DNA from: Cellulophaga sp. RHA19
GTDB taxonomy: Bacteria > Bacteroidota > Bacteroidia > Flavobacteriales > Flavobacteriaceae
Direction: 5' to 3'
Assembly: GCF_002813425.1 (NCBI RefSeq)
Contig: NZ_PHUL01000001.1
Span: forward strand, 2,046,001-2,110,000
DNA: 64,000 nucleotides
Numbering within the stretch: position 1 is the stretch's first letter; every line of letters starts with the position of its first letter. Positions 1-64,000 of this stretch are shown in pieces. The position numbers were made by a program, and so were the translations under genes. A model generated the notes under the pieces. That model worked only from the letters and a program-made list of their open reading frames with translations, did no database searches and was not told the origin of the DNA.

Positions 1-323
1 GTGTAACAATATGATATCATGTGCTGAATATCATAATCTGGCTTGTGCCAAGGTCTGTATTCTTCATAAGCACCAAAAGGCTTAATATCTGTAATGTCTT
101 TGGCTCCAGTTTCTTCAACAAGCTCACGGATCATACCAATTACTTGGTCTTCATCCTTATCTAAGCCACCACCAGGTAAACTGTAATCTTCGTATCTTTC
201 TGTGTATAGTAATAAAATATTAGCTCCTTTAATAGCAATACTTCTGGTAGCTAACCTAGTAAAAACAGATTTGTTATCTAGTGTTTTAATGTCTGGGTGA
301 TAATGAGTTTTTAAAACTTGCAT
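1..323 (-). CDS. NUDIX hydrolase, 3' end outside the window
   Basis: Reading leftward from the ATG at 323, the protein begins MQVLKTHYHPDIKTL and runs off the window edge after about 107 residues. It contains a complete Nudix box: a Gly, five residues, Glu, seven residues, then RELVEETGA, fitting G-x5-E-x7-REUxEExGU. The Nudix fold hydrolyses nucleoside diphosphates linked to another moiety, using the box glutamates to bind metal. The substrate cannot be told from this fragment. The gene is co-directional with the serine hydrolase at 418-1449, which lies 94 bases upstream. Confidence 0.85.
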   Translation of the reverse strand, partial: MQVLKTHYHPDIKTLDNKSVFTRLATRSIAIKGANILLLYTERYEDYSLPGGGLDKDEDQVIGMIRELVEETGAKDITDIKPFGAYEEYRPWHKPDYDIQHMISYCY

Positions 324-417
324 GCAGTAATTCTAATTTTTACAAAGGTAAGGCAACCTGCTATTTGGTTTAGGCAATTGTGCAGTAAAAACTCTTTTGT
401 TTAAATTTTTAGTAAGA

Positions 418-1449
418 CTATTTACTATTATTTTTTTCAATAATTTTAATAATTCTGTTGTATGATATTTCAGATAAGTTCCAGTTGTAGCCACTAAAAT
501 CTGTTGTATTTGTAAACTGTACAACAACGGCATCTATATTTTTATGGTACTCTGCAATACTTTGGTAACCCGGTATAAGACCAGTGTGGTTGTATTTGTA
601 TATTGATGCGTAAATTTCATTTTCGGTACCAGTAAATAAGTTACCATTATTTAAAGCACGTAAAAATATACCAACATCTTCTGCAGTAGCAATCATAGAA
701 CCATAATTTGTAGTTTTTATATCATTATTTATGCCTACGTAATAACCACTCATTAGGTTATCTATGGGAACATCTTTTAAAGATGCATAGGTGTTTTTAA
801 GCGCTAACGGATTTAAAATAACCTCCTTTATATAGTTAAACTTACTTTTGCCCGCTGTTTTATCAATAAGCATAGAAAGTAGCAAGTAATTAGTGTTGCT
901 ATACTCATAATCTGTATTGGGTTTAAAGCTTGCAGGTAAACCTTTTACTAACTCAAGAGCTTCTTCAGCATTTTGTGTAGGGTTGTTCCAAAAGTTAGGA
1001 GTATTGGTATAATTAGGAATACCACTACGGTGTTGCACCATCATTTTTACAGTAATTTTATCTGCATATTCAATTTTACCATTAAGTTCAGGAAAATAAT
1101 ACGCTAAGCTTTTATTTAAGTCTAGTTTATTTTTGCCAATGAGTTTGGTAATGGCAACAGCAGTGTACAATTTGTCTATGCTAGCAATTTTAAAAAAAGC
1201 ATTTGGTTTAGCAGTAATTTTTTGTTCTGTATTATGCCAGCCCTCGGCATAAAAAGCAGGTGGTTTACCAGCAACATCTACGTATAGTATAACACCATCA
1301 AAACCATAATTAATAGTTTGGTTTAATTGCTCTTGTATAGTGTTTGGTACAGGTTTAAGCCAAGCGGTTACAATGGGCCAAGGCACATAAAAAAAAGATA
1401 CAACTGTAGAGACAAGTAGTAGTACTCTAAAAATATTTTTTTTGTTCAT
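418..1449 (-). CDS. Membrane-anchored serine hydrolase, beta-lactamase/PBP class C fold
   Basis: The 343-residue protein starts with a hydrophobic segment (about residues 6-30) that would export or anchor it. Motifs of the serine beta-lactamase/D-Ala-D-Ala carboxypeptidase fold are in order: SxxK at S90-I-D-K93, YxN at Y183-S-N185, and H288-T-G at the position of the KTG/HxG box. Members are peptidases, esterases or amidases acting in the periplasm; the substrate here is unknown. It is probably not a resistance beta-lactamase, because the surrounding sequence matches generic serine hydrolases. A 37-residue ORF lies 11 bases upstream on the same strand. Confidence 0.85.
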   Translation of the reverse strand: MNKKNIFRVLLLVSTVVSFFYVPWPIVTAWLKPVPNTIQEQLNQTINYGFDGVILYVDVAGKPPAFYAEGWHNTEQKITAKPNAFFKIASIDKLYTAVAITKLIGKNKLDLNKSLAYYFPELNGKIEYADKITVKMMVQHRSGIPNYTNTPNFWNNPTQNAEEALELVKGLPASFKPNTDYEYSNTNYLLLSMLIDKTAGKSKFNYIKEVILNPLALKNTYASLKDVPIDNLMSGYYVGINNDIKTTNYGSMIATAEDVGIFLRALNNGNLFTGTENEIYASIYKYNHTGLIPGYQSIAEYHKNIDAVVVQFTNTTDFSGYNWNLSEISYNRIIKIIEKNNSK

Positions 1450-1460
1450 TAGTTACATTT

Positions 1461-1574
1461 TTAACTGTGCATAAACAACCAATATATAATTTTAGCAACT
1501 AGTAAGGTTAAAATTATGCCTCCAGGAGCAAAAATATAATTATACCATTTTACTTTTTCTTTAGTGTTTTTCAT
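1461..1574 (-). CDS. Very small single-pass membrane protein (37 aa)
   Basis: A 38-codon frame, including its stop, starts MKNTKEKVKWYNYIF and contains one hydrophobic stretch (about residues 14-34) ending in WLFMHS. It has a charged, Lys-rich N-terminus followed by a membrane helix, which is the usual pattern of real small membrane proteins. It lies just upstream of the serine hydrolase on the same strand, so the two may be cotranscribed. I do not recognise a family. The short length is the main reason for doubt. Confidence 0.45.
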   Translation of the reverse strand: MKNTKEKVKWYNYIFAPGGIILTLLVAKIIYWLFMHS

Positions 1575-1731
1575 AATGTGGTATGCTTAGTATTAACTAA
1601 GATAAAAAATACAAATTAACACCCAATAAGTACCATTTATAAAGTTATAGCATACAATTACACATATCCGTAATTCTACATTAAAAAAAAGTTTTACATT
1701 GTAAGAAAATTAAGCGCTAAAAACAGAAATG

Positions 1732-1782
1732 TGCGTTTATTACACCAATATGGGTGAATAAACGCAATGAATTGCGTTTATT
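1732..1782. repeat. Nested inverted and direct repeats at the left edge of the cassette array
   Basis: The motif TGCGTTTATT occurs at 1732 and again at about 1773 in direct orientation, with its inverted copy between them. Bases 1757-1768 and 1771-1782 form a perfect 12-bp palindrome around GA. Bases 1732-1745 also pair with the 1752-1766 stretch. The same DNA can therefore fold into two competing hairpins. It ends five bases before the first cassette core (GTTATGC at 1787). It may be an attI-like or degenerate attC-like site, or a terminator for the left side. Confidence 0.5.
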
Positions 1783-1812
1783 TATAGTTATGCATAATAC
1801 AAAAAAACTGAT

Positions 1813-2493
1813 ATGAGTGAATTAATTGGAAGTGGACATGAGGAAAGATGGTATCCTATTCCGATACATAAAATAAAGAATCATTTCTCAAAATATGTGA
1901 TTGACGAAGAATTATGTCCTGATTCGAAATATATTATTGCAAACATCAGTTATAACATACAATACATCCAGTATTTACGAAAAACATTGAATGAATTAAA
2001 TCTTTCAGAAGTTCTTCAAATTCAAACAATAAAGAGTTTCATAGTTATTAGCACTTCTATTATTGAAGCTATATTTTATTTAATATGTTGCAATGAAAAC
2101 TTGCGAAAAAAAATTATCTGGAAAGAATTCAAAACTATTGGTAAATCTGAATTTTTACTTGACGGAAAAAAATTAAAAAGTGAAACTAAACTCTTTGAAA
2201 AAAATGCTGATTCTGGATTTGAGTCATTGACTTTTGACCAAATGATTAAAAAAATAGAAACAAAAAAAATACTAAAACAAGAAAATCAATTTTTTAAAGA
2301 TTTGAATCACTTAAGAAAACTAAGAAATAAAATTCATCTTCAGGAAACCAAAACAATAGGAAAAACTGATTACAATTCATTTTGGAGACCAGAATATAAT
2401 TTATCGAAAAAGAACTTGAGATTATTATTGCTTGATGAAATCTTTAAAGCTGACGAATGGAATATTGAATTGTTTGAATTTTTAAAAACATAA
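1813..2493 (+). CDS. Cassette gene 1: uncharacterised protein with a HEPN-like Arg/His motif
   Basis: This 226-residue protein is predicted to be mostly helical and soluble. Near its C-terminus is RKLRNKIHLQ, in which R168 and R171 precede H175. This resembles the R-x4-6-H catalytic motif of HEPN ribonucleases and the RN..H motif of Abi-type proteins, but the match is short and I cannot confirm the fold. A hydrophobic helix (about residues 76-92) could be buried core rather than membrane. It is the sole gene of the first cassette, starting 13 bases after the core at 1787-1800. The AT-rich, AAA-rich codon use resembles that of the other cassette genes. Confidence 0.75.
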   Translation: MSELIGSGHEERWYPIPIHKIKNHFSKYVIDEELCPDSKYIIANISYNIQYIQYLRKTLNELNLSEVLQIQTIKSFIVISTSIIEAIFYLICCNENLRKKIIWKEFKTIGKSEFLLDGKKLKSETKLFEKNADSGFESLTFDQMIKKIETKKILKQENQFFKDLNHLRKLRNKIHLQETKTIGKTDYNSFWRPEYNLSKKNLRLLLLDEIFKADEWNIELFEFLKT

Positions 2494-2494
2494 A

Positions 2495-2700
2495 GCACTA
2501 TGCACAACAAAAGCTATAATTAATACGGGCTTTGGTGTTTAATTCAGAAGAAAGTGTATTTTTACTAAGTCCGCCAAATCTTTTGATTTGGCTTTAGAAC
2601 AAAAAAAGATAAAACAAAATTAAAAGTTTTGGCTAAGTGCTAAACTGAAAGTCTCTGACTTTCTATTTCCGTACTAACCATAGCTAAAACGTTAGCTTTA
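2495..2700 (+). repeat. attC-like site 1
   Basis: The element begins with the core GCACAAC (2502-2508) and ends with GTTAGCT (2691). Its outer arms pair: TATAATTAATACGGG near 2515-2529 against CCGTACTAA near 2669. The centre carries a perfect 8-bp stem with a TTTT loop at 2573-2592 (GCCAAATC/GATTTGGC). Much of its sequence recurs in the site at 3941-4144. The outer core bases pair only partly, as expected when the right core belongs to the next cassette. Confidence 0.65.
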
Positions 2701-2726
2701 ATTTGAAAAATCGTTGAAGGAAGAGG

Positions 2727-3170
2727 ATGAAACGAAGTGAAATTTTAATCATATCCATGACTTTTATTGGATTTGCCTCATTATTAGTATGGTTTGGACA
2801 CCTATCTTTTGGAATTTTTCAAAACTCGAAACCAATTATCTTGGAAACTCCAATTACTGGAGTTATCAACGACCTAAACCAGTACAAAGGCTTCACTTAT
2901 ATTCAGCTCGAACATGAAAATGAGTATTGGAAAATAGATGGTAGCAAAAATTATGACTATTCAGAGCCTTTTATTGCCGATTTTTTACTGAAAGGAGATT
3001 TTTTGGAAAAAAATAAATGCTCGGACACACTTTTTGTTAAAAGGGATAATCAAAAATTTCATTTCTTGATTGGCGACGTACTTTATAATAGCAAAACGCG
3101 TTCGAAAGAATTCATTGAATATTGGCGAAATCAAAGACGAATTATAACGGAAAAAAGTGATTGTAAATAA
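2727..3170 (+). CDS. Cassette gene 2: small membrane-anchored protein
   Basis: The 147-residue protein has one N-terminal hydrophobic segment (about residues 6-32), consistent with a signal anchor, followed by a hydrophilic domain with a cysteine at C99 and one at the penultimate position. I recognise no family. It fills the second cassette, between the core at 2691 and the core ending at 3186. Its own flanking cores match in 10 of 10 bases, so the unit could be excised as a circle if an integrase acted on it. The ATG at 2727 follows GAAGAGG but no clear ribosome binding site. Confidence 0.75.
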   Translation: MKRSEILIISMTFIGFASLLVWFGHLSFGIFQNSKPIILETPITGVINDLNQYKGFTYIQLEHENEYWKIDGSKNYDYSEPFIADFLLKGDFLEKNKCSDTLFVKRDNQKFHFLIGDVLYNSKTRSKEFIEYWRNQRRIITEKSDCK

Positions 3171-3175
3171 AAAAA

Positions 3176-3313
3176 CTAAAGCTAACATTACCTATAATTC
3201 AGTCTTGCCTTTTTCTAAAAATAAAATTTAGTACTTTTAATCCGGCTCGATTCCAATCTTGAAAAATCCTAACGGATTTCCCAGACCGAAATCATAGCCT
3301 AACCGTTAGCAAC
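3176..3313 (+). repeat. attC-like site 2 (shorter form)
   Basis: The left core AGCTAAC ends at 3186 and the right core GTTAGCA starts at 3305. The arm CCTATAATTCAGTCTTG (from 3191) pairs imperfectly with CCAGACCGAAATCATAG (to about 3297). The central hairpin is different in sequence from the other sites but similar in form: a 6-bp stem with a 4-base loop at 3264-3279. The stretch TTTAGTACTTTTAATCC is shared with the longer sites. Confidence 0.6.
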
Positions 3314-3327
3314 AAGTGCTCAAAAAA

Positions 3328-3828
3328 ATGAAGAAAGTAATACAAGTTTTAATTTTTACAATTGTGCTTACTGGATTTAGCCAAACTGGGTCTGTTAGTG
3401 GGAAAGTAATTTTTAAACTTGATTCGCTTAGTGTCCCAGGAGCAACTGTAATAATAAGCGGTACTAAAATCGGTGCTGCCGCTGATATTAATGGAGCCTT
3501 TGAAATTCCGAAATTGAAAGAAGGTAATTATGATTTGGTGGTCGAAGCCATAGGTTATGGAAAAGATACTATTCAAAACGTAATCGTTAATAATAATTCG
3601 AAAACCAAAATAACACTAGGTTTACCAGCAGGAAAATGTCATGTAAAGACTAGCTCTAAAAAATGTCCAATAGATGGAAAAACTAAAAATGTTATTCCAA
3701 TTCTTTATGGGTTGCCAAGAGAAAAAACAATACGGAAAATGAAAAAAGGAAAAGTCAAACTTGGCGGCTGTGAAGTTACTGGTTGTGAGCCAAATTGGTT
3801 TTGTAAAGAACATAAACAGGAATTTTGA
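3328..3828 (+). CDS. Cassette gene 3: secreted protein, carboxypeptidase-regulatory-like domain plus Cys-rich tail
   Basis: I prefer the ATG at 3328 over the in-frame GTG at 3316, because it gives a compact signal peptide (MKKVIQVLIFTIVLTGFSQ). Residues about 20-95 form a CarboxypepD_reg-like beta-sandwich (VSGKVIF, PGATVIISGT, GAFEIPKLKEGNYDLVV). The C-terminal 70 residues have paired cysteines and the string IPILYGLPRE followed by KLGGCEVTGCEPNWFC, resembling a small Cys-rich domain common in Bacteroidota that may bind zinc. The combination suggests an envelope protein of unknown role. It is the sole gene of the third cassette; about 110 noncoding bases follow it before the next core. Confidence 0.75.
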   Translation: MKKVIQVLIFTIVLTGFSQTGSVSGKVIFKLDSLSVPGATVIISGTKIGAAADINGAFEIPKLKEGNYDLVVEAIGYGKDTIQNVIVNNNSKTKITLGLPAGKCHVKTSSKKCPIDGKTKNVIPILYGLPREKTIRKMKKGKVKLGGCEVTGCEPNWFCKEHKQEF

Positions 3829-3940
3829 GCAAGTTTGTACAGGTGGACTTCACTCGATCGCAATCACTGTGTTGATGGACTTTCAACTCGGACGGAAAAT
3901 AATATAAAACGCAAAGTTACGTGCTTACTCGAAAGTGTCG

Positions 3941-4144
3941 CACCAGTTGCTAACAATGCCTATAATTAATACGGGTTTTGGTGCTTAACCCAAAGTTTAG
4001 TGCTTTTAACCAAGTCCGCCAAATCTTTTGATTTGGCTTTATAAAGAAAAAGATAAAACAAAATAAAAAGTTTTGGCTAAGTGCTTAATCGAAAGTTTAT
4101 TACTTTTAATTCCCGTACTAATTATAACCGAGACGTTGCCAGTA
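3941..4144 (+). repeat. attC-like site 3
   Basis: The left core TTGCTAAC ends at 3954 and the right core GTTGCCA starts at 4135. The arm TATAATTAATACGGG (3961-3975) pairs with CCCGTACTAATTATA (4112-4126), with one mismatch. The central stem GCCAAATC-TTTT-GATTTGGC is at 4018-4037. Two related stretches of about 40 bp flank the hairpin in direct orientation, each with TTTTGG, GTGCTTAA, AAAGTTTA and CTTTTAA in order. Most of the element is shared with the site at 2495-2700. Confidence 0.65.
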
Positions 4145-4146
4145 AT

Positions 4147-4662
4147 ATGAAAAAACACATTCAAAAAAGAAAGGTTTTATTGAGATTTGCTTATTTAGGT
4201 TCATTTTTATTAATTAGCCTTTATTCTTGTATAATGCAAAAGCCTTATTCAGCTAAAATAGCAAAATTTCAACCATCTTTTTTGGGGGAAATTAAAGAAA
4301 ATAATTTAAAAAGAATTGCAGATACAACAGCTATTCTTATCACCGGAAAAGTGTATGATTATGATAGGCCTGAAGGAGGTATTTCCGTGATTTTTATTAG
4401 TAAAGAAAACAAAAGAAAGTTTAGAACAGTCACTGATTCTAAGGGACATTTTAAAATAAACATTGTCAATGGATTGTACAATATACAGCTAATACCTTAT
4501 AAATATGGTAAGTCTCCATCTTTAAACTTTGAAAATTTAAACTTTAAATCTGGAGAAATACGTGAATTAATAATTTATACAGAATCATCTGCTGAGACTG
4601 TATCAATGGATACCATTTTTGAAAGTAAAAGAGCTTATAATGAATATATTAAAAGGCAATAA
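4147..4662 (+). CDS. Cassette gene 4: lipoprotein with a carboxypeptidase-regulatory-like domain
   Basis: The start chosen is the ATG at 4147, giving 171 residues. The in-frame GTG at 4081 lies inside the attC-like element and is rejected. The N-terminus is basic (KKHIQKRK), then hydrophobic, ending in a lipobox (ISLYSC), so it is probably a lipoprotein. Residues about 65-130 look like a CarboxypepD_reg domain (ITGKVYDYDRPEGG, TDSKGHFKINIVNGLYNIQLIP). No catalytic motif is visible. The gene starts 12 bases after the core at 4135 and ends seven bases before the next core, the tight fit typical of cassettes. Confidence 0.75.
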   Translation: MKKHIQKRKVLLRFAYLGSFLLISLYSCIMQKPYSAKIAKFQPSFLGEIKENNLKRIADTTAILITGKVYDYDRPEGGISVIFISKENKRKFRTVTDSKGHFKINIVNGLYNIQLIPYKYGKSPSLNFENLNFKSGEIRELIIYTESSAETVSMDTIFESKRAYNEYIKRQ

Positions 4663-4668
4663 GAAATA

Positions 4669-4700
4669 CTACAGACAACAATGCCTATAGCAAATGGGAC
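4669..4700 (+). repeat. attC-like site 4, left half only
   Basis: The core ACAGACAAC ends at 4679 and is followed by AATGCCTATAGC, nearly the same as the AATGCCTATAAT that opens site 3. No convincing right arm was found downstream, although a strong hairpin follows at 4736-4765. The site may be truncated and mark the right end of the array. Confidence 0.5.
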
Positions 4701-4735
4701 ATAAAGAGTTAAATTTTTAGTCTTGTAAACTTTAA

Positions 4736-4771
4736 GATTGCTAATGCCATTAAGCATTAGCAATCTTTTTT
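4736..4771 (+). terminator. Strong intrinsic terminator
   Basis: A perfect 12-bp stem (GATTGCTAATGC / GCATTAGCAATC) with a 6-base loop is followed by six T. It would stop transcription leaving the cassette array. Confidence 0.85.
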
Positions 4772-4904
4772 GTTAGAAATTATAAGTTTCTGCAGAAAAA
4801 GTTTAATGCCAAATATGAATTAAAAACTAACGAATATAGGTTGATGGTTACATTAGTCTCAAAAATGTTTAATATTTACGTTGTTAACTATACAATAAAA
4901 CATT

Positions 4905-5792
4905 ATGAAATTAAAAATAGCTTATAGCACGTTCTTTGCCACTTTGTTTTTTACAGTCACATTAAGTGCGCAATACAACCAGACTAATGGTGATGGTGCA
5001 GAAATAACTTCTTACAGACCTTTTGAAGTGGCTACTGATTATGCCAACTTTAGCAAATGTATAATGCCTAGTGCAGGAGCACAAAAAACTTGTTTTACAG
5101 ACAAATTACAAGAGCTTTTTAATGAGAACTTAAAAATGCCTAAAGATTCTATTTCTCAAAACTTTAATGGAAAAGTATATTTTAACTTTTTTACAGATGA
5201 TAAAGGAGAGCTAGAGTCTACAGAGATTTTTAGTAGACCAGAAACTAAATTTATTGGAGAAAAAATAGATGTGGTTCTAAAAAAATTCCCAACCCTTAAA
5301 GTAGTTCAATTAAAAGATACGGCTGTTAGTACAGGTTATGTGTTGTATGCCAAATTTAACCCAGGAGAACCTATTCGTTTAAAGGTTGTAGATATTAAGG
5401 TAAGTAAAGAAAATTTAAAAGAAAATGAAAAAGAAGAAAATGATGTACCCTTTGTAATTGTGGATGATGTACCCGTATTTCCTGGTTGTGAAGATATGGC
5501 CATAAGTAGTAGGAGATCTTGTTTTCAAAATAAACTAGGTAAACACATTGCTAAACATTTTAGATACCCAGAAGAAGCTCAAGAATTAGGTATAGAAGGT
5601 AGAGTAAACATTATGTTTCTTATTGATAAAGATGGATTTGTAAAAAACATAAAAACCAGAGGACCGCACCCTTTATTTGAATTGGAAGGGCGAAGAATTT
5701 TTACAAAACTTCCTCGTATGACTCCGGGGAAAGTAAAAGGGAAACCTGTAAGAGTACCTTTTAGTATACCTTTGACTTTTAGACTTAACTAA
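4905..5792 (+). CDS. Secreted protein with TonB C-terminal-like domain(s)
   Basis: The 295-residue protein has a signal peptide (about residues 1-22, ending LSAQ). Residues about 208-295 fit a TonB C-terminal domain: YPEEAQELGIEGRVNIMF, then DKDGFV, and a final PFSIPLTFRLN. A weaker copy of the same pattern lies at about 65-150 (NFNGKVYFNFFTDDKGELES). There is no inner-membrane anchor or Pro-rich linker as in true TonB, so it probably acts free or attached in the periplasm or outer membrane. Four cysteines occur in similar spacing before each domain. It is monocistronic after the terminator at 4736-4771. Confidence 0.75.
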   Translation: MKLKIAYSTFFATLFFTVTLSAQYNQTNGDGAEITSYRPFEVATDYANFSKCIMPSAGAQKTCFTDKLQELFNENLKMPKDSISQNFNGKVYFNFFTDDKGELESTEIFSRPETKFIGEKIDVVLKKFPTLKVVQLKDTAVSTGYVLYAKFNPGEPIRLKVVDIKVSKENLKENEKEENDVPFVIVDDVPVFPGCEDMAISSRRSCFQNKLGKHIAKHFRYPEEAQELGIEGRVNIMFLIDKDGFVKNIKTRGPHPLFELEGRRIFTKLPRMTPGKVKGKPVRVPFSIPLTFRLN

Positions 5793-5871
5793 CTACTATT
5801 AATAAAGGCTTTTGGAGTAGAGTAATAAAAAACAAAAATGAACTACCATTATAGGCAATAGCTAAAACCTT

Positions 5872-6540
5872 ATGAAAAATCAGTTTATATTTATAATAGC
5901 ATTCTTTTTTATATTTTTTCAGATCTCTTGTTCTAAGAAAAAAGAATCTAAAATTAACTTTAAAGATTTTGTAATTAATTTATCAAAAGACGAAGAACCA
6001 CCTTTAATTTTAGAGGTAAAGTCTAAAAATGATATTCAGTATTTTGTAGAGAATCAGTCAAAAAAATGGCAAGGGATAGCTAAAGATTCAGAAACAATAA
6101 TTAGTGTTTACGATTGGAAATTATTTCCGCATAACAATATTGCTTTTGAATATCCAAGAACATATAGTTTTGAAGCAGATTTGACTACAACTAGCAATAT
6201 TTGGACTTTATCTGGTAATGATTTCAAGATTATGATTATAAGTCTAAAAAAATCAATATCAGTTAAGGAATATGTAGACGGAATGGTTAGTCAGTTTGGA
6301 CTGTCTAACTGTTCAACAAAAAAAATAACTAAACAAATAAACTCATATGATTTAGAAGGTATGAGTTTGTTAGTTTCATTAACAGGAGTTAATTTAGAAA
6401 TGGAAATTTTTGAAGTAGTTGATACTAATGGAAAAAGTAGCTTGCTTGTGTTTCAAGATTCTTTAACAGACGAAAAAGACAATAGTAAAGAGTCTAAAAA
6501 AGCTATGAGAAAAATAGACCAAACTTTTAAGGTGTATTAA
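5872..6540 (+). CDS. Uncharacterised lipoprotein
   Basis: The 222-residue protein starts with a hydrophobic segment ending in the lipobox QISC at about residue 20, followed by a Lys-rich linker. The mature part is predicted to be alpha/beta, with no motif I recognise. It lies between two other secreted or lipoprotein genes on the same strand with gaps of about 80-100 bases. Confidence 0.7.
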   Translation: MKNQFIFIIAFFFIFFQISCSKKKESKINFKDFVINLSKDEEPPLILEVKSKNDIQYFVENQSKKWQGIAKDSETIISVYDWKLFPHNNIAFEYPRTYSFEADLTTTSNIWTLSGNDFKIMIISLKKSISVKEYVDGMVSQFGLSNCSTKKITKQINSYDLEGMSLLVSLTGVNLEMEIFEVVDTNGKSSLLVFQDSLTDEKDNSKESKKAMRKIDQTFKVY

Positions 6541-6640
6541 TATGGTTAGTAAAAGCTTATTTGTAGGCCTTTAAATGTTGAATATTAAGTTCTTAAATTA
6601 GTTGCATATTTTGCAAAACACACAATAATCGCCATAAAAA

Positions 6641-7330
6641 ATGAATAAAATTATAATAGTATTGTTTCTTTTTATTTGCAATGTTACGCTTGCGCAAAGC
6701 TTAAATATTACAAGTAAACAACTAAGTGAAAAAGAAATTGATTCTGTTTTTACAACTAATGTTAAAGATAAGCTTCAAATAAATTTTCCTATTTATAGAA
6801 TTTATCAATTTAATGATAAAATAGGGACGCATTTTATTGTAATGACTGAGAATGAAACGGAATGTGAAGAGTTAGATAAATGTTTTAAGACCCTAAAAGG
6901 GTATTGTTTTTTGCTTAAGAACGATGATTTTAAGCTAAAATGGACTTTTAAAGATTACATACTACCTGATACATATGAATATACAATTTCTCATTGGACA
7001 AAGTACTTTAAAATAGATGATTATAACAAAGATGGTGTTGTAGATCCAATTGTTGTTTATGGTACCAAAGGTATGAATGATAATGATGATGGAAGAATAA
7101 AAATATTGATATACTATAAAGGTGAAAAAATAGCAGTAAGACACCAAAACGGAGTACATGACAATGAAAGAAATACACAAGTAGATAAAAAGTTTTACAC
7201 TTTACCATTAGAAATACAAGCCCAAGTAAAAACTATTATAGAAAATATAGAGGAAAATAATCACGGCATTTTTCCTGCTGGTTGGGAACAGGCTATGAAA
7301 AATAAGGAAACTAAGTTTGATGAAAATTGA
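6641..7330 (+). CDS. Secreted protein with an EF-hand-like loop, possibly M949_RS01915-type
   Basis: A signal peptide (MNKIIIVLFLFICNVTLAQ) precedes a 210-residue domain. In its middle is DDYNKDGVVDPIVVYG, an acidic loop of the kind that binds calcium in EF-hand, dockerin and VCBS/FG-GAP proteins. The C-terminal half (RIKILIYYKGEKIAVRHQNG) resembles a Bacteroidota family named after Riemerella M949_RS01915, annotated as surface-polysaccharide related. I make that assignment from memory and hold it loosely. It is followed by a hairpin terminator at 7393-7424. Confidence 0.65.
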   Translation: MNKIIIVLFLFICNVTLAQSLNITSKQLSEKEIDSVFTTNVKDKLQINFPIYRIYQFNDKIGTHFIVMTENETECEELDKCFKTLKGYCFLLKNDDFKLKWTFKDYILPDTYEYTISHWTKYFKIDDYNKDGVVDPIVVYGTKGMNDNDDGRIKILIYYKGEKIAVRHQNGVHDNERNTQVDKKFYTLPLEIQAQVKTIIENIEENNHGIFPAGWEQAMKNKETKFDEN

Positions 7331-7392
7331 AAAAAGGAATTTATAATGAGTTTTATATTTAGAGTTATTTATAATTAAGTTTATAGTAACAG

Positions 7393-7424
7393 AAAAGGCT
7401 TTATACCATTCACTAAAGCCTTTT
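7393..7424 (+). terminator. Hairpin terminator
   Basis: A 10-bp perfect stem (AAAAGGCTTT / AAAGCCTTTT) with a 12-base loop lies downstream of the gene ending at 7330. The T-rich side of the stem supplies the T run. Confidence 0.65.
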
Positions 7425-7549
7425 ATACTATTTATAGTCTTATACTAGTTTATTTAAGTAGCTCTATGCCTTTTTTATTACGCCATCAATTTATTTTTAA
7501 GCTTCACAAAATAAAACCAATACTAACCTTCTGCTTTAATTTTATAAAA

Positions 7550-8239
7550 ATGAATTCAAAATTGTATTTTCTACTATTTCTTATGTTTACGTCTTGTATT
7601 TCAATCAAGAATAGAGAAAAATTAATGAATATAGACAGTATTGGGTTGACTGCTAATGAATTGAAATTAAACGGATATTATTATCAAGAAAAAAGTTATG
7701 AAACCTATCCCTATTACCGAAACGAATATGGTGGTTACAGCCAAGATAAAAATAAAAAATATAATCAAATAAGAATTTTGCCTATTGTATTATACCCTGA
7801 TGGAAGTGCCAATAAATTATCATCATTTTCGGGAACGCAAGATAATTCTGCTTTTAACTATGGAATTAAATGCTCTCTTGAAGAGAATAATACAATTGAA
7901 AGCGCATACGAACATTTTGAATGTTATTTAAAAAATAGACCAGAAGACAATTATATTTTTATAAATAAAAAAGCTGAAATTTGGAGTCAAGGCGTTTTTA
8001 AAACAGATGAAAACAAAATTGTTCTGCAGATATTTTACAATTCAAGAGGAAATTACTATTTGTATGAAGAATCCGGAAAAATTATTAATGATACTACTTT
8101 CATCTTAAATAAAGCGAAAGACTTTGAGACAGGAAAAGAATTTGAAATTAATAAAAAATATATGTTTAAGGCAATGAGAGATATGCCTAAAATTGAAAGC
8201 TATATTTTGAAAAACAAAAATAAGTTTGATAAAAACTAA
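7550..8239 (+). CDS. Uncharacterised lipoprotein
   Basis: An upstream in-frame start exists at 7466, but the ATG at 7550 gives a clean lipoprotein signal (MNSKLYFLLFLMFTSC), so it is preferred; the product is 229 residues. The mature protein is rich in Tyr, Asn and Lys. It contains IRILPIVLYPDGS and a repeated GNYYLYEESGKI pattern suggestive of a beta-strand-rich fold. No family is recognised. The gene stands alone between noncoding gaps. Confidence 0.65.
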   Translation: MNSKLYFLLFLMFTSCISIKNREKLMNIDSIGLTANELKLNGYYYQEKSYETYPYYRNEYGGYSQDKNKKYNQIRILPIVLYPDGSANKLSSFSGTQDNSAFNYGIKCSLEENNTIESAYEHFECYLKNRPEDNYIFINKKAEIWSQGVFKTDENKIVLQIFYNSRGNYYLYEESGKIINDTTFILNKAKDFETGKEFEINKKYMFKAMRDMPKIESYILKNKNKFDKN

Positions 8240-8438
8240 TGTTAACAAACTAAAAATAAAGCCAATTGTCTACACAACCTAAACATAATACTGATTTTAG
8301 TGCAAAACGGAAAAGTTCTTATACATTTACAAAATTGTTAGATTTTAAAACCAATACTTTGGCAAGCTTTTAGAACATTAAAAGCATTGTATTTTAAATA
8401 TTAAAGTGTCAATGGTGGGTAATACAAAAACAATAAAA

Positions 8439-8927
8439 ATGGAAAAGTATATAAAGCGACTAGAAGAGAATACAAGTGCATTACTTAAAACTGTAAAAGG
8501 GTATTCAGTTGATAAACTCACTGTAAAACAAGGCGAAGAGTGGAGCGTGTTAGAGATTTTAGAACACATTTATATAACAGACAAGGTTATTTGTGGTATT
8601 GTTCTTAAACCATCAGATAAGGAATCGATAACTAAAGAGCTATTTGGGCAAAATAAGTTAGAAAATATTTTAGTGCACCAAAGAGAAATAAAAATTAAAT
8701 CACCAAATATACTTCAGCCAAAAGGTAACTTTAAGAACCTTTCAGAATTTAATTCAGCTTTTACCCATTTAAGAGAGTCTTTAAAAGAGGATATCAAAGC
8801 AGAGAAACTTATTGTTGATAACAGAATCCATAATCACCCTTTTCTAGGAGAAATGACAATAACAGACTGGTTAAATTTTATATTATTTCATACAGAAAGA
8901 CATTTAAAGCAAATTGAAGAAAAATAA
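8439..8927 (+). CDS. DinB/DfsB-like four-helix metalloprotein
   Basis: The ATG at 8439 gives 162 residues; the frame is open back to 8406. The protein fits the DinB-like four-helix bundle: a first conserved His in LEILEHIYITD and the C-terminal pair HTERH (H-x3-H) in FILFHTERHLKQIEE, together the usual three-His metal site. The motif WSVLEILEHI is typical of the family. Members are thiol S-transferases (mycothiol- or bacillithiol-dependent) or stress proteins, but the thiol cofactor and substrate here are unknown. It sits 20 bases before a lipoprotein gene on the same strand. Confidence 0.75.
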   Translation: MEKYIKRLEENTSALLKTVKGYSVDKLTVKQGEEWSVLEILEHIYITDKVICGIVLKPSDKESITKELFGQNKLENILVHQREIKIKSPNILQPKGNFKNLSEFNSAFTHLRESLKEDIKAEKLIVDNRIHNHPFLGEMTITDWLNFILFHTERHLKQIEEK

Positions 8928-8947
8928 GTACTTGTCACAAAAAAAAT

Positions 8948-9682
8948 ATGAAGAAAAACGGTATATTAATTTTGTTAGGAGTAATAATTATGGGTTGCTC
9001 ACCAAAAATCAGGAATACTATTTCTAATTCAACATTTAAACCATTAGATTCAAAGTCAGAAATTATAGTTTTAGATAGCACAGAAAGTATATTAGGCTCA
9101 ATGCTAATTGGAACTTTTAAAATTGGAGATTCTGGTTTTACATCAGATTGTGGTTATAATAAAGTTATAAATGACGCTAAAGCTCAGGCAAGAAAATTTG
9201 GAGGGAACATTATTCAAATAACAGAATTAAAGAGGCCAAAAAAATGGGGTAGTACTTGTTATCGTATAAAAGGAAATATCTTAAGAAACTTTGATGAAAA
9301 AGTTATTTCAGAACTTAAATCTATATCAAAAAAGAATAATAAATCTCGACTTCCAAAAGGTGCTGATTATGCCAAAGTGTATATTTATAGACCTAAAATG
9401 ATAACAGGTAGTTTTATAGGGTATAAAGTTAGAATGGACACAGATTCTATTGTTTGTAGAGCTAGAAATGGAGAAAAATGCGAATTAAAAATATATGATT
9501 TTGGAAAGCATACCTTTTGGGCTAAAACAGAATCTACGGATTCTGTTACTATTGATATAAAAAAAGGAAAAGAATATTTTATTAGATGTGCAATGAACCC
9601 AGGGTTTATTACCGCCAAACCTTATTTAAATGAAATAGAAAGTCATATTGCAATTGAGGAGCTTGAGAAAATGGATAAATAA
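8948..9682 (+). CDS. Lipoprotein with a DUF2846-like domain
   Basis: The 244-residue protein begins with a lipoprotein signal (IIMGCSPK). The N-terminal half has DSGFTSDCGYNKVINDAKAQA, a pattern seen in small Bacteroidota lipoproteins. The C-terminal half fits DUF2846: AKVYIYRPKMITG, then a Gly/Asp-rich strand, KGKEYFIRC and a final EELEKM. Function is unknown; DUF2846 proteins are envelope lipoproteins. The gene is close enough (20 bases) to the DinB-like gene for cotranscription. Confidence 0.7.
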   Translation: MKKNGILILLGVIIMGCSPKIRNTISNSTFKPLDSKSEIIVLDSTESILGSMLIGTFKIGDSGFTSDCGYNKVINDAKAQARKFGGNIIQITELKRPKKWGSTCYRIKGNILRNFDEKVISELKSISKKNNKSRLPKGADYAKVYIYRPKMITGSFIGYKVRMDTDSIVCRARNGEKCELKIYDFGKHTFWAKTESTDSVTIDIKKGKEYFIRCAMNPGFITAKPYLNEIESHIAIEELEKMDK

Positions 9683-9878
9683 AATTACTTAAACTTAAGT
9701 ATAGGGTTAATAAAAACGAATTTTAAATAATAGCAAACCTTTTGCAGTGTACAATTGTTTCTAATTTAACCACTAATGTTAAGTATATGGACTACATTAT
9801 TCATAGATATTCACTACATTTGAGATGTTGATTGTATGCGAAAATCGTTATCACTTATATCAAACTAAATATACTTAG

Positions 9879-10322
9879 ATGAATAGACAGTTGAGCAAAA
9901 GTATTTTTTTATCCTATATATTAGGAGCTCCTATTGTGTTACTTACAGTAATTACAACTATTTTAATACCTGTTATTTATGTAGGTAAAGGCTTAAGCTC
10001 AATGTCTATAGTTTTAGGTAGTGGCTTTCAAACAATTGGGTTTGTTTTGGCGTTTTTAGTAGCATTTTGGTTAGGAGGAAAACTAGCTGATACAAATATA
10101 AAAAACAACAATCTATTAATTTCAACTTCATTTAAATACTCTGTATTAGTGAATTTAATAATTTGGATTGTTTTTTGTTTAATTGTTGGTCAGTCTACAG
10201 GTAATTCTTATTTTTTATTTACACCTCCTGCAATTATAGCCGTTATTGTAAGTACAACAATTACAACATTTACAATTGGACTTCTTATTTCTTACCTAAT
10301 TAAAAAAATTAACAACTTGTAA
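9879..10322 (+). CDS. Uncharacterised four-helix membrane protein
   Basis: The 147-residue protein has four hydrophobic segments (about residues 9-30, 42-65, 84-107 and 116-140) and few polar loops, so it is integral to the inner membrane. I see no transport or catalytic motif. The intergenic region before it carries TACATTTG at 9815-9822, which fits the flavobacterial -7 element TAnnTTTG, but no TTG at the right distance. Confidence 0.65.
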   Translation: MNRQLSKSIFLSYILGAPIVLLTVITTILIPVIYVGKGLSSMSIVLGSGFQTIGFVLAFLVAFWLGGKLADTNIKNNNLLISTSFKYSVLVNLIIWIVFCLIVGQSTGNSYFLFTPPAIIAVIVSTTITTFTIGLLISYLIKKINNL

Positions 10323-10435
10323 TAAACACAGTGTTTTTAATTTATTAAATAATGTAATTAGTATAGCTTAAAGTCTGATAATGTTACACATATAAAAACT
10401 TTGTAATAAGATTTTGTATTCTATAACACATCAAC

Positions 10436-11281
10436 CTATATAAAAACAATAGTCTTATTATTAAATACCATTGTTTTGCGTTCTATATGTAATTTTACAC
10501 CTCTTGCCAATACAATTTTTTCTAAATCTCTACCTTTTGCAATTAAATCTGTAATGCTGTGTGTATGAGATACCGTAGTAACATCTTGTTCAATGATAGG
10601 TCCTTCGTCTAAATCTGCTGTTACATAGTGGCTTGTTGCACCAATAATTTTAACACCTCTTTTATAGGCTGCGTGGTACGGTTTTGCACCTGCAAATGCT
10701 GGTAAAAAAGAGTGGTGTATGTTTATTATTTTGTTAGGGTATTGGTCTATTACAGTCTGACTAACAATTTGCATATACCTAGCTAAAACAATAAAATCTA
10801 CATTGTATTCTGCTAGTAGAGCCAATTGTTTTTCTTCGGCTTCTATTTTAGTTGCTTTGGTTACTGGTATATGGTAAAACGGAATATTAAATTGGTTAGC
10901 AATACTTTTTGCTTTATCGTGGTTGCTAATAATTAAAGGGATGTCTACAGCTAATTCTCCAGAGCTATGTCTACTTAATAAGTCATACAAACAATGATCA
11001 TACTTACTAACAAAAATGGCCATTTTAGGTATAGTAACCTCTTTATGTACCTCCCATTTCATTTGGTAAGTAGGTGCTAAAGTTTTAAAGCCATTATTAA
11101 AGTCTTCTAGGGATAGCGTGTTGCCAAACTCACTTTCTAATCGCATAAAAAAAGTAGCACTTTCTTTATCTACGTATTGGTCTATGTATACAATATTTCC
11201 GCCTTTGGTATGTATAAAATTGGTTACAGTGCATATAATACCTGCTTGGTCTGGGCAGTTAATAAGTATAGTTAGCTTCAT
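10436..11281 (-). CDS. purU: Formyltetrahydrofolate deformylase
   Basis: PurU hydrolyses 10-formyl-tetrahydrofolate to formate and tetrahydrofolate, balancing one-carbon pools. The 281-residue length is normal. An N-terminal ACT domain (about residues 1-80; starts MKLTILINCPDQAGIICTV) senses effectors such as glycine or methionine in known members. The formyltransferase-type catalytic domain has INIHHSFLPAFAGA with the Asn and His of the active site, and DLDEGPIIEQ with the Asp. It is divergent from icmF; both start within 145 bases of each other. Confidence 0.95.
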   Translation of the reverse strand: MKLTILINCPDQAGIICTVTNFIHTKGGNIVYIDQYVDKESATFFMRLESEFGNTLSLEDFNNGFKTLAPTYQMKWEVHKEVTIPKMAIFVSKYDHCLYDLLSRHSSGELAVDIPLIISNHDKAKSIANQFNIPFYHIPVTKATKIEAEEKQLALLAEYNVDFIVLARYMQIVSQTVIDQYPNKIINIHHSFLPAFAGAKPYHAAYKRGVKIIGATSHYVTADLDEGPIIEQDVTTVSHTHSITDLIAKGRDLEKIVLARGVKLHIERKTMVFNNKTIVFI

Positions 11282-11378
11282 AAATAATAAAATTAAGCTA
11301 ACTAATTTAGGGTATTATCAAATAAGCACCCTAGCTTTCTTATATTTTTATAATATTGAATGTTTTTAGTGTAGATTT

Positions 11379-11400
11379 TTGCAATTTTCGTAAATTGCAA
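11379..11400. promoter_or_regulatory. Perfect 9-4-9 dyad upstream of icmF
   Basis: TTGCAATTT and AAATTGCAA face each other across TCGT, ending 25 bases before the icmF start codon. This is the size and symmetry of a dimeric repressor operator. It could also fold as a weak hairpin in the leader. Confidence 0.45.
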
Positions 11401-11425
11401 GTCTAAAATTAGCTATTTAATACGA

Positions 11426-14400
11426 ATGGAACAACAGAAACCGTATACCCCAAAAAATAAAATAAGAATTGTTACAGCAGCGGCTTTGTTTGATGGGCAC
11501 GATGCAGCAATAAATATAATGCGTCGTATAATACAATCTACAGGTGTAGAGGTAATACACTTAGGTCATGACCGTAGTGTTGCAGAGGTAGTAGATTGTG
11601 CTATACAGGAAGATGTAAATGCAATAGCAATAACATCATACCAAGGTGGGCATAACGAGTATTTTAAATATATGTATGATTTGCTTCAGGAGCGTGGAGC
11701 AACGCACATAAAAATATTTGGCGGCGGTGGCGGCGTAATTTTACCAGAAGAAATTAAGGAATTAATGGATCATGGTATTACTAAAATCTATGCACCAGAT
11801 GATGGTCGTAAATTAGGCTTACAGGGTATGATTAATGATTTGGTAGAGAAGAGTGATTTTCCTGTGCCTGCATTAAAATTACCAGAAAATACAACGGTAT
11901 CTAAATCGATAAAAAATAAAGATATAAATACCATTGCGCGTTTAATTAGTCTTGCAGAAAACAGACATGAAGAGTTTGTAGAGTACTTTTCTAAAGTTGA
12001 AAAGCCGACTAAAAATGTACCTGTACTTGGTATAACTGGTACTGGTGGTGCTGGTAAATCTAGTTTGGTAGATGAGTTGGTAAGGCGTTTTTTATTAGAT
12101 TTTCCTGATAAAAAAATAGGATTAGTTTCTGTAGATCCGTCTAAAAGAAAAACTGGTGGAGCACTATTAGGTGACCGTATACGTATGAATGCTATTAACG
12201 ATGATCGTGTTTATATGCGTTCTTTAGCAACAAGGCAATCTAACCTTGCGCTGTCTAAATATGTAGAGGAAGCAGTAGAAGTTTTAAAAGCTGCAGAATA
12301 CGATTTAATTGTATTAGAAACATCTGGTATTGGTCAGTCTGATACAGAAATTATAGAACACAGTAACGTATCTCTTTATGTGATGACACCAGAATTTGGT
12401 GCCGCTACACAGTTAGAAAAGATTGATATGTTAGATTTTGCAGATTTAGTAGCTATTAATAAGTTTGATAAGCGTGGTGCTTTAGATGCAATTAGAGATG
12501 TAAAAAAACAATATATGCGTAACCATAATTTATGGGATACGCCACAAGAAGATATGCCAATTTTTGGTACAATGGCTAGCCAGTTTAACGATCCTGGGAT
12601 GAACAAGTTGTACACCAGAATTATGGAAACATTGGTAGAAAAAGCTAATGCAGATTTAAAATCTACTTTTAAATTTGGAAACGAGATAGAGGAAAAGGTT
12701 TTTGTTATACCACCAGCTCGTACACGTTATTTATCAGAAATTGCAGAAAATAATAGAGGTTATGATGCTACTGTAGTAACGCAAACCAAAGTTGCACAAC
12801 GTTTATACGGAGTGTATCAAACGATATTATCAGTTTCTAATACAACTAAAACTGAAGCTGCTTTATTACTTAAAAATGGTTTAGATATAGTTGCCATTTT
12901 AGAAGGTGTAAAAGAGGCAGCAGACAAAGACTTTTTAGACTTGCTTTTTAAGGAGTTTGATAGGGTTAAAATGAATTTAGATCCTTACAACTGGGAAGTT
13001 ATTATTACTTGGGATGCCAAAGTAAATAAATACAAGCAACCTGTTTATAGTTTTAAAGTAAGAGATAAAGAAATTAAGATAGACACGCATACAGAGTCGT
13101 TATCTCATTCACAAATACCAAAAGTTGCTTTACCTAAGTACCAAGCTTGGGGAGATATTTTAGGTTGGTGCTTGCAAGAAAATGTTCCTGGAGAATTCCC
13201 GTATGCATCAGGTTTATACCCGTTTAAAAGAACAGGTGAAGACCCAACGCGTATGTTTGCTGGTGAAGGCGGACCAGAACGTACCAACAGACGTTTTCAT
13301 TACGTAAGTTTAGGTATGCCTGCAAAAAGGCTTTCCACTGCTTTTGATTCGGTTACTTTATACGGTAACGATCCAGACCACAGACCAGATATTTATGGTA
13401 AAATTGGTAACGCAGGGGTTTCTATATGTTGTTTAGACGATGCTAAAAAATTATACTCTGGGTTTGATTTAAGTCATCCTATGACATCAGTTTCTATGAC
13501 CATTAATGGTCCGGCTCCTATGTTATTAGGTTTCTTTATGAACGCCGCAATAGATCAAAATTGTGAAAAGTATATCAAAGAAAATGGCTTAGAAGCACAG
13601 GTTGAAGCTAAGTTTAAAGAAGTATATGACAGTAAAGGGTTAGAGAGACCAGTTTATAACGGGGATTTACCAGAAGGTAATGACGGTTTAGGTCTTATGT
13701 TACTGGGTTTAACTGGTGATATGGTTTTACCTGCAAATGTATATGCAGAAATAAAAGCAACTACTTTAGCGCAAGTACGTGGTACAGTACAAGCAGATAT
13801 TTTAAAAGAAGACCAAGCGCAAAATACGTGTATATTTTCAACAGAATTTGCGTTACGTTTAATGGGAGATGTACAGGAGTATTTTATAGAAAAGCAAGTA
13901 AGAAACTTTTATTCGGTTTCTATATCTGGTTATCATATTGCAGAGGCTGGTGCAAATCCAATAACACAATTAGCATTTACACTAGCAAATGGCTTTACGT
14001 ATGTAGAGTATTACTTAAGTAGGGGTATGGATATTAATAAGTTTGGTCCAAACTTATCATTTTTCTTCTCTAACGGTATAGATCCAGAATATGCTGTAAT
14101 TGGTAGAGTTGCACGTAAAATATGGGCAAAAGCACTAAAATTAAAGTATGGTGCAGACCCAAGAGCGCAAATGCTTAAATATCATATACAAACATCTGGT
14201 CGTAGTTTACACGCACAGGAGATAGATTTTAACGATATTAGAACAACATTACAGGCATTGTACGCTATAAATGATAACTGTAACTCATTACACACAAATG
14301 CTTATGATGAGGCTATTACTACACCTACAGAAGAATCTGTTAGGCGTGCAATGGCAATACAATTAATTATTAATAAAGAATTAGGTTTAGCTAAAAACGA

Positions 14401-14875
14401 AAACCCAATTCAAGGTGCTTTTATAATTGAAGAGTTAACAGAACTTGTAGAAGAAGCTGTTTTATTAGAGTTTGATAGAATTACAGAACGTGGTGGTGTT
14501 TTAGGTGCAATGGAAACTATGTACCAAAGATCTAAAATACAAGAAGAGAGTTTGTATTATGAAACATTAAAACACACAGGAGAGTTTCCTATAATTGGTG
14601 TAAATACATTTTTAAGTTCTAAAGGATCGCCAACAGTATTACCAGCAGAGGTTATACGTGCTACAGAAGAAGAGAAACTAGCACAGATTGATACTCTAAA
14701 AAGTGTACAAGGGAGAGCTGCAAATGCAGAGGAATTATTAGAAGACTTGCAACAAGCCGCTGTTAAAAATGAGAATATTTTTGAAAAGCTAATGGAGGTA
14801 TCTAAAGTATGTACATTAGGGCAAATAACAAGTTCACTTTTCCAGGTAGGAGGGCAGTACCGTAGAAATATGTAA
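11426..14875 (+). CDS. icmF: Fused isobutyryl-CoA mutase with GTPase chaperone domain
   Basis: The 1149-residue protein joins three parts: an N-terminal cobalamin-binding domain (D23-x-H25, the cobalt ligand His, in ALFDGHDAA), a MeaB-like G-protein chaperone domain (P-loop [12 protein letters not shown] from residue 202), and a C-terminal mutase barrel. The fused order is that of IcmF. In methylmalonyl-CoA mutase the substrate pocket has a Tyr in RQYAG and an Arg in VRNTY; here the equivalents are F611 in RMFAG and Q799 in AQNTC. The Phe/Gln pair is the known IcmF signature and predicts isobutyryl-CoA to n-butyryl-CoA isomerisation with adenosylcobalamin. Monocistronic, with a terminator at 14913-14950. 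Confidence 0.92.
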
Positions 14876-14912
14876 ACGCAATTAGAACAAAATTTATAGA
14901 GTATTATAAAGT

Positions 14913-14950
14913 AAAAAATCACCTAATGTAATTTTAGGTGATTTTTTTTA
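14913..14950. terminator. Bidirectional terminator between convergent genes
   Basis: A stem of at least 11 bp (AATCACCTAA / TTAGGTGATT plus flanking A/T pairs) with a 7-base loop has T runs on both strands. It serves icmF (+) and the convergent gene at 14968. Confidence 0.85.
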
Positions 14951-14967
14951 TTCTGTAACTATGTGTA

Positions 14968-15357
14968 TTAGCGTAAAGACCTACGCCAGTTTTTGTATGA
15001 TTTTCTAAAGCTTCTAATCTCGGTGCGTAAAAGGTTTAGGTATTCTTGTTCTTTTACACCGTGGTGCTCTAAACCATTACAATAGCTTAAGATGTTTCTG
15101 GTAATAGTATTGATGAATTTAATGCTGTGTAGTTTTGTGTGCTTACAATCGCTACGTTCTGCTTGCTCTATTTGTATAGGCAACAAAATGGCATCTGTAA
15201 GTATAGAGTTGGCCATTATATCTCTTAGGCTACTAGACTTATATAGCTGCAATAAATCTTTATTGTAGCTAAAATAAGAAGCTAGTTCTCTACTAGTGTG
15301 GCAAAGCGATAATGCTTTTTTATAAACCGGTACTGTACTAAGATTTCTATATGGCAT
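14968..15357 (-). CDS. Uncharacterised small helical protein
   Basis: The 129-residue protein is basic and predicted to be almost entirely helical, with a hydrophobic heptad-like pattern (VYKKALSLCHTSRELASYF, then DIMANSILTDAILL) and a highly basic C-terminus (SFRKSYKNWRRSLR). It could be a four-helix bundle of the kind annotated TIGR02436-like, but the match is weak. The basic tail might bind nucleic acid. It is transcribed divergently from the Lrp-type regulator. Confidence 0.65.
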   Translation of the reverse strand: MPYRNLSTVPVYKKALSLCHTSRELASYFSYNKDLLQLYKSSSLRDIMANSILTDAILLPIQIEQAERSDCKHTKLHSIKFINTITRNILSYCNGLEHHGVKEQEYLNLLRTEIRSFRKSYKNWRRSLR

Positions 15358-15471
15358 TGTACTTACTATTATATCATAAAATTACATTCTTATTCTTATT
15401 GTTTTAATTATGAATATAAAGTGATTTTTTATATTTACTTTTGATTCTAAATATTTTAAACAATAAAGGCT

Positions 15472-15924
15472 TTGAATAATAAGATTGATGCAATTAGCTG
15501 GAAAATTCTTAGTTACCTGCAAAAAAATGCAAGAGAATCTTTTGCAAATATTGGTAGGCAAGTAGGCTTATCTGCACCGGCAGTTGCAGAGCGAGTAAAA
15601 AAAATGGAAGACCTTGGTATTATTACAGATTACAAGGCAATGGTGTCTCATACAGAAACCGGTTACCAGTTAAAAGCAATTATTACTTTACGTGCTTTTA
15701 TGGGTAAACTAAAGCCTTTTTTAGAACTGGTTGGTACTTTTGATGAGGTCATAAACTGCTACCGTATAACTGGTAACGAAAATATTATTATGGAAGTTGT
15801 ACTCAGAAATCAATTTCATTTAGAGCAATTTATAGATAGATTAATACAATATGGAGAAGCACGTACACATATTATTTTGTCTGATGTAGTTTCTAATGCT
15901 CCCATTAAAAAAATTGAGGGCTAG
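15472..15924 (+). CDS. Lrp/AsnC-family transcriptional regulator
   Basis: The 150-residue protein has an N-terminal winged helix-turn-helix (IDAISWKILSYLQKNARESFANIGRQVGL) and a C-terminal RAM/AsnC effector domain (about residues 70-145). The start must be the TTG at 15472: an in-frame stop lies at 15457, and the next Met would cut off the DNA-binding helices. Lrp-family proteins bind amino acids and act on amino-acid metabolism genes. The ligand is unknown here. The MscS gene follows after 70 bases. Confidence 0.9.
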   Translation: MNNKIDAISWKILSYLQKNARESFANIGRQVGLSAPAVAERVKKMEDLGIITDYKAMVSHTETGYQLKAIITLRAFMGKLKPFLELVGTFDEVINCYRITGNENIIMEVVLRNQFHLEQFIDRLIQYGEARTHIILSDVVSNAPIKKIEG

Positions 15925-15994
15925 AACACAGGTTTACTAGTAAATTTGTAATTTGCGCCTTTAAATAAAAACATCATTTTTTAGTATAGTTAAA

Positions 15995-16828
15995 ATGCAA
16001 GCAGAAGATTTAGACGTTATTGGAAAATACTTACAGATAGCAACAGATAAAGCGGTGTTTTTTTTGCCACGTATTATTGGTGCAGGTTTAGTTATTTGGA
16101 TAGGCTTTAAACTGGTTAAAAAAGTATTAAAAATGGTTGGTGTTGCCTTAGAAAAAACAGGCATTTCTAAAACACTACGCCCATTTGTATCTTCTTTAGT
16201 TGGAGTACTACTAAAGGGTACAGCTTTATTTATAGCGGCCTCAATTGTTGGTGCAGATTTAACAGGATTAATGGCAATTTTAGCAGCTGTTGGTTTTGCT
16301 GTTGGTATGGCTTTGCAAGGTAGTTTAGGAAATTTTGCCTCTGGTATTTTAATACTTACGTTAAAACCATATAAAATTGATGACTGGATTCAGCTTGAAG
16401 ATAAATTTGGTAGAGTTTCTGAAATAGGAATTTTTAGTACTGATATTATTACTCCAGGAAATAAGGTATTAATTATACCTAACTCTAAAATCACAGATTC
16501 TGTTGTTACTAACTTTTCAGAAAAAGGAATGATTAGGTTAGAGCTTTTGGTAACAATGCCATACTCAGAAAGTTTTCCTAAAGTAGAAAAAATTATTATT
16601 GACGCGTTGTTAGAGCTTCCTAGCGTGTTAAAAGATCCAATTCCGGATATAGGTATACAAACTTTTGATACCCATAGCATACAGTTATTGGTTAGGCCTT
16701 TTGTTAATCCAGATGATTACTGGCCAGTTACCTTTGAGGCTAATAAGGCTATAAAAAACGCTTTTAGTAAGCACGGTATACAAGTAGCTTACTCAGAAGG
16801 TGTAGAAATGGGAGCTATAGGAGATTAA
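15995..16828 (+). CDS. MscS-family mechanosensitive channel
   Basis: The 277-residue protein has N-terminal membrane helices, a pore-lining segment rich in Gly and Ala (GVAVGMALQG-like pattern at about 100-120), and the soluble beta domain beginning LKPYKIDDWI. The string VLIIPNSKITDSVVTNFS is diagnostic of MscS. It opens on membrane tension during osmotic downshock. A second MscS gene lies at 32174-33019. Confidence 0.92.
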   Translation: MQAEDLDVIGKYLQIATDKAVFFLPRIIGAGLVIWIGFKLVKKVLKMVGVALEKTGISKTLRPFVSSLVGVLLKGTALFIAASIVGADLTGLMAILAAVGFAVGMALQGSLGNFASGILILTLKPYKIDDWIQLEDKFGRVSEIGIFSTDIITPGNKVLIIPNSKITDSVVTNFSEKGMIRLELLVTMPYSESFPKVEKIIIDALLELPSVLKDPIPDIGIQTFDTHSIQLLVRPFVNPDDYWPVTFEANKAIKNAFSKHGIQVAYSEGVEMGAIGD

Positions 16829-16951
16829 TTTTTTTTAATAAAGTATTTTCTTTTGGCTAGGTTTTTGATGCTTTATATAGAGTTAAAAACAAATATTAAT
16901 AGTAATTTAGTTTTTAACATCAACTAACTAAAAACCAAAAGACTTTAGCTT

Positions 16952-18364
16952 GTGAAAAAATTAGTATTTCTACTGTTGGTATCTCTAAGTTTGCAGATTT
17001 CTGCTCAAGAATTAACATTAAAAAAAGGAGCTGTTGTAGACAACATAAAGGTAGGAGATTCTTTGCCGTATAGTTTTTCTCTTTTACTTCCATCAAACTT
17101 TACAGTTAATAAAAAATGGCCTGTTGTATTTATTGTAGATTATAACAATAGGGAAAAACAAGTAATACGCTTAATGGCTAATATTGCAGAGGAGAAAGGC
17201 TATGTTTTGGCTGCGTCAAACAATTTAAACGATACTATTTCAATCTCTAAAAATATTTTAGCATTTTCAAAAACTTTTAATGCTGTGGTAGGAATGTTGC
17301 CTATTGATGAAAATCAAATTTATACATCTGGTTTTAATAGAGCTGGTAGGTTAGCATCTACAATTCCTGCATTTATTTCTAATATAGATGGTGTACTGTC
17401 TTACAACTCTCCTGTTGGTAATATTGAAATTATTAACGTTAAAAAGCCTTATCAGTATATTGGTATAGTTAGTAACTATAATTTTAATTATACAGAAATG
17501 ATAGCTAATAAAGAGTTGCTTAATAAGTTAAAAATTCCAAATCAGTTATTAATAGAAGAGTCTACAAACAATTGGCCTTCTACAAATAATTTGTCTAAAG
17601 CACTAGATTTATTTAAAATGTCTGCTATGGCTAAAGGTAATGTGGCTGTAGATAGTTTATTTATAAATAATAATTACAATACTACGCTTACTACCATTAA
17701 TAAATTAGTTGCTTCTAATAAGCTTAAAAAAGCTAAAAACTTGGTAGACCGATCTATAGTGGTATATAAGCCTTTTAAAAAAATAGATTCTTTAAAGGAT
17801 AAAAGTAATGAATTACGTAAAAATAAAATTTATAAGTCATTAAAGCGTGCAGAAAATAATGTGTGGTTTAAAGAACAGAATTTAAAAAATGATTATGCAT
17901 ATTATATAGAAGAAGATGCGTACACTTACAATTTTAATAACCTTGGATGGTGGGCACATCAGGTAGAAGAGATTCAAAAATTTAAAAGCGGCACAAACCA
18001 GGAGCAGCAAAAAATGGGACACAGGTTGCAGGGGTATTTAAATGCATTAACAGATGACTATATAGACAATGCTTTAGCTGTAGAAAATACAGATTTTGAT
18101 TCATTAAGTTTCTTGTATATGTTAAAAACCATAGTAGCACCTAAAAATTATGAATCTTACCTAAAAATAATATCTTTAAGTGCTAAGAATGATGATTTTG
18201 GAACATCGTTATTTTACTTGGAAGAATTACTTAAAAATGGGTATACTGATGCAGATAAACTTTATAATTTAGAGTCTACCACATTGTTAAAACTTACGCC
18301 AGAGTACAACCAGCTAATTGAAAATTACCTTAAAAAAGGACGATTTATTCTTGAGGAAGAATAA
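16952..18364 (+). CDS. Secreted esterase-like protein lacking the nucleophile serine
   Basis: The protein has a signal peptide (MKKLVFLLLVSLSLQISAQ) and starts with GTG. Residues about 35-180 fit an alpha/beta-hydrolase of the PHB-depolymerase/esterase type (SFSLLLPSNFTVNKKWPVVFI, then DENQIYTSGFNRAGRLAS). The nucleophile elbow is G127-F-N129-R-A-G132, with Asn where GFSxGG has the catalytic Ser. It is therefore probably not an active esterase. The C-terminal 250 residues are helical and tetratricopeptide-like but not clearly repeated. The last 20 bases overlap the convergent DJ-1-type gene. Confidence 0.75.
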   Translation: MKKLVFLLLVSLSLQISAQELTLKKGAVVDNIKVGDSLPYSFSLLLPSNFTVNKKWPVVFIVDYNNREKQVIRLMANIAEEKGYVLAASNNLNDTISISKNILAFSKTFNAVVGMLPIDENQIYTSGFNRAGRLASTIPAFISNIDGVLSYNSPVGNIEIINVKKPYQYIGIVSNYNFNYTEMIANKELLNKLKIPNQLLIEESTNNWPSTNNLSKALDLFKMSAMAKGNVAVDSLFINNNYNTTLTTINKLVASNKLKKAKNLVDRSIVVYKPFKKIDSLKDKSNELRKNKIYKSLKRAENNVWFKEQNLKNDYAYYIEEDAYTYNFNNLGWWAHQVEEIQKFKSGTNQEQQKMGHRLQGYLNALTDDYIDNALAVENTDFDSLSFLYMLKTIVAPKNYESYLKIISLSAKNDDFGTSLFYLEELLKNGYTDADKLYNLESTTLLKLTPEYNQLIENYLKKGRFILEEE

Positions 18365-19112
18365 GGTGCGGTACTTTGTTTACATCCCAGTCTATAACCA
18401 AGCCACCAGCTAATGACTGTGCTACCTTTTTACCGTATAGATATTCACATAGGTAAAGAGCGGCTTCAAAACTTTTGGCTCCACCAGCAGAGGTAATATA
18501 TTTTTTATCGTGTACAAATAATACATTATCTGCAACTTTTAAATTAGGAAACGTTTTTTTGTATAGCGCAATATCACTAGGAAAGGTGGTTGAGGTTACA
18601 TTATCTAAAACACCAGCTTTTGCAAGTACAAAAGCACCATCGCAATGCGATGTTATAAATAGAGCTTCCTTATTCACTTCTTTTACAAAATTAAGCATCT
18701 GGGTGTCTTTTAAATCAGAATCTAAATGATGCTCTGCGCTTGGTACAACCAATATATCTATTTTAGGTAATTTATCTTCAATATAATTGTAGTCTGGTAA
18801 AATACGTACACCTTCAAACGTAGTTATTGGCTCTAAGGTGTTAGCAACTGTAAAAGCATTCATCGCTTTAATATTTTCTCTAAACTTAGTATGCTGAAAA
18901 ATATCAAAAGGAGCTGTAAACTCAGTATTAAAAGTGCCATCCATAATTAAAAAAGCAACGTTATAACGTGTAGAATCTAGCTCAGGATAAAACCGTTCTT
19001 CAGTAATATTTTCAATAATTACTTCTGTTTCTGTAGTTTCTTTTTTCTTATCTGTACAGGCAAAAGCAAGACTAACTAGTGTTGCTAATATTATATAATT
19101 TAGTTTTTTCAT
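18345..19112 (-). CDS. DJ-1/PfpI-family lipoprotein
   Basis: The protein begins with a lipoprotein signal (LVSLAFACTDKKKE). The rest is a DJ-1/PfpI class I glutamine-amidotransferase-like fold: FLIMDGTFNTEFTAPFDIF, then ITSHCDGAFVLAKAG with the conserved nucleophile-elbow Cys, as in the DJ-1 domain of AraC-type GATase1 proteins. Function is unknown; related proteins include stress chaperones, hydratases and isonitrile hydratases. Attachment to a membrane by lipid is unusual for this fold. It overlaps the upstream MFS gene by four bases (ATGA), so the two are translationally coupled. Confidence 0.82.
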   Translation of the reverse strand: MKKLNYIILATLVSLAFACTDKKKETTETEVIIENITEERFYPELDSTRYNVAFLIMDGTFNTEFTAPFDIFQHTKFRENIKAMNAFTVANTLEPITTFEGVRILPDYNYIEDKLPKIDILVVPSAEHHLDSDLKDTQMLNFVKEVNKEALFITSHCDGAFVLAKAGVLDNVTSTTFPSDIALYKKTFPNLKVADNVLFVHDKKYITSAGGAKSFEAALYLCEYLYGKKVAQSLAGGLVIDWDVNKVPHLILPQE

Positions 19113-20311
19113 TTGTTTGTAATTGTTATTTGTTTTAAAATTAAAAGCAACACCACGCCAAGTACAGCTATTCCTGTAATAGTATTCCAGGTAAATATAT
19201 AACCATTATTTGCAATAGAGTGCATACCAAAGTTATGAGCAAAAATATGCGAAATAGAAAAAGCAATACTGTACAAAGCCATATATTCTCCTTGTTTACC
19301 ACGTTTAGAGCGCTCCATAGCAATAGCATTAGAAAACGGAAAAGCTATCATTTCTCCCAAGGTCATTAGCAACATTCCAACAACTAAAATTCCTACCCAA
19401 GAGAAAATATTAAGTAGTATAAAGCTTAGTCCAACTAATATTAAACCAAAAATAACATAACTAGCCTTAGAGTATTTAAGTTTTTCTAGATATTTAATAA
19501 GTGGCATTTCAAAAGCAAATATTAAAAAGCCATTCATTGCTAGTAGTAGTCCAATTTTAAACTCACTAAGTTTGTATGCATCACTATAATATACAGGTAC
19601 GGTAGAAAAATATTGTACAAAGCAAAAGCCAAATAATATCATAGAAGCAATAAATACCCAGTAATAACCGTCTAAATAGGCAGATTTTGGACTTTTGTTT
19701 TTAGTGCTATCCATAACCCGTGCTTTTTTAGGATTTAAAACAACAAGTAGTAAAATACTAGCCAGTACGCACGTTAAACCATCTACCCAAAAAAGACCAA
19801 TGTAGCCTAAAGATGTAATTATAATACCACCTAAAGCAGGCCCAGCAGAAAAACCAAGGTTAATAGCAAGTCTAATAAGTGTAACAGATCTTGTTTTGTT
19901 TTCTGGTTTACTATAGGCAATTAAAGCAACAAAAGCTGCAGGTCTAAAACAATCTGCAACAATCATAAGCACAAAAATACCAGCACAAATACTGTAGTAA
20001 TCGTGTAAAAATTGTAGTCCAATAAATAAAATACCACTGGTAAATAAGCTAAAAAGCATTACTTTATAATACCCAAATTTATCTGTAAGTGTGCCGCCAA
20101 GCCAAGACCCAATTAATGATCCTGCGCCAAAGCAAGACATAACCACGCCAACATTTTCTAAGGTTAAACCAACATCATTTTTTAAATAAAGTGATAAAAA
20201 CGGAATAACCATTGTTCCGGCTCTGTTTATAAGCGTGATAAGTGCTAGCCACCATACTTCTGTAGATAAACCCTTAAATGAGTCTATGTAGTTTGCGTAA
20301 AGTTTTTTCAT
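19109..20311 (-). CDS. Major facilitator superfamily transporter
   Basis: The 400-residue protein has about twelve membrane helices and the MFS motif A loop (GSWLGGTLTDKFGYYKVML) between helices 2 and 3. The substrate cannot be told. It is the first gene of a two-gene operon with the DJ-1-type lipoprotein and lies directly behind a hairpin with a T run and a Cys-rich leader peptide, so its expression is probably attenuated (see 20322-20459). Confidence 0.88.
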   Translation of the reverse strand: MKKLYANYIDSFKGLSTEVWWLALITLINRAGTMVIPFLSLYLKNDVGLTLENVGVVMSCFGAGSLIGSWLGGTLTDKFGYYKVMLFSLFTSGILFIGLQFLHDYYSICAGIFVLMIVADCFRPAAFVALIAYSKPENKTRSVTLIRLAINLGFSAGPALGGIIITSLGYIGLFWVDGLTCVLASILLLVVLNPKKARVMDSTKNKSPKSAYLDGYYWVFIASMILFGFCFVQYFSTVPVYYSDAYKLSEFKIGLLLAMNGFLIFAFEMPLIKYLEKLKYSKASYVIFGLILVGLSFILLNIFSWVGILVVGMLLMTLGEMIAFPFSNAIAMERSKRGKQGEYMALYSIAFSISHIFAHNFGMHSIANNGYIFTWNTITGIAVLGVVLLLILKQITITNK

Positions 20312-20321
20312 TTTGGTTGGA

Positions 20322-20358
20322 ATAAAAAAAAGCCTGGCGAAAATTTATCGCCAGGCTT
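20322..20358 (-). terminator. Attenuator-like terminator in the MFS leader
   Basis: On the - strand a perfect 11-bp stem (AAGCCTGGCGA / TCGCCAGGCTT) with a 7-base loop is followed by TTTTTTTATT, ending 11 bases before the MFS start. The gene upstream is divergent, so there is no other - strand transcript for it to end. It therefore acts on the MFS leader itself. Confidence 0.75.
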
Positions 20359-20387
20359 GTTAGTAATATAATATGTTTATTTCAATA

Positions 20388-20459
20388 TTAAATACAGCAG
20401 CGCTGGCACCTTTGTAAGGTACAGATAGCAACAGATTTATATATTGAAAGTATTTGCAT
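20388..20459 (-). CDS. Cys-rich leader peptide (23 aa)
   Basis: The frame starts MQILSIYKSV and ends CTLQRCQRCCI: four Cys in the last 11 residues, with TGC/TGT codons clustered 29-65 bases before the terminator hairpin. GCCAG within the Cys codon cluster can pair with CTGGC in the terminator's 5' arm, an alternative structure that would block the terminator. This is the layout of amino-acid attenuation, with Cys as the sensed residue. Codon use is too short to test. Confidence 0.5.
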   Translation of the reverse strand: MQILSIYKSVAICTLQRCQRCCI

Positions 20460-20476
20460 TTTCTTTTATTGAAAAA

Positions 20477-20484
20477 CAAAGCTA
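20477..20484 (-). promoter_or_regulatory. TAnnTTTG element for the leader/MFS operon
   Basis: TAGCTTTG on the - strand lies 18 bases before the leader peptide start. It fits the flavobacterial -7 consensus. No TTG at the normal spacing was found. Confidence 0.4.
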
Positions 20485-20504
20485 AGTAAAAAAGTAATAA
20501 GTTG

Positions 20505-20512
20505 TACTTTTG
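20505..20512 (+). promoter_or_regulatory. TAnnTTTG element for the DUF1684 gene
   Basis: TACTTTTG lies 23 bases before the ATG at 20536 and fits the flavobacterial -7 consensus. Confidence 0.45.
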
Positions 20513-20535
20513 TTATATTAATTTAATGTGATCTA

Positions 20536-21186
20536 ATGAGGTATTCTATATTTTTATTTTTAATGGTGTTATTAAGTTGCAATGGGCAAAAAAAATACCA
20601 CACTAATGAGGTTGAAGAAAAAATAGCGGCAGCAAAATCTGATAAGCTAAAAGGTATTTTAGAGTATCATAAGGAGTTAAATGATGAGTATAAAGATGCT
20701 AAAACATCACCATTACCTAACAAATACAGAAAAAATTTTGAAGGGTTAGAGTTTTTTGAGCCAGATACAAATTATATTGTAAAAGCAAGATTAGAATTAG
20801 TTTTAGGAGCACAATCTTTTTTAATGCCAACTACAACAAATCAAAATCAAGAGTATAAATTGTACGGTAGATTATTTTTTACTTTAAACGGTAAAGATTT
20901 ACAATTAGAGGTGTATCAAAATCAACAATTAATAAAGCAAAAAAAGTATAAAGATCATTTGTTTTTGCCTTTTTTAGATAATACAAACGGTAAAGAAACG
21001 TATGGAGGAGGTAGGTATATAGAGTTATCTGAGCCAGATGAAGATTTTATTATGATAGATTTTAATAGAGCCTACAACCCATATTGTGCTTATAGTAAAA
21101 AATATTCTTGTCCTGTTGTACCTATGGTTAACACGTTAGATACAGAAGTTAGAGCAGGCGTAAAAGCATTTAAAAAAGAGGAATAA
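20536..21186 (+). CDS. DUF1684 lipoprotein
   Basis: The 216-residue protein starts with a lipoprotein signal (MVLLSCNGQKK). The body fits DUF1684: YKLYGRLFFTLNGKDLQLEVYQN, YGGGRYIEL and the diagnostic DFNRAYNPYCAYS followed by CPVVP and N-T-L near the C-terminus. Function is unknown; the family is widespread in Bacteroidota and Actinobacteria. It is monocistronic, with a terminator at 21191-21224. Confidence 0.88.
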   Translation: MRYSIFLFLMVLLSCNGQKKYHTNEVEEKIAAAKSDKLKGILEYHKELNDEYKDAKTSPLPNKYRKNFEGLEFFEPDTNYIVKARLELVLGAQSFLMPTTTNQNQEYKLYGRLFFTLNGKDLQLEVYQNQQLIKQKKYKDHLFLPFLDNTNGKETYGGGRYIELSEPDEDFIMIDFNRAYNPYCAYSKKYSCPVVPMVNTLDTEVRAGVKAFKKEE

Positions 21187-21190
21187 AAAA

Positions 21191-21224
21191 GAAGAAAGCC
21201 CAGCGCACATACTGGACTTTCTTC
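21191..21224. terminator. Terminator between convergent genes
   Basis: GAAGAAAGCCCAG pairs with CTGGACTTTCTTC across an 8-base loop, with one internal mismatch. It lies between the + strand DUF1684 gene and the - strand porin gene. Confidence 0.65.
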
Positions 21225-21256
21225 AACAACCAAACTATAAACTAAACTTAATTTTT

Positions 21257-22273
21257 TTAAAAAGAATAAATTGCTGCAATTAAAAAGGTAGATAAACTTT
21301 TTGATGGATCTCCGTTGTTATCTAAAAACGGCTCGTCGTTACTCCAAGCATCTAACCTAACTTCTGGCTTAATTGTTAAATCTTCAACAGTAAAGCTGCC
21401 AGTTAAAGTAGTTGCAAAAACACTAGCTTCATCGTCTAAACCATCAACTAACTCAGTAAAATACTCACCTCTTAATCCAAAAGTTGCAGTCTCAGAAGCT
21501 TTAATCTGTGGGTATAAAGCAACACCAGCAAAACCATTACCATCATTGTCTGCATATGCACCGTTAATACCTAAGTAAAAGCTATCAGATAAATCAAAAC
21601 CACCAGTATAGTCAATTTCAAAACCTAGGTTAGCTTTATCATCATAATATAAATTTAAGTACTGGCCAGCATACCCTAATTGCGCACCTAATGCGTACTT
21701 ACTAGTTAAATTATTATCTACATCTGTTACGTTCATTACAGCAAGCATAAGACTAAAGTCATCAGACAATGTAAAATCTGCTTTTAAACCAGTATGAGAA
21801 AAAGGTCCACTTGAAAATAGGTGAGATGTACTGTAGTTAAAGTTACCTACAGGAGAAATAACCTCGTAACCTAAATACGTATTAAAACGACCCATTGTTA
21901 ACTTTGTTCCTTCGCTTACATTCCAATATGCGTACAATTGGTTAACATTTAAACCTGTAATAGCTTGCTCACCTCTTGGGCCAAATACAAGGTCAGCTAC
22001 AGCTCCTGTTTTTTCACCCTCATAACTAGCAATAATATTAGCCATACCTAGTGCAAAACCAGTTTCATTAGCAAAGGAGGTTAAAGGAGCTATTGGTTCA
22101 CCTTCAGATGCTTTATCATCTGCAGTTAAATTTGTTCTATAATACGCATCTACAGATCCGCTAATTTCTAATTTTTTATCTTCTTCTTCCTGAGCAAAAA
22201 TTAATGCAGAGGATAACATAACTATTGAAAATGATATTTTTTTTAAGTAATTTGTTGTCGTATTCAATTTCAT
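21257..22273 (-). CDS. Outer-membrane beta-barrel porin (BBP2-like)
   Basis: The 338-residue protein has a signal peptide ending in AQ and then alternating amphipathic strands of a beta barrel (LEISGSVDAYYRTNL, GTKLTMGRFNTYLGYEV, GLKADFTLSDDFSLMLAV), closing with a C-terminal aromatic residue (IAAIYSF). It fits the BBP2-type porin family. It lies behind amtB and glnK on the same strand with a 116-base gap, so it may be the outer-membrane entry for ammonium or another small nitrogen source; that role is inferred from position only. Confidence 0.8.
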   Translation of the reverse strand: MKLNTTTNYLKKISFSIVMLSSALIFAQEEEDKKLEISGSVDAYYRTNLTADDKASEGEPIAPLTSFANETGFALGMANIIASYEGEKTGAVADLVFGPRGEQAITGLNVNQLYAYWNVSEGTKLTMGRFNTYLGYEVISPVGNFNYSTSHLFSSGPFSHTGLKADFTLSDDFSLMLAVMNVTDVDNNLTSKYALGAQLGYAGQYLNLYYDDKANLGFEIDYTGGFDLSDSFYLGINGAYADNDGNGFAGVALYPQIKASETATFGLRGEYFTELVDGLDDEASVFATTLTGSFTVEDLTIKPEVRLDAWSNDEPFLDNNGDPSKSLSTFLIAAIYSF

Positions 22274-22348
22274 ATTAAATAAATTTTAAACCCTTTAATA
22301 TTAGGGGTTTGTTAGTGATTTTGTTTTGTGTTATTGAAACATTTTACG

Positions 22349-22378
22349 ACGGAGCGTTCTGCCAAACGCTCCGTTTTT
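22349..22378. other. Hairpin between amtB and the porin gene
   Basis: A perfect 10-bp GC-rich stem (ACGGAGCGTT / AACGCTCCGT) with a 6-base loop lies downstream of amtB. The T run is on the + strand side, whereas both flanking genes read on the - strand. It may be an RNA-processing or stabilising structure rather than a terminator. Confidence 0.5.
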
Positions 22379-22389
22379 GTTTCTGTTGA

Positions 22390-23670
22390 TTATTTTTCAG
22401 TTGTTGTAAACTCAGGATATACTTCAATATCGTGTTCATGAACATCTAAACCTTCTAATTCTTCTTGTTTAGAAACTCTTAAACCAATAGTTTTCTTTAG
22501 TATAAAAAGTATAACAAATGTTGTTCCTGCAGCCCATAAAATGTAAGCTAAAGAACCATATGTTTGCACTAGTAGTAAGCTAGCTCCACCACCGTTTAAT
22601 AGTCCGCCATCTAGGGCAAAAACACCTACTAAAACGGTACCTATAAAACCACATACACCGTGTACAGATATTGCACCTACTGGATCATCAATTTTTAATT
22701 TTCTATCTATAAATTCAATAGAAAGTACAACTGCTATACCACAGATAAGACCTATAGCTAATGCTCCCCATGCGTTTACGGCACCACAACCAGCAGTAAT
22801 ACCTACTAAACCAGCTAAAGCACCGTTTAATGTCATAGATATGTCTGGTTTTCCGTACTTAATCCAAGTAAAGAAAAGAGCTGCAACTGCGCCAATAGCA
22901 GCGGCTAGGTTTGTATTTATAATAACACTTCCTGCAGCAATAGTGTTGTCTCCACCCCAAGCTAATTGAGATCCGCCATTAAAGCCAAACCATCCTAACC
23001 ATAAGATAAATACACCTAAAGCACCAAGAATCATATTGTGTCCTGGTATAACATTTACTTTTCCGTTTTCATATTTTCCTATACGTGGGCCAACTAATAT
23101 AGCTGCAACTAAAGCAGCACCACCACCAACGGCGTGTACTACAGAAGAACCAGCAAAATCTACAAAGCCAGCTACATTTAACCAAGCATTATCGTCAAAA
23201 GGCCAGTACCAGCTACCAGAAATAGGATATATAATAGTTGTTAATATTGCAGAGAATATTAAGTATGTAGAAAATTTAGTACGTCCAGCTATAGCTCCAG
23301 ATACAATTGTGGCAGCTGTTGCGCAGAAAACTGTCTGAAAAAATAGATTGTACCAATCTGTTGCAGAAAAGAAAAAGTATCCTTGTTCTGTTGGACTTGT
23401 TCTAAAGAATCCGCCTAAAACAGTGTCGCTACCGTACATAATACCGTAACCAACTGCCCAAAACATAATAGATCCTACGCAAAGGTCCATAATGTTTTTC
23501 ATTATAATGTTACCAGAGTTTTTACTACGCGTAAAGCCAACCTCTACTAATGTAAAGCCAGCCTGCATAAAAAATACTAGTATTGCTGCGATTATTATCC
23601 ATAATGCACCCATATCACTATTGATGCTCTCAACAGCTTTAGTTAGTGCTTCTTGTTGTTCGTTAATCAT
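22390..23670 (-). CDS. amtB: Ammonium transporter
   Basis: AmtB conducts ammonium across the inner membrane. The 426-residue protein has about eleven helices and family strings WYWPFDDNAWLNV, DFAGSSVVHAVGGGAAL (first pore His) and DPVGAISVHGVCG (second pore His). It follows glnK by 32 bases. In known systems GlnK plugs AmtB when nitrogen is plentiful, and the gene order supports such a pair. Confidence 0.97.
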   Translation of the reverse strand: MINEQQEALTKAVESINSDMGALWIIIAAILVFFMQAGFTLVEVGFTRSKNSGNIIMKNIMDLCVGSIMFWAVGYGIMYGSDTVLGGFFRTSPTEQGYFFFSATDWYNLFFQTVFCATAATIVSGAIAGRTKFSTYLIFSAILTTIIYPISGSWYWPFDDNAWLNVAGFVDFAGSSVVHAVGGGAALVAAILVGPRIGKYENGKVNVIPGHNMILGALGVFILWLGWFGFNGGSQLAWGGDNTIAAGSVIINTNLAAAIGAVAALFFTWIKYGKPDISMTLNGALAGLVGITAGCGAVNAWGALAIGLICGIAVVLSIEFIDRKLKIDDPVGAISVHGVCGFIGTVLVGVFALDGGLLNGGGASLLLVQTYGSLAYILWAAGTTFVILFILKKTIGLRVSKQEELEGLDVHEHDIEVYPEFTTTEK

Positions 23671-23702
23671 AATCTTAAATTTTAATAGTGTCTTTGGTTT
23701 GG

Positions 23703-24041
23703 TTAGTTTATTCCTGCGTGCCCGTTTTCTTTAGTTCTAATACGGTATGCATCAATAATTTCAGATACAAATATTTTGCCGTCACCTACATTGCCTGTGT
23801 AAGCAGCATCTAAAATTGTGTTTACAGTTTTTTCTAAAAATTCGTCTGAAACTATAATAGATAAGTATCTTCTTTGGATATCAGTTGTGCTGTAAGATAT
23901 ACCTCTGTAGACGTGTCCCTGCTTTTCATTTCCAACTCCTGTAACATCCCAGTAGCTAAAAAAGTTTACTTCAATTTGGTGTAACGCTTTTTTTACATCA
24001 TCAAATTGAGATTTTCTAATAATTGCTTCAATTTTTTTCAT
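23703..24041 (-). CDS. glnK: Nitrogen regulatory protein P-II
   Basis: The 112-residue protein begins MKKIEAIIRKSQFDDVKKAL, typical of P-II. The T-loop has HVYRGISYSTTD; the Tyr of ISY corresponds to the uridylylated Tyr51 position in GlnB/GlnK. The C-terminal VGDGKIFVSEIIDAYRIRTKE is the ATP/2-oxoglutarate binding region. It senses energy and 2-oxoglutarate and would control the adjacent AmtB. Two strong dyads lie in its leader (24087-24105 and 24139-24159). Confidence 0.95.
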   Translation of the reverse strand: MKKIEAIIRKSQFDDVKKALHQIEVNFFSYWDVTGVGNEKQGHVYRGISYSTTDIQRRYLSIIVSDEFLEKTVNTILDAAYTGNVGDGKIFVSEIIDAYRIRTKENGHAGIN

Positions 24042-24086
24042 ATCGTTTAGTTAATTACAGGGTAAATGTATTTAATTATGTATTAC

Positions 24087-24159
24087 CCCTATTAAATTAA
24101 TAGGGTTGAAATTAAATTTTTATGATATAAATAAAATAACCCCCACTTTAAATGGGGGT
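24087..24159. promoter_or_regulatory. Two G/C-rich dyads upstream of glnK
   Basis: CCCTATTAA-A-TTAATAGGG (24087-24105) and ACCCCCA-CTTTAAA-TGGGGGT (24139-24159) lie 46 and 98 bases before the glnK start in an otherwise very AT-rich region. The second could end crcB transcription, as a T-rich stretch follows on the - strand. The first could be an operator or leader hairpin. Confidence 0.45.
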
Positions 24160-24294
24160 AATGTAATTATTATTTAATTTTTTGTTAAAATGATATTTAG
24201 ATAATGAATAATTTGAGCACAAAGGGGTATTTAATAGCAAAAATGCTACTATTGGGTGTTAATAATAGAAATAATATTATTTTTTTAAGAAGTA

Positions 24295-24666
24295 TTATAG
24301 GGATTTAGAAATCCAGAAGCCCGCTATTACGGCAAATATGCCAATAGTAATACTTAATAAGGTGTATAGTGCAAAATGTAAAAAGTCACCACTCTTTAAT
24401 AAAGTTTGGTTTTCAAATGCAAATGTAGAAAATGTAGTGAAGCCTCCGCAAAAACCTGTAGCTAAAAGTAACGCTTGATTTTCTGTAAGGTAATTGCCTT
24501 TTAGAGTTAAGCCTATAATAAGACCAATAAGTAAGCTACCTATTATGTTAACTAAAAAAGTTCCTAAGAAATAGGGTTGAAATGAATTATTTAGTGTTTT
24601 GCTTATAAGAAAACGCAAAACACTTCCTGCTCCTCCGCCCAAAAAAACAAGTAATAACTGTTTCAT
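24295..24666 (-). CDS. crcB: Fluoride channel CrcB/FluC
   Basis: FluC exports fluoride as a dual-topology dimer. The 123-residue length and four helices fit. Diagnostic strings are GGGAGSVLRFLIS near the N-terminus, GTFLVNIIGSLLIG, and GFCGGFTTFSTFAFE, which holds the Phe-box phenylalanines and the central Na+ site region. A fluoride riboswitch was looked for upstream and not seen. Confidence 0.95.
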   Translation of the reverse strand: MKQLLLVFLGGGAGSVLRFLISKTLNNSFQPYFLGTFLVNIIGSLLIGLIIGLTLKGNYLTENQALLLATGFCGGFTTFSTFAFENQTLLKSGDFLHFALYTLLSITIGIFAVIAGFWISKSL

Positions 24667-24685
24667 ACCTTACAAAGGTAAAAAA

Positions 24686-24865
24686 CTATATTGCTTTTTT
24701 GTATTTTGTAGAGATTATATTAAGTGGGTATACTTTAGCAGTGTTTTCTGCTGTAGTTTTACTAATAGATTTTTTTGTTTTAGAGCTATTACGATTAACG
24801 CTAAACACTAGAAGTAAGGCATTTATAGCCACTAGGATAAATAAGATGTTAAGGAAAATAGTCAT
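24686..24865 (-). CDS. Small membrane protein (59 aa)
   Basis: The ATG at 24865 gives MTIFLNILFILVAINALLL, a single membrane helix, followed by a hydrophilic Ser/Lys/Thr linker and the ending YPLNIISTKYKKAI. I remember proteins of this shape and ending as conserved in Flavobacteriaceae. The - strand reading is preferred over the overlapping + strand frames for this reason. It precedes crcB on the same strand by 19 bases. Role unknown. Confidence 0.65.
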   Translation of the reverse strand: MTIFLNILFILVAINALLLVFSVNRNSSKTKKSISKTTAENTAKVYPLNIISTKYKKAI

Positions 24866-24981
24866 TAGGCAGGTTTTTTTATCAGTACAACGCAAAAATA
24901 CGTGTTTTCTTACACTATAACGAAGGAAGTCTATTTTTTGTTGTGTGTTGCTTGATTTTTGTTATGAATGGTAAAAAAACG

Positions 24982-25170
24982 TTAATTTTTTAGAAATTGC
25001 TTAATAATAAACAAGGAGATTATGAAGATAATAAATGTAATTGCTACCCATTTTACACCAGAATAGTTTTTTAAATGTAATTTTTTGTCCTTTTTATATG
25101 TAATTACAATAATAACAGTAAAAACAATTACAAAAAGAGCAGCAAATATATATTGTCCGGTGGTAAACAT
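24982..25170 (-). CDS. Small membrane protein (62 aa) with two helices
   Basis: The ATG at 25170 is preferred to the upstream in-frame one at 25209, which lies against the divergent MazG-like gene. The protein has two hydrophobic helices (about residues 6-25 and 42-59) separated by the basic loop KKDKKLHLKNYSG. Similar small proteins occur in relatives, by memory. No function is known. Confidence 0.6.
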   Translation of the reverse strand: MFTTGQYIFAALFVIVFTVIIVITYKKDKKLHLKNYSGVKWVAITFIIFIISLFIIKQFLKN

Positions 25171-25209
25171 ATTTCTATTTTTGTGCAAAACTAACGTAAA
25201 ATAATACAA

Positions 25210-25596
25210 ATGAAAAATAAACTTAAAGCAGTAGAGTTATTTCATAAATCTTTTGGAGCAGGAGTTTCTGAAGAATTAAAATCAGATCTAGGAGAGCAAA
25301 AGAATTTATTGCGTTTTAACCTTATGGATGAGGAAAATAAGGAGTATTTAGAAGCTGCCAATAATAAAGATATGGTAGAGGTTGCTGATGCTTTAGGTGA
25401 TATGTTATATATTTTATGTGGTACAATATTGGAGCACGGTATGCAGTATAAAATTGAAGAGGTCTTTGATGAAATACAGCGTAGCAATATGAGTAAGCTT
25501 GGTGCAGATGGTAAACCAGTGTATAGAGAAGATGGTAAAATATTAAAGGGGCCAAACTATTTTAAACCAAGTATAGAAGCTATTCTTAAAAAATAA
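25210..25596 (+). CDS. MazG-like nucleoside triphosphate pyrophosphohydrolase
   Basis: The 128-residue protein has the all-alpha NTP pyrophosphohydrolase metal motif: MDEENKEYLEA (EExxE) followed 20-odd residues later by EVADALGDMLY (ExxD). The C-terminal RSNMSKLGADGKPVYREDG matches HisE/MazG-like members. It probably hydrolyses an unusual nucleoside triphosphate to the monophosphate and pyrophosphate. It ends in a strong terminator. Confidence 0.85.
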   Translation: MKNKLKAVELFHKSFGAGVSEELKSDLGEQKNLLRFNLMDEENKEYLEAANNKDMVEVADALGDMLYILCGTILEHGMQYKIEEVFDEIQRSNMSKLGADGKPVYREDGKILKGPNYFKPSIEAILKK

Positions 25597-25598
25597 AA

Positions 25599-25624
25599 AA
25601 AGTGCCTAATTAGGCACTTTTTTA
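25599..25624. terminator. Bidirectional palindromic terminator
   Basis: AAAGTGCCTAA and TTAGGCACTTT form a perfect 22-base palindrome with T runs on both sides, between the convergent MazG-like and ilvE genes. Confidence 0.9.
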
Positions 25625-25647
25625 TATTATAAAGGTTGGTATTAAGA

Positions 25648-26724
25648 TTATTCAACCTTAAAACGCCATCCAAATTTATCTTCAGCTTTGTTGTATTGTA
25701 TGCTAGTGATACTGTCTTTTAATAAAGTAGCATAACTATCGTCAACAGTAGGTAGCATATAATCTGTATCTCTAAAGCCAAAACCAGCAATAGGAGAAAT
25801 AACAGCTGCAGTACCTGCACCAAACATTTCTTTTAAGCTACCATCTTTTGCGGCATCTACTAATTCTTGTACTTTAATTTTACGAACCTCAGTTTTTATA
25901 CCTTGGTCTTCAGCTATTTTTAAAATACTTTTACGGGTAATACCATCTAAAATACGGTCACTAGTTGGGCACGTTAATAAAGTATCATTAATACGTACAA
26001 AAACGTTCATTGCACCTGCCTCTTCAATATACTCGTGTGTATTATCATCTGTCCAAATAACTTGTTGGTATCCTTTGTCTTGTGCTAATTTAGTTGGGTA
26101 GAACTGGCCAGCATAGTTACCACCAGCTTTTGCAAAACCAACACCACCGTTTGCAGATCTAGAATATTTTTCTTCTATAAGTACTTTTACTTCTCCAGAA
26201 AAATAAGAACCAGAAGGTGCACCACAGATTATAAATTTATATTCATCTGCAGGAGATGCATGAAAACCATTACCAGTTGCAAACATAAAAGGTCTAATGT
26301 ATAAAGAACTTCCAGCAGATTTCGGAATCCAATCACTATCAGTCTTTAATAGTGCTTTTAACCCTTCCATAAAGTAATTTTCTGGAATTTCAGGAATAGC
26401 TAATCTTTTTGCAGATAAGTTTAAACGTTTATGATTATCTAAAGGACGAAACATCCAAATAGCATCTTGCTCATCTTTATATGCTTTCATTCCTTCAAAA
26501 ATAGATTGTCCGTAATGAAAAATCTTAGAAGATGGATCTAAAGATATTGGCTGGTAAGGAACAACCTTTGGAGCTTCCCAGGCACCATTTTTATAATCGC
26601 AGACCAACATATGATCCATATAAATACTTCCAAACGAAAGATTATCAAAATCAACATCGTTTATTTTACTGTTTTTAGTCTTTTCTACACTAATTTGATT
26701 TGTAGTAACATCCATAGTATTCAT
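25648..26724 (-). CDS. ilvE: Branched-chain amino acid aminotransferase
   Basis: IlvE swaps the amino group between Leu, Ile or Val and 2-oxoglutarate using PLP. The 358-residue length is that of the class II form. Motifs: FHYGQSIFEGMKAY, the PLP lysine in FAKAGGNYAG, and YIEEAGAMNVFV, with SDRILDGITRKSIL near the C-terminal third. It is divergent from the DUF4920 gene. Confidence 0.96.
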   Translation of the reverse strand: MNTMDVTTNQISVEKTKNSKINDVDFDNLSFGSIYMDHMLVCDYKNGAWEAPKVVPYQPISLDPSSKIFHYGQSIFEGMKAYKDEQDAIWMFRPLDNHKRLNLSAKRLAIPEIPENYFMEGLKALLKTDSDWIPKSAGSSLYIRPFMFATGNGFHASPADEYKFIICGAPSGSYFSGEVKVLIEEKYSRSANGGVGFAKAGGNYAGQFYPTKLAQDKGYQQVIWTDDNTHEYIEEAGAMNVFVRINDTLLTCPTSDRILDGITRKSILKIAEDQGIKTEVRKIKVQELVDAAKDGSLKEMFGAGTAAVISPIAGFGFRDTDYMLPTVDDSYATLLKDSITSIQYNKAEDKFGWRFKVE

Positions 26725-26822
26725 AATTTAAGATCATAAAATTAATCAATTATCAGTACTAGTGCTTCTTTTTTAGATTAAAATTGTTCAAATTTGCATT
26801 CTATCACTAAATTTTATCAGAT

Positions 26823-27326
26823 ATGAAAAGTTTTAACATTTTGCTTGTAGTAATTTTATTGTTTATGTCTTGCAAGGAGGCAAAAAAAGAAACAGTAGTT
26901 CAGGAACCTGAGCAAAAAATAGAAGAATTAGCATCTTTTGGAGAAAAAATAACAGTAGATAACGCTAAGGTAACCAAAGAAATGGCAGTTGTTTATCATA
27001 ATTTAGCAGTTGCAGACACGGTAACAACTAAGTTTAAGGGTAAGGTATTAGATGTTTGTCAGTCTAAAGGGTGTTGGATGAAATTAGATTTAGGAGATGG
27101 TGAACAAGCAATGGTAAAATTTAAAGACTATGGTTTTTTTATGCCTAAAGATATTGCAGGTAAAGAAGTTGTAATAAACGGAAAAGCTTTTATAGAGCAA
27201 ATGTCTGTAGATGAACAGCAGCATTATGCAGAAGATGGTGGTGCAACTAAAGAAGAAATAGCGCAAATTACTGAGCCTAAAAAAACCTACAGGTTTGAGG
27301 CAGATGGTGTGCTCTTAAAAGAATAA
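26823..27326 (+). CDS. DUF4920 lipoprotein
   Basis: The 167-residue protein has a lipoprotein signal (LLFMSCKEAKK), then a domain with GKVLDVCQSKGCWMKLDLGDG, in which C-x4-C precedes the Trp-Met that marks DUF4920. The fold is OB-like, and the Cys pair may bind metal or form a disulphide. Function unknown. It ends four bases before mnmD, so the two are probably cotranscribed. Confidence 0.85.
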   Translation: MKSFNILLVVILLFMSCKEAKKETVVQEPEQKIEELASFGEKITVDNAKVTKEMAVVYHNLAVADTVTTKFKGKVLDVCQSKGCWMKLDLGDGEQAMVKFKDYGFFMPKDIAGKEVVINGKAFIEQMSVDEQQHYAEDGGATKEEIAQITEPKKTYRFEADGVLLKE

Positions 27327-27330
27327 ATAT

Positions 27331-27993
27331 TTGAAACGTAAAATAATAACAACAGGTGATGGTTCTAAAACCATACAAATAGAGGATTGGAACGAGCAGT
27401 ACCACTCTATACACGGAGCGGTGCAAGAAGCTTATCACGTATTTATAAAACACGGCTTATCTTTATTTAAAGATGAGCCTGTTTCTATTTTAGAAATTGG
27501 TTTTGGTACAGGGTTAAATGCTATAATTACAGCGTTAGAGGCTTTTAAAAGTAATTTAACTATTAATTACACTGGTGTAGAGGCTTATCCTGTTTCGTTA
27601 GAAGAAGTATCGCAATTAAATTATATAGAGCAGTTAAATGCTAAAGAATCTGCAGATGTATTTGCTAAAATGCATAAAGTAGAATGGGAGGTAAGTAATA
27701 CTATTTTGCCAAATTTTCAGCTTTTAAAGAGAAAACAAGATTTTTTAGAGATTACAGATAAAGCTACTTGTAATCTTATTTATTTTGATGCTTTTGGTGC
27801 TAGGGTACAGCCAGAACTTTGGACAGAGACTGTTTTTAAAATAATGTACAATGCATTAAAAACTAACGGAGTGTTGGTAACATACGCAGCAAAAGGTAGT
27901 GTTAGGCGCGCTATGTTGGCAGTTGGTTTTAAGGTAGAACGCTTGCCAGGACCTCCAGGGAAAAGAGAAATGTTAAGAGCAACTAAGTCATAA
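27331..27993 (+). CDS. mnmD: tRNA 5-methylaminomethyl-2-thiouridine methyltransferase
   Basis: MnmD performs the last methylation of mnm5s2U34 in tRNA. The 220-residue protein has the SAM motif EIGFGTGLNAI, then IYFDAFGARVQPELW and the C-terminal TYAAKGSVRRAM ... RLPGPPGKREMLRA found in MnmC/MnmD. The start is TTG at 27331, four bases after the previous stop; no ATG lies near. It is the stand-alone form, without the FAD oxidase domain of Escherichia coli MnmC. Confidence 0.92.
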   Translation: MKRKIITTGDGSKTIQIEDWNEQYHSIHGAVQEAYHVFIKHGLSLFKDEPVSILEIGFGTGLNAIITALEAFKSNLTINYTGVEAYPVSLEEVSQLNYIEQLNAKESADVFAKMHKVEWEVSNTILPNFQLLKRKQDFLEITDKATCNLIYFDAFGARVQPELWTETVFKIMYNALKTNGVLVTYAAKGSVRRAMLAVGFKVERLPGPPGKREMLRATKS

Positions 27994-28018
27994 GTAGTTT
28001 TTTACAATAAACTTTAGT

Positions 28019-28058
28019 GACATTTTGACATTTTTAAAGAAATGGCAGTACTTTTGCC
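28019..28058 (+). promoter_or_regulatory. grpE-dnaJ promoter region with a sigma-54-like site
   Basis: TGGCA-GT-ACTT-TTGC at 28043-28057 fits the sigma-54 consensus TGGCAC-G-N4-TTGC, with GG and GC 12 bases apart as required, 36 bases before grpE. The overlapping TACTTTTG (28049-28056) with TTG at 28025 also fits the housekeeping flavobacterial promoter at a 21-base spacing. GACATTTT is repeated in tandem at 28019-28034. Which sigma factor is used cannot be decided here. Confidence 0.55.
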
Positions 28059-28093
28059 ATCTTAAAATCCAAGACATTAAACGTTAGCATATA

Positions 28094-28654
28094 ATGAGTA
28101 AAAAAGATAAAGCTGAAGAAGTAGCACAAGAAGAAAAAATAAACAAAGCTGCTGAAGAAGTTAAGGAAAATGCAGAAGCTCCTGTAGAAGAAACAGTAGA
28201 GTTGTCTGTAGAAGAACAATTGCAACAAGACTTAGCAAAAGAAAAAGATAAGTTTTTACGTTTGTTTGCTGAGTTTGAAAACTATAAAAAGAGAACGTCT
28301 AAAGAGCGTATGGACTTGTTTAAAACAGCAGGTCAAGAAGTTATAGTATCAATGCTTCCAGTTATGGATGATTTTGACAGAGCAATGAAAGAAATTTCTA
28401 AGTCTGAAGATAAAGAGCTAGTTACTGGTGTAGAGCTAATACAAAATAAATTTACAGAAACTTTAAAGGGTAAAGGTTTATTAGAGATAGAAGTTGCGCA
28501 AGGTGATGCATTTAATGCAGATGTACACGAGGCTATTACTCAAATTCCTGCTCCGGATGAAAAGTTAAAAGGTAAAATTATAGACGTAATAGAGAAAGGA
28601 TTTACGTTAGGAGATAAAATTATTCGTCACCCAAAAGTAGTTGTTGGGAACTAA
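28094..28654 (+). CDS. grpE: Nucleotide exchange factor GrpE
   Basis: GrpE releases ADP from DnaK. The 186-residue protein has an acidic, low-complexity N-terminal coiled coil (about residues 1-50), the long helix with FLRLFAEFENYKKRTSKER, and the C-terminal beta domain with GDAFNADVHEAI. dnaJ follows after nine bases; dnaK is not in the window. Confidence 0.97.
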   Translation: MSKKDKAEEVAQEEKINKAAEEVKENAEAPVEETVELSVEEQLQQDLAKEKDKFLRLFAEFENYKKRTSKERMDLFKTAGQEVIVSMLPVMDDFDRAMKEISKSEDKELVTGVELIQNKFTETLKGKGLLEIEVAQGDAFNADVHEAITQIPAPDEKLKGKIIDVIEKGFTLGDKIIRHPKVVVGN

Positions 28655-28663
28655 AAATAAGAA

Positions 28664-29785
28664 ATGAAAGAAGATTTTTACAGCATATTAGGCATCACTA
28701 AAAATGCAACTGCAGCAGAAATAAAAAAGGCATACCGTAAAAAAGCAATAGAATTTCACCCAGATAAAAATCCTGGTGATGCTAAGGCAGAGGAGATGTT
28801 TAAAACAGCAGCAGAAGCATATGAAATTTTAAGTGACCCTGATAAAAAAGCAAGATATGATCAATACGGTCACGCTGCCTTTGAAGGTGGTGCTGGCGGT
28901 GGCGGTGGCGGCTTTGGCGGCATGAATATGGATGATATCTTTAGTCAGTTTGGAGATATCTTTGGCGGTGGCGGCTTTGGTGGTGGCTTCGGCGGCGGTT
29001 TTGGCGGTGGCCAACGTAGAGTAAAAGGTTCTAATCTTAGAATTAGAGTTAAGCTTACTTTAGAGGAGATTGCTAATGGCGTAGAAAAAAAGGTCAAAGT
29101 TAAACGCAAAGTGCAAGCAGACGGTGTTACTTATAATACTTGTACTACTTGTAATGGCTCTGGGCAGGTTACTAAAATTGCAAATACAATTTTAGGAAGA
29201 ATGCAAACTTCTGCTACTTGTAGTACTTGTGGAGGTAGTGGTCAAATTATAGATAAAAAACCAGCAGGTGCAGATGCACAAGGTTTAATAGCTAAAGAAG
29301 AAACTGTATCTATTAAAATACCAGGTGGTGTAGAAGATGGTATGCAGTTAAAGGTGCCAGGAAAAGGAAACAGTGCGCCAGGTAATGGTGTTAACGGTGA
29401 TCTAATAGTACTTATAGAAACAGAAGAGCACAGTACTTTAAAAAGAGAAGGTGATAACTTGCATTATGATTTATACATAAGTATTTCTGAAGCAGTTTTA
29501 GGTACTTCTAAAGAAATTGATGCTGTTGGCGGAAAAGTGCGTATTAAGCTAGAAGAAGGTATACAGTCTGGCAAAATATTACGTTTAAGAGGTAAGGGTA
29601 TTACAAGCTTAAATGGTTATGGTAGCGGAGATCTTTTAGTACACGTAAATGTGTGGACACCAAAAGAACTTAACAAAGAACAAAGAGAGTTTTTTGAGCG
29701 TATGGCTGGCAATGAGAATTTTGCTCCACACCCAGAAAAATCTGATAAATCTTTCTTTGAGAAAGTTAAAGATATGTTCTCTTAA
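28664..29785 (+). CDS. dnaJ: Chaperone DnaJ with a reduced zinc finger
   Basis: The J domain (residues 1-70) has the HPD motif in EFHPDKNPGD. A Gly/Phe-rich region (about 75-120) follows. The Cys-rich domain holds only two CxxCxGxG motifs (CTTCNGSG from residue 160 and CSTCGGSG from residue 186) where the standard DnaJ has four, so it can make only one of the two zinc centres. The C-terminal substrate-binding domains are complete. It is cotranscribed with grpE. Confidence 0.95.
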   Translation: MKEDFYSILGITKNATAAEIKKAYRKKAIEFHPDKNPGDAKAEEMFKTAAEAYEILSDPDKKARYDQYGHAAFEGGAGGGGGGFGGMNMDDIFSQFGDIFGGGGFGGGFGGGFGGGQRRVKGSNLRIRVKLTLEEIANGVEKKVKVKRKVQADGVTYNTCTTCNGSGQVTKIANTILGRMQTSATCSTCGGSGQIIDKKPAGADAQGLIAKEETVSIKIPGGVEDGMQLKVPGKGNSAPGNGVNGDLIVLIETEEHSTLKREGDNLHYDLYISISEAVLGTSKEIDAVGGKVRIKLEEGIQSGKILRLRGKGITSLNGYGSGDLLVHVNVWTPKELNKEQREFFERMAGNENFAPHPEKSDKSFFEKVKDMFS

Positions 29786-29800
29786 AGAGCAAAGAGTATT

Positions 29801-29868
29801 GAGCAGTGCTTGTCACTGCTCATTTTTTTTCCCATCCTTATGTAAATAAGGGTGGGTTTTATTTTTAT
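29801..29868 (+). terminator. Two tandem terminators after grpE-dnaJ
   Basis: The first is an 8-bp stem GAGCAGTG/CACTGCTC with a T run (29801-29830). Directly after it, CCCATCCTTA pairs with TAAGGGTGGG (one G-U pair) and is followed by TTTTATTTTTA (29831-29868). Confidence 0.85.
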
Positions 29869-29905
29869 ATGCTACCATTTATCTATCTTTGGAAAAATTG
29901 TGAAA

Positions 29906-30835
29906 ATGAGTACTATTTTGGCGGCAAAAGGTGTTTCTAAAAAATTTGGAGACCATACAGCCCTAAACAATGTTTCCTTAGAAATTCCTAAGAATTGTAT
30001 ATATGGTCTACTTGGACCTAATGGCGCAGGAAAAACTACGCTAATACGTATTATAAATCAAATTACTTTTCCAGATACTGGTGCTGTTTTTTTTGATGGC
30101 GAACCCTTAAAACCAGAGCATATAGCAACTATTGGCTATTTGCCAGAGGAAAGAGGTTTGTATAAAAGTATGAAGGTTGGTGAACAGGCTTTGTATTTGG
30201 CACAGTTAAAAGGCTTATCTAAGGCAGAAGCTACAAAACGACTTAAATATTGGTTTGATAGGTTAGATATAGGAGATTGGTGGAATAAGAAAGTGCAGGA
30301 ATTATCTAAAGGTATGGCGCAAAAAATACAGTTTGTTGTAACTGTACTTCATCAACCTAAATTATTAATTTTTGATGAGCCTTTTAGTGGTTTTGATCCT
30401 ATAAATGCTAATATAATAAAGGATGAAATTCTTCACTTAAAAGAAGAAGGTGCTTCAATAATATTTTCTACTCACCGTATGGAATCTGTAGAAGAATTGT
30501 GCGAGTACATAGCACTTATTCATCAATCAGAAAAAATACTAGACGGAAAATTATCAGACATTAAAAAAGAATATAAAAACAATATTTTTAATGTAGGGTT
30601 GCAAGTATCTGAGCAGAATGATGTTTTAAAGAAGTTGGAAGAAAAACATAAAATATGGACACCATCTTACAATGAGCAAGATAAGCAGTTAGATTTTAAA
30701 ATACAATTGCCTTCTAATGATACAGGTGCATTGTTAGGGTATTTATCAGAAAAAGGAAAAGTAAACCACTTTGTAGAAACAATACCGTCTGCAAACGATA
30801 TTTTTATACAAACCGTAAAAAGCAAAACAAAGTAG
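29906..30835 (+). CDS. ABC-2 type exporter ATP-binding protein
   Basis: The ATG at 29906 is chosen over an in-frame one at 29852 that lies in the terminator. The 309-residue protein has Walker A (LLGPNGAGKTTLI), signature LSKGMAQKIQ, Walker B LLIFDEPFSGFD and the switch His in STHRM. The C-terminal part fits DUF4162, as in NatA-type proteins. It overlaps the permease gene by one base (TAGTG), so the two form one transporter. Confidence 0.92.
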   Translation: MSTILAAKGVSKKFGDHTALNNVSLEIPKNCIYGLLGPNGAGKTTLIRIINQITFPDTGAVFFDGEPLKPEHIATIGYLPEERGLYKSMKVGEQALYLAQLKGLSKAEATKRLKYWFDRLDIGDWWNKKVQELSKGMAQKIQFVVTVLHQPKLLIFDEPFSGFDPINANIIKDEILHLKEEGASIIFSTHRMESVEELCEYIALIHQSEKILDGKLSDIKKEYKNNIFNVGLQVSEQNDVLKKLEEKHKIWTPSYNEQDKQLDFKIQLPSNDTGALLGYLSEKGKVNHFVETIPSANDIFIQTVKSKTK

Positions 30836-32172
30836 TGGGTAAATTAAGCTTAATTATAAAAAGAGAGTATTTAGCTAAAGTAAAAAACAAGTCGTTTATA
30901 ATAATGACTTTTTTAAGTCCTATTTTAATGGTAGGTATGGTTGCTTTGGTCTTGTATTTAGCAATGCTAAATGATAGTGATAAAAGAGTTATTACTGTAT
31001 TAAATGAGAGTAGTTTTTATGCAGATGATTTCATAAATACAGAAAGCACATCTGTAGTGCGTTTTAAAAATATAAGTTTAGAGCAGGCTAAAGATTCTAC
31101 AGAGCAACTTGGTTACTATGGTTTGGTTTTTATACCAAATGGTAAAACTTTAGAAGATGTGGCAAAATCTTCATATTTTTTCTCTAAAGAATCTCCTACA
31201 GATGGTTTTTTAGAGGATTTAGAAGATATTTTTCAATATAGATTAAAACAAAAAAGATTAGAGAGTTTAGGGGTTTCAGAACAGCAGTATAGTTCTATTA
31301 GCAAAAACTTTTCTATACATACGGCTACATTTCAAGGAAAAGAAAATTTAAAAGGATTAAACGAGCTTAACGCTATAATTGGTGGTGGTTTTGGCTATTT
31401 AATAATGATGTTTATTATAATCTACGGTAGTTTTGTAATGCGTAGTGTAATAGAAGAAAAAACTAGTAGGGTAATAGAAGTTATTATTTCATCGGTTAAG
31501 CCTTTTCAGTTAATGATGGGTAAAATAATAGGAACATCTTTGGCGGGTGTAACTCAGTTTGTAATATGGGTAGTATCTGGTTCTATTTTATTTTTAATTG
31601 TATTTTTAATTTTTGATTTAGATATGACTGCCTTGCAAAATGGTAGTTCTAGTTTACCGCAAGCACAAGCTATGAAAATGGCAAGTGGCGGTATGGAGGA
31701 TAACATACAACAATATGCCGAAATGTTTTTACAAATACCGTGGGTATCTTTGTTTAGCTTTTTCTTGGTATATTTTGTTTTAGGGTATTTAATTTATAGT
31801 TCTATATATGCGGCAATAGGTGCTGCTGTAGATAATGAAACGGATACGCAACAGTTTATGTTACCTGTAATATCACCACTAATGTTAGCTATTTATGTTG
31901 GTTTTATTTCGGTTTTTAGTAACCCTCATGGGCCAGTGGCAGTTGGGTTTTCTTTATTTCCGTTAACGTCTCCAATAGTAATGTTAATGCGTTTATCTTC
32001 TGGTATAGGGGAAGGTGGTGTGCCAGTTTGGCAATTGGTAGTTTCTGTTTTGTTATTAATAGTTACCTTTTTATCTATTGTGTGGTTGGCAGCAAAAATA
32101 TATAGAATAGGTATTTTAATGTATGGTAAAAAGCCAAGTTATAAAGATTTATATAAGTGGTTAAAATATTAA
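30835..32172 (+). CDS. ABC-2 type exporter permease
   Basis: The 445-residue protein starts with GTG overlapping the previous stop. It has one N-terminal helix (about residues 22-45), a large extracytoplasmic domain (about 45-180) and five further helices, the layout of NatB/ABC2_membrane_3 permeases. The string IEEKTSRVIEVIISSVKPFQ is typical of the family. NatAB in Bacillus exports sodium; the substrate here is unknown. Confidence 0.88.
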   Translation: MGKLSLIIKREYLAKVKNKSFIIMTFLSPILMVGMVALVLYLAMLNDSDKRVITVLNESSFYADDFINTESTSVVRFKNISLEQAKDSTEQLGYYGLVFIPNGKTLEDVAKSSYFFSKESPTDGFLEDLEDIFQYRLKQKRLESLGVSEQQYSSISKNFSIHTATFQGKENLKGLNELNAIIGGGFGYLIMMFIIIYGSFVMRSVIEEKTSRVIEVIISSVKPFQLMMGKIIGTSLAGVTQFVIWVVSGSILFLIVFLIFDLDMTALQNGSSSLPQAQAMKMASGGMEDNIQQYAEMFLQIPWVSLFSFFLVYFVLGYLIYSSIYAAIGAAVDNETDTQQFMLPVISPLMLAIYVGFISVFSNPHGPVAVGFSLFPLTSPIVMLMRLSSGIGEGGVPVWQLVVSVLLLIVTFLSIVWLAAKIYRIGILMYGKKPSYKDLYKWLKY

Positions 32173-32173
32173 T

Positions 32174-33019
32174 ATGGAAGAGTTAAAAAATATTCTTAAA
32201 TACTTAAAAGACTTAATGTCTTACAAGTTGGTAGATGGTGATAAAGTAGTTATTACGGTAAGTACTTTGGTTACTATTGTGGTGGCTATTTTGGCTGTTA
32301 CCTATATTTTAAAACTCATACATAGAATAGTTGTTGCTAAATTACCGCAAGATGATAAAAATAAGTTTTTAAGTATATTTAATTTTTTAAAGTACTTTTT
32401 GTACATCCTAGCAGTAATAACTGTTTTGCATTCTTCTGGTGTAGATTTAACTGTTTTGCTTACTGCATCTGCCGCTTTATTTGTTGGTTTAGGTTTTGCA
32501 CTGCAATACCTTTTTCAGGATATAATTTCTGGAATTTTAATTATTTTAGATCAATCTTTACATATAGGAGATATTATAGAGGTAGAGGGTAAAGTTGGTA
32601 GAGTTTTTGAAACTAGATTAAGAACAACAAGGGCTTTAACCAGAGATGACAAGGTAATTGTTATACCTAACCATAAATTTTTAACAGATAGTATTTACAA
32701 CTATACTCAAAACCATAAAACTACAAGAGAAAATGTGAAAATAGGTGTTGCGTATGGTAGTGATGTAGAATTGGTGTCTAAGTTGTTATTAGAGATTATA
32801 GATGGTAAAAAAGGAATTCTAAAAAATCCGGCACCTTTTGTACTATTTGAAGATTTTGGAGATTCTGCACTTATGTTTTCTGTGAATTATTATACTAATG
32901 ATAGTTACGGCGACCCTAGAATTAAAAGTGATTTGCGTTTTTTAATAGACGCGGCTTTTAGAAAAAATAATATTTCTATCCCTTTTCCACAAAGAGATAT
33001 ACATATTATTAATAAATAA
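32174..33019 (+). CDS. MscS-family mechanosensitive channel (second copy)
   Basis: The 281-residue protein has two to three N-terminal helices, a pore segment (LFVGLGFALQYLFQDIISG) and the beta domain beginning LHIGDIIEVEGKVGRV, with VIVIPNHKFLTDSIYNY. It begins one base after the ABC permease stop, so the genes are in the same transcript, unlike the MscS gene at 15995. Confidence 0.92.
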   Translation: MEELKNILKYLKDLMSYKLVDGDKVVITVSTLVTIVVAILAVTYILKLIHRIVVAKLPQDDKNKFLSIFNFLKYFLYILAVITVLHSSGVDLTVLLTASAALFVGLGFALQYLFQDIISGILIILDQSLHIGDIIEVEGKVGRVFETRLRTTRALTRDDKVIVIPNHKFLTDSIYNYTQNHKTTRENVKIGVAYGSDVELVSKLLLEIIDGKKGILKNPAPFVLFEDFGDSALMFSVNYYTNDSYGDPRIKSDLRFLIDAAFRKNNISIPFPQRDIHIINK

Positions 33020-33054
33020 TTTAGTTGATATTTACGTATACATTAGTGTCTTAT

Positions 33055-33921
33055 ATGAAGAAGCTTTTATGGGTTTGTATATTTCTAATGGTACAATGTG
33101 CTTTATCACAAAGCTCAGACATTGTAAGGTTAGAGTATACTACTTTGCCAAAAAAAGAGTCCTCTAGAAGTATTTCTAGATTTAGATTCTTAGCAAATTT
33201 ACCTATTAAATTAAATGATGAAAATTACATAATTACTGGTGCGGAATATGGTATCATAGACTTTGCAAACGATAGTATTTATGAGTTTGATGATAAGGAG
33301 TTAGAGAAATTAAGAATTGTAGATCTTAACTTGGGTTATGCGCATATTTTAAATGAAAAATGGACTTTTATTGGTTTGCTAACACCAAGGTTGGCTTCTA
33401 ATTTTATCAACGGAGTGCAGAAGGAAGATTTTAATTTAAATTATTCTGTACTTGCTATAAAGGCAGATATGAAAAAGGAAAAACCTACTCGTTTAATACT
33501 GGGCTTGTCTTATAATAATGCAACAGGTTTTGATGTTCCTTTACCAATAGTAAGTTACTATAAAAAATTTCATCCTAATTGGTCTTATATGGTTGGTGTT
33601 CCTAGAATGGAGTTTAAATATCATTTGAAACAGCACCACACTTTTAAAGCGGCATTATTATTGGATGGTTATTTTGTAAATGTGCAAAATGATATTGCTT
33701 TGCCAGATAATGATTTAGGCTCTGGTTTGTCTTTATCTGTTGTGGTAGGTGCTTTTGGTTACCAATATAATATTAATAAAAACATTTCTTTTTATTGTTT
33801 AGCAGGTCACACTTTATCTCAAAGGGGTTTGTTAAGAGATGAAGAAAGAAAAAGTGTATATTCGTTATATGACGATGGTAATGTATATTTTAAAACAGGA
33901 TTTAAAATAGGAATTTTTTAA
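33055..33921 (+). CDS. Outer-membrane beta-barrel protein, DUF6268-like
   Basis: The ATG at 33055 gives a signal peptide (MKKLLWVCIFLMVQCALSQ) and a 288-residue product; the longer TTG start at 33025 is rejected. The rest alternates polar and hydrophobic residues in strands, ends KTGFKIGIF, and fits the DUF6268 family as I recall it. Role unknown. It precedes the sigma-54 activator by nine bases. Confidence 0.7.
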   Translation: MKKLLWVCIFLMVQCALSQSSDIVRLEYTTLPKKESSRSISRFRFLANLPIKLNDENYIITGAEYGIIDFANDSIYEFDDKELEKLRIVDLNLGYAHILNEKWTFIGLLTPRLASNFINGVQKEDFNLNYSVLAIKADMKKEKPTRLILGLSYNNATGFDVPLPIVSYYKKFHPNWSYMVGVPRMEFKYHLKQHHTFKAALLLDGYFVNVQNDIALPDNDLGSGLSLSVVVGAFGYQYNINKNISFYCLAGHTLSQRGLLRDEERKSVYSLYDDGNVYFKTGFKIGIF

Positions 33922-33930
33922 AACACGTAT

Positions 33931-35094
33931 ATGTCAAAAATATTAGTAATAGAAGACGAAGCTGCAATACGCAGAGTTTTGGTAAAAATTTTATCGGAGG
34001 AGAGTGATACCTATAATGTTGAAGAGGCAGAAGACGGTTTAAAAGGTATAGATGCTATTAAAAAAAACGATTATGATTTAGTTTTGTGTGATATTAAAAT
34101 GCCTAAAATGGATGGCGTAGAGGTATTAGAGGCTGCACGTAAATTAAAGCCAGAATTAGCTTTTATTATGATATCTGGTCACGGAGATTTAGATACAGCA
34201 GTAAATACAATGCGTTTAGGTGCTTTTGATTATATATCTAAACCGCCAGATTTAAATAGGTTGTTAACTACGGTACGTAATGCATTAGATCGTAAAGATT
34301 TAGTGGTAGAAAATACCAAGTTAAAAAAGAAAGTAAGTAAAAATTACCAAATGGTAGGGGAGAGTGATGGCATAGCTTTAATTAAAGATATGATAGAGAA
34401 AGTAGCCCCTACAGATGCGCGTGTTTTAATTACAGGGTCTAACGGTACAGGGAAAGAATTGGTTGCGCATTGGTTGCATGAAAAAAGTCCACGTAGTAAA
34501 GCGCCATTTATAGAAGTAAATTGTGCCGCAATACCATCAGAATTAATAGAGAGTGAACTTTTTGGTCACGTAAAAGGAGCGTTTACATCTGCAGTAAAAG
34601 ATAGGGCAGGTAAGTTTGAAGCAGCAAATAAGGGAACTATTTTTTTGGATGAAATAGGAGATATGAGTTTGTCTGCGCAAGCTAAAGTATTGCGTGCCTT
34701 GCAAGAAAGTAAAATATCTAGAGTAGGTACAGATAAAGATATAAAGGTTGATGTTAGAGTAGTAGCAGCTACAAACAAAGATTTAAAAAAGGAAATAGCA
34801 GATGGTAACTTTAGAGAAGATTTATACCATAGACTGGCGGTAATACTTATAAAAGTACCTGCTTTAAATGATAGGAGAGATGATATTCCTTTATTAATAG
34901 CCTACTTTGCAGATAAGATTAGCAAAGAGCAAGGAACTACTAAAAAAGTGTTTTCAGACAAAGCAATTTCATTATTGAAGAGTTATGACTGGACAGGTAA
35001 TATTAGAGAGTTGCGTAATGTGGTAGAACGTTTAATTATTTTAGGCGGAAAAGAGGTAACAGAGGAAGATGTAAAATTATTTGCTAGTAAGTAA
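33931..35094 (+). CDS. Sigma-54-dependent response regulator without DNA-binding domain
   Basis: The 387-residue protein has an N-terminal receiver domain (phospho-acceptor Asp in LVLCDIKMPKMDG) and an AAA+ domain of the NtrC type: Walker A GSNGTGKE, the sigma-54 contact loop GAFTSA (usually GAFTGA), and Walker B TIFLDEIGDM. It ends TEEDVKLFASK soon after the AAA+ lid, so the Fis-type helix-turn-helix of NtrC is missing. It would activate sigma-54 RNA polymerase from solution or through a partner. No histidine kinase gene is adjacent. Confidence 0.9.
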   Translation: MSKILVIEDEAAIRRVLVKILSEESDTYNVEEAEDGLKGIDAIKKNDYDLVLCDIKMPKMDGVEVLEAARKLKPELAFIMISGHGDLDTAVNTMRLGAFDYISKPPDLNRLLTTVRNALDRKDLVVENTKLKKKVSKNYQMVGESDGIALIKDMIEKVAPTDARVLITGSNGTGKELVAHWLHEKSPRSKAPFIEVNCAAIPSELIESELFGHVKGAFTSAVKDRAGKFEAANKGTIFLDEIGDMSLSAQAKVLRALQESKISRVGTDKDIKVDVRVVAATNKDLKKEIADGNFREDLYHRLAVILIKVPALNDRRDDIPLLIAYFADKISKEQGTTKKVFSDKAISLLKSYDWTGNIRELRNVVERLIILGGKEVTEEDVKLFASK

Positions 35095-35107
35095 TAATAG
35101 TTTTAAC

Positions 35108-35152
35108 AAATACAAAAAAGCCTAGATTTTAAATCTAGGCTTTTTTGTATTT
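35108..35152. terminator. Long bidirectional terminator
   Basis: A 22-bp nearly perfect stem centred on GCCTAGATTT/AAATCTAGGC carries A and T runs on both sides. It lies between the convergent response-regulator and PH-domain genes. Confidence 0.9.
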
Positions 35153-35167
35153 ATAGGTTTATGAGTA

Positions 35168-35545
35168 TTACATCACTTTGCTTCCTAGGTATTTTTGTAC
35201 TTCGTAAACATCTATGCTTTTATTAAATTTTTTACTTACAGATGGGAGGTTTTCACTAGAAATCCAAATTTTTAATTCGGCATCTAAATCAAAAGTACCA
35301 GCTGTTTCTAAAGAAAATCTAGAAATGCTTTTGTATGGCATAGATTTATATTCTGCTTTGCTGCCAGTAAGTCCTTGTACGTCTATTAATATTAAGCGTT
35401 TGTTCGTAAACATGAAAGTGTCTCTTACTAATTTAAAGCCTAATTCTACTTGTTCACCGTCTATTAGAAGTCTTCCGTATTTTTCATTAAGTTTATCTAC
35501 AGATACCTCACTAGCGTTACCAAGTATTTTATTAAATAATCCCAT
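35168..35545 (-). CDS. PH-domain protein (bPH_1 type)
   Basis: The 125-residue protein fits bacterial pleckstrin-homology proteins (PF08000): GEQVELGFKLVRDTFMFTNKRLILIDVQGLTGSKAEY in order, then MPYKSISRFSLETAGTFD and a C-terminal helix. Such proteins form ring-like oligomers; their role is unclear. It follows the gene at 35560 by 14 bases and is probably cotranscribed. Confidence 0.88.
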   Translation of the reverse strand: MGLFNKILGNASEVSVDKLNEKYGRLLIDGEQVELGFKLVRDTFMFTNKRLILIDVQGLTGSKAEYKSMPYKSISRFSLETAGTFDLDAELKIWISSENLPSVSKKFNKSIDVYEVQKYLGSKVM

Positions 35546-35559
35546 TGTTTGCTTAAGGT

Positions 35560-35913
35560 TTAGTTTGCTTCTTCAGTTTTGTTCTCGTCTTTGTTAAGCA
35601 ACTTTGCAGATACTTTGTAATCTGCAGTATATATCATTTTTGGTGTTGCCTTTTTTAAATCAAAATAAGCTCTTTTGTACCATTTGGCATCGGTAGCTTT
35701 TTTTCTGTAATCTTCATTGGTTTTAGTTGTACCAAATTCTTCATTTATATATGGTTTAATAGCGTGTATTCCAATACCAAAGTATTCTATACGCTCTAAA
35801 ACCATTGCAAAATCTAACTCAGAGAAATAAAAGTTTTCTTCAGAGTCAAACCCAGTATTTAAATTTTTAAGATCTGTAAAAACGTTCTTCTGTAAAAATT
35901 CTAATTTAGTCAT
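35560..35913 (-). CDS. Uncharacterised protein (117 aa)
   Basis: The protein is soluble and helical, without a signal peptide, and has Tyr/Phe-rich segments (YFSELDFAMVLERIEYFGIGIHAI). It ends in a charged tail (NKDENKTEEAN). I recognise no family. It lies in a run of three - strand genes with the PH-domain protein and the carboxypeptidase-regulatory protein. Confidence 0.65.
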   Translation of the reverse strand: MTKLEFLQKNVFTDLKNLNTGFDSEENFYFSELDFAMVLERIEYFGIGIHAIKPYINEEFGTTKTNEDYRKKATDAKWYKRAYFDLKKATPKMIYTADYKVSAKLLNKDENKTEEAN

Positions 35914-35960
35914 AGTTAATCTAAGGTGTATGTATTTTTTAAACAGTAATTTTTATACTG

Positions 35961-36740
35961 TTATTTTTTTCTGTTTAGTACTTTATATTCTTCGTAGCAA
36001 CCGCTAATAGCGTCTAAAATTTGTAAATCGTTGGCAGTTTGTATAAAAGATTTAGAGTAGTTACAGTTGTTTAAAATGTCTTCAATGTCTACTTTTTCTA
36101 ATTGAAGTAATTCTGTTAGTGTTTCTCTATCAAACTTTGCTGCTAGCAAATCTCTAATACGGTCATCTTCTTTAATTTGACGGAGTTTACGCATTTGTGC
36201 AGGTTTTTTTCCAAATAAATTACGGAGTAAATCTGCAGGGTTTAATATTGCGCCAAGTACTTTTGTAACTGCACTTGGGTTTTTATTACCAGCTTCATAA
36301 CCTGTGTTTAGTCCAGATATTGCGTATTGGTAAGAGTCGTTTAAACTCACGTTTTTAGCGTCTATCTCTAAAAAACCTGTTAGTTGGTATGGTTTAACAA
36401 CAACTTCTTCTAGCGCAAATGCTAGTTCTGTTAAGGTAATTTCTGTATCCTTAAATTTAAGCATATCGTTAGTTACTTTAATTTTTTGAGATTTAAAACC
36501 AAGATACGTTAAGTAAAGTGTATCGTTAGCAACTGCGGGTATTGTAAACTTACCATCTTGATCTGTAATGGTACCTTTTACTTGGTTTAGGTTTACAATG
36601 TGCACGCTAGGCATAGGTTCGTCTGTCTGCGAATTTATAATTGTTGCAGAAAACTCATTTTTGTTTTCTTTAGCTTTTTTGTCTTGAGGAAATCCAATAA
36701 ATGTAACTAAGCTAAAAATAAGTAGGATGTATTTGTTCAT
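35961..36740 (-). CDS. Secreted protein with carboxypeptidase-regulatory-like domain
   Basis: A signal peptide (about residues 1-18) is followed by a CarboxypepD_reg_2 domain (about 28-110: FSATIINSQTDEPMPSVHIVN, TDQDGKFTIPAVANDTLYLTYLGFKSQKI). The C-terminal half is helical, with RQIKEDDRIRDLLAAKFDRETL. The same layout occurs in Bacteroidota envelope proteins without a TonB-receptor barrel. Role unknown. Confidence 0.82.
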   Translation of the reverse strand: MNKYILLIFSLVTFIGFPQDKKAKENKNEFSATIINSQTDEPMPSVHIVNLNQVKGTITDQDGKFTIPAVANDTLYLTYLGFKSQKIKVTNDMLKFKDTEITLTELAFALEEVVVKPYQLTGFLEIDAKNVSLNDSYQYAISGLNTGYEAGNKNPSAVTKVLGAILNPADLLRNLFGKKPAQMRKLRQIKEDDRIRDLLAAKFDRETLTELLQLEKVDIEDILNNCNYSKSFIQTANDLQILDAISGCYEEYKVLNRKK

Positions 36741-36849
36741 AAAAAGGTGGTGTCATTTATCTTCTACTAAAAAGTCTAAGATATTAAAGTTTATCTCTTT
36801 AGCTGTGGTGTAAGGGTTAAATTTTTGATTTAAGTTGGTAAATAAACAA

Positions 36850-36875
36850 AAAAAATACGCCGAAGCGTATTTTTT
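36850..36875 (-). terminator. Terminator of the DEAD-box gene
   Basis: AAAAAATACGC pairs with GCGTATTTTTT across CGAA, with T runs on both strands. It lies 24 bases downstream of the helicase stop. Confidence 0.85.
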
Positions 36876-36898
36876 AGTATTCTATTAACTTAAAAAGA

Positions 36899-38716
36899 CT
36901 AGTATCTTCTTTTGCTTTTTTTGTTTCCGTATCCTCCACCGCTATCGCGACTTCCTCTACTGTCTTTGCTACGAGAACGACCTCTGTCTCCACCGCCGCT
37001 TCTATTATCTCTTCCTCCACGAGAAGAAGAACGACCTCTGTCGCCACCGCGTCCACCACGATCTCTTCCTCCTCTGCGGCCTCCGCCACCACCAGGGTTG
37101 TTAGATATTTCTACGTTAACAAATCTTCCGTCAACTTTAAATTCAGTAAACGTTGCTAATACTTTTTCAGAGTGTTCTGCATCTGTATTAAAGAAAGAGA
37201 AACTTTCTTTAACATCTACTTTAAACACATCTTCTTTGCCAAGACCAACTGTTTCTTTTAAGAAATCTTTTAATGTCATCCAATCGTAATCATCACGCTC
37301 ACCAACATTAATAAAGTAACGTACAGAACCACTTGTAGGTATTTCTGCTTTGTTTCTGCCACGTTCATCACGATCTCCTCTTTCTCCACGGTCAGAGCCA
37401 TTTAAGTCTCTAGTTTTATTGTAGTAGTCAAAGAAACGAGTAAACTCTACAGAAACAATCTTCTTAATAAGATCCTCTTTATCTAAACCTTCTAATATTT
37501 CATTAATGGCAGGTAAGTAACTTTCTACTTCCTCATTAATCTTAGTATCTTTAATTTTATTAGCTAAATGGTGTAATTGAATTTCACAAATCTCCATTCC
37601 TGTTGGAATCTTTTTTGATAAAAATTCAGTTTGTAGCTTTCTTTCTAAGGCTTTTATTTTACGTAACTCACTACGAGTTACAATAACCATAGATACACCA
37701 GATTTACCAGCTCTACCAGTACGCCCACTACGGTGAGTGTATGTTTCTATTTCATCTGGTAATTGGTAGTTTATTACGTGTGTAATATCATCTACATCTA
37801 TACCACGTGCAGCAACATCTGTTGCAACAAGCATTTGTATTTGTTTTTTACGGAAAGCGTTCATTACCAAATCTCTTTGGTTTTGACTTAAATCTCCGTG
37901 TAAAGCACCAGCATTGTAACCGTCTTCAATTAATTTTTCGGCAACTCTTTGTGTATCTCTCTTAGTTCTACAAAAAACAACAGAGAAAATATCAGGATTG
38001 GTATCTGCTAATCTTTTTAATGCAGGGTATCTATCTCTACCGCCAACAACATAATACTCATGTTGTACTGTAGTTGCACCTGCATTTTTAGATCCCACTG
38101 TAATTTCTTGTGGATTGTGCATGAATTTTTTAGCAATGGTAGAAACTTCTCTTGGCATAGTTGCAGAGAATAACCACGTAAATTTTTCATCTGGAGTGTT
38201 AGATAAAATGTCTTTAATGTCTTCATAGAAGCCCATATTTAACATCTCATCAGCTTCATCTAATACACAGTAATCTAATTTAGAAATGTTAACCATACCA
38301 CGGCTAATCATATCTTTTATTCTACCAGGAGTAGCAACAACAATTTGTGCTCCTCTTCTAATTTGGTTTGCTTGGTCTGTAATACTAGCACCACCGTAAA
38401 TTGCAACTACATTAAGTCCTTTTTCGTATTTAGAATACGCTTTAAGCTCGTTTGTAATTTGTAAACAAAGTTCACGTGTTGGTGAAAGTATTAATCCTTG
38501 AGTAGTTCTGCTACTAGAATCAATTTTCTGAATTAACGGAAAACCAAAAGCTGCAGTTTTACCAGTACCTGTTTGTGCTAATGCTACAAGGTCTGTGTCT
38601 TCATTTAAAAGGATTGGAATTGCTTTTTCTTGTACTTCTGAAGGTGATTCAAACCCAAGATCTACAATAGCATCAAGTAGGGACTTGTCTAGCCCTAATG
38701 CTTCAAATTTTGTCAT
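36899..38716 (-). CDS. DEAD-box RNA helicase with RNA-binding domain and RGG tail
   Basis: The 605-residue protein has all helicase motifs: AQTGTGKTAAFG, PTRELCLQ, VLDEADEML, SAT, and HRSGRTGRAG. After the core is a DbpA-type RNA-binding domain (about 455-540) and a Gly/Arg/Ser-rich C-terminal tail typical of cold-shock helicases of the DeaD/CsdA group. It probably remodels structured RNA, such as ribosome assembly intermediates. The low-complexity tail makes long spurious frames on other strands. A long leader (promoter at 38819-38853) would fit cold-shock control. Confidence 0.94.
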   Translation of the reverse strand: MTKFEALGLDKSLLDAIVDLGFESPSEVQEKAIPILLNEDTDLVALAQTGTGKTAAFGFPLIQKIDSSSRTTQGLILSPTRELCLQITNELKAYSKYEKGLNVVAIYGGASITDQANQIRRGAQIVVATPGRIKDMISRGMVNISKLDYCVLDEADEMLNMGFYEDIKDILSNTPDEKFTWLFSATMPREVSTIAKKFMHNPQEITVGSKNAGATTVQHEYYVVGGRDRYPALKRLADTNPDIFSVVFCRTKRDTQRVAEKLIEDGYNAGALHGDLSQNQRDLVMNAFRKKQIQMLVATDVAARGIDVDDITHVINYQLPDEIETYTHRSGRTGRAGKSGVSMVIVTRSELRKIKALERKLQTEFLSKKIPTGMEICEIQLHHLANKIKDTKINEEVESYLPAINEILEGLDKEDLIKKIVSVEFTRFFDYYNKTRDLNGSDRGERGDRDERGRNKAEIPTSGSVRYFINVGERDDYDWMTLKDFLKETVGLGKEDVFKVDVKESFSFFNTDAEHSEKVLATFTEFKVDGRFVNVEISNNPGGGGGRRGGRDRGGRGGDRGRSSSRGGRDNRSGGGDRGRSRSKDSRGSRDSGGGYGNKKSKRRY

Positions 38717-38818
38717 AATATGTTATTCTTAATCGCAAATATGTATGTTACATAGAGCGTTTATCATATTATAACTCAGAGTAACACATGCTATACCAGC
38801 GGCGTTTTTAATAAAGTG

Positions 38819-38853
38819 CAAAAGTACTCTAAATATTTTGAATAACCATACAA
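38819..38853 (-). promoter_or_regulatory. Promoter of the DEAD-box gene
   Basis: On the - strand TACTTTTG (38826-38819) fits the -7 element, and TTG lies 24 bases upstream (38853-38851), slightly wider than the usual spacing. It would give a leader of about 95 bases. Confidence 0.45.
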
Positions 38854-38871
38854 CATAGATAATACTTGTTT

Positions 38872-39501
38872 TTATGGTGCAAGACTATAACCATATACAG
38901 ACATAACAACACCAATAACACCAAAAATTATCATTAAAACTACTAATGATTTTTGCAACTTAGGATTGTCATAAATTATGATGCAGACAGCACCTAAAAC
39001 AATACTTATTTGAAAAAAAAGAACACCAAAATCAAACTTACGAGTGGCAATATCATATTTGTTAGCAAGTACTTTCCACTCGTTAATACCAGTTATTACA
39101 CCCATTTTGCCATCTAAGTCTTGTGTCCACTCTTTTTTTTCTATATTTTTTGAGCCAATTAAAATCTCGTGCTTCTCTGCTTTGTATTTTTCAATTTTAG
39201 CTTTCGTTTTTTCAATTTTACTGTAAACAAAATCTCTTTTTTCTTCTGCTATTGCATTTGTATAAAGCAGTGCTTCAAGATTGTCTAATTCACTTTCTTT
39301 TAAACTCTCTTTTATGCTTTTAGACTGATACCAGCTAGAATAATTGACCAATTTATTGTGAGCAATCATCATTTCTTCCTCTAATTCGCCGTTTACTAAT
39401 TGAGAAATAGCCATAAGTGCAGCAAAAAATGCAATAAGTACACCACCATATGCTTCGGCACGTTCAGATGCTACTGAAACTTCTACGGTTTGCTTAGGCA
39501 T
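38872..39501 (-). CDS. DUF4337-like membrane protein
   Basis: The 209-residue protein has one hydrophobic helix near the N-terminus (about residues 18-36), a long coiled-coil middle (IEKTKAKIEKYKAEKHEIL) and two helices at the C-terminus. It fits DUF4337, whose role is unknown. Its first eight bases overlap the end of rdgB, so the two are coupled. Confidence 0.75.
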   Translation of the reverse strand: MPKQTVEVSVASERAEAYGGVLIAFFAALMAISQLVNGELEEEMMIAHNKLVNYSSWYQSKSIKESLKESELDNLEALLYTNAIAEEKRDFVYSKIEKTKAKIEKYKAEKHEILIGSKNIEKKEWTQDLDGKMGVITGINEWKVLANKYDIATRKFDFGVLFFQISIVLGAVCIIIYDNPKLQKSLVVLMIIFGVIGVVMSVYGYSLAP

Positions 39502-40078
39502 TTTTGTATCCTTTTAAAAAAGTAATTAATTGTTGTGTTGCTTTAGCTCTATGGCTTATTTGGTTTTTTGTACTAAGTGGTAGCTCTGCAAAAGTAAGGT
39601 TGTAGTTCTCTGGGGTAAAAATAGGATCGTACCCAAAACCATCTTTACCTTGTTTGCTTTTAGTTATTTTACCGTTTACAATGCCTGTAAATATATGTTG
39701 TTCCCCGTTTAAATTTAATGCAATAGCAGTTTTAAAATGTGCAGTTCTATTGTTACTATCACCTAAATTGTATAGTAATTTGTTCATATTATCTTCTGCA
39801 CTTTTTTGTTCACCGGCGTAACGAGCAGCGTAAATACCAGGTTCTCCGTTTAAAGCATCTACTAGTAAGCCAGTATCATCAGAAAAACAAGGTAAGTTAT
39901 ATTTTTCTGTAACGTAATTTGCTTTTTGTTTGGCATTACCTTCTATGGTATCTGCGGTTTCAGGAATATCATCAAAACAACCAATATCTGTTAAAGAAAC
40001 CAGTGTAATGTTTTTAGGAACAAGAGCCTCTACCTCTTTAAACTTGTTAGTGTTATGCGTTGCAAATACTATTTTCAT
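39494..40078 (-). CDS. rdgB: Non-canonical purine NTP pyrophosphatase (ITPase)
   Basis: RdgB/HAM1 hydrolyses dITP and XTP to prevent their incorporation into DNA. The 194-residue length is typical. Motifs: FATHNTNKFKEV, CFSDDTGLLVDALNGEPG, YAARYAG, and GKDGFGYDPIF followed by SHRAKA. It is the first gene of the pair with the DUF4337 gene. Confidence 0.96.
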   Translation of the reverse strand: MKIVFATHNTNKFKEVEALVPKNITLVSLTDIGCFDDIPETADTIEGNAKQKANYVTEKYNLPCFSDDTGLLVDALNGEPGIYAARYAGEQKSAEDNMNKLLYNLGDSNNRTAHFKTAIALNLNGEQHIFTGIVNGKITKSKQGKDGFGYDPIFTPENYNLTFAELPLSTKNQISHRAKATQQLITFLKGYKNA

Positions 40079-40173
40079 TGGTGATGCTTATTTGTTTTTT
40101 GTAATTCTTTAGGTGAAAACCTAAAAAAACAAGCGCAAAAGTAGTAATTTTATTTTCTTAAAAATAGTAATGT

Positions 40174-40626
40174 ATGTCTTTAAAGCTTCCGCCAGTAGTA
40201 GTGGTTTTTGTGTTTGGATTGGTAATGTATGTTTTAGCTAGGTTTTTACCTTTTGGAATTTTTGATTTTTTTGGAAGAACAATGCTTTTAAAAGGTTTGT
40301 TAGTGGTTATGCTTTTGGTTTTAGCAGCATCAACCTATAAATTTTTAAAAGCCAAAACAACAGTAGATCCTAAAAACCTTAACAAAACTAGTGCATTGGT
40401 AACTACAGGTATTTATAAGTTTACAAGAAACCCAATGTATTTAGCAATGTTGTTATTACTTATTGGTTGGGGTTTATTTTTAAGCAATGCTTTTAATATG
40501 TTAATAGCAGCTGGTTTTGTGTCTTACATGAATGCTTACCAAATAAAACCAGAAGAAGAAATGTTAACCCAAAAGTTTGGTAAAGAATATACGAGTTACA
40601 CTAAAAAAGTGCGTCGTTGGTTTTAA
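40174..40626 (+). CDS. Isoprenylcysteine methyltransferase-like membrane protein
   Basis: The 150-residue protein has about four helices and the conserved motif GIYKFTRNPMYLAMLLLLIGWG, followed by EEEMLTQKFGKEYTSYTKKVRRW. This is the signature of the ICMT/PEMT membrane methyltransferase group (SAM-dependent). Its substrate in bacteria is unknown. Confidence 0.85.
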   Translation: MSLKLPPVVVVFVFGLVMYVLARFLPFGIFDFFGRTMLLKGLLVVMLLVLAASTYKFLKAKTTVDPKNLNKTSALVTTGIYKFTRNPMYLAMLLLLIGWGLFLSNAFNMLIAAGFVSYMNAYQIKPEEEMLTQKFGKEYTSYTKKVRRWF

Positions 40627-40773
40627 TTTTATTATCATATTCTTAATTTAAGGGTGCTTAAAAAACAATTTTTATAGCATATGTGATGATACGCCTTTTT
40701 TGCTTTAATTTTATTTTGATTTAACTGCTTAAACACTAATATTTTTTACTTTTACTACTTAAATTTTTTTAAA

Positions 40774-42666
40774 ATGGTAGACCAAGGGAGAAAATATGTT
40801 TTTGATTTTGATAGCACTCTAACCAGAGTTGAAGCTTTAGATGTTTTAGCTGAAATTACATTACAAGGTAATGCTAACAAAGATGAAATTATTAAAGAAA
40901 TACAAGAAATTACCAATCTAGGAATAGATGGCGATATCTCCTTTACAGAATCCTTGGAGAAGCGTATAAAACTTTTAAACGCTCACAAAAGTCATTTAAC
41001 ACAATTGGTAGAAGAGCTTAGAGATAAAATTTCTAAGTCTATAGAAACTAATAAAGAGTTTTTTCATAATTATTCTGATGATATTTATGTTATTTCTTGT
41101 GGTTTTAAAGAGTTTATAGATCCTATTGTAGAGGAGTACAACATACCAGCAGAAAAAGTGTATGCTAATACTTTTAAGTTTGATGAGGATGGTAATATTG
41201 TTGGTTTTGATGAAGCTAATGTATTGGCGTCTCACAACGGAAAAATTGAATGCCTTAAAAATCTACATTTAGAAGGAGAAGTACAAGTAATAGGAGATGG
41301 GTATAGTGATTATGTAATGCGTGAAGCTGGTATTGCAGATAAGTTTTTTGCATACACAGAAAATGTGAGCAGAGACAAAGCTACAGATAATGCAGACCAC
41401 GTTACGCCAAATATGGATGAATTTCTGTTTGTAAACGATTTACCAAGGAAAATATCATACCCAAAAAATAGAATTAAAATATTGCTGTTAGAAAATGTGC
41501 ATCCGGCAGCATTTCATAATTTATCTGAAGATGGTTTTTCTGTGGAGTTAGTAAAGCACAGTCTACCAGAAGAGGAATTAATAGAAAAATTAAAAGGAGT
41601 ACACGTTTTAGGTATTCGTTCTAAAACACAAGTAACCAAAAAGGTATTAGAAGCTGCAGATAAGTTATTGGTAGTAGGTGCATTTTGTATAGGTACTACG
41701 CAAATAGATTTAGAAAGTGCTAAAAAAAGAGGAGTTGTTGTTTTTAACGCTCCGTATAGTAATACACGTTCTGTTGTAGAGTTGGCTATAGGAGAAATAA
41801 TTACGTTAATGCGTAATGTGTTTCCTAGAAGTCAGGAAATTCACAATGGACAATGGAATAAAACTGCTATAAACTCTAGAGAAGTACGTGGTAAAAAATT
41901 AGGAATTGTAGGTTACGGTAATATTGGTAAGCAATTATCTGTTTTAGCAGAAGCTATTGGTATGCGAGTGTATTATTATGATGTTAACGACCAGTTAGCA
42001 CTTGGTAATGCAATTAAATGTAATACACTAGAAGACTTGTTAAATGTGTCTGATGTTGTTACGTTGCATATAGATGATAACCAAGCTAACAAGAACTTTA
42101 TTGGTGAACGAGAAATTAAGCAGATGAAGAACGGAGCTATGCTTATAAACTTATCTCGTGGTTTTGTAGTAGATATACAAGCTTTAGTAGCAGCACTAAA
42201 AAGCGGAAAAATTGGCGGAGCAGCAGTAGATGTTTATCCAGAAGAACCACGTAGTAATGGTGAATTTTTTACGGAGCTGCAAGGGTTAGAAAACGTAATA
42301 TTAACACCGCACGTTGGTGGTAGTACAGAAGAAGCGCAAAGAGATATTGCAGATTTTGTACCTAATAAAATTATGGAGTATATTAACTCTGGTAATACCG
42401 TAGATGCTGTAAATTTCCCTAGTATACGTTTGCCAAGGCAAACAAATGCGCACCGTTTTTTACATATACATAAAAACGTACCAGGTATAATGGCTAAAAT
42501 AAATAAGGTTTTAGCAGAATACGAAATGAATATAACAGGTCAGTATTTATCTACAGACAATGAGGTGGGGTATGTAATTACAGACCTAGATAAAAAGTAT
42601 AATAAAGAAGTTATTAAGGCTCTAAAAAAGGTAGAAAATACTATTAAGTTTAGAGTGCTTTATTAG
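40774..42666 (+). CDS. serA: Fused phosphoserine-phosphatase-like / phosphoglycerate dehydrogenase
   Basis: The 630-residue protein starts with a HAD phosphatase domain (about residues 5-220): catalytic D11-F-D13-S-T, Ser/Gly motif VISCGFKEF and GDGYSD at 174-179, all intact. It continues with a D-3-phosphoglycerate dehydrogenase (about 230-540): NAD-binding GIVGYGNIG from residue 377, then LSRGFVVD and the catalytic His in TPHVGGST. A C-terminal ACT domain (about 560-630) probably binds serine. The fusion would combine the first and third steps of serine synthesis. The phosphatase substrate is inferred. Confidence 0.93.
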   Translation: MVDQGRKYVFDFDSTLTRVEALDVLAEITLQGNANKDEIIKEIQEITNLGIDGDISFTESLEKRIKLLNAHKSHLTQLVEELRDKISKSIETNKEFFHNYSDDIYVISCGFKEFIDPIVEEYNIPAEKVYANTFKFDEDGNIVGFDEANVLASHNGKIECLKNLHLEGEVQVIGDGYSDYVMREAGIADKFFAYTENVSRDKATDNADHVTPNMDEFLFVNDLPRKISYPKNRIKILLLENVHPAAFHNLSEDGFSVELVKHSLPEEELIEKLKGVHVLGIRSKTQVTKKVLEAADKLLVVGAFCIGTTQIDLESAKKRGVVVFNAPYSNTRSVVELAIGEIITLMRNVFPRSQEIHNGQWNKTAINSREVRGKKLGIVGYGNIGKQLSVLAEAIGMRVYYYDVNDQLALGNAIKCNTLEDLLNVSDVVTLHIDDNQANKNFIGEREIKQMKNGAMLINLSRGFVVDIQALVAALKSGKIGGAAVDVYPEEPRSNGEFFTELQGLENVILTPHVGGSTEEAQRDIADFVPNKIMEYINSGNTVDAVNFPSIRLPRQTNAHRFLHIHKNVPGIMAKINKVLAEYEMNITGQYLSTDNEVGYVITDLDKKYNKEVIKALKKVENTIKFRVLY

Positions 42667-42690
42667 TAATATACATATTACAAGTAAGTA

Positions 42691-42727
42691 AAAGGACTGT
42701 ACTTAAAAGTGCAGTCTTTTTTTATTA
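42691..42727. terminator. Bidirectional terminator
   Basis: GACTGTACTT pairs with AAGTGCAGTC (one G-U pair) with flanking A and T runs, between serA and the convergent aspartyl-protease gene. Confidence 0.8.
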
Positions 42728-42731
42728 CATC

Positions 42732-43883
42732 TTATTTTAGAAAATTTTTAACTTCAGTTTTTATAAAAAATATGTTCTTTTTTCTTTTTAATTTATAACT
42801 AATAATATTTTCTAGTTTTGTTTTTAGTTGCTCTATTTTTGTGTTGCTTAAATCTTTAACAGGGGTGTTATTTATTTCTAATATTTGATCATTTAAAGAA
42901 ACTTTTGCGGTATTAGTTTTATTAGTAAAAGTGGTGCTCACAAATGCCTTTTTACCTCTTTTTATAATTTTAAAGCCATCAGTAATTAACTCAGACGCTA
43001 CCTTTACTTTATCTCTAGATTGTTCTAGTATTAGCTTGTTCTGGTTACTGTAAATGGTAAAGTGCTTTAGCATTCCGCCTCCTATAAAACCAATAAATTT
43101 ATTGTTGGGAAAATTGTTTAGTGTTGTATTTGCAATATCTACTAGCACACCATTGTATGTTTTATTCCCAACAAGTACTTTAGTTTTATTAGTTATAAGT
43201 GTATTGTCTAAGCCAGAAGTATGTGCTGTTGGCATAGTTACGTCAACATAACTAAAATTGTCTCTAATACTTTTTTTTAATTCGAGTAAATTATTGTTGG
43301 GGTAGTTTAACAGCGTTACATATCTGCCATTTCCTGTATCTACCATAAAGTGGCCAGAAATAACTGTGTCACCAATTGTAACTGTACTGTAAATTTCATA
43401 AAAACCGTACAGGTATAAATTGTCTTTGTTTTTTGTTAATAGGATAGTATTACTTTCTTTTAGGTTCTGCTCTTCATTATTGCTTAGTGTTATTAGCTTT
43501 TTATGGTAATCAACTTTTACATTAAATTGTCTAAAAAAGTCTAGGTTTATGGTTGCTTTATGAAAAGCATTAGAATCGTACTCGTTAATTAATACACTTC
43601 TTATGTTATCTTCTTTTTTTAAATAGCGATTAAATGTATCTCCTAGAGAGACTGATACATCTTTTTTAATTAAATCTATGTTGTTTTTTATGGCAAATTT
43701 ATGATCAATATTAAAACCACTAGAGCCGGTGTCGTACATAAAATAACAAGAGGTGTTATTTATTTTGCCTTTTATAAAAATTCTGTTTTTAACTAATTTA
43801 AAAGGAAGTGTATGTACTATATTATGAGAAAATAAAGAGGTAGAAAAACTAAATAATAGTATGTAAAGAAGTTTTGTTTTCAA
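42732..43883 (-). CDS. Secreted retropepsin-like aspartyl protease with PDZ domain
   Basis: The 383-residue protein has a signal peptide ending at about residue 20. Two aspartyl-protease half-sites are visible: D51-TGSSG and D182-TGNG. A PDZ-like domain (about 310-370: LNDQILEINNTPVKDLSN) forms the C-terminus. Both active-site Asp are kept, so it may be active as a single-chain pepsin-like pair. It follows the TlpA-like gene by nine bases. Confidence 0.85.
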   Translation of the reverse strand: MKTKLLYILLFSFSTSLFSHNIVHTLPFKLVKNRIFIKGKINNTSCYFMYDTGSSGFNIDHKFAIKNNIDLIKKDVSVSLGDTFNRYLKKEDNIRSVLINEYDSNAFHKATINLDFFRQFNVKVDYHKKLITLSNNEEQNLKESNTILLTKNKDNLYLYGFYEIYSTVTIGDTVISGHFMVDTGNGRYVTLLNYPNNNLLELKKSIRDNFSYVDVTMPTAHTSGLDNTLITNKTKVLVGNKTYNGVLVDIANTTLNNFPNNKFIGFIGGGMLKHFTIYSNQNKLILEQSRDKVKVASELITDGFKIIKRGKKAFVSTTFTNKTNTAKVSLNDQILEINNTPVKDLSNTKIEQLKTKLENIISYKLKRKKNIFFIKTEVKNFLK

Positions 43884-43892
43884 TTATTAATA

Positions 43893-45452
43893 CTATTTAG
43901 TAGATGCTATTTTATTTATAATTCGGTTAAAATTTATACTGTCTGATGGTCTTGGAGCGTTTTCTAAAATAATTTCATTGTTTTTGTTTAAAATAGAATA
44001 TCTAGGAATTGTTTCTACTCTTAAATACTTTAGAAGTTTAGGGTATTTATTGTTTAATAATAAATACTGTTCTTTGCCCTCTAATTTAGACTCTAATGTT
44101 TTGGATTTTTGTAACCACTGTTTCTGGTTTTCATCAATAGAAATGTAAATCCAGTTAATAGGTTGTTTTTTAGATAAATTGTTTTTAAAGTTAGAGCTTT
44201 TTTTAATTTCAGTAATACAGGGACCGCACCAACTAGCCCAAAAATCTATAACTTTTATTTTATCTTCACTTTGTTTTAAAATATCTTTTAACTGTATGGT
44301 GTCACCTTTAATGGTTAACAATTTTTCGTCTAAAACAATATTAGGAAGTTCTAGATTTAAAAGCTTCATTTTTTCTTGAATAATAGTTAATTTATTTAGG
44401 TAAGATGCATTTTTTACTAAAGGCTTATACTCATTAATAACTTTATTAAGTATATCTACATTAGTTTTGCTGTTTCCAAATCCTTTTTTGTAATAATCAT
44501 AAATAAGTCTGCTTATGGCAAAATGCTTTAATTCTCCGTCTAGGTTTTTTTCTATAAAATCTTTTTCTTTTGCAAAGGTTTTTTCTGAATAATCTAGATA
44601 ATCATATGTAACAAAATAGTGCCTAATAAAATCTGTAAGACTTCTTTTAAAATAATCATTATTGATTAATTCTGGTTTTTTAAAGTCAGTTATGGTAACA
44701 TTGTTAAAGTATTCTTTTGGATTAAAAATTTCTTCAGATTTTAATTTTTCAGTTTTATTTACTGTAGAAAAAACACTTTCTGTATTGTTAAAATAACTTA
44801 CAGAGCACTCCGACTTTATATTTCTAGGAGCCATTAAGTTGTATAAATATTCATATTCTATTTCTTGGCCAACAAGACTTTTAAAGTCGTTAGAAACTAC
44901 ATTGTTTTTTATATAAGATTCATAGAATAGTTTTTTTGCGTTATATACATAAGAGCAACTGTCTTTGTATTGCTTAATGTTATTTTTAAACGTAGGCCAC
45001 TTTAACTGTAAAGAATCTAAAGAAGTGTAGAAATTATAATGAGAAGCATTTTTACCTGAAAATTGTAACAGCCCTTTTTCAGTAGAAAACGTTATACTAT
45101 CACCAGGAGAAACTAAAACACGAGTATTGTAAAAATCATCTCCAAAACTCATTAATTCAATAATTTGTGGTTTATCTATACTATCTAATGTATTATTATA
45201 AACACTGTCATATACCTTTTTGCTTTGGCCTTTATGGTTTGTTCCGTATAGGTAAGAGTAATTTAGTATGTTAAAATACTCTAGAGCTTTTTTATCCTTA
45301 GATATTCCGCTAATAACAATAGGTTTATAAGTTTTAGTGGTGCTTTTTTGTTTAGTGTTAACAGAGGTGGTTGTTTTGTCTTTTTTGCAGGCAAACAATA
45401 AACTAAATAGTAGAAACAGTGTTGTGATGTATAATAGTTTATTTTGCTTCAT
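43893..45452 (-). CDS. TlpA-like thioredoxin lipoprotein
   Basis: The 519-residue protein has a lipoprotein signal (LLFSLLFACKKDK). Its N-terminal 370 residues are helical and unrecognised; the C-terminal domain is thioredoxin-like (about 375-510), with VIDFWASWCGPC and the redox pair C409 and C412. It probably reduces or oxidises envelope disulphides. It sits upstream of the aspartyl protease in one operon, so they may serve the same envelope task. Confidence 0.9.
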   Translation of the reverse strand: MKQNKLLYITTLFLLFSLLFACKKDKTTTSVNTKQKSTTKTYKPIVISGISKDKKALEYFNILNYSYLYGTNHKGQSKKVYDSVYNNTLDSIDKPQIIELMSFGDDFYNTRVLVSPGDSITFSTEKGLLQFSGKNASHYNFYTSLDSLQLKWPTFKNNIKQYKDSCSYVYNAKKLFYESYIKNNVVSNDFKSLVGQEIEYEYLYNLMAPRNIKSECSVSYFNNTESVFSTVNKTEKLKSEEIFNPKEYFNNVTITDFKKPELINNDYFKRSLTDFIRHYFVTYDYLDYSEKTFAKEKDFIEKNLDGELKHFAISRLIYDYYKKGFGNSKTNVDILNKVINEYKPLVKNASYLNKLTIIQEKMKLLNLELPNIVLDEKLLTIKGDTIQLKDILKQSEDKIKVIDFWASWCGPCITEIKKSSNFKNNLSKKQPINWIYISIDENQKQWLQKSKTLESKLEGKEQYLLLNNKYPKLLKYLRVETIPRYSILNKNNEIILENAPRPSDSINFNRIINKIASTK

Positions 45453-45540
45453 ATAAAAAAACTAATTTCTTAGTTCTAAAGTATAACTTAATATCACTTA
45501 AATAAGAATAATACTGTTAAAAATTAGTTAAAGCTATTTT

Positions 45541-46014
45541 TTACCTATGATGATAAGGCTCGTTACGTAAAATAGTAAACCCTCTATAAATTTGCTCAAC
45601 CACAAACAAACGTACCATTTGGTGAGAGAATGTCATTTTAGAAAGACTAATTTTTCCTTTAGCAGTAGTGTAAATTGCATCACTAAAACCGTAAGGACCT
45701 CCAATAACAAAAACCAATTGTTTAATGCCGGCATTCATTTTCTTTTGTAAGTAATCAGAAAAATCTACAGAAGTAAATTGTTTTCCGTTTTCATCTAAAA
45801 GTATAAGCACGTCTGTAGAACTCAACTTTTTTAAAATAAGCTCGCCTTCCTTTTCTTTTTGTTGTGCTTCAGACAGGTTTTTTACATTTTTTATATCTGG
45901 TATAATGTCTAAATTAAATTTAATGTAGTGTCCTAATCGCTTTTCATATTCAGCAATTAAAGCTTGTAAATTTTTATTATCGGTTTTGCCAATGGCTAGT
46001 AGCTTAATAGTCAT
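45541..46014 (-). CDS. rlmH: 23S rRNA pseudouridine-1915 N3-methyltransferase
   Basis: RlmH methylates pseudouridine 1915 in helix 69 of 23S rRNA. The 157-residue length is standard. The SPOUT knot motifs are FVIGGPYGFSDAIY, ISLSKMTFSHQMVRLFVVEQIYRG, and the terminal YHHR. Monocistronic, divergent from nadC. Confidence 0.97.
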   Translation of the reverse strand: MTIKLLAIGKTDNKNLQALIAEYEKRLGHYIKFNLDIIPDIKNVKNLSEAQQKEKEGELILKKLSSTDVLILLDENGKQFTSVDFSDYLQKKMNAGIKQLVFVIGGPYGFSDAIYTTAKGKISLSKMTFSHQMVRLFVVEQIYRGFTILRNEPYHHR

Positions 46015-46138
46015 ATCACAAATATAGTGTCAATTTTTAAAAATTATTAGATAACAACTGCATTATGTAGATAATCAAAAAAACAGTTAAAGTTTAATAA
46101 AACAATTTAGTAAATTAGCACAAAACAAAAACAAATTA

Positions 46139-46996
46139 ATGATTTCAGAAGAGCAGTTTCAGAAAGAAATAGACCTAATTATAAGCAATGCAATACGCGA
46201 AGATGTTGGTGATGGTGACCATAGTTCTTTGGCTTGTATACCTGCAACAGCAACTGGTAAAGCAAAATTATTGGTTAAAGACAATGGTATTATTGCAGGT
46301 GTAGAATTTGCTAAACAAGTTTTTGCCTATGTAGATAAAAATTTACAAGTAGAAACACTTATTAATGATGGTGAAACTGTAAAACACGGAGATATTGTTT
46401 TTTACGTAACTGGTAGCTCACAAAGTATTTTAAAAGCAGAACGCTTAGTGTTAAACGCTATGCAGCGTATGAGTGCTATTGCTACTAAAACAAACTTTTT
46501 TGTAAAATTATTAGAAGGTACAAGTACTAAGATATTAGATACACGTAAAACTACACCAGGTTTACGTGCAGCAGAAAAATGGGCTGTAAAAATAGGAGGT
46601 GGAGAAAACCACAGATTTGCTTTGTATGATATGATTATGCTAAAAGATAACCATATAGATTTTGCAGGAGGTGTAACCAAAGCCATAGAAAAAACTAAAG
46701 AATACTTAAAAGAAACAGGCAGAGACTTAAAAATTATAGTTGAAGCTAGAGACCTAGATGAAATTAAAGAAATTTTAAAGACAGACGGTGTGTACCGTAT
46801 TCTTATAGATAACTTTAATTATGAAGATACAAGAACTGCTGTTGCTTTAATAGGAGATAAATGTTTAACAGAGTCTAGTGGTGGTATTAATGAAGATACT
46901 ATTAGGGAATATGCAGAATGTGGTGTAAACTATATTTCTTCTGGTGCGCTTACACACTCTGTTTATAATATGGATTTAAGTCTTAAAGCAGTTTAA
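46139..46996 (+). CDS. nadC: Nicotinate-nucleotide pyrophosphorylase (quinolinate PRTase)
   Basis: NadC makes nicotinate mononucleotide from quinolinate and PRPP in NAD synthesis. The 285-residue protein has EDVGDGDHSS at the N-terminus, ILDTRKTTPGLRAAEKWAV, the metal/PRPP site region GGGENHR, and YISSGALTHSV at the end. It heads an operon with the YihY, DUF2147 and priA genes. Confidence 0.96.
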   Translation: MISEEQFQKEIDLIISNAIREDVGDGDHSSLACIPATATGKAKLLVKDNGIIAGVEFAKQVFAYVDKNLQVETLINDGETVKHGDIVFYVTGSSQSILKAERLVLNAMQRMSAIATKTNFFVKLLEGTSTKILDTRKTTPGLRAAEKWAVKIGGGENHRFALYDMIMLKDNHIDFAGGVTKAIEKTKEYLKETGRDLKIIVEARDLDEIKEILKTDGVYRILIDNFNYEDTRTAVALIGDKCLTESSGGINEDTIREYAECGVNYISSGALTHSVYNMDLSLKAV

Positions 46997-47982
46997 TGTC
47001 GGCAGAAATAGAAGCAAAATTAGCAAAAATACCAGTAATAAACTGGATTGTATCACTCTTAAAAAAAGTGACATTACCGGCTTTTGCAGGTTTGTCTTTG
47101 TATGATTTAATAGAGCTTTATCTAAACGGAATATTAAAAGGAACCTTGTCTACAAGAGCCAGTGCTATTGCATTTAGTTTATTTATGGCTTTGTTTCCGT
47201 TATTAATTTTTTTGGTAACACTAATTCCTTTTTTAATACCTTATGTAGATTCTGGTAATCCAGACACCAATTTAAATACAGAGTTTATTGCTTATTTAGA
47301 GTATGTGCTACCCAATGCTATAAACGACTATTTTTTTGATCAGATTTATGATGAAATAATGAGTCAAAAACGTGGCGGCTTGCTATCATCTACATTTGTA
47401 CTGTCTATATTTTTAATAGCAAACGGTGTAAATGCTATTTTTAGTGGGTTTGAGAACTCGTACCACGTAAGTTTAAATCGCCATTTTTTAAGACAATATT
47501 TATATGCTTTAATGGTAGGTTTGCTACTATCTATACTAATAATAGTTAGTGCTATTGTTTATATGTATTTTGAGATTTACGTTATAGAAAACATATCAGA
47601 CACCACACAAGTTTATTTTGGCACAGGTCTTGAAGAAACAGATATATGGACCACCGAAATTGCTAAAGTTGTTTACTTTACATTTTTGTCTTATTTGTCT
47701 ATTTCTATACTCTACTATTTTGGTACTGCAGAAGGTAAAAAGACAAAGTTTTTCTCATCGGGTTCACTAATGACAACAATTTTATTTGTGCTAACCTCTT
47801 ACTTATTTGGAGTTTACGTGGATAAGTTTGCAAGATATAATGAATTGTATGGAGCATTAGGAGGATTATTAATTTTGATGGTTTATATTTGGTTAAATGC
47901 TAACATCCTTTTATTAGGGTTTGAGCTAAATGCAACAAAGAACTCATTAAAGAAAAAAATTATACAAAATGAAGAAGAATAA
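46996..47982 (+). CDS. YihY/BrkB-family inner-membrane protein
   Basis: The 328-residue protein overlaps nadC by one base (TAATG). It has six membrane helices and the family pattern STRASAIAFSLFMALFPLLIFL and LYGALGGLLILMVYIWLNANILLLG. The family (UPF0761) was once called ribonuclease BN in error; its role is unknown. Confidence 0.9.
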   Translation: MSAEIEAKLAKIPVINWIVSLLKKVTLPAFAGLSLYDLIELYLNGILKGTLSTRASAIAFSLFMALFPLLIFLVTLIPFLIPYVDSGNPDTNLNTEFIAYLEYVLPNAINDYFFDQIYDEIMSQKRGGLLSSTFVLSIFLIANGVNAIFSGFENSYHVSLNRHFLRQYLYALMVGLLLSILIIVSAIVYMYFEIYVIENISDTTQVYFGTGLEETDIWTTEIAKVVYFTFLSYLSISILYYFGTAEGKKTKFFSSGSLMTTILFVLTSYLFGVYVDKFARYNELYGALGGLLILMVYIWLNANILLLGFELNATKNSLKKKIIQNEEE

Positions 47983-48409
47983 AACACTATTTACCATTGC
48001 AATCTTATTTTTTGTAGCTCACATTAGTGTAGCTCAATCTGTTTTTGGAAAGTGGAAAACCATTGATGATAGAAACGGAAAAGAAAAAGCAGTTATTGAC
48101 GTTTATGAGAAAAACGGAAAAATGTATGGAAAAATAATTAAAATTGTTGATCCTAAACGTAGAGATGCTGTTTGTGAAAAATGTGAGGGCGACTTAAAAA
48201 ATGCTCCAGTCTTAGGTTTGCATATAATTAAAAATGCAGAGAAGTCTGATAAAAACGAATATAAAGGAAAATATCTTTTTGATCCAGAACAAGCAATGAC
48301 TTTTAGATGTAAAATTTGGTTAGATCCAGATGATTCAGATAAACTAAAAGTTCGTGGTTACTTAGCGTTTATTTATAGAACTCAAACTTGGATACGTGTT
48401 AAGGAGTAA
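47969..48409 (+). CDS. DUF2147 secreted protein
   Basis: The 146-residue protein has a signal peptide ending in AQ. The mature domain fits DUF2147: SVFGKWKTIDDRNGKEKAVIDVYEKNGKMYGKI, a C-x2-C pair (CEKCEG), and WLDPDDSDKLKVRGYLAF. The role is unknown, possibly a lipocalin-like barrel. It overlaps the YihY gene by 14 bases and precedes priA by eight bases. Confidence 0.88.
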   Translation: MKKNKTLFTIAILFFVAHISVAQSVFGKWKTIDDRNGKEKAVIDVYEKNGKMYGKIIKIVDPKRRDAVCEKCEGDLKNAPVLGLHIIKNAEKSDKNEYKGKYLFDPEQAMTFRCKIWLDPDDSDKLKVRGYLAFIYRTQTWIRVKE

Positions 48410-48417
48410 CATACTTT

Positions 48418-50874
48418 ATGCAGCATTTTATAAATGTAATATTACCAATTCCCTTAGAAAAACTATTTACATATAGCGTAACAAGGGCAGAAGCCAATTT
48501 TTTAAAAGTGGGTATGCGCGTAGCGGTACCCTTTGGTAAATCTAAAATACATACTGCACTAGTTGCAGAAATACATACAACAGCTCCTACTTTATACGAG
48601 GCTAAAGATATTCATCAAATATTAGATGATGAGCCTATAGTTACAGAACTGCAAATTAAACATTGGTCTTGGGTAGCTAAGTACTATATGTGTTCTATAG
48701 GTGAAGTTTTTAGGAGTGCTGTTCCTGGTGCTTTTTTATTAGAGAGTGAAACACTAATATTAAAAAACCCAGAGTCTACCGTAGATGAAAATACATTAAC
48801 AGATGAAGAGTTTTTGGTGTTTGAGGCATTAGAACGACAGTCTATGTTAAAAGTGCAAGAAATTGCAGCTATAGTAGATAAAAAAAATGTACTTCCTATT
48901 TTAAAACGTTTGTTAGATAAAAACGTAATTTTAACCAAAGAAGAAGTTCAGCAACAGTACAAGCCTAAATTGGTAAGGTATGTTAAGTTGGGAGAAAAGT
49001 ACAATACAGAAGAAGAGTTAAGTGCGTTATTAGATTTACTCTCTAGAGCACCCAAACAAAGCAATGTTATTTTGTCTCTTTTTCAGTTGCAAGGAACAAA
49101 TCAAAAAAAAATAACGGTAAAAGAGTTAGAAGAGAAGAGTAGGTCATCAGCATCTATCATAAAAACACTTATAGATAAAGATATTCTAGAGGAGTTTTAT
49201 GTGCGTACAGACAGGGTTGTTTTTGATGCAACAAAAAAGCCTTCAGTTTTAAAAGAACTTAACCAATACCAAGCAGAGGCTTTAGTGGCTATAGAAGAAA
49301 GTTTTGCTGAGCGTAAAGTAACCTTGTTGCACGGTGTAACATCTTCTGGTAAAACAGAAGTATATGTAAAACTTATAGCAGATTGTTTAGCAAAGGGGCA
49401 ACAAGCTTTGTATTTATTGCCAGAAATTGCTTTAACTACACAGTTAATCGCTAGGTTGCAAAATTACTTTGGAGAACAAGTAGCCGTTTTTCATTCTAAA
49501 TATACAGTACATGAAAGAGTTGAGGTTTGGAATAATGTTTTAACTAACAAGTCTAAGGCTCAAATTGTAATAGGAGCTAGGTCATCTCTGTTTTTACCTT
49601 TTACAAACTTAGGATTAATAATTGTAGATGAGGAGCATGAGGCGTCTTTTAAGCAATATGATCCGGCACCAAGATACCACGCCAGAGACAGTGCAATTGT
49701 TTTAGCTAATTATAGTAATTGCAATATCCTTTTAGGATCTGCTACACCAAGTATAGAGACTTTTTATAATGTTAAGCAGCAAAAATACGGTTATGCACAA
49801 ATTACCAGGCGTTTTGGAGATGTATTAATGCCAGAGATAGAGTTGGTAGATATTAAGGAGTTAAGTCGTAAAAAAAGAATGAAAGGTCATTTTTCTGAAC
49901 GTTTGTTGTTAGGTATAACAGAAGCGGTTGAGGAAGGTGAGCAAGTAATATTATTTCAAAACAGAAGAGGTTATGCGCCTATTGTAGAGTGTACAACCTG
50001 TGGGCACTCTCCACAATGTCCTAATTGCGATGTTAGCTTAACCTACCACCAGTATAAAAAACAAATGCGTTGCCATTATTGTAGTTATCATATGGCTTTG
50101 CAAAAAAGTTGTTTGGCTTGTGGTATGGCAACTTTAAACACCAAAGGTTTTGGTACAGAACAAGTAGAGCAAGAACTGCAAGAGTTAATGCCAAACCTTA
50201 GAATTGGCCGTATGGATTTAGATACCACTAGAGGTAAACATGCGTATGAGAAAATAATTACTTCTTTTGAGAAACACGAGTTAGATGTTTTGGTTGGTAC
50301 GCAAATGCTAACCAAAGGTTTAGATTTTGGAAATGTGAGTTTGGTAGGTATCATGAATGCAGATAACCTTTTAAATTTTCCAGATTTTAGAGCACATGAA
50401 CGTAGTTACCAGCTTTTAGCACAGGTGTCTGGTAGAGCGGGTAGAGCGCAAAAAAGAGGAAAGGTGTTAATACAAACTTACAATCCGTATCATCAAATAT
50501 TACAACAAGTATCTACTAACGATTATGAGGCAATGTATACAGACCAAATTAATGAACGCAGATTGTTTAAATATCCTCCATTACATAGAATTTTAAAAAT
50601 AACATTTAAGCATAGAGATTATGGTAAGGTAGAAGATGCTTCAGCTTGGTTTGCAAAGTCTTTGCGTGTAGCTTTTAAAGATGATGTTTTAGGTCCAGAA
50701 TTTCCCGCAGTAGCGCGTATTAGGAATCAGTATTTGAAAAATGTGGTTTTAAAAATTAAAAAAGATCAGCCTTTAGGAAAAACAAAGGAGTACATTAGAA
50801 AAATTGAAAAATCTTTTGATACAATAGGTCAGTTTAAAGGAGTAAGAGTAATTTACAATGTAGATTATATTTAA
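48418..50874 (+). CDS. priA: Primosomal replication protein N' (helicase)
   Basis: PriA reloads the replicative helicase at stalled forks. The 818-residue protein has the 3' DNA-end-binding domain at its N-terminus, the helicase core (GVTSSGKTEVY, VDEEHEASFKQ), and the zinc-binding cysteine cluster (CTTCGHSPQCPNC, then CHYC and CLACG), which insert in the helicase domain. Length is normal. It ends in a strong terminator. Confidence 0.97.
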   Translation: MQHFINVILPIPLEKLFTYSVTRAEANFLKVGMRVAVPFGKSKIHTALVAEIHTTAPTLYEAKDIHQILDDEPIVTELQIKHWSWVAKYYMCSIGEVFRSAVPGAFLLESETLILKNPESTVDENTLTDEEFLVFEALERQSMLKVQEIAAIVDKKNVLPILKRLLDKNVILTKEEVQQQYKPKLVRYVKLGEKYNTEEELSALLDLLSRAPKQSNVILSLFQLQGTNQKKITVKELEEKSRSSASIIKTLIDKDILEEFYVRTDRVVFDATKKPSVLKELNQYQAEALVAIEESFAERKVTLLHGVTSSGKTEVYVKLIADCLAKGQQALYLLPEIALTTQLIARLQNYFGEQVAVFHSKYTVHERVEVWNNVLTNKSKAQIVIGARSSLFLPFTNLGLIIVDEEHEASFKQYDPAPRYHARDSAIVLANYSNCNILLGSATPSIETFYNVKQQKYGYAQITRRFGDVLMPEIELVDIKELSRKKRMKGHFSERLLLGITEAVEEGEQVILFQNRRGYAPIVECTTCGHSPQCPNCDVSLTYHQYKKQMRCHYCSYHMALQKSCLACGMATLNTKGFGTEQVEQELQELMPNLRIGRMDLDTTRGKHAYEKIITSFEKHELDVLVGTQMLTKGLDFGNVSLVGIMNADNLLNFPDFRAHERSYQLLAQVSGRAGRAQKRGKVLIQTYNPYHQILQQVSTNDYEAMYTDQINERRLFKYPPLHRILKITFKHRDYGKVEDASAWFAKSLRVAFKDDVLGPEFPAVARIRNQYLKNVVLKIKKDQPLGKTKEYIRKIEKSFDTIGQFKGVRVIYNVDYI

Positions 50875-50884
50875 ATATAGGACA

Positions 50885-50918
50885 TAAAAAAAAGCTGACG
50901 TTAGTCAGCTTTTTTTTA
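50885..50918. terminator. Terminator after priA
   Basis: AAAAAGCTGAC pairs with GTCAGCTTTTT across GTTA, with T runs on both strands. It serves priA and the convergent LytTR gene. Confidence 0.92.
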
Positions 50919-50933
50919 TTTAGTGTATAATTG

Positions 50934-51626
50934 TTAAACGTTGCTTAGCGCTTCTGCAAGCTCGGTCTTTTTATTTCTGCTTAAAGGTATTTGTCTACCA
51001 TCTACTTCTACGTTTTTGCTATTAAATTTTTCAACTTTTTCTAAGTTTACAATATAAGATTTGTGAATTCTTAAAAACTTATCTTCAGGTAATTGCTTTT
51101 CAAAAGATTTCATTGTAGATAAAATTACAATGTTAGCTTCATCTGTAACAAGCTTAATATAGTCACCTAAAGCTTCAATCCATTTAATATCATTTAAAAT
51201 AACCTTACGTTTTTTAAGATTACTTTTTACAAATATGTGCTCTTCATCTTCTTGTACTCTATGTAATTGCTCATATTTACCAACGGCTCTTTTTACAGAG
51301 GCATCAAACCTACTCATTGTAATTGGTTTGTGTAAATAATCTGTTACATCGTAGTCAAAAGCTTTTAATGCATAATCAGGCTTTCCTGTAATAAGGATAA
51401 CTTGCGGCGGATTTTCTAAAGACTCTAACAAGTCAAATCCGTTTATAATTGGCATCTCTACGTCTAGGAAAATAAGATCAACTTCGTTGTTCTTAAGTCC
51501 GTTTTTGGCTTCTATGGCATTGCTGTACTCAGCTACCATGGCTAGGTTGGGATGATTATTTACCAACTTTGCTACGGCCATACGTTGCATAGAGGAATCA
51601 TCTACAATTATACATCTTAGTTTCAT
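50934..51626 (-). CDS. LytTR-type response regulator
   Basis: The 230-residue protein has a receiver domain (about residues 3-115; phospho-Asp in LIFLDVEMPIINGFD) and a LytTR DNA-binding domain (about 135-228: IKWIEALGDYIKLVT, LRIHKSYIVNLEKV). No adjacent sensor kinase gene is seen. Three G-rich direct repeats with spacing of 21 and 18 bases lie 125-185 bases before its start and may be an operator. Confidence 0.93.
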   Translation of the reverse strand: MKLRCIIVDDSSMQRMAVAKLVNNHPNLAMVAEYSNAIEAKNGLKNNEVDLIFLDVEMPIINGFDLLESLENPPQVILITGKPDYALKAFDYDVTDYLHKPITMSRFDASVKRAVGKYEQLHRVQEDEEHIFVKSNLKKRKVILNDIKWIEALGDYIKLVTDEANIVILSTMKSFEKQLPEDKFLRIHKSYIVNLEKVEKFNSKNVEVDGRQIPLSRNKKTELAEALSNV

Positions 51627-51750
51627 AAATAAGTTGATTTGTGGGGTTAAATCTCGGCTAAAGTACTAAAAATGTCAGATGAATTGCAAGAAAAGATGTG
51701 AACATGCACTATTCTGTTGTGTAATTAGCATTAAACGAGTTATGGTTTGC

Positions 51751-51810
51751 ATTTGGGGTTTAGTTGATTTTTTTTGGGGTTTGGTAGATTTTTGGGGTTT
51801 AGTTGAAAAT
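51751..51810. repeat. Three degenerate G-rich direct repeats
   Basis: Three units share TTTGGGGTTT followed by AGTTGA or GGTAGA, with GGGG at 51755, 51776 and 51794 (spacing 21 and 18 bases). On the - strand they read as AAACCCCAAA steps. They lie between the LytTR gene and the rpsF operon, near two helical turns apart, the pattern of a LytTR or cooperative operator. Confidence 0.5.
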
Positions 51811-51860
51811 TTGGTTTGTTAATAAGTATTTTAAAGTATAACGAAGATTTTTGTGTTTTC

Positions 51861-51891
51861 TTGTGAGAATAGAAAAAAATAATTACTTTTG
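51861..51891 (+). promoter_or_regulatory. Promoter of the rpsF operon
   Basis: TTG at 51861, a 20-base spacer, and TACTTTTG at 51884-51891 fit the flavobacterial promoter exactly. The rpsF ATG is 24 bases downstream. Confidence 0.7.
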
Positions 51892-51915
51892 CGGACTGTA
51901 AAAAAATTATATAAT

Positions 51916-52254
51916 ATGAATCATTACGAAACTGTTTTCATTCTGAATCCCGTTCTATCTGATGTACAGATAGAGGAAACAGTTAAGAAATTTGAAGATT
52001 TCTTAATTAAAAAAGGTTCCAAAATGGTTGCCAAAGAAAATTGGGGACTTAAAAAATTGGCCTATCCTATTCAACACAAAAAAAGTGGTTTTTACCATTT
52101 GTTTGAATTTACTGCACCTGGCGATGTAATTAATGGCTATGAGCTAGAATTTAGAAGAGATGAACGTGTTATGCGTTTCTTAACTGTAAAGCTAGACAAG
52201 CACGCAATTTCTTGGGCAGAGAGAAGAAGAACAAAATTAAAAACTAAAGCTTAA
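51916..52254 (+). CDS. rpsF: Ribosomal protein bS6
   Basis: The 112-residue protein begins [21 protein letters not shown] and has the ferredoxin-like S6 fold, with [22 protein letters not shown]. The ATG at 51916 is chosen; the longer TTG start at 51889 overlaps the promoter. It pairs with S18 in the small subunit platform. Confidence 0.97.
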
Positions 52255-52259
52255 GGATT

Positions 52260-52556
52260 ATGTCAGCTATTGAACAACAAGCAAAAGGAAAAAAAGACGG
52301 AGAAATCAGGTATTTAACTCCGTTGAACATTGAGACTAACAAGCAGAAAAAATACTGTAGATTTAAAAAATCAGGTATAAAGTATGTAGATTACAAAGAT
52401 CCAGATTTCTTAATCAAGTTAGTTAACGAGCAAGGTAAATTACTTCCAAGAAGACTTACTGGAACTTCATTGAAGTATCAAAGAAAAGTGGCTGTTGCTG
52501 TAAAAAGAGCACGTCATTTAGCATTAATGCCATATGTTGGCGATTTATTAAAATAA
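52260..52556 (+). CDS. rpsR: Ribosomal protein bS18
   Basis: The 98-residue protein starts five bases after rpsF. Family strings are [28 protein letters not shown] and [13 protein letters not shown]. It is slightly longer than most S18 by an N-terminal extension. S18 binds S6 in the 30S platform. Confidence 0.97.
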
Positions 52557-52569
52557 AAAAAGCTAAGCA

Positions 52570-53022
52570 ATGGAACTTATATTAAAACAAGACGTACAGA
52601 ATTTAGGTTTTAAGGATGACGTAGTAGAAGTAAAAAACGGCTACGGAAGAAACTTTCTTATTCCTAAAGGATTAGCTGCTCTTGCTACACCATCTGAAAA
52701 GAAGGTTTTAGCAGAGAACTTAAAGCAAAGAGCTCATAAAGAGAAGAAAATTGTTGATGAAGCTAATAAAACTTCTGAAGCACTTAAACAATTAGAAATT
52801 AAAATACCAGCTAAAGTTGGTGTTGGTACTAAATTGTTTGGATCTATCTCTAATATAGATTTAGCTGCAGCTATTGAAAAAGCTGGTCAGTCAATTGACA
52901 AAAAATTCATTACTATTAAAGGTGGTGCTGTTAAAAGAACTGGGCCTTACAACGCTCAGATTAGATTACACAGAGAGGTTATTATAGAATTTCCTTTTGA
53001 AGTTGTAGCAGAAGCTAAATAA
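52570..53022 (+). CDS. rplI: Ribosomal protein bL9
   Basis: The 150-residue protein has the N-terminal L9 domain (MELILKQDVQNLGFKDDVVEVKNGYGRNFLIPKG), a long linking helix, and the C-terminal domain with GTKLFGSISNIDLA. It ends the operon, followed by a strong terminator. Confidence 0.97.
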   Translation: MELILKQDVQNLGFKDDVVEVKNGYGRNFLIPKGLAALATPSEKKVLAENLKQRAHKEKKIVDEANKTSEALKQLEIKIPAKVGVGTKLFGSISNIDLAAAIEKAGQSIDKKFITIKGGAVKRTGPYNAQIRLHREVIIEFPFEVVAEAK

Positions 53023-53044
53023 ATAGTTAATACAATGTTAATAG

Positions 53045-53079
53045 AAAAAAGAGTTATGCGCGCATAACTCTTTTTTTTT
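53045..53079 (+). terminator. Terminator of the rpsF-rpsR-rplI operon
   Basis: A perfect palindrome, AAAAGAGTTATGC pairing with GCATAACTCTTTT, is followed by nine T. Confidence 0.92.
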
Positions 53080-53122
53080 GTTCTAAATTTAGCCTATCTA
53101 AAAATAACTAACTTAGAACAAT

Positions 53123-56100
53123 ATGAAAAACTATTTATTTTTTTGCTTATCGTTTTTGCTTGTAAGCTTTGCAGCTAGTGCACAGGTTACAACCTCTAAC
53201 ATTAAAGGTTTAGTTGTAGACGACCAAGCGGCTCCTCTTATGGGAGCAAATGTTATAGCTGTACATACGCCAACAGGTACAAAGTATGGAGGTATAACAA
53301 ATGATGAGGGTAGGTATAACCTATTAAATATGAGGGTAGGTGGCCCTTATACAATTACTGTGACTTACGTAGGTTTTGAAAGTCAAGCAAAGAATAATGT
53401 TTACTTAACTCTAGGTAAAACATTTAACTTCAACGTAACTTTAGCAGAGTCTAGTCAAATGCTAGATGAAATTATTTTGGTTCAAGACCAAAGCGGTACT
53501 TTTGGTAGTGGTCGTACTGGTGCAGAAACTAGTGTTGGTAGTAGAGAACTTACTAAATTACCAACAATTTCTAGGTCGGCTTCAGATTTCACAAGACTAG
53601 AGCCAACGGCAAGTGGTGATTCTTTTGGAGGTCGTAATGATCAGTTTAATAATTTTTCTTTAGACGGGGCAATTTTTAATAATCCTTTTGGGTTAGATTC
53701 TCCTACTCCAGGTGGTCAAACAGGGTCACAACCAATTTCTTTAGATGCAATAGAGCAAATACAAGTAAGTACTGCTCCTTATGATGTTACCTTATCTGGT
53801 TTTACTGGAGCTTCAGTAAATGCAGTTACAAAAAGTGGTACAAATGAATTTCATGGTACTGTTTATGGTTTTTTTAGAAACGAAGATTTAACAGGTGGTA
53901 AAATTAAGGGTGAAGATGTAATTAAGCCTAAATTAACTCAAAATCAATATGGTGTAAGTATTGGAGGTCCAATTGTTAAAAATAAATTGTTCTTTTTTGC
54001 AAATTTTGAAAAAGAAGAAAGAGATGATTTAGGTACTAACGGGTGGATTCCTAATACAGGTTCTGGTAGTATTGGTGAATCTAGAGTTTTAGAGAGCGAT
54101 TTAATGGCTGTGCAATCTGCTTTAGCTGGTATTGGTTATAATACAGGTCGTTATCAAGATTTTACCTATGGTGGGGAGTCTACTAAAGGTATATTTAAAT
54201 TAGATTGGAATATTAATGACAATAACAGGTTAGCTGTTATTTACAATTTTTTAAATTCGTCTAAGGAAAAACCTGCTCACCCAACAGCTATTAGGCAAAG
54301 GGGACCAAACTTTACAACTTTACAGTTTGAGAATTCTGGATATGAAATAAATAACAACTTAAAATCTTTTCAGATAGAATTAAATTCTACTTTGTCTGAA
54401 ACTATGACAAATAAATTGCAAGTAGGTTATTCTCATTTTGATGATTTCAGAGATGCTTTATCTTCTCCAATTCCTGCAATGACTATTCAAGATGGTAACG
54501 GGTCTAACTATATTGTTGTAGGTCATGAGCCTTTTTCAGTCAATAATACATTAGATCAGAAAGTTTTTCAATTTTCAAACAATACAAATATTTTTAAAGG
54601 AGATCATACATATACAATAGGTTTCTCTTTTGAGAAATTCGATTTTAAAAACTCATTTAACCTTGGAGCATATGGTTATGGTGATGCCAGAGGTTATGCG
54701 GGTGCTTTTGGTGCATTTGGTAGTTTAGCAGATTTTCAATTAGCAATAGATAACGGTTTAATTTCTGATGCTATTACAAATGCTGAAGGTATAAATACAG
54801 CAAACAATGCTAATGATACTTGGAGTTTGGCAGAAACTAGTGTTGGTCAAATGGCATTTTATGTGCAAGATGAGTGGAATGCTACTGAGAATTTTAAATT
54901 AACTTACGGAGTTCGTTTTGATAAGCCTTTGTTTTTTGATACTGCAGACAAAATTCGTGAAAACATTGTAAGAAAGGGTACGTATGTGCCTAGTATACCT
55001 TATTACAATCCAGAGACAGGAGAAGAGGTGTTTATAGATTCTGAAGAATTGCCAAGTAACCAATGGTTAATTTCTCCTAGAGTTGGTTTTAATTGGGATG
55101 CAAAAGGAGATAATTCTTTACAAGTACGTGGTGGTACTGGTTTGTTTACTGGTAGATTGCCATTTGTATGGTTAGGTAACCAAGTACAGGGTGTAGATGT
55201 GTTTTATTACCAAACGGTAGATCCAGATTTTAAATTTCCACAAGTATGGAGAACTAACTTAGGTTTAGATAAAAAGTTTGAAAACGGTATTATTGGAACT
55301 TTAGATGTTTCTTATACTAAAGATTTAAATGCTGCTCACGTTCAAAACTGGGGATTAAGAGAGCCAACAGGTACATTAGTAGGTCCTGGTGGAGATAGAC
55401 CTGTTTATTTATCTGGTGATACAGGTAATAATGCTTATGTGTTTACAAATTCTGATAAGGGTAGAGTGTTTAATGTTTCTTTAAAAGGACAAAAAACATT
55501 TGATAATGGTTTGTATGCAATGGCTGCTTATAGTTATTTAAATGCGCAAGATGTAAACTCTATTGAAGCAGAAATTACAGGTGATGCTTTTGAATTTAAT
55601 CCTAATGCAGGTAATGCTAATTCAGATGTATTAAGTCATTCTAAATATGGAGATACACACCGTTTTATTGGTGTTCTTTCTAAGAATTTTGAGTACGGAC
55701 AAGGAAAATGGAATACAACAATTTCTACATTTTTTGAGTATGCTAAAGGAGCAAGGTATAATTATACGTATGCAGGTGATATAAATGGTGATGGTTCTGG
55801 TCAAAATAACGATTTATTATATGTGCCTACTTCATCAGAGATTAGTCAAATGCAATTTTCAGGAGCAGGACAAGCAGAAGCTTTTGAAGCGTATATTCAG
55901 CAAGATGATTATTTAAAAGATAATAGAGGTGAATTTATGGAGCGTTACGGAGCACTAGCGCCATGGAGAGGTCGTTGGGATCTTAAATTTTTACAAGATT
56001 ATAAGTTTGCTAATAACAATAAAATACAATTTAGTATAGATGTGCTTAACGTTGGTAACTTAATTAATTCAGATTGGGGTATTGTACGTCAGCCTAATAA

Positions 56101-56278
56101 CATTAGTCCGGTTGGTGTTAGTTTTCCAGATGCTAACCCAGACCCAGAGGTATATGAAGCAGACCGTACACAAGAACCAACATATACTTTTGATCCTAGT
56201 TTAACTAAGACAAATGGGTATGATGCTAGTTTATTGTCTAGATGGCAAGCACAATTTGGTTTACGTTTTATCTTCTAA
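53123..56278 (+). CDS. TonB-dependent receptor, Oar-like
   Basis: The 1051-residue protein has a signal peptide (residues 1-20), a carboxypeptidase-regulatory domain (about 24-110: SNIKGLVVDDQAAPLMGANV), a TonB plug (about 120-240, with ISLDAIEQIQVSTAPYDVTLSG) and a large barrel ending WQAQFGLRFIF. The plug string FTGASVNAVTKSGTNEFHGTVYGFFRN is typical of Oar-type receptors of Bacteroidota. It imports an unknown ligand across the outer membrane. No SusD partner is next to it, so it is not a polysaccharide-utilisation pair. Confidence 0.93.
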   Translation: MKNYLFFCLSFLLVSFAASAQVTTSNIKGLVVDDQAAPLMGANVIAVHTPTGTKYGGITNDEGRYNLLNMRVGGPYTITVTYVGFESQAKNNVYLTLGKTFNFNVTLAESSQMLDEIILVQDQSGTFGSGRTGAETSVGSRELTKLPTISRSASDFTRLEPTASGDSFGGRNDQFNNFSLDGAIFNNPFGLDSPTPGGQTGSQPISLDAIEQIQVSTAPYDVTLSGFTGASVNAVTKSGTNEFHGTVYGFFRNEDLTGGKIKGEDVIKPKLTQNQYGVSIGGPIVKNKLFFFANFEKEERDDLGTNGWIPNTGSGSIGESRVLESDLMAVQSALAGIGYNTGRYQDFTYGGESTKGIFKLDWNINDNNRLAVIYNFLNSSKEKPAHPTAIRQRGPNFTTLQFENSGYEINNNLKSFQIELNSTLSETMTNKLQVGYSHFDDFRDALSSPIPAMTIQDGNGSNYIVVGHEPFSVNNTLDQKVFQFSNNTNIFKGDHTYTIGFSFEKFDFKNSFNLGAYGYGDARGYAGAFGAFGSLADFQLAIDNGLISDAITNAEGINTANNANDTWSLAETSVGQMAFYVQDEWNATENFKLTYGVRFDKPLFFDTADKIRENIVRKGTYVPSIPYYNPETGEEVFIDSEELPSNQWLISPRVGFNWDAKGDNSLQVRGGTGLFTGRLPFVWLGNQVQGVDVFYYQTVDPDFKFPQVWRTNLGLDKKFENGIIGTLDVSYTKDLNAAHVQNWGLREPTGTLVGPGGDRPVYLSGDTGNNAYVFTNSDKGRVFNVSLKGQKTFDNGLYAMAAYSYLNAQDVNSIEAEITGDAFEFNPNAGNANSDVLSHSKYGDTHRFIGVLSKNFEYGQGKWNTTISTFFEYAKGARYNYTYAGDINGDGSGQNNDLLYVPTSSEISQMQFSGAGQAEAFEAYIQQDDYLKDNRGEFMERYGALAPWRGRWDLKFLQDYKFANNNKIQFSIDVLNVGNLINSDWGIVRQPNNISPVGVSFPDANPDPEVYEADRTQEPTYTFDPSLTKTNGYDASLLSRWQAQFGLRFIF

Positions 56279-56302
56279 GAAAATAAAATAATTTTAATTA
56301 TT

Positions 56303-56334
56303 AAAAGGCTATGCTTATGCATAGCCTTTTTTTA
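56303..56334 (+). terminator. Terminator after the TonB receptor
   Basis: AAAAGGCTATGC pairs with GCATAGCCTTTT across TTAT, followed by T-rich sequence. Confidence 0.9.
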
Positions 56335-56344
56335 TTTTTGCAAA

Positions 56345-56815
56345 ATGAAATATGCAAGACTAACAAAACAACAACTAGAAGAATTACAACCTGAGTTTGT
56401 AAACTTTTTAGCATCACAAACAATAACTGCTGAAGAGTGGGATACTTTAAAAAAAGAAAAACCACAAGTAGCAGAAGAAGAGTTGGATGTTTTTAGTGAT
56501 TTAATTTGGGAAGGTGTATTAACTAAAGTACAATATTTAGAAAATGTATCTGCACAGCAAATGCATTTGTTTCATTTAGAGGAAAAAGAAATGAAACTGC
56601 TTTCTGTTAAGGTTATGAATCCAGAGGTAGACTTAACTACAGAATTAGGTTTTAGTTGGTTTAAGAAAAATTGGCAGTCAGACTTTGTAGAGTATTTAAC
56701 AGCTTCTAAAATTTATACAGAAGATAAAAATTTAGATAAGTTTAATTTAATTAAGCAAGGAGCTGTAATTACCAAAGGAGATTTATATAAATGGTTTGAT
56801 AATATTATTAGCTAA
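56345..56815 (+). CDS. DUF6495-like protein
   Basis: The 156-residue acidic protein begins MKYARLTKQQLEELQPEFVNFLASQ and is helical. It has no signal peptide or membrane helix. The start and the string ITAEEWDTLKKEKP match the Flavobacteriia-specific DUF6495 family as I recall it. Role unknown. It sits between the TonB receptor terminator and hisS. Confidence 0.7.
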   Translation: MKYARLTKQQLEELQPEFVNFLASQTITAEEWDTLKKEKPQVAEEELDVFSDLIWEGVLTKVQYLENVSAQQMHLFHLEEKEMKLLSVKVMNPEVDLTTELGFSWFKKNWQSDFVEYLTASKIYTEDKNLDKFNLIKQGAVITKGDLYKWFDNIIS

Positions 56816-56904
56816 TCTAAGCTAAATCAACTATCAATAAAACAATATTAATAGCTTTTTAATAGAGCATCAAGAGTGGTTATCATTCTACATATTTAAA
56901 ATTT

Positions 56905-58281
56905 ATGGCACAAAAACCATCAATACCAAAAGGAACAAGAGATTTTTCTCCATCAGAAGTAGCAAAAAGAAATTATATTTTTGATATCGTAAAAAAGCAT
57001 TTTCAGACTTTTGGTTTTCAGCCTATAGAAACACCTTCTTTTGAAAACTCACAGACCTTAATGGGTAAGTATGGTGATGAGGGAGATAGGCTTATTTTTA
57101 AGATTTTAAACTCGGGAGATTACTTAAGTAAGGTTAATGATGAAACTTATACAGAGAAGAGTTCAACCTCTCTAACAGCTAAAATATCAGAAAAAGCATT
57201 GCGTTATGATCTTACCGTACCTTTTGCACGTTACGTAGTAATGCATCAGAATGAAATTGATTTTCCTTTTAAAAGATATCAAATTCAGCCTGTTTGGAGA
57301 GCAGACAGACCACAAAAAGGTAGGTTTAGAGAATTTTTTCAGTGCGATGCGGATGTTGTTGGTTCAGATTCTTTATTACAAGAAATAGAGCTGGTACAAT
57401 TGTATGATGCTGTTTTTACAGATTTAAAGCTTACAGGAGCAACAATTAAATTAAACAATCGTAAAATACTTGCTGGTATAGCAGAAGTTATAGGAGCAAA
57501 AGAACGCTTAATAGATTTTACTGTTGCTTTAGATAAGTTAGATAAGATAGGTGTAGACGGTATTACTAAAGAAATGCTAGGAAAAGGTATTTCAGAAGAA
57601 GCAATACAAAAAGCAACACCTTTATTTTCTTTATCTGGTACAAATAAAGAACAATTGCAAGTTTTAGCAGAGTTGCTTAAAGATTCTGAAGAAGGTAAAA
57701 AAGGGGTAGAGGAGCTTACTTTTATTATTGATGCAGTTGAAAAATTAGGTTTGCAATCTGCTAATCTTACCATAGATGTTACTTTGGCACGTGGATTAAA
57801 TTATTATACAGGCGCTATTTTTGAAGTGGCTGCCCCAAGCGGAGTAAAAATGGGCTCTATTGGTGGTGGTGGCCGTTATGACGACTTAACGGGAATTTTT
57901 GGTTTAAAAGATGTTAGTGGTGTAGGTATTTCTTTTGGTTTAGATAGAATTTACTTGGTACTAGAAGAGTTGGGTCTTTTTCCAGAGGCTATAGATAAGT
58001 CGTTGGATGTGCTTTGTGTTAATTTTGGCGATAAAGAAGCTTTTGCGGCTTTAGAGTTAATTACAGAATTACGTATAAACGGAGTCAAGGCAGATGTGTA
58101 CCCTTCATCAGTAAAAATGCAAAAACAGATGAAGTATGCTAATAAGCGTAATGTTCCTTATGTTATTATAATAGGAGAACAGGAATTAGCTGATGGTAAC
58201 TTTGTTGTAAAGAATATGGAAAAAGGAGATCAGCAAACATATAAATTATCTAAAGTGTCTGAGTTTGTAGCTGTGCTATAA
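56905..58281 (+). CDS. hisS: Histidyl-tRNA synthetase
   Basis: The 458-residue class II synthetase has motif 2 with WRADRPQKGRFREFFQ, the His-specific motif LARGLNYYTGAIFE, and motif 3 GGGGRYDDLTGIFG with SFGLDRIYLVL. The C-terminal anticodon-binding domain (about 365-458) is complete. Length is normal. It is monocistronic, with a terminator at 58306-58345. Confidence 0.97.
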   Translation: MAQKPSIPKGTRDFSPSEVAKRNYIFDIVKKHFQTFGFQPIETPSFENSQTLMGKYGDEGDRLIFKILNSGDYLSKVNDETYTEKSSTSLTAKISEKALRYDLTVPFARYVVMHQNEIDFPFKRYQIQPVWRADRPQKGRFREFFQCDADVVGSDSLLQEIELVQLYDAVFTDLKLTGATIKLNNRKILAGIAEVIGAKERLIDFTVALDKLDKIGVDGITKEMLGKGISEEAIQKATPLFSLSGTNKEQLQVLAELLKDSEEGKKGVEELTFIIDAVEKLGLQSANLTIDVTLARGLNYYTGAIFEVAAPSGVKMGSIGGGGRYDDLTGIFGLKDVSGVGISFGLDRIYLVLEELGLFPEAIDKSLDVLCVNFGDKEAFAALELITELRINGVKADVYPSSVKMQKQMKYANKRNVPYVIIIGEQELADGNFVVKNMEKGDQQTYKLSKVSEFVAVL

Positions 58282-58305
58282 GAATTATAACAGATTCAAA
58301 TTTTA

Positions 58306-58345
58306 TAAAACTGCTATTCAACTTATTTGGGTAGCAGTTTTTTTT
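58306..58345. terminator. Terminator after hisS
   Basis: AAAACTGCTA pairs with TAGCAGTTTT across 15 bases, followed by a T run. It is also placed to serve the convergent NUDIX gene. Confidence 0.75.
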
Positions 58346-58371
58346 AATTCGTTTTTTTATCAGTTTAAAAA

Positions 58372-58920
58372 TTACAAAAGTTTTTCTATCGCTTCTAAAA
58401 TAGTATTGTAATACGTTATACTATGTGGAACATAGAGTTTCTTTTTCTCAGTATTACTTAATTCTAATTTAAAATCCGAAATAAGTTTAAGTTGTAAATT
58501 TTCAACTTCACTATCTTGTTTTGTTAGTGAATTTAAATCTGTTTTTAATTTACATATAAAAGTGTGATGAAATTCACGATCTATCAAATCATCAGAATGT
58601 TTTTGGGTAGACTTAAAACAACCTATTTTTAATAAATCAGTCTTTAAAACAGTAATACCTATTTCTTCTTTAATCTCTCTTAAAGCAGAATCAATAATGT
58701 TTTCCCCAGCGCCAATATGTCCTGCTACAGAGATATCCCAGAGTAGAGGAAATGTATCTTTGCTTTTGGCACGTTGTTGCAGTAGAATTTCTTTTTTGTT
58801 AGTGTAAAACCAAATATGTGTTGTTTGATGAAACCAACCATTTATGTGGGCTTTAGACTTTAAAGCTGTTTTTCCGGTAAAATTACCCTTACTGTCTAAA
58901 ATATCTATAAGTTCATCCAT
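58372..58920 (-). CDS. NUDIX hydrolase (IDI/YfcD-like)
   Basis: The 182-residue protein has the Nudix box GHIGAGE followed seven residues later by REIKEEIGI, and upstream FHQTTHIWFYTNKKEILLQQRAKSKDTFPLLWD, as in the isopentenyl-diphosphate isomerase-like/YfcD Nudix group. It begins MDELIDILDSKG, typical of the group. Substrate unknown. It follows the M42 peptidase gene in the same direction but after a terminator. Confidence 0.9.
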   Translation of the reverse strand: MDELIDILDSKGNFTGKTALKSKAHINGWFHQTTHIWFYTNKKEILLQQRAKSKDTFPLLWDISVAGHIGAGENIIDSALREIKEEIGITVLKTDLLKIGCFKSTQKHSDDLIDREFHHTFICKLKTDLNSLTKQDSEVENLQLKLISDFKLELSNTEKKKLYVPHSITYYNTILEAIEKLL

Positions 58921-58931
58921 ATGGCAAAAGC

Positions 58932-58966
58932 AAAAAAAAAAGCCTCTTTTGTTATAAAAGAGGCTT
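58932..58966 (-). terminator. Terminator of the M42 peptidase gene
   Basis: On the - strand AAGCCTCTTTT pairs with AAAAGAGGCTT across a 5-base loop, followed by a run of ten T. Confidence 0.9.
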
Positions 58967-58973
58967 GGTGTTA

Positions 58974-60062
58974 TTAATCAAAGTAACTAAAAGTTTCTCC
59001 GTCTTTAATATTTAATAGTGTTTCGTAAATTAAACGAATCACGTTTTCAACATCATCTCTATGTACAGTTTCTACAGTTGTGTGCATATAACGTAGCGGT
59101 AAAGATATTAGTGCAGATGCAACTCCTCCGTTACTATAGGCAAAAGCATCAGTATCTGTACCGGTAGATCTAGACGCTGCCATACGCTGAAAAGGTATTT
59201 TGTTGGCTTCTGCAGTTTCTATAATGCGCTCTCTAAGTTTGTTTTGTACAGCAGGAGCATAAGAAATTACAGGTCCAGAACCAATTTCGGTAAAACCTTG
59301 TACTTTTTGCTCAATCATAGGAGTAGTGGTGTCATGGCAAACATCGGTAACAATAGCAACATTTGGTTTTATGGTTTGCGTAATCATTTCTGCACCACGT
59401 AAACCAATTTCTTCTTGTACAGAGTTGGTAATGTATAAACCAAAAGGTAATTCTACTTTGTTCTCATGTAATAAACGTGCAACTTCAGCAATCATAAATC
59501 CACCAGCTCTATTGTCAATAGCTCTACAAACAAATTTGTTTCCGTTTAAAACTTTAAAAGTGTCAGGGTAAGTAATCACGCAACCAACATGTACACCCAT
59601 TTTTTCAACTTCTGCCTTGTCCTTAGCGCCTATATCAATACAAATATTGTCTAATTTGGGAGCTTCTTCTTTTCCTTTGTTTCTGGTATGTATGGCTGGC
59701 CATCCAAAAACACCTTCAACTATACCATTTTTTGTATGTATGTTAACCCATTTAGATGGTGCTATTTGGTGGTCGCTTCCACCGTTTCTAATAACATATA
59801 GTAATCCATTGTCAGAAATGTAATTTACATACCATGAAATTTCATCAGAGTGTCCTTCTATAACAACCTTATATTTTGCATCAGGATTAATAACACCTAC
59901 AGCAGTACCGTATGTGTCGGTAATAAAAGTATCTACATAAGGTTTTAGGTAGTCCATCCAAATTTTTTGCCCTTCCCACTCGTAACCCGTAGGAGCGGCA
60001 TTATTTAAATATCGTTCAAAAAAATCTAACGATTTCTCTGTAATAATCTTCTTTGCGCTCAT
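58974..60062 (-). CDS. M42-family metallopeptidase
   Basis: The 362-residue protein is a glutamyl aminopeptidase/endoglucanase-type M42 enzyme: metal ligand His in VIEGHSDEISW, Asp in AIDNRAGGFMI, the Glu-Glu pair in NSVQEEIGLRGAEM, Asp in VTDVCHDTTTP and His in YMHTTVETVHRDDV. Such enzymes form large tetrahedral cytosolic complexes that remove N-terminal residues from peptides. It ends in its own terminator. Confidence 0.94.
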   Translation of the reverse strand: MSAKKIITEKSLDFFERYLNNAAPTGYEWEGQKIWMDYLKPYVDTFITDTYGTAVGVINPDAKYKVVIEGHSDEISWYVNYISDNGLLYVIRNGGSDHQIAPSKWVNIHTKNGIVEGVFGWPAIHTRNKGKEEAPKLDNICIDIGAKDKAEVEKMGVHVGCVITYPDTFKVLNGNKFVCRAIDNRAGGFMIAEVARLLHENKVELPFGLYITNSVQEEIGLRGAEMITQTIKPNVAIVTDVCHDTTTPMIEQKVQGFTEIGSGPVISYAPAVQNKLRERIIETAEANKIPFQRMAASRSTGTDTDAFAYSNGGVASALISLPLRYMHTTVETVHRDDVENVIRLIYETLLNIKDGETFSYFD

Positions 60063-60158
60063 AAACGTATATATTTAGATACAAATTTAATAATATTCAC
60101 TTTTAATTAATAATATCATTACGTCTTTATCGTTAATTTTACGAACCATATATATTGT

Positions 60159-60839
60159 ATGAAAATAATAAAAGGCATATCATTTATAACGTCGTTGTTG
60201 TTTACGCTCTTAAGCACAGCGCAAATAGAGTCTCAAAAAGACTCTGTAGATTTGGAGTTATATAAGATAGAAGGAGATTCTGTTTATGATACATCTATAT
60301 CTTTAAATGAGGTTTATGTATTTGGACCATTAAAATTTGCTTCCAAAGAAGAAAAATTACGTTATTATATATTAAGAAGAAAAACATTAAAGGTATATCC
60401 TTATGCAAAAATGGCTGCAGAAAAGCTAGTTGTGTTAAATGACAGTCTTCAAAAGTTAAATAAAAAGTCTAAAAAACGAAAGTACACCAGGAAAGTTCAC
60501 AAAGAAATTGAGGATCAGTTTTCAGAAAGGCTAAAAAAATTAACCCGTACAGAAGGTCAAATTCTAATAAAACTAATTAATAGGCAAACTGGAGATACTG
60601 CTTTTGGTCTAGTAAAAGAACTCAGAAATGGTTGGAGGGCGTTTTGGTATAATACTTCGGCTAAGTTTTTTAAAATAAGTATAAAGGAAGAATATCATCC
60701 AGAAAGTGTACATGAAGACTACTTAATTGAGGATATTTTACAGCGTGCCTTTGCAAAAGGACGACTAAAAGAGCAGCCTACAGTCTTAAATTATGATTAT
60801 ACTTCACTGAGCAACAAGTGGATATCTAAAAAAAAGTAG
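60159..60839 (+). CDS. DUF4294 secreted protein
   Basis: The 226-residue protein has a signal peptide ending STAQ. The mature part fits DUF4294: KLRYYILRRKTLKVYPYAKMAAEKL, a basic coiled coil (LNKKSKKRKYTRKVHKEIE), and RTEGQILIKLINRQTGDTAFGLVKELRNGWRAFWYN. Role unknown, restricted to Bacteroidota. It is the last gene before the rRNA operon. Confidence 0.88.
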   Translation: MKIIKGISFITSLLFTLLSTAQIESQKDSVDLELYKIEGDSVYDTSISLNEVYVFGPLKFASKEEKLRYYILRRKTLKVYPYAKMAAEKLVVLNDSLQKLNKKSKKRKYTRKVHKEIEDQFSERLKKLTRTEGQILIKLINRQTGDTAFGLVKELRNGWRAFWYNTSAKFFKISIKEEYHPESVHEDYLIEDILQRAFAKGRLKEQPTVLNYDYTSLSNKWISKKK

Positions 60840-60840
60840 T

Positions 60841-61011
60841 TCATATCTCTTGTTTCATTTCAAAAAACATATTATATTTAAAGCCCCTTTTAAAGGTGTT
60901 GTTGTTTTTTAGCTCGATAATCGCCATTCCATAGTTAAAGTAATAGGGATTAATAGCAGTTAAAACTCGCAGGTTGATGTTTTTCAAAAAAGCATCAAAA
61001 AAGAATGGGTT
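60841..61011 (-). pseudogene. Possible small ORF or gene remnant without a clear start
   Basis: A 56-codon - strand frame between stops at 61014 and 60841 reads like a normal protein (LKNINLRVLTAINPYYFNYG, then AIIELKNNNTFKRGFKYN). It has no ATG until 28 residues from the end, although a TTG could start it. It may be the tail of a decayed gene or a small gene with an unusual start. The rest of 61012-61552 is rRNA leader. Confidence 0.25.
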
Positions 61012-61080
61012 TTAAATGTCTGAAAAATAGCGTAATAAAGCTTGTTTTAAAAATACTTTTAAAAAAGATGCAAAAAAGAC

Positions 61081-61110
61081 TTGTGGTGTTAGAAAAGCTG
61101 CCTATATTTG
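61081..61110 (+). promoter_or_regulatory. rRNA promoter P1
   Basis: TTG (61081), 19-base spacer, TATATTTG (61103-61110), followed by CACCCGC. It fits the flavobacterial consensus. Confidence 0.65.
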
Positions 61111-61213
61111 CACCCGCTAACGGAAAAACATACGTCATTAAAGTTAGCAAAGTTCATTGAGAAAAGCGTAAAATTAGTTTAAAAATAAGGTTAAGAAATA
61201 AGTTAAAAAAAGC

Positions 61214-61245
61214 TTGTTTGGTAACAATTAAAAGAACTACTTTTG
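61214..61245 (+). promoter_or_regulatory. rRNA promoter P2
   Basis: TTG (61214), 21-base spacer, TACTTTTG (61238-61245), followed by CAGTCCG. Confidence 0.65.
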
Positions 61246-61307
61246 CAGTCCGAATTTGACAAGGTTGTTAAGCGGAAATAAACAGTAAAATAATTTAATT
61301 TTTTATT

Positions 61308-61337
61308 TTGTCAGTTTAAAAAAACGTTTTACATTTG
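61308..61337 (+). promoter_or_regulatory. rRNA promoter P3
   Basis: TTG (61308), 19-base spacer, TACATTTG (61330-61337), followed by CAACCGC. The start is about 215 bases before 16S. Confidence 0.65.
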
Positions 61338-61434
61338 CAACCGCTTTCAGAGAGGGCAAAACGATAAGAAATTTTGGAATGATTTGTTTTGAGAATCAGC
61401 TAGTTCGAGTCTAGTATTTCTACAAAAATTAAAA

Positions 61435-61451
61435 GTTCATTTGACATATTG
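61435..61451 (+). promoter_or_regulatory. boxA-like antitermination/processing element before 16S
   Basis: GTTCATTTGACATATTG occurs here and, with one base fewer, before 23S (63541-63556). A repeated element in front of each large rRNA fits boxA-type antitermination or RNase processing signals. Confidence 0.55.
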
Positions 61452-61552
61452 AAGAGACAGCAAAATAATACTACTTGTAGTGTTATTGAATTAAAAAAGA
61501 GAATGAGTTTGGTTGAAGACGATTTTAGGTTGTTAAGAATATTTACAAAACA

Positions 61553-63072
<1,520 letters not shown>

Positions 63073-63187
63073 CTAGAGAAAGACGACCGTTACATATTAG
63101 ATTATGTAGTAAAAATTTAGTTATAATTAGATTTATTTTCTTTTTTCGCTGTCACTTCAAAATATTAAGATACAACAACTAAGATTG

Positions 63188-63261
63188 AGTCCCATAGCTC
63201 AGCTGGTTAGAGCGCTACACTGATAATGTAGAGGTCGGCAGTTCGAGTCTGCCTGGGACTA
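63188..63261 (+). tRNA. tRNA-Ile (GAT)
   Basis: The acceptor arms AGTCCCA/TGGGACT, D arm GCTC-AGCTGGTTA-GAGC, anticodon loop CTGATAA (GAT) and T arm GGCAG-TTCGAGT-CTGCC all pair. CCA is not encoded; the sequence after the discriminator is CTA. It is in the 16S-23S spacer, as usual. Confidence 0.97.
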
Positions 63262-63442
63262 CTAAGTAATGCTTATCAAGAGTAAGGTTTACGGAAGTAG
63301 TTAGGGTAAATGAAGAGGCTATAGTTGCTTAGTTTGATTGTATTGAGATAACATTATAAACGTAATGTAGAAGGAAATTCTGGAAGTTGAGTAGTAGTTG
63401 GCAGTACTAACTACAAGCTACTATATACTACTTTTAGTATAT

Positions 63443-63519
63443 GGGGGATTAGCTCAGCTGGCTAGAGCGCCTGCCTTGCACGCAGGAGGTCATCGGTTCG
63501 ACTCCGATATTCTCCACCA
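63443..63519 (+). tRNA. tRNA-Ala (TGC)
   Basis: Acceptor arm GGGGGAT pairs with ATTCTCC (two G-U pairs), anticodon stem CCTGC/GCAGG around CTTGCAC (TGC), T arm ATCGG-TTCGACT-CCGAT. CCA is encoded (63517-63519), unlike the neighbouring tRNA-Ile. Confidence 0.97.
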
Positions 63520-63540
63520 TTCAGTATTGTACTGAAAAAC

Positions 63541-63556
63541 GTTCATTGACATATTG
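63541..63556 (+). promoter_or_regulatory. boxA-like element before 23S
   Basis: GTTCATTGACATATTG matches the element at 61435-61451 except for one base. Confidence 0.55.
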
Positions 63557-63666
63557 GGACATTGTGTATAATTACCACAGGGGTAATTATCACGATAAGA
63601 AATAAAAAGAATACGAAATAGAGAAGAGCAAGAGGCTATTAGATATTTGTAAAGTATCTAGTAGTG

Positions 63667-64000
63667 ACAAGTTATAAAAGGGCGTATGGGGAATGCCTAG
63701 GCTCTCAGAGGCGAAGAAGGACGCGATAAGCTGCGAAAATTTGCGGGGATCAGCACATATGATATGATCCGCAAGTATCCGAATGGGGCAACCCGGCATA
63801 TTGAAGATATGTCATCTCGAAAGAGAAGCAAACCCGGAGAACTGAAACATCTAAGTACCCGGAGGAGGAGAAAACAAAAGTGATTCCGTTAGTAGTGGCG
63901 AGCGAACGCGGATTAGTCCAAACCAATATTGTTTCGGCAATATTGGGGTTGTAGGACCACGACATTTGGTGTGTTATGAATTAGAATACGTTGGAAAGCG
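63667..64000 (+). rRNA. rrl: 23S ribosomal RNA, 5' end only
   Basis: The sequence GGGCGTATGGGGAATGCC and CTCAGAGGCGAAGAAGGACG match the conserved start of 23S (E. coli GCGTACACGGTGGATGCC ... AGAGGCGATGAAGGACG). The gene runs out of the window. The start is estimated by alignment to E. coli and is good to a few bases. Confidence 0.93.

Follow-up and report, generated by a model that had tools for sequence, protein, structure and literature searches.

A four-cassette array in Cellulophaga sp. RHA19 looks like one arm of a dispersed integron-like system of Bacteroidota

The array at positions 1787–4706 of the DNA analysed here is a landing site followed by four cassettes with private, complementary ends. 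We call this DNA the window: 64,000 nucleotides of Cellulophaga sp. RHA19, covering positions 2046001–2110000 of a single-contig genome of 3.93 Mb. The four genes in the array appear to be genuine cassettes, taken up by a gene-capture system akin to an integron. Judged from sequence, the array appears to behave as an integron array, and the recombinase of its system is not the integron integrase IntI. An earlier note had described positions 1787–4700 as an attC-like cassette array without an integrase, either of the CALIN type or of a related, poorly described Flavobacteriaceae system. The second of these readings is strongly supported. In our judgement the whole is very probably explained by an integron-like system that Bacteroidota carry dispersed over the chromosome, with the window array as one of its arms.

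All parts of the array lie on the forward strand. It opens with an attI-like head unit (1640–1789) made of a conserved leader, a hairpin (1733–1766), a perfect 12-bp inverted repeat (1757–1782) and a core ending in TAGTT, with its GTT at 1787–1789. Cassette 1 (1788–2691) carries a 226-residue open reading frame (1813–2493) and ends in attC1 (2506–2693), a 188-nt element with a central hairpin, an AAC at 2506 and a GTT at 2691–2693. Cassette 2 (2692–3305) carries a 147-residue frame (2727–3170) and attC2 (3184–3307; 124 nt; AAC at 3184, GTT at 3305–3307). The frame of cassette 3 (3306–4135; frame 3328–3828) encodes a carboxypeptidase-regulatory-like domain (PF13715), and attC3 follows at 3952–4137 (186 nt; AAC at 3952, GTT at 4135–4137). 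Cassette 4 (4136–4706; frame 4147–4662) ends in an attC4 whose AAC is at 4677 and whose right half is missing; comparison by eye with a complete attC of this type in L036 gave its cut-off point. The junction bases were checked and the four-cassette array is real. The description as four full units has to be amended: the cassettes stand, but attC4 is truncated and the array has a conserved attI-like head in front of cassette 1.

Database searches matched few of the products. Two of the four window proteins had a Pfam match at E ≤ 1, one of these two under curated cut-offs, and 2 of 10 other cassette proteins matched at E ≤ 0.001. The frame of cassette 1 matched nothing in Pfam or PADLOC, and PADLOC gave no match for 10 cassette proteins, all four from the window included. 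Rfam returned three matches only, all under the gathering score (mir-186, mir-392 and STnc390). Folded as single strands, attC1, attC2 and attC3 gave z-scores of −2.67, −2.45 and −2.82. The lowest-energy fold of attC1, however, lacks a long outer stem.

The two ends of each cassette belong together. Counted by eye, the core that starts cassettes 1–4 is complementary to the core after its own gene at 11/14, 10/10, 9/9 and 8/10 positions, exactly as first reported. This is also the rule elsewhere. We located sites with a motif detector that ignores the cores, except that a purine is required after GTT; it replaced a simple base-pair scan, which had overlooked the majority of sites, bulges being the probable cause. 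Run on 14 array stretches of seven genomes, the detector gave 78 attC-like sites, with none in two of the stretches. The test set comprised 51 cassettes between consecutive sites, 35 from the RHA19 genome and 16 from two relatives. Over the first six core bases, a cassette matched its own other end at 4.75 positions on average; the averages were 2.23 between the two cores within a site (78 sites) and 2.17 with other cassettes. At least five of six bases matched in 35 of the 51 own-end pairs versus 3 of the 78 same-site pairs, which upholds the earlier remark that cores flanking the same element match poorly. The own-end sum was reached in 0 of 20,000 permutations. The 16 own-end pairs below five of six probably include some in which the detector missed a site or put it in the wrong place. 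Within the window array it scored cassettes 2 and 3 at 6/6 and cassette 4 at 4/6. Further along the core, position 8 almost never matches (2% of own pairs, 2% of others) and so reflects a difference in consensus, and positions 9–11 match in 67–82% of own pairs versus 37–67% of others.

The elements themselves have the anatomy of integron attC sites: their outer arms are complementary, their ends are AAC and GTT, and the pairing is conserved. Their lengths fall into two groups, 122–136 and 182–192 nt, among 46 sites chosen for their core match. In the same chosen sites, the inner L arms fit their own partners, with a run of at least six in 34 of 46 versus 32% with other partners, a fit equalled in 0 of 5,000 permutations. 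The attC form reconstituted in a circle folds more stably than the form in the array in 35 of 35 cassettes, an advantage that is partly built in because these cassettes were chosen for core match.

Comparison of loci suggests that the cassettes move as exact units. From GTT to AAC, cassette 2 (493 nt) is 100% identical to a copy at 0.738 Mb in another array of the same chromosome. The identity breaks at the GTT. The attC of that copy is 99.2% identical, the attC preceding it is 80.9% alike, and beyond this the two loci are unlike (57–60% in a forced alignment). Cassette 2 recurs at 96% identity in another genome (G008), behind another type of attC. Another case is a 748-nt unit repeated in a further genome (G002), 100% identical and breaking at CGTT on both sides. 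Moreover, the cassette that stands at attI in G016 is found behind an attC in the RHA19 genome (G000), and the two sequences part at the GTT. This evidence for recombination is comparative, and the reaction is one that we propose.

The window locus also differs between relatives. In G002 both flanks are conserved, the upstream one at 87% over 2136 nt and the downstream one at 86% over 1010 nt, and between them lie a remnant of the head and other cassettes, with four attC-like elements recognized by eye. A fixed gene order among relatives is thereby contradicted. In G003, G006 and G012, a head stands before the same downstream gene as in the window, matched on the downstream side. A query made of window cassette 2 with attC2–attC3 matched 93 of 299 sampled Flavobacteriaceae genomes, or 80 of 236 genera, mostly through its attC parts, with the two best candidates per genome scored. 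Elements of the attC3 type recur across many Flavobacteriaceae, and the match often starts exactly at the attC3 AAC.

The window array has company on its own chromosome. DNA searches with three element types located at least 54 distinct attC-like places in 14 clusters, of which the window array is one; this is a lower bound since the 40 best candidates were scored per search. The sequence before cassette 1, used as a query, found 17 head copies at E ≤ 1e-8, the window's included. Twelve of them were aligned; all are alike up to TAGTT and then diverge. A cassette with a matching end core (at least 6/7) follows 15 of the 17 heads, versus 1,034 of 4,398 random GTT starts. Thirteen of these 15 run into an attC and two into an IS110-like end. 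For the heads at 1372548 and 1605067 we found no matching cassette end, within a searchable 3 kb in the latter case. For an IS110-family element, so assigned after scanning one open reading frame, we found four left ends, three in the RHA19 genome and one in G012, and each directly follows an AAC that belongs to an attC-like core. Three right ends were seen: two resume in an attC and one abuts a head. Insertion sequences that target integron attC sites are known.

Which recombinase could serve these sites? The genome has four phage-integrase matches (two Xer-like, one of 410 residues and one split) and none is located in the window. The statement that no integrase is present is therefore right for the window but not for the genome, where a candidate lies 1.3 Mb from the array, upstream of the largest array. 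In RHA19 a frameshift splits its gene into two frames, which may mean an idle system in this strain or else an assembly error at this point; the gene is intact in four congeners, open over about 300 residues. Downstream of the recombinase stop stands AAATAAACGCAATAAACTGCGTTTACTAACTAGTT or a near copy, with the same inverted repeat and GTT as in the heads; the first cassette that follows differs from species to species. In 13 of 15 pairwise alignments of recombinase loci the match stops within 4 nt of the attI GTT, and in the other two it continues for about 19 and 45 nt beyond it. These loci thus have an attI beside the integrase gene that seems to take up cassettes at one point, and the window has a detached head only.

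Because the window head shares its inverted repeat with the attI beside the recombinase, the array looks like a remote landing site that would be served in trans. That the array begins at such an attI-like head speaks against the plain CALIN reading. Heads are present in 5 of 18 genomes of the genus, exactly those with the short recombinase (at least 84% identity). This co-occurrence supports the link but not independently, because the five genomes may be one clade.

The recombinase resembles IntI, yet its predicted protein lacks the IntI additional domain and falls outside the IntI clade. The IntI profile TIGR02249 scored it at 206.2 bits, under the cut-off of 265, with XerD and XerC of the same genome at 131 and 110. 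The XerA-type profile NF040815, which NCBI names site-specific tyrosine recombinase/integron integrase, scored slightly higher for the short recombinase (209.8; cut-off 220) and just above its cut-off for one long form (220.2). The best solved relative is archaeal XerA and the second is IntI4; in the alignment to IntI4, the middle 62 residues of IntI4 correspond to 19. The spacing of two conserved motifs is 133 in all 17 measurable IntI (27 loci tried). It is 91–92 in 55 of 60 measurable loci among the best 80 of at least 587 relatives of the recombinase, with one at 96 and four proteobacterial ones at 98. We built a tree of 64 proteins (12 IntI, 32 Bacteroidota recombinases, 18 others, XerC and XerD, one row having been dropped for a missing motif). 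IntI forms one clade with 100/100 support and the Bacteroidota recombinases lie outside it, the deeper forks being weak (92/76 and below).

Several families of Bacteroidota hold related recombinases with adjacent cassettes. The wider set is again the best 80 of at least 587 relatives, from a scan of named genomes. In this set, an exact 7-nt core partner lies downstream of a GTT placed at most 260 nt from the recombinase stop in 19 of 68 testable loci, versus 59 of 2,932 control windows, and is lacking in the other 49, 25 of the 44 Bacteroidota loci among them. All 19 positive loci are from Bacteroidota (19/44, with 0/23 from outside the phylum and 0/1 of unknown phylum) and include Flavobacterium, Winogradskyella, Rufibacter, Pontibacter, Algoriphagus, Aquiflexum and Bacteroidales MAGs. 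Longer relatives, in the genus and beyond, have open frames mostly of 358–418 residues and often a downstream GTT core with different inverted or direct repeats; by eye, some of their loci have none. Of 40 recombinase matches in 40 genomes, 23 have upstream, in divergent orientation, a gene for a zinc-ribbon-like protein of 120–140 residues with a GRSDKKFC motif, as have 16 of the 80 named loci, the best 80 of at least 587. As 31 of 54 matches to this protein are unlinked to a recombinase, the linkage could be positional.

We propose a mechanism on these grounds. A tyrosine recombinase related to the IntI family but outside it would act at the GTT on a folded attC strand, and cassettes would be excised as circles and then inserted at attI-like sites. 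One attI would be the site directly downstream of the recombinase gene, and the 17 head units of the same type around the chromosome, the window's among them, would seed further arrays. In the circular cassette, the private start core would pair with the core after the gene and so restore the attC hairpin.

Could a familiar system explain the array as well? The nearest would be a CALIN or decayed array of a classical integron, its attC sites made and moved by a normal IntI. The attC-type anatomy with AAC and GTT ends agrees with this, and among 247 genomes sampled from the phylum, 70 have a classical IntI above cut-off. However, the RHA19 genome has no TIGR02249 match at E 1e-57, its four phage-integrase proteins being those described above, and the heads match the attI of a non-IntI recombinase and occur only alongside it. 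Moreover, of 71 genomes with IntI among the matches listed, 70 are outside the window's class and one is inside, a count to be read without the class's share of the sample. We regard this explanation as very unlikely.

Even less probable, in our view, is that host XerC and XerD move the units in the manner of dif-type modules. The genome does encode XerC- and XerD-like proteins, but heads are found in 5 of the 18 genus genomes rather than in all, and their inverted repeat is common to a site beside another recombinase. The units also carry long attC-like hairpins, whereas sites of the dif type are short. It is hardly credible that there is no cassette system and that homologous recombination has simply spread plain intergenic repeats or terminators. 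The elements are indeed repeated, hairpin-rich and intergenic, yet plain repeats would not be expected to have private cores, breaks at GTT between unlike flanks, or first cassettes that differ from one attI to the next. The integron-like system with its own recombinase is the reading that we retain.

A bolder version of it can be put forward tentatively, and we consider it possible rather than probable. Bacteroidota may have a separate integron lineage whose single integrase, devoid of the IntI additional domain, serves many scattered attI heads in trans, so that the chromosome holds a distributed integron; longer private cores and a zinc-ribbon partner would then do some of the work in attC recognition for which the IntI domain is responsible in other integrons. 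Should the integron-like system as such be confirmed, with or without these bolder features, a major phylum has a large gene-exchange system that has gone unnoticed, and the need of the IntI domain for integron activity becomes directly testable.

We found no description of such a system in the open-licence full-text literature searched, a scope that leaves out preprints and most subscription papers. In published work, the additional domain is called a defining trait and Bacteroidota are counted among the integron phyla (PMC9668308; for the phyla also PMC8618304), and archaeal integrons are reported to have attI directly downstream of the integrase gene (PMC9668308). In other papers, integrases were chosen by the additional domain or patch (PMC2426708), a survey used an IntI-specific profile (PMC9024848), a Tenacibaculum genome run through IntegronFinder 2.0 had no integrons reported (PMC10013915), and integrons enter only as a cited paper (PMC8565304). 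An integron-like subgroup of simple tyrosine recombinases is reported to have the integron insertion incompletely conserved (PMC8138268), so proteins like ours may already be filed there; in the passages compared, no member without the insertion is tied to cassettes or attI in Bacteroidota.

Set beside known systems, the array is like a CALIN in being an attC-like cluster with no integrase in the window, and unlike one in beginning with an attI-like head and having a cognate recombinase gene elsewhere on the chromosome. Set beside XerCD-dif modules, its unit ends are attC-like. The core consensus of integrons is the 7-bp GTTRRRY. By contrast, the core here is private to the cassette and longer, with 7 bases after GTT and then positions 9–11; the recombinase lacks the additional domain and lies outside the IntI clade, and there are many detached attI heads and a zinc-ribbon neighbour. 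The closest likeness is nevertheless to sedentary chromosomal integrons with their IntI, attI and attC: single-gene units in one orientation with genes mostly of unknown function, an attI beside a tyrosine recombinase, and attC-like hairpins with AAC and GTT ends, the right end of each supplied by the next cassette.

All four left ends found of an IS110-family element lie within attC-like sites (the element is in extracted loci L035, at 11098-12471, and L119, at 13230). The attI of the broken recombinase, also in L035, holds a 342-nt unit that has no long ORF (9789-10130), and a second copy with 97% identity lies 4 kb downstream (14128-14468). A cassette gene whose product contains a beta-lactamase-fold domain (PF00144; L036, 8778-9818) is found again in genome G016, where it occupies the attI beside a long-form recombinase, and probably also in another genus (L242).

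In another family of the same order, the recombinase survives only as a fragment (G026:C1:827788-828162, L053), and downstream of it an attI-like site and a cassette are still present. A related recombinase is also encoded in a Deltaproteobacteria MAG, and after it come repeated motifs of the GGTATATCCGAA type and a GTT core (L163, 751-900). The exact core test, which takes a GTT within 260 nt of the recombinase stop and seeks an exact 7-nt core partner downstream, gave no match at this locus. Either the system extends past Bacteroidota, which is possible, or this MAG may contain sequence of mixed origin.

Past the last cassette of the window array lies a terminator-like feature (4734-4767), in which T residues follow a hairpin with a perfect 14-bp stem. 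At the opposite end, the leader of the attI-like head (1675-1720) carries TACATTG, which in most head copies stands ∼18 nt 3′ of TTG; the window head has TTC at that upstream position. This TTG/TACATTG arrangement is similar to the flavobacterial promoter consensus, and the heads may supply a promoter for the array.
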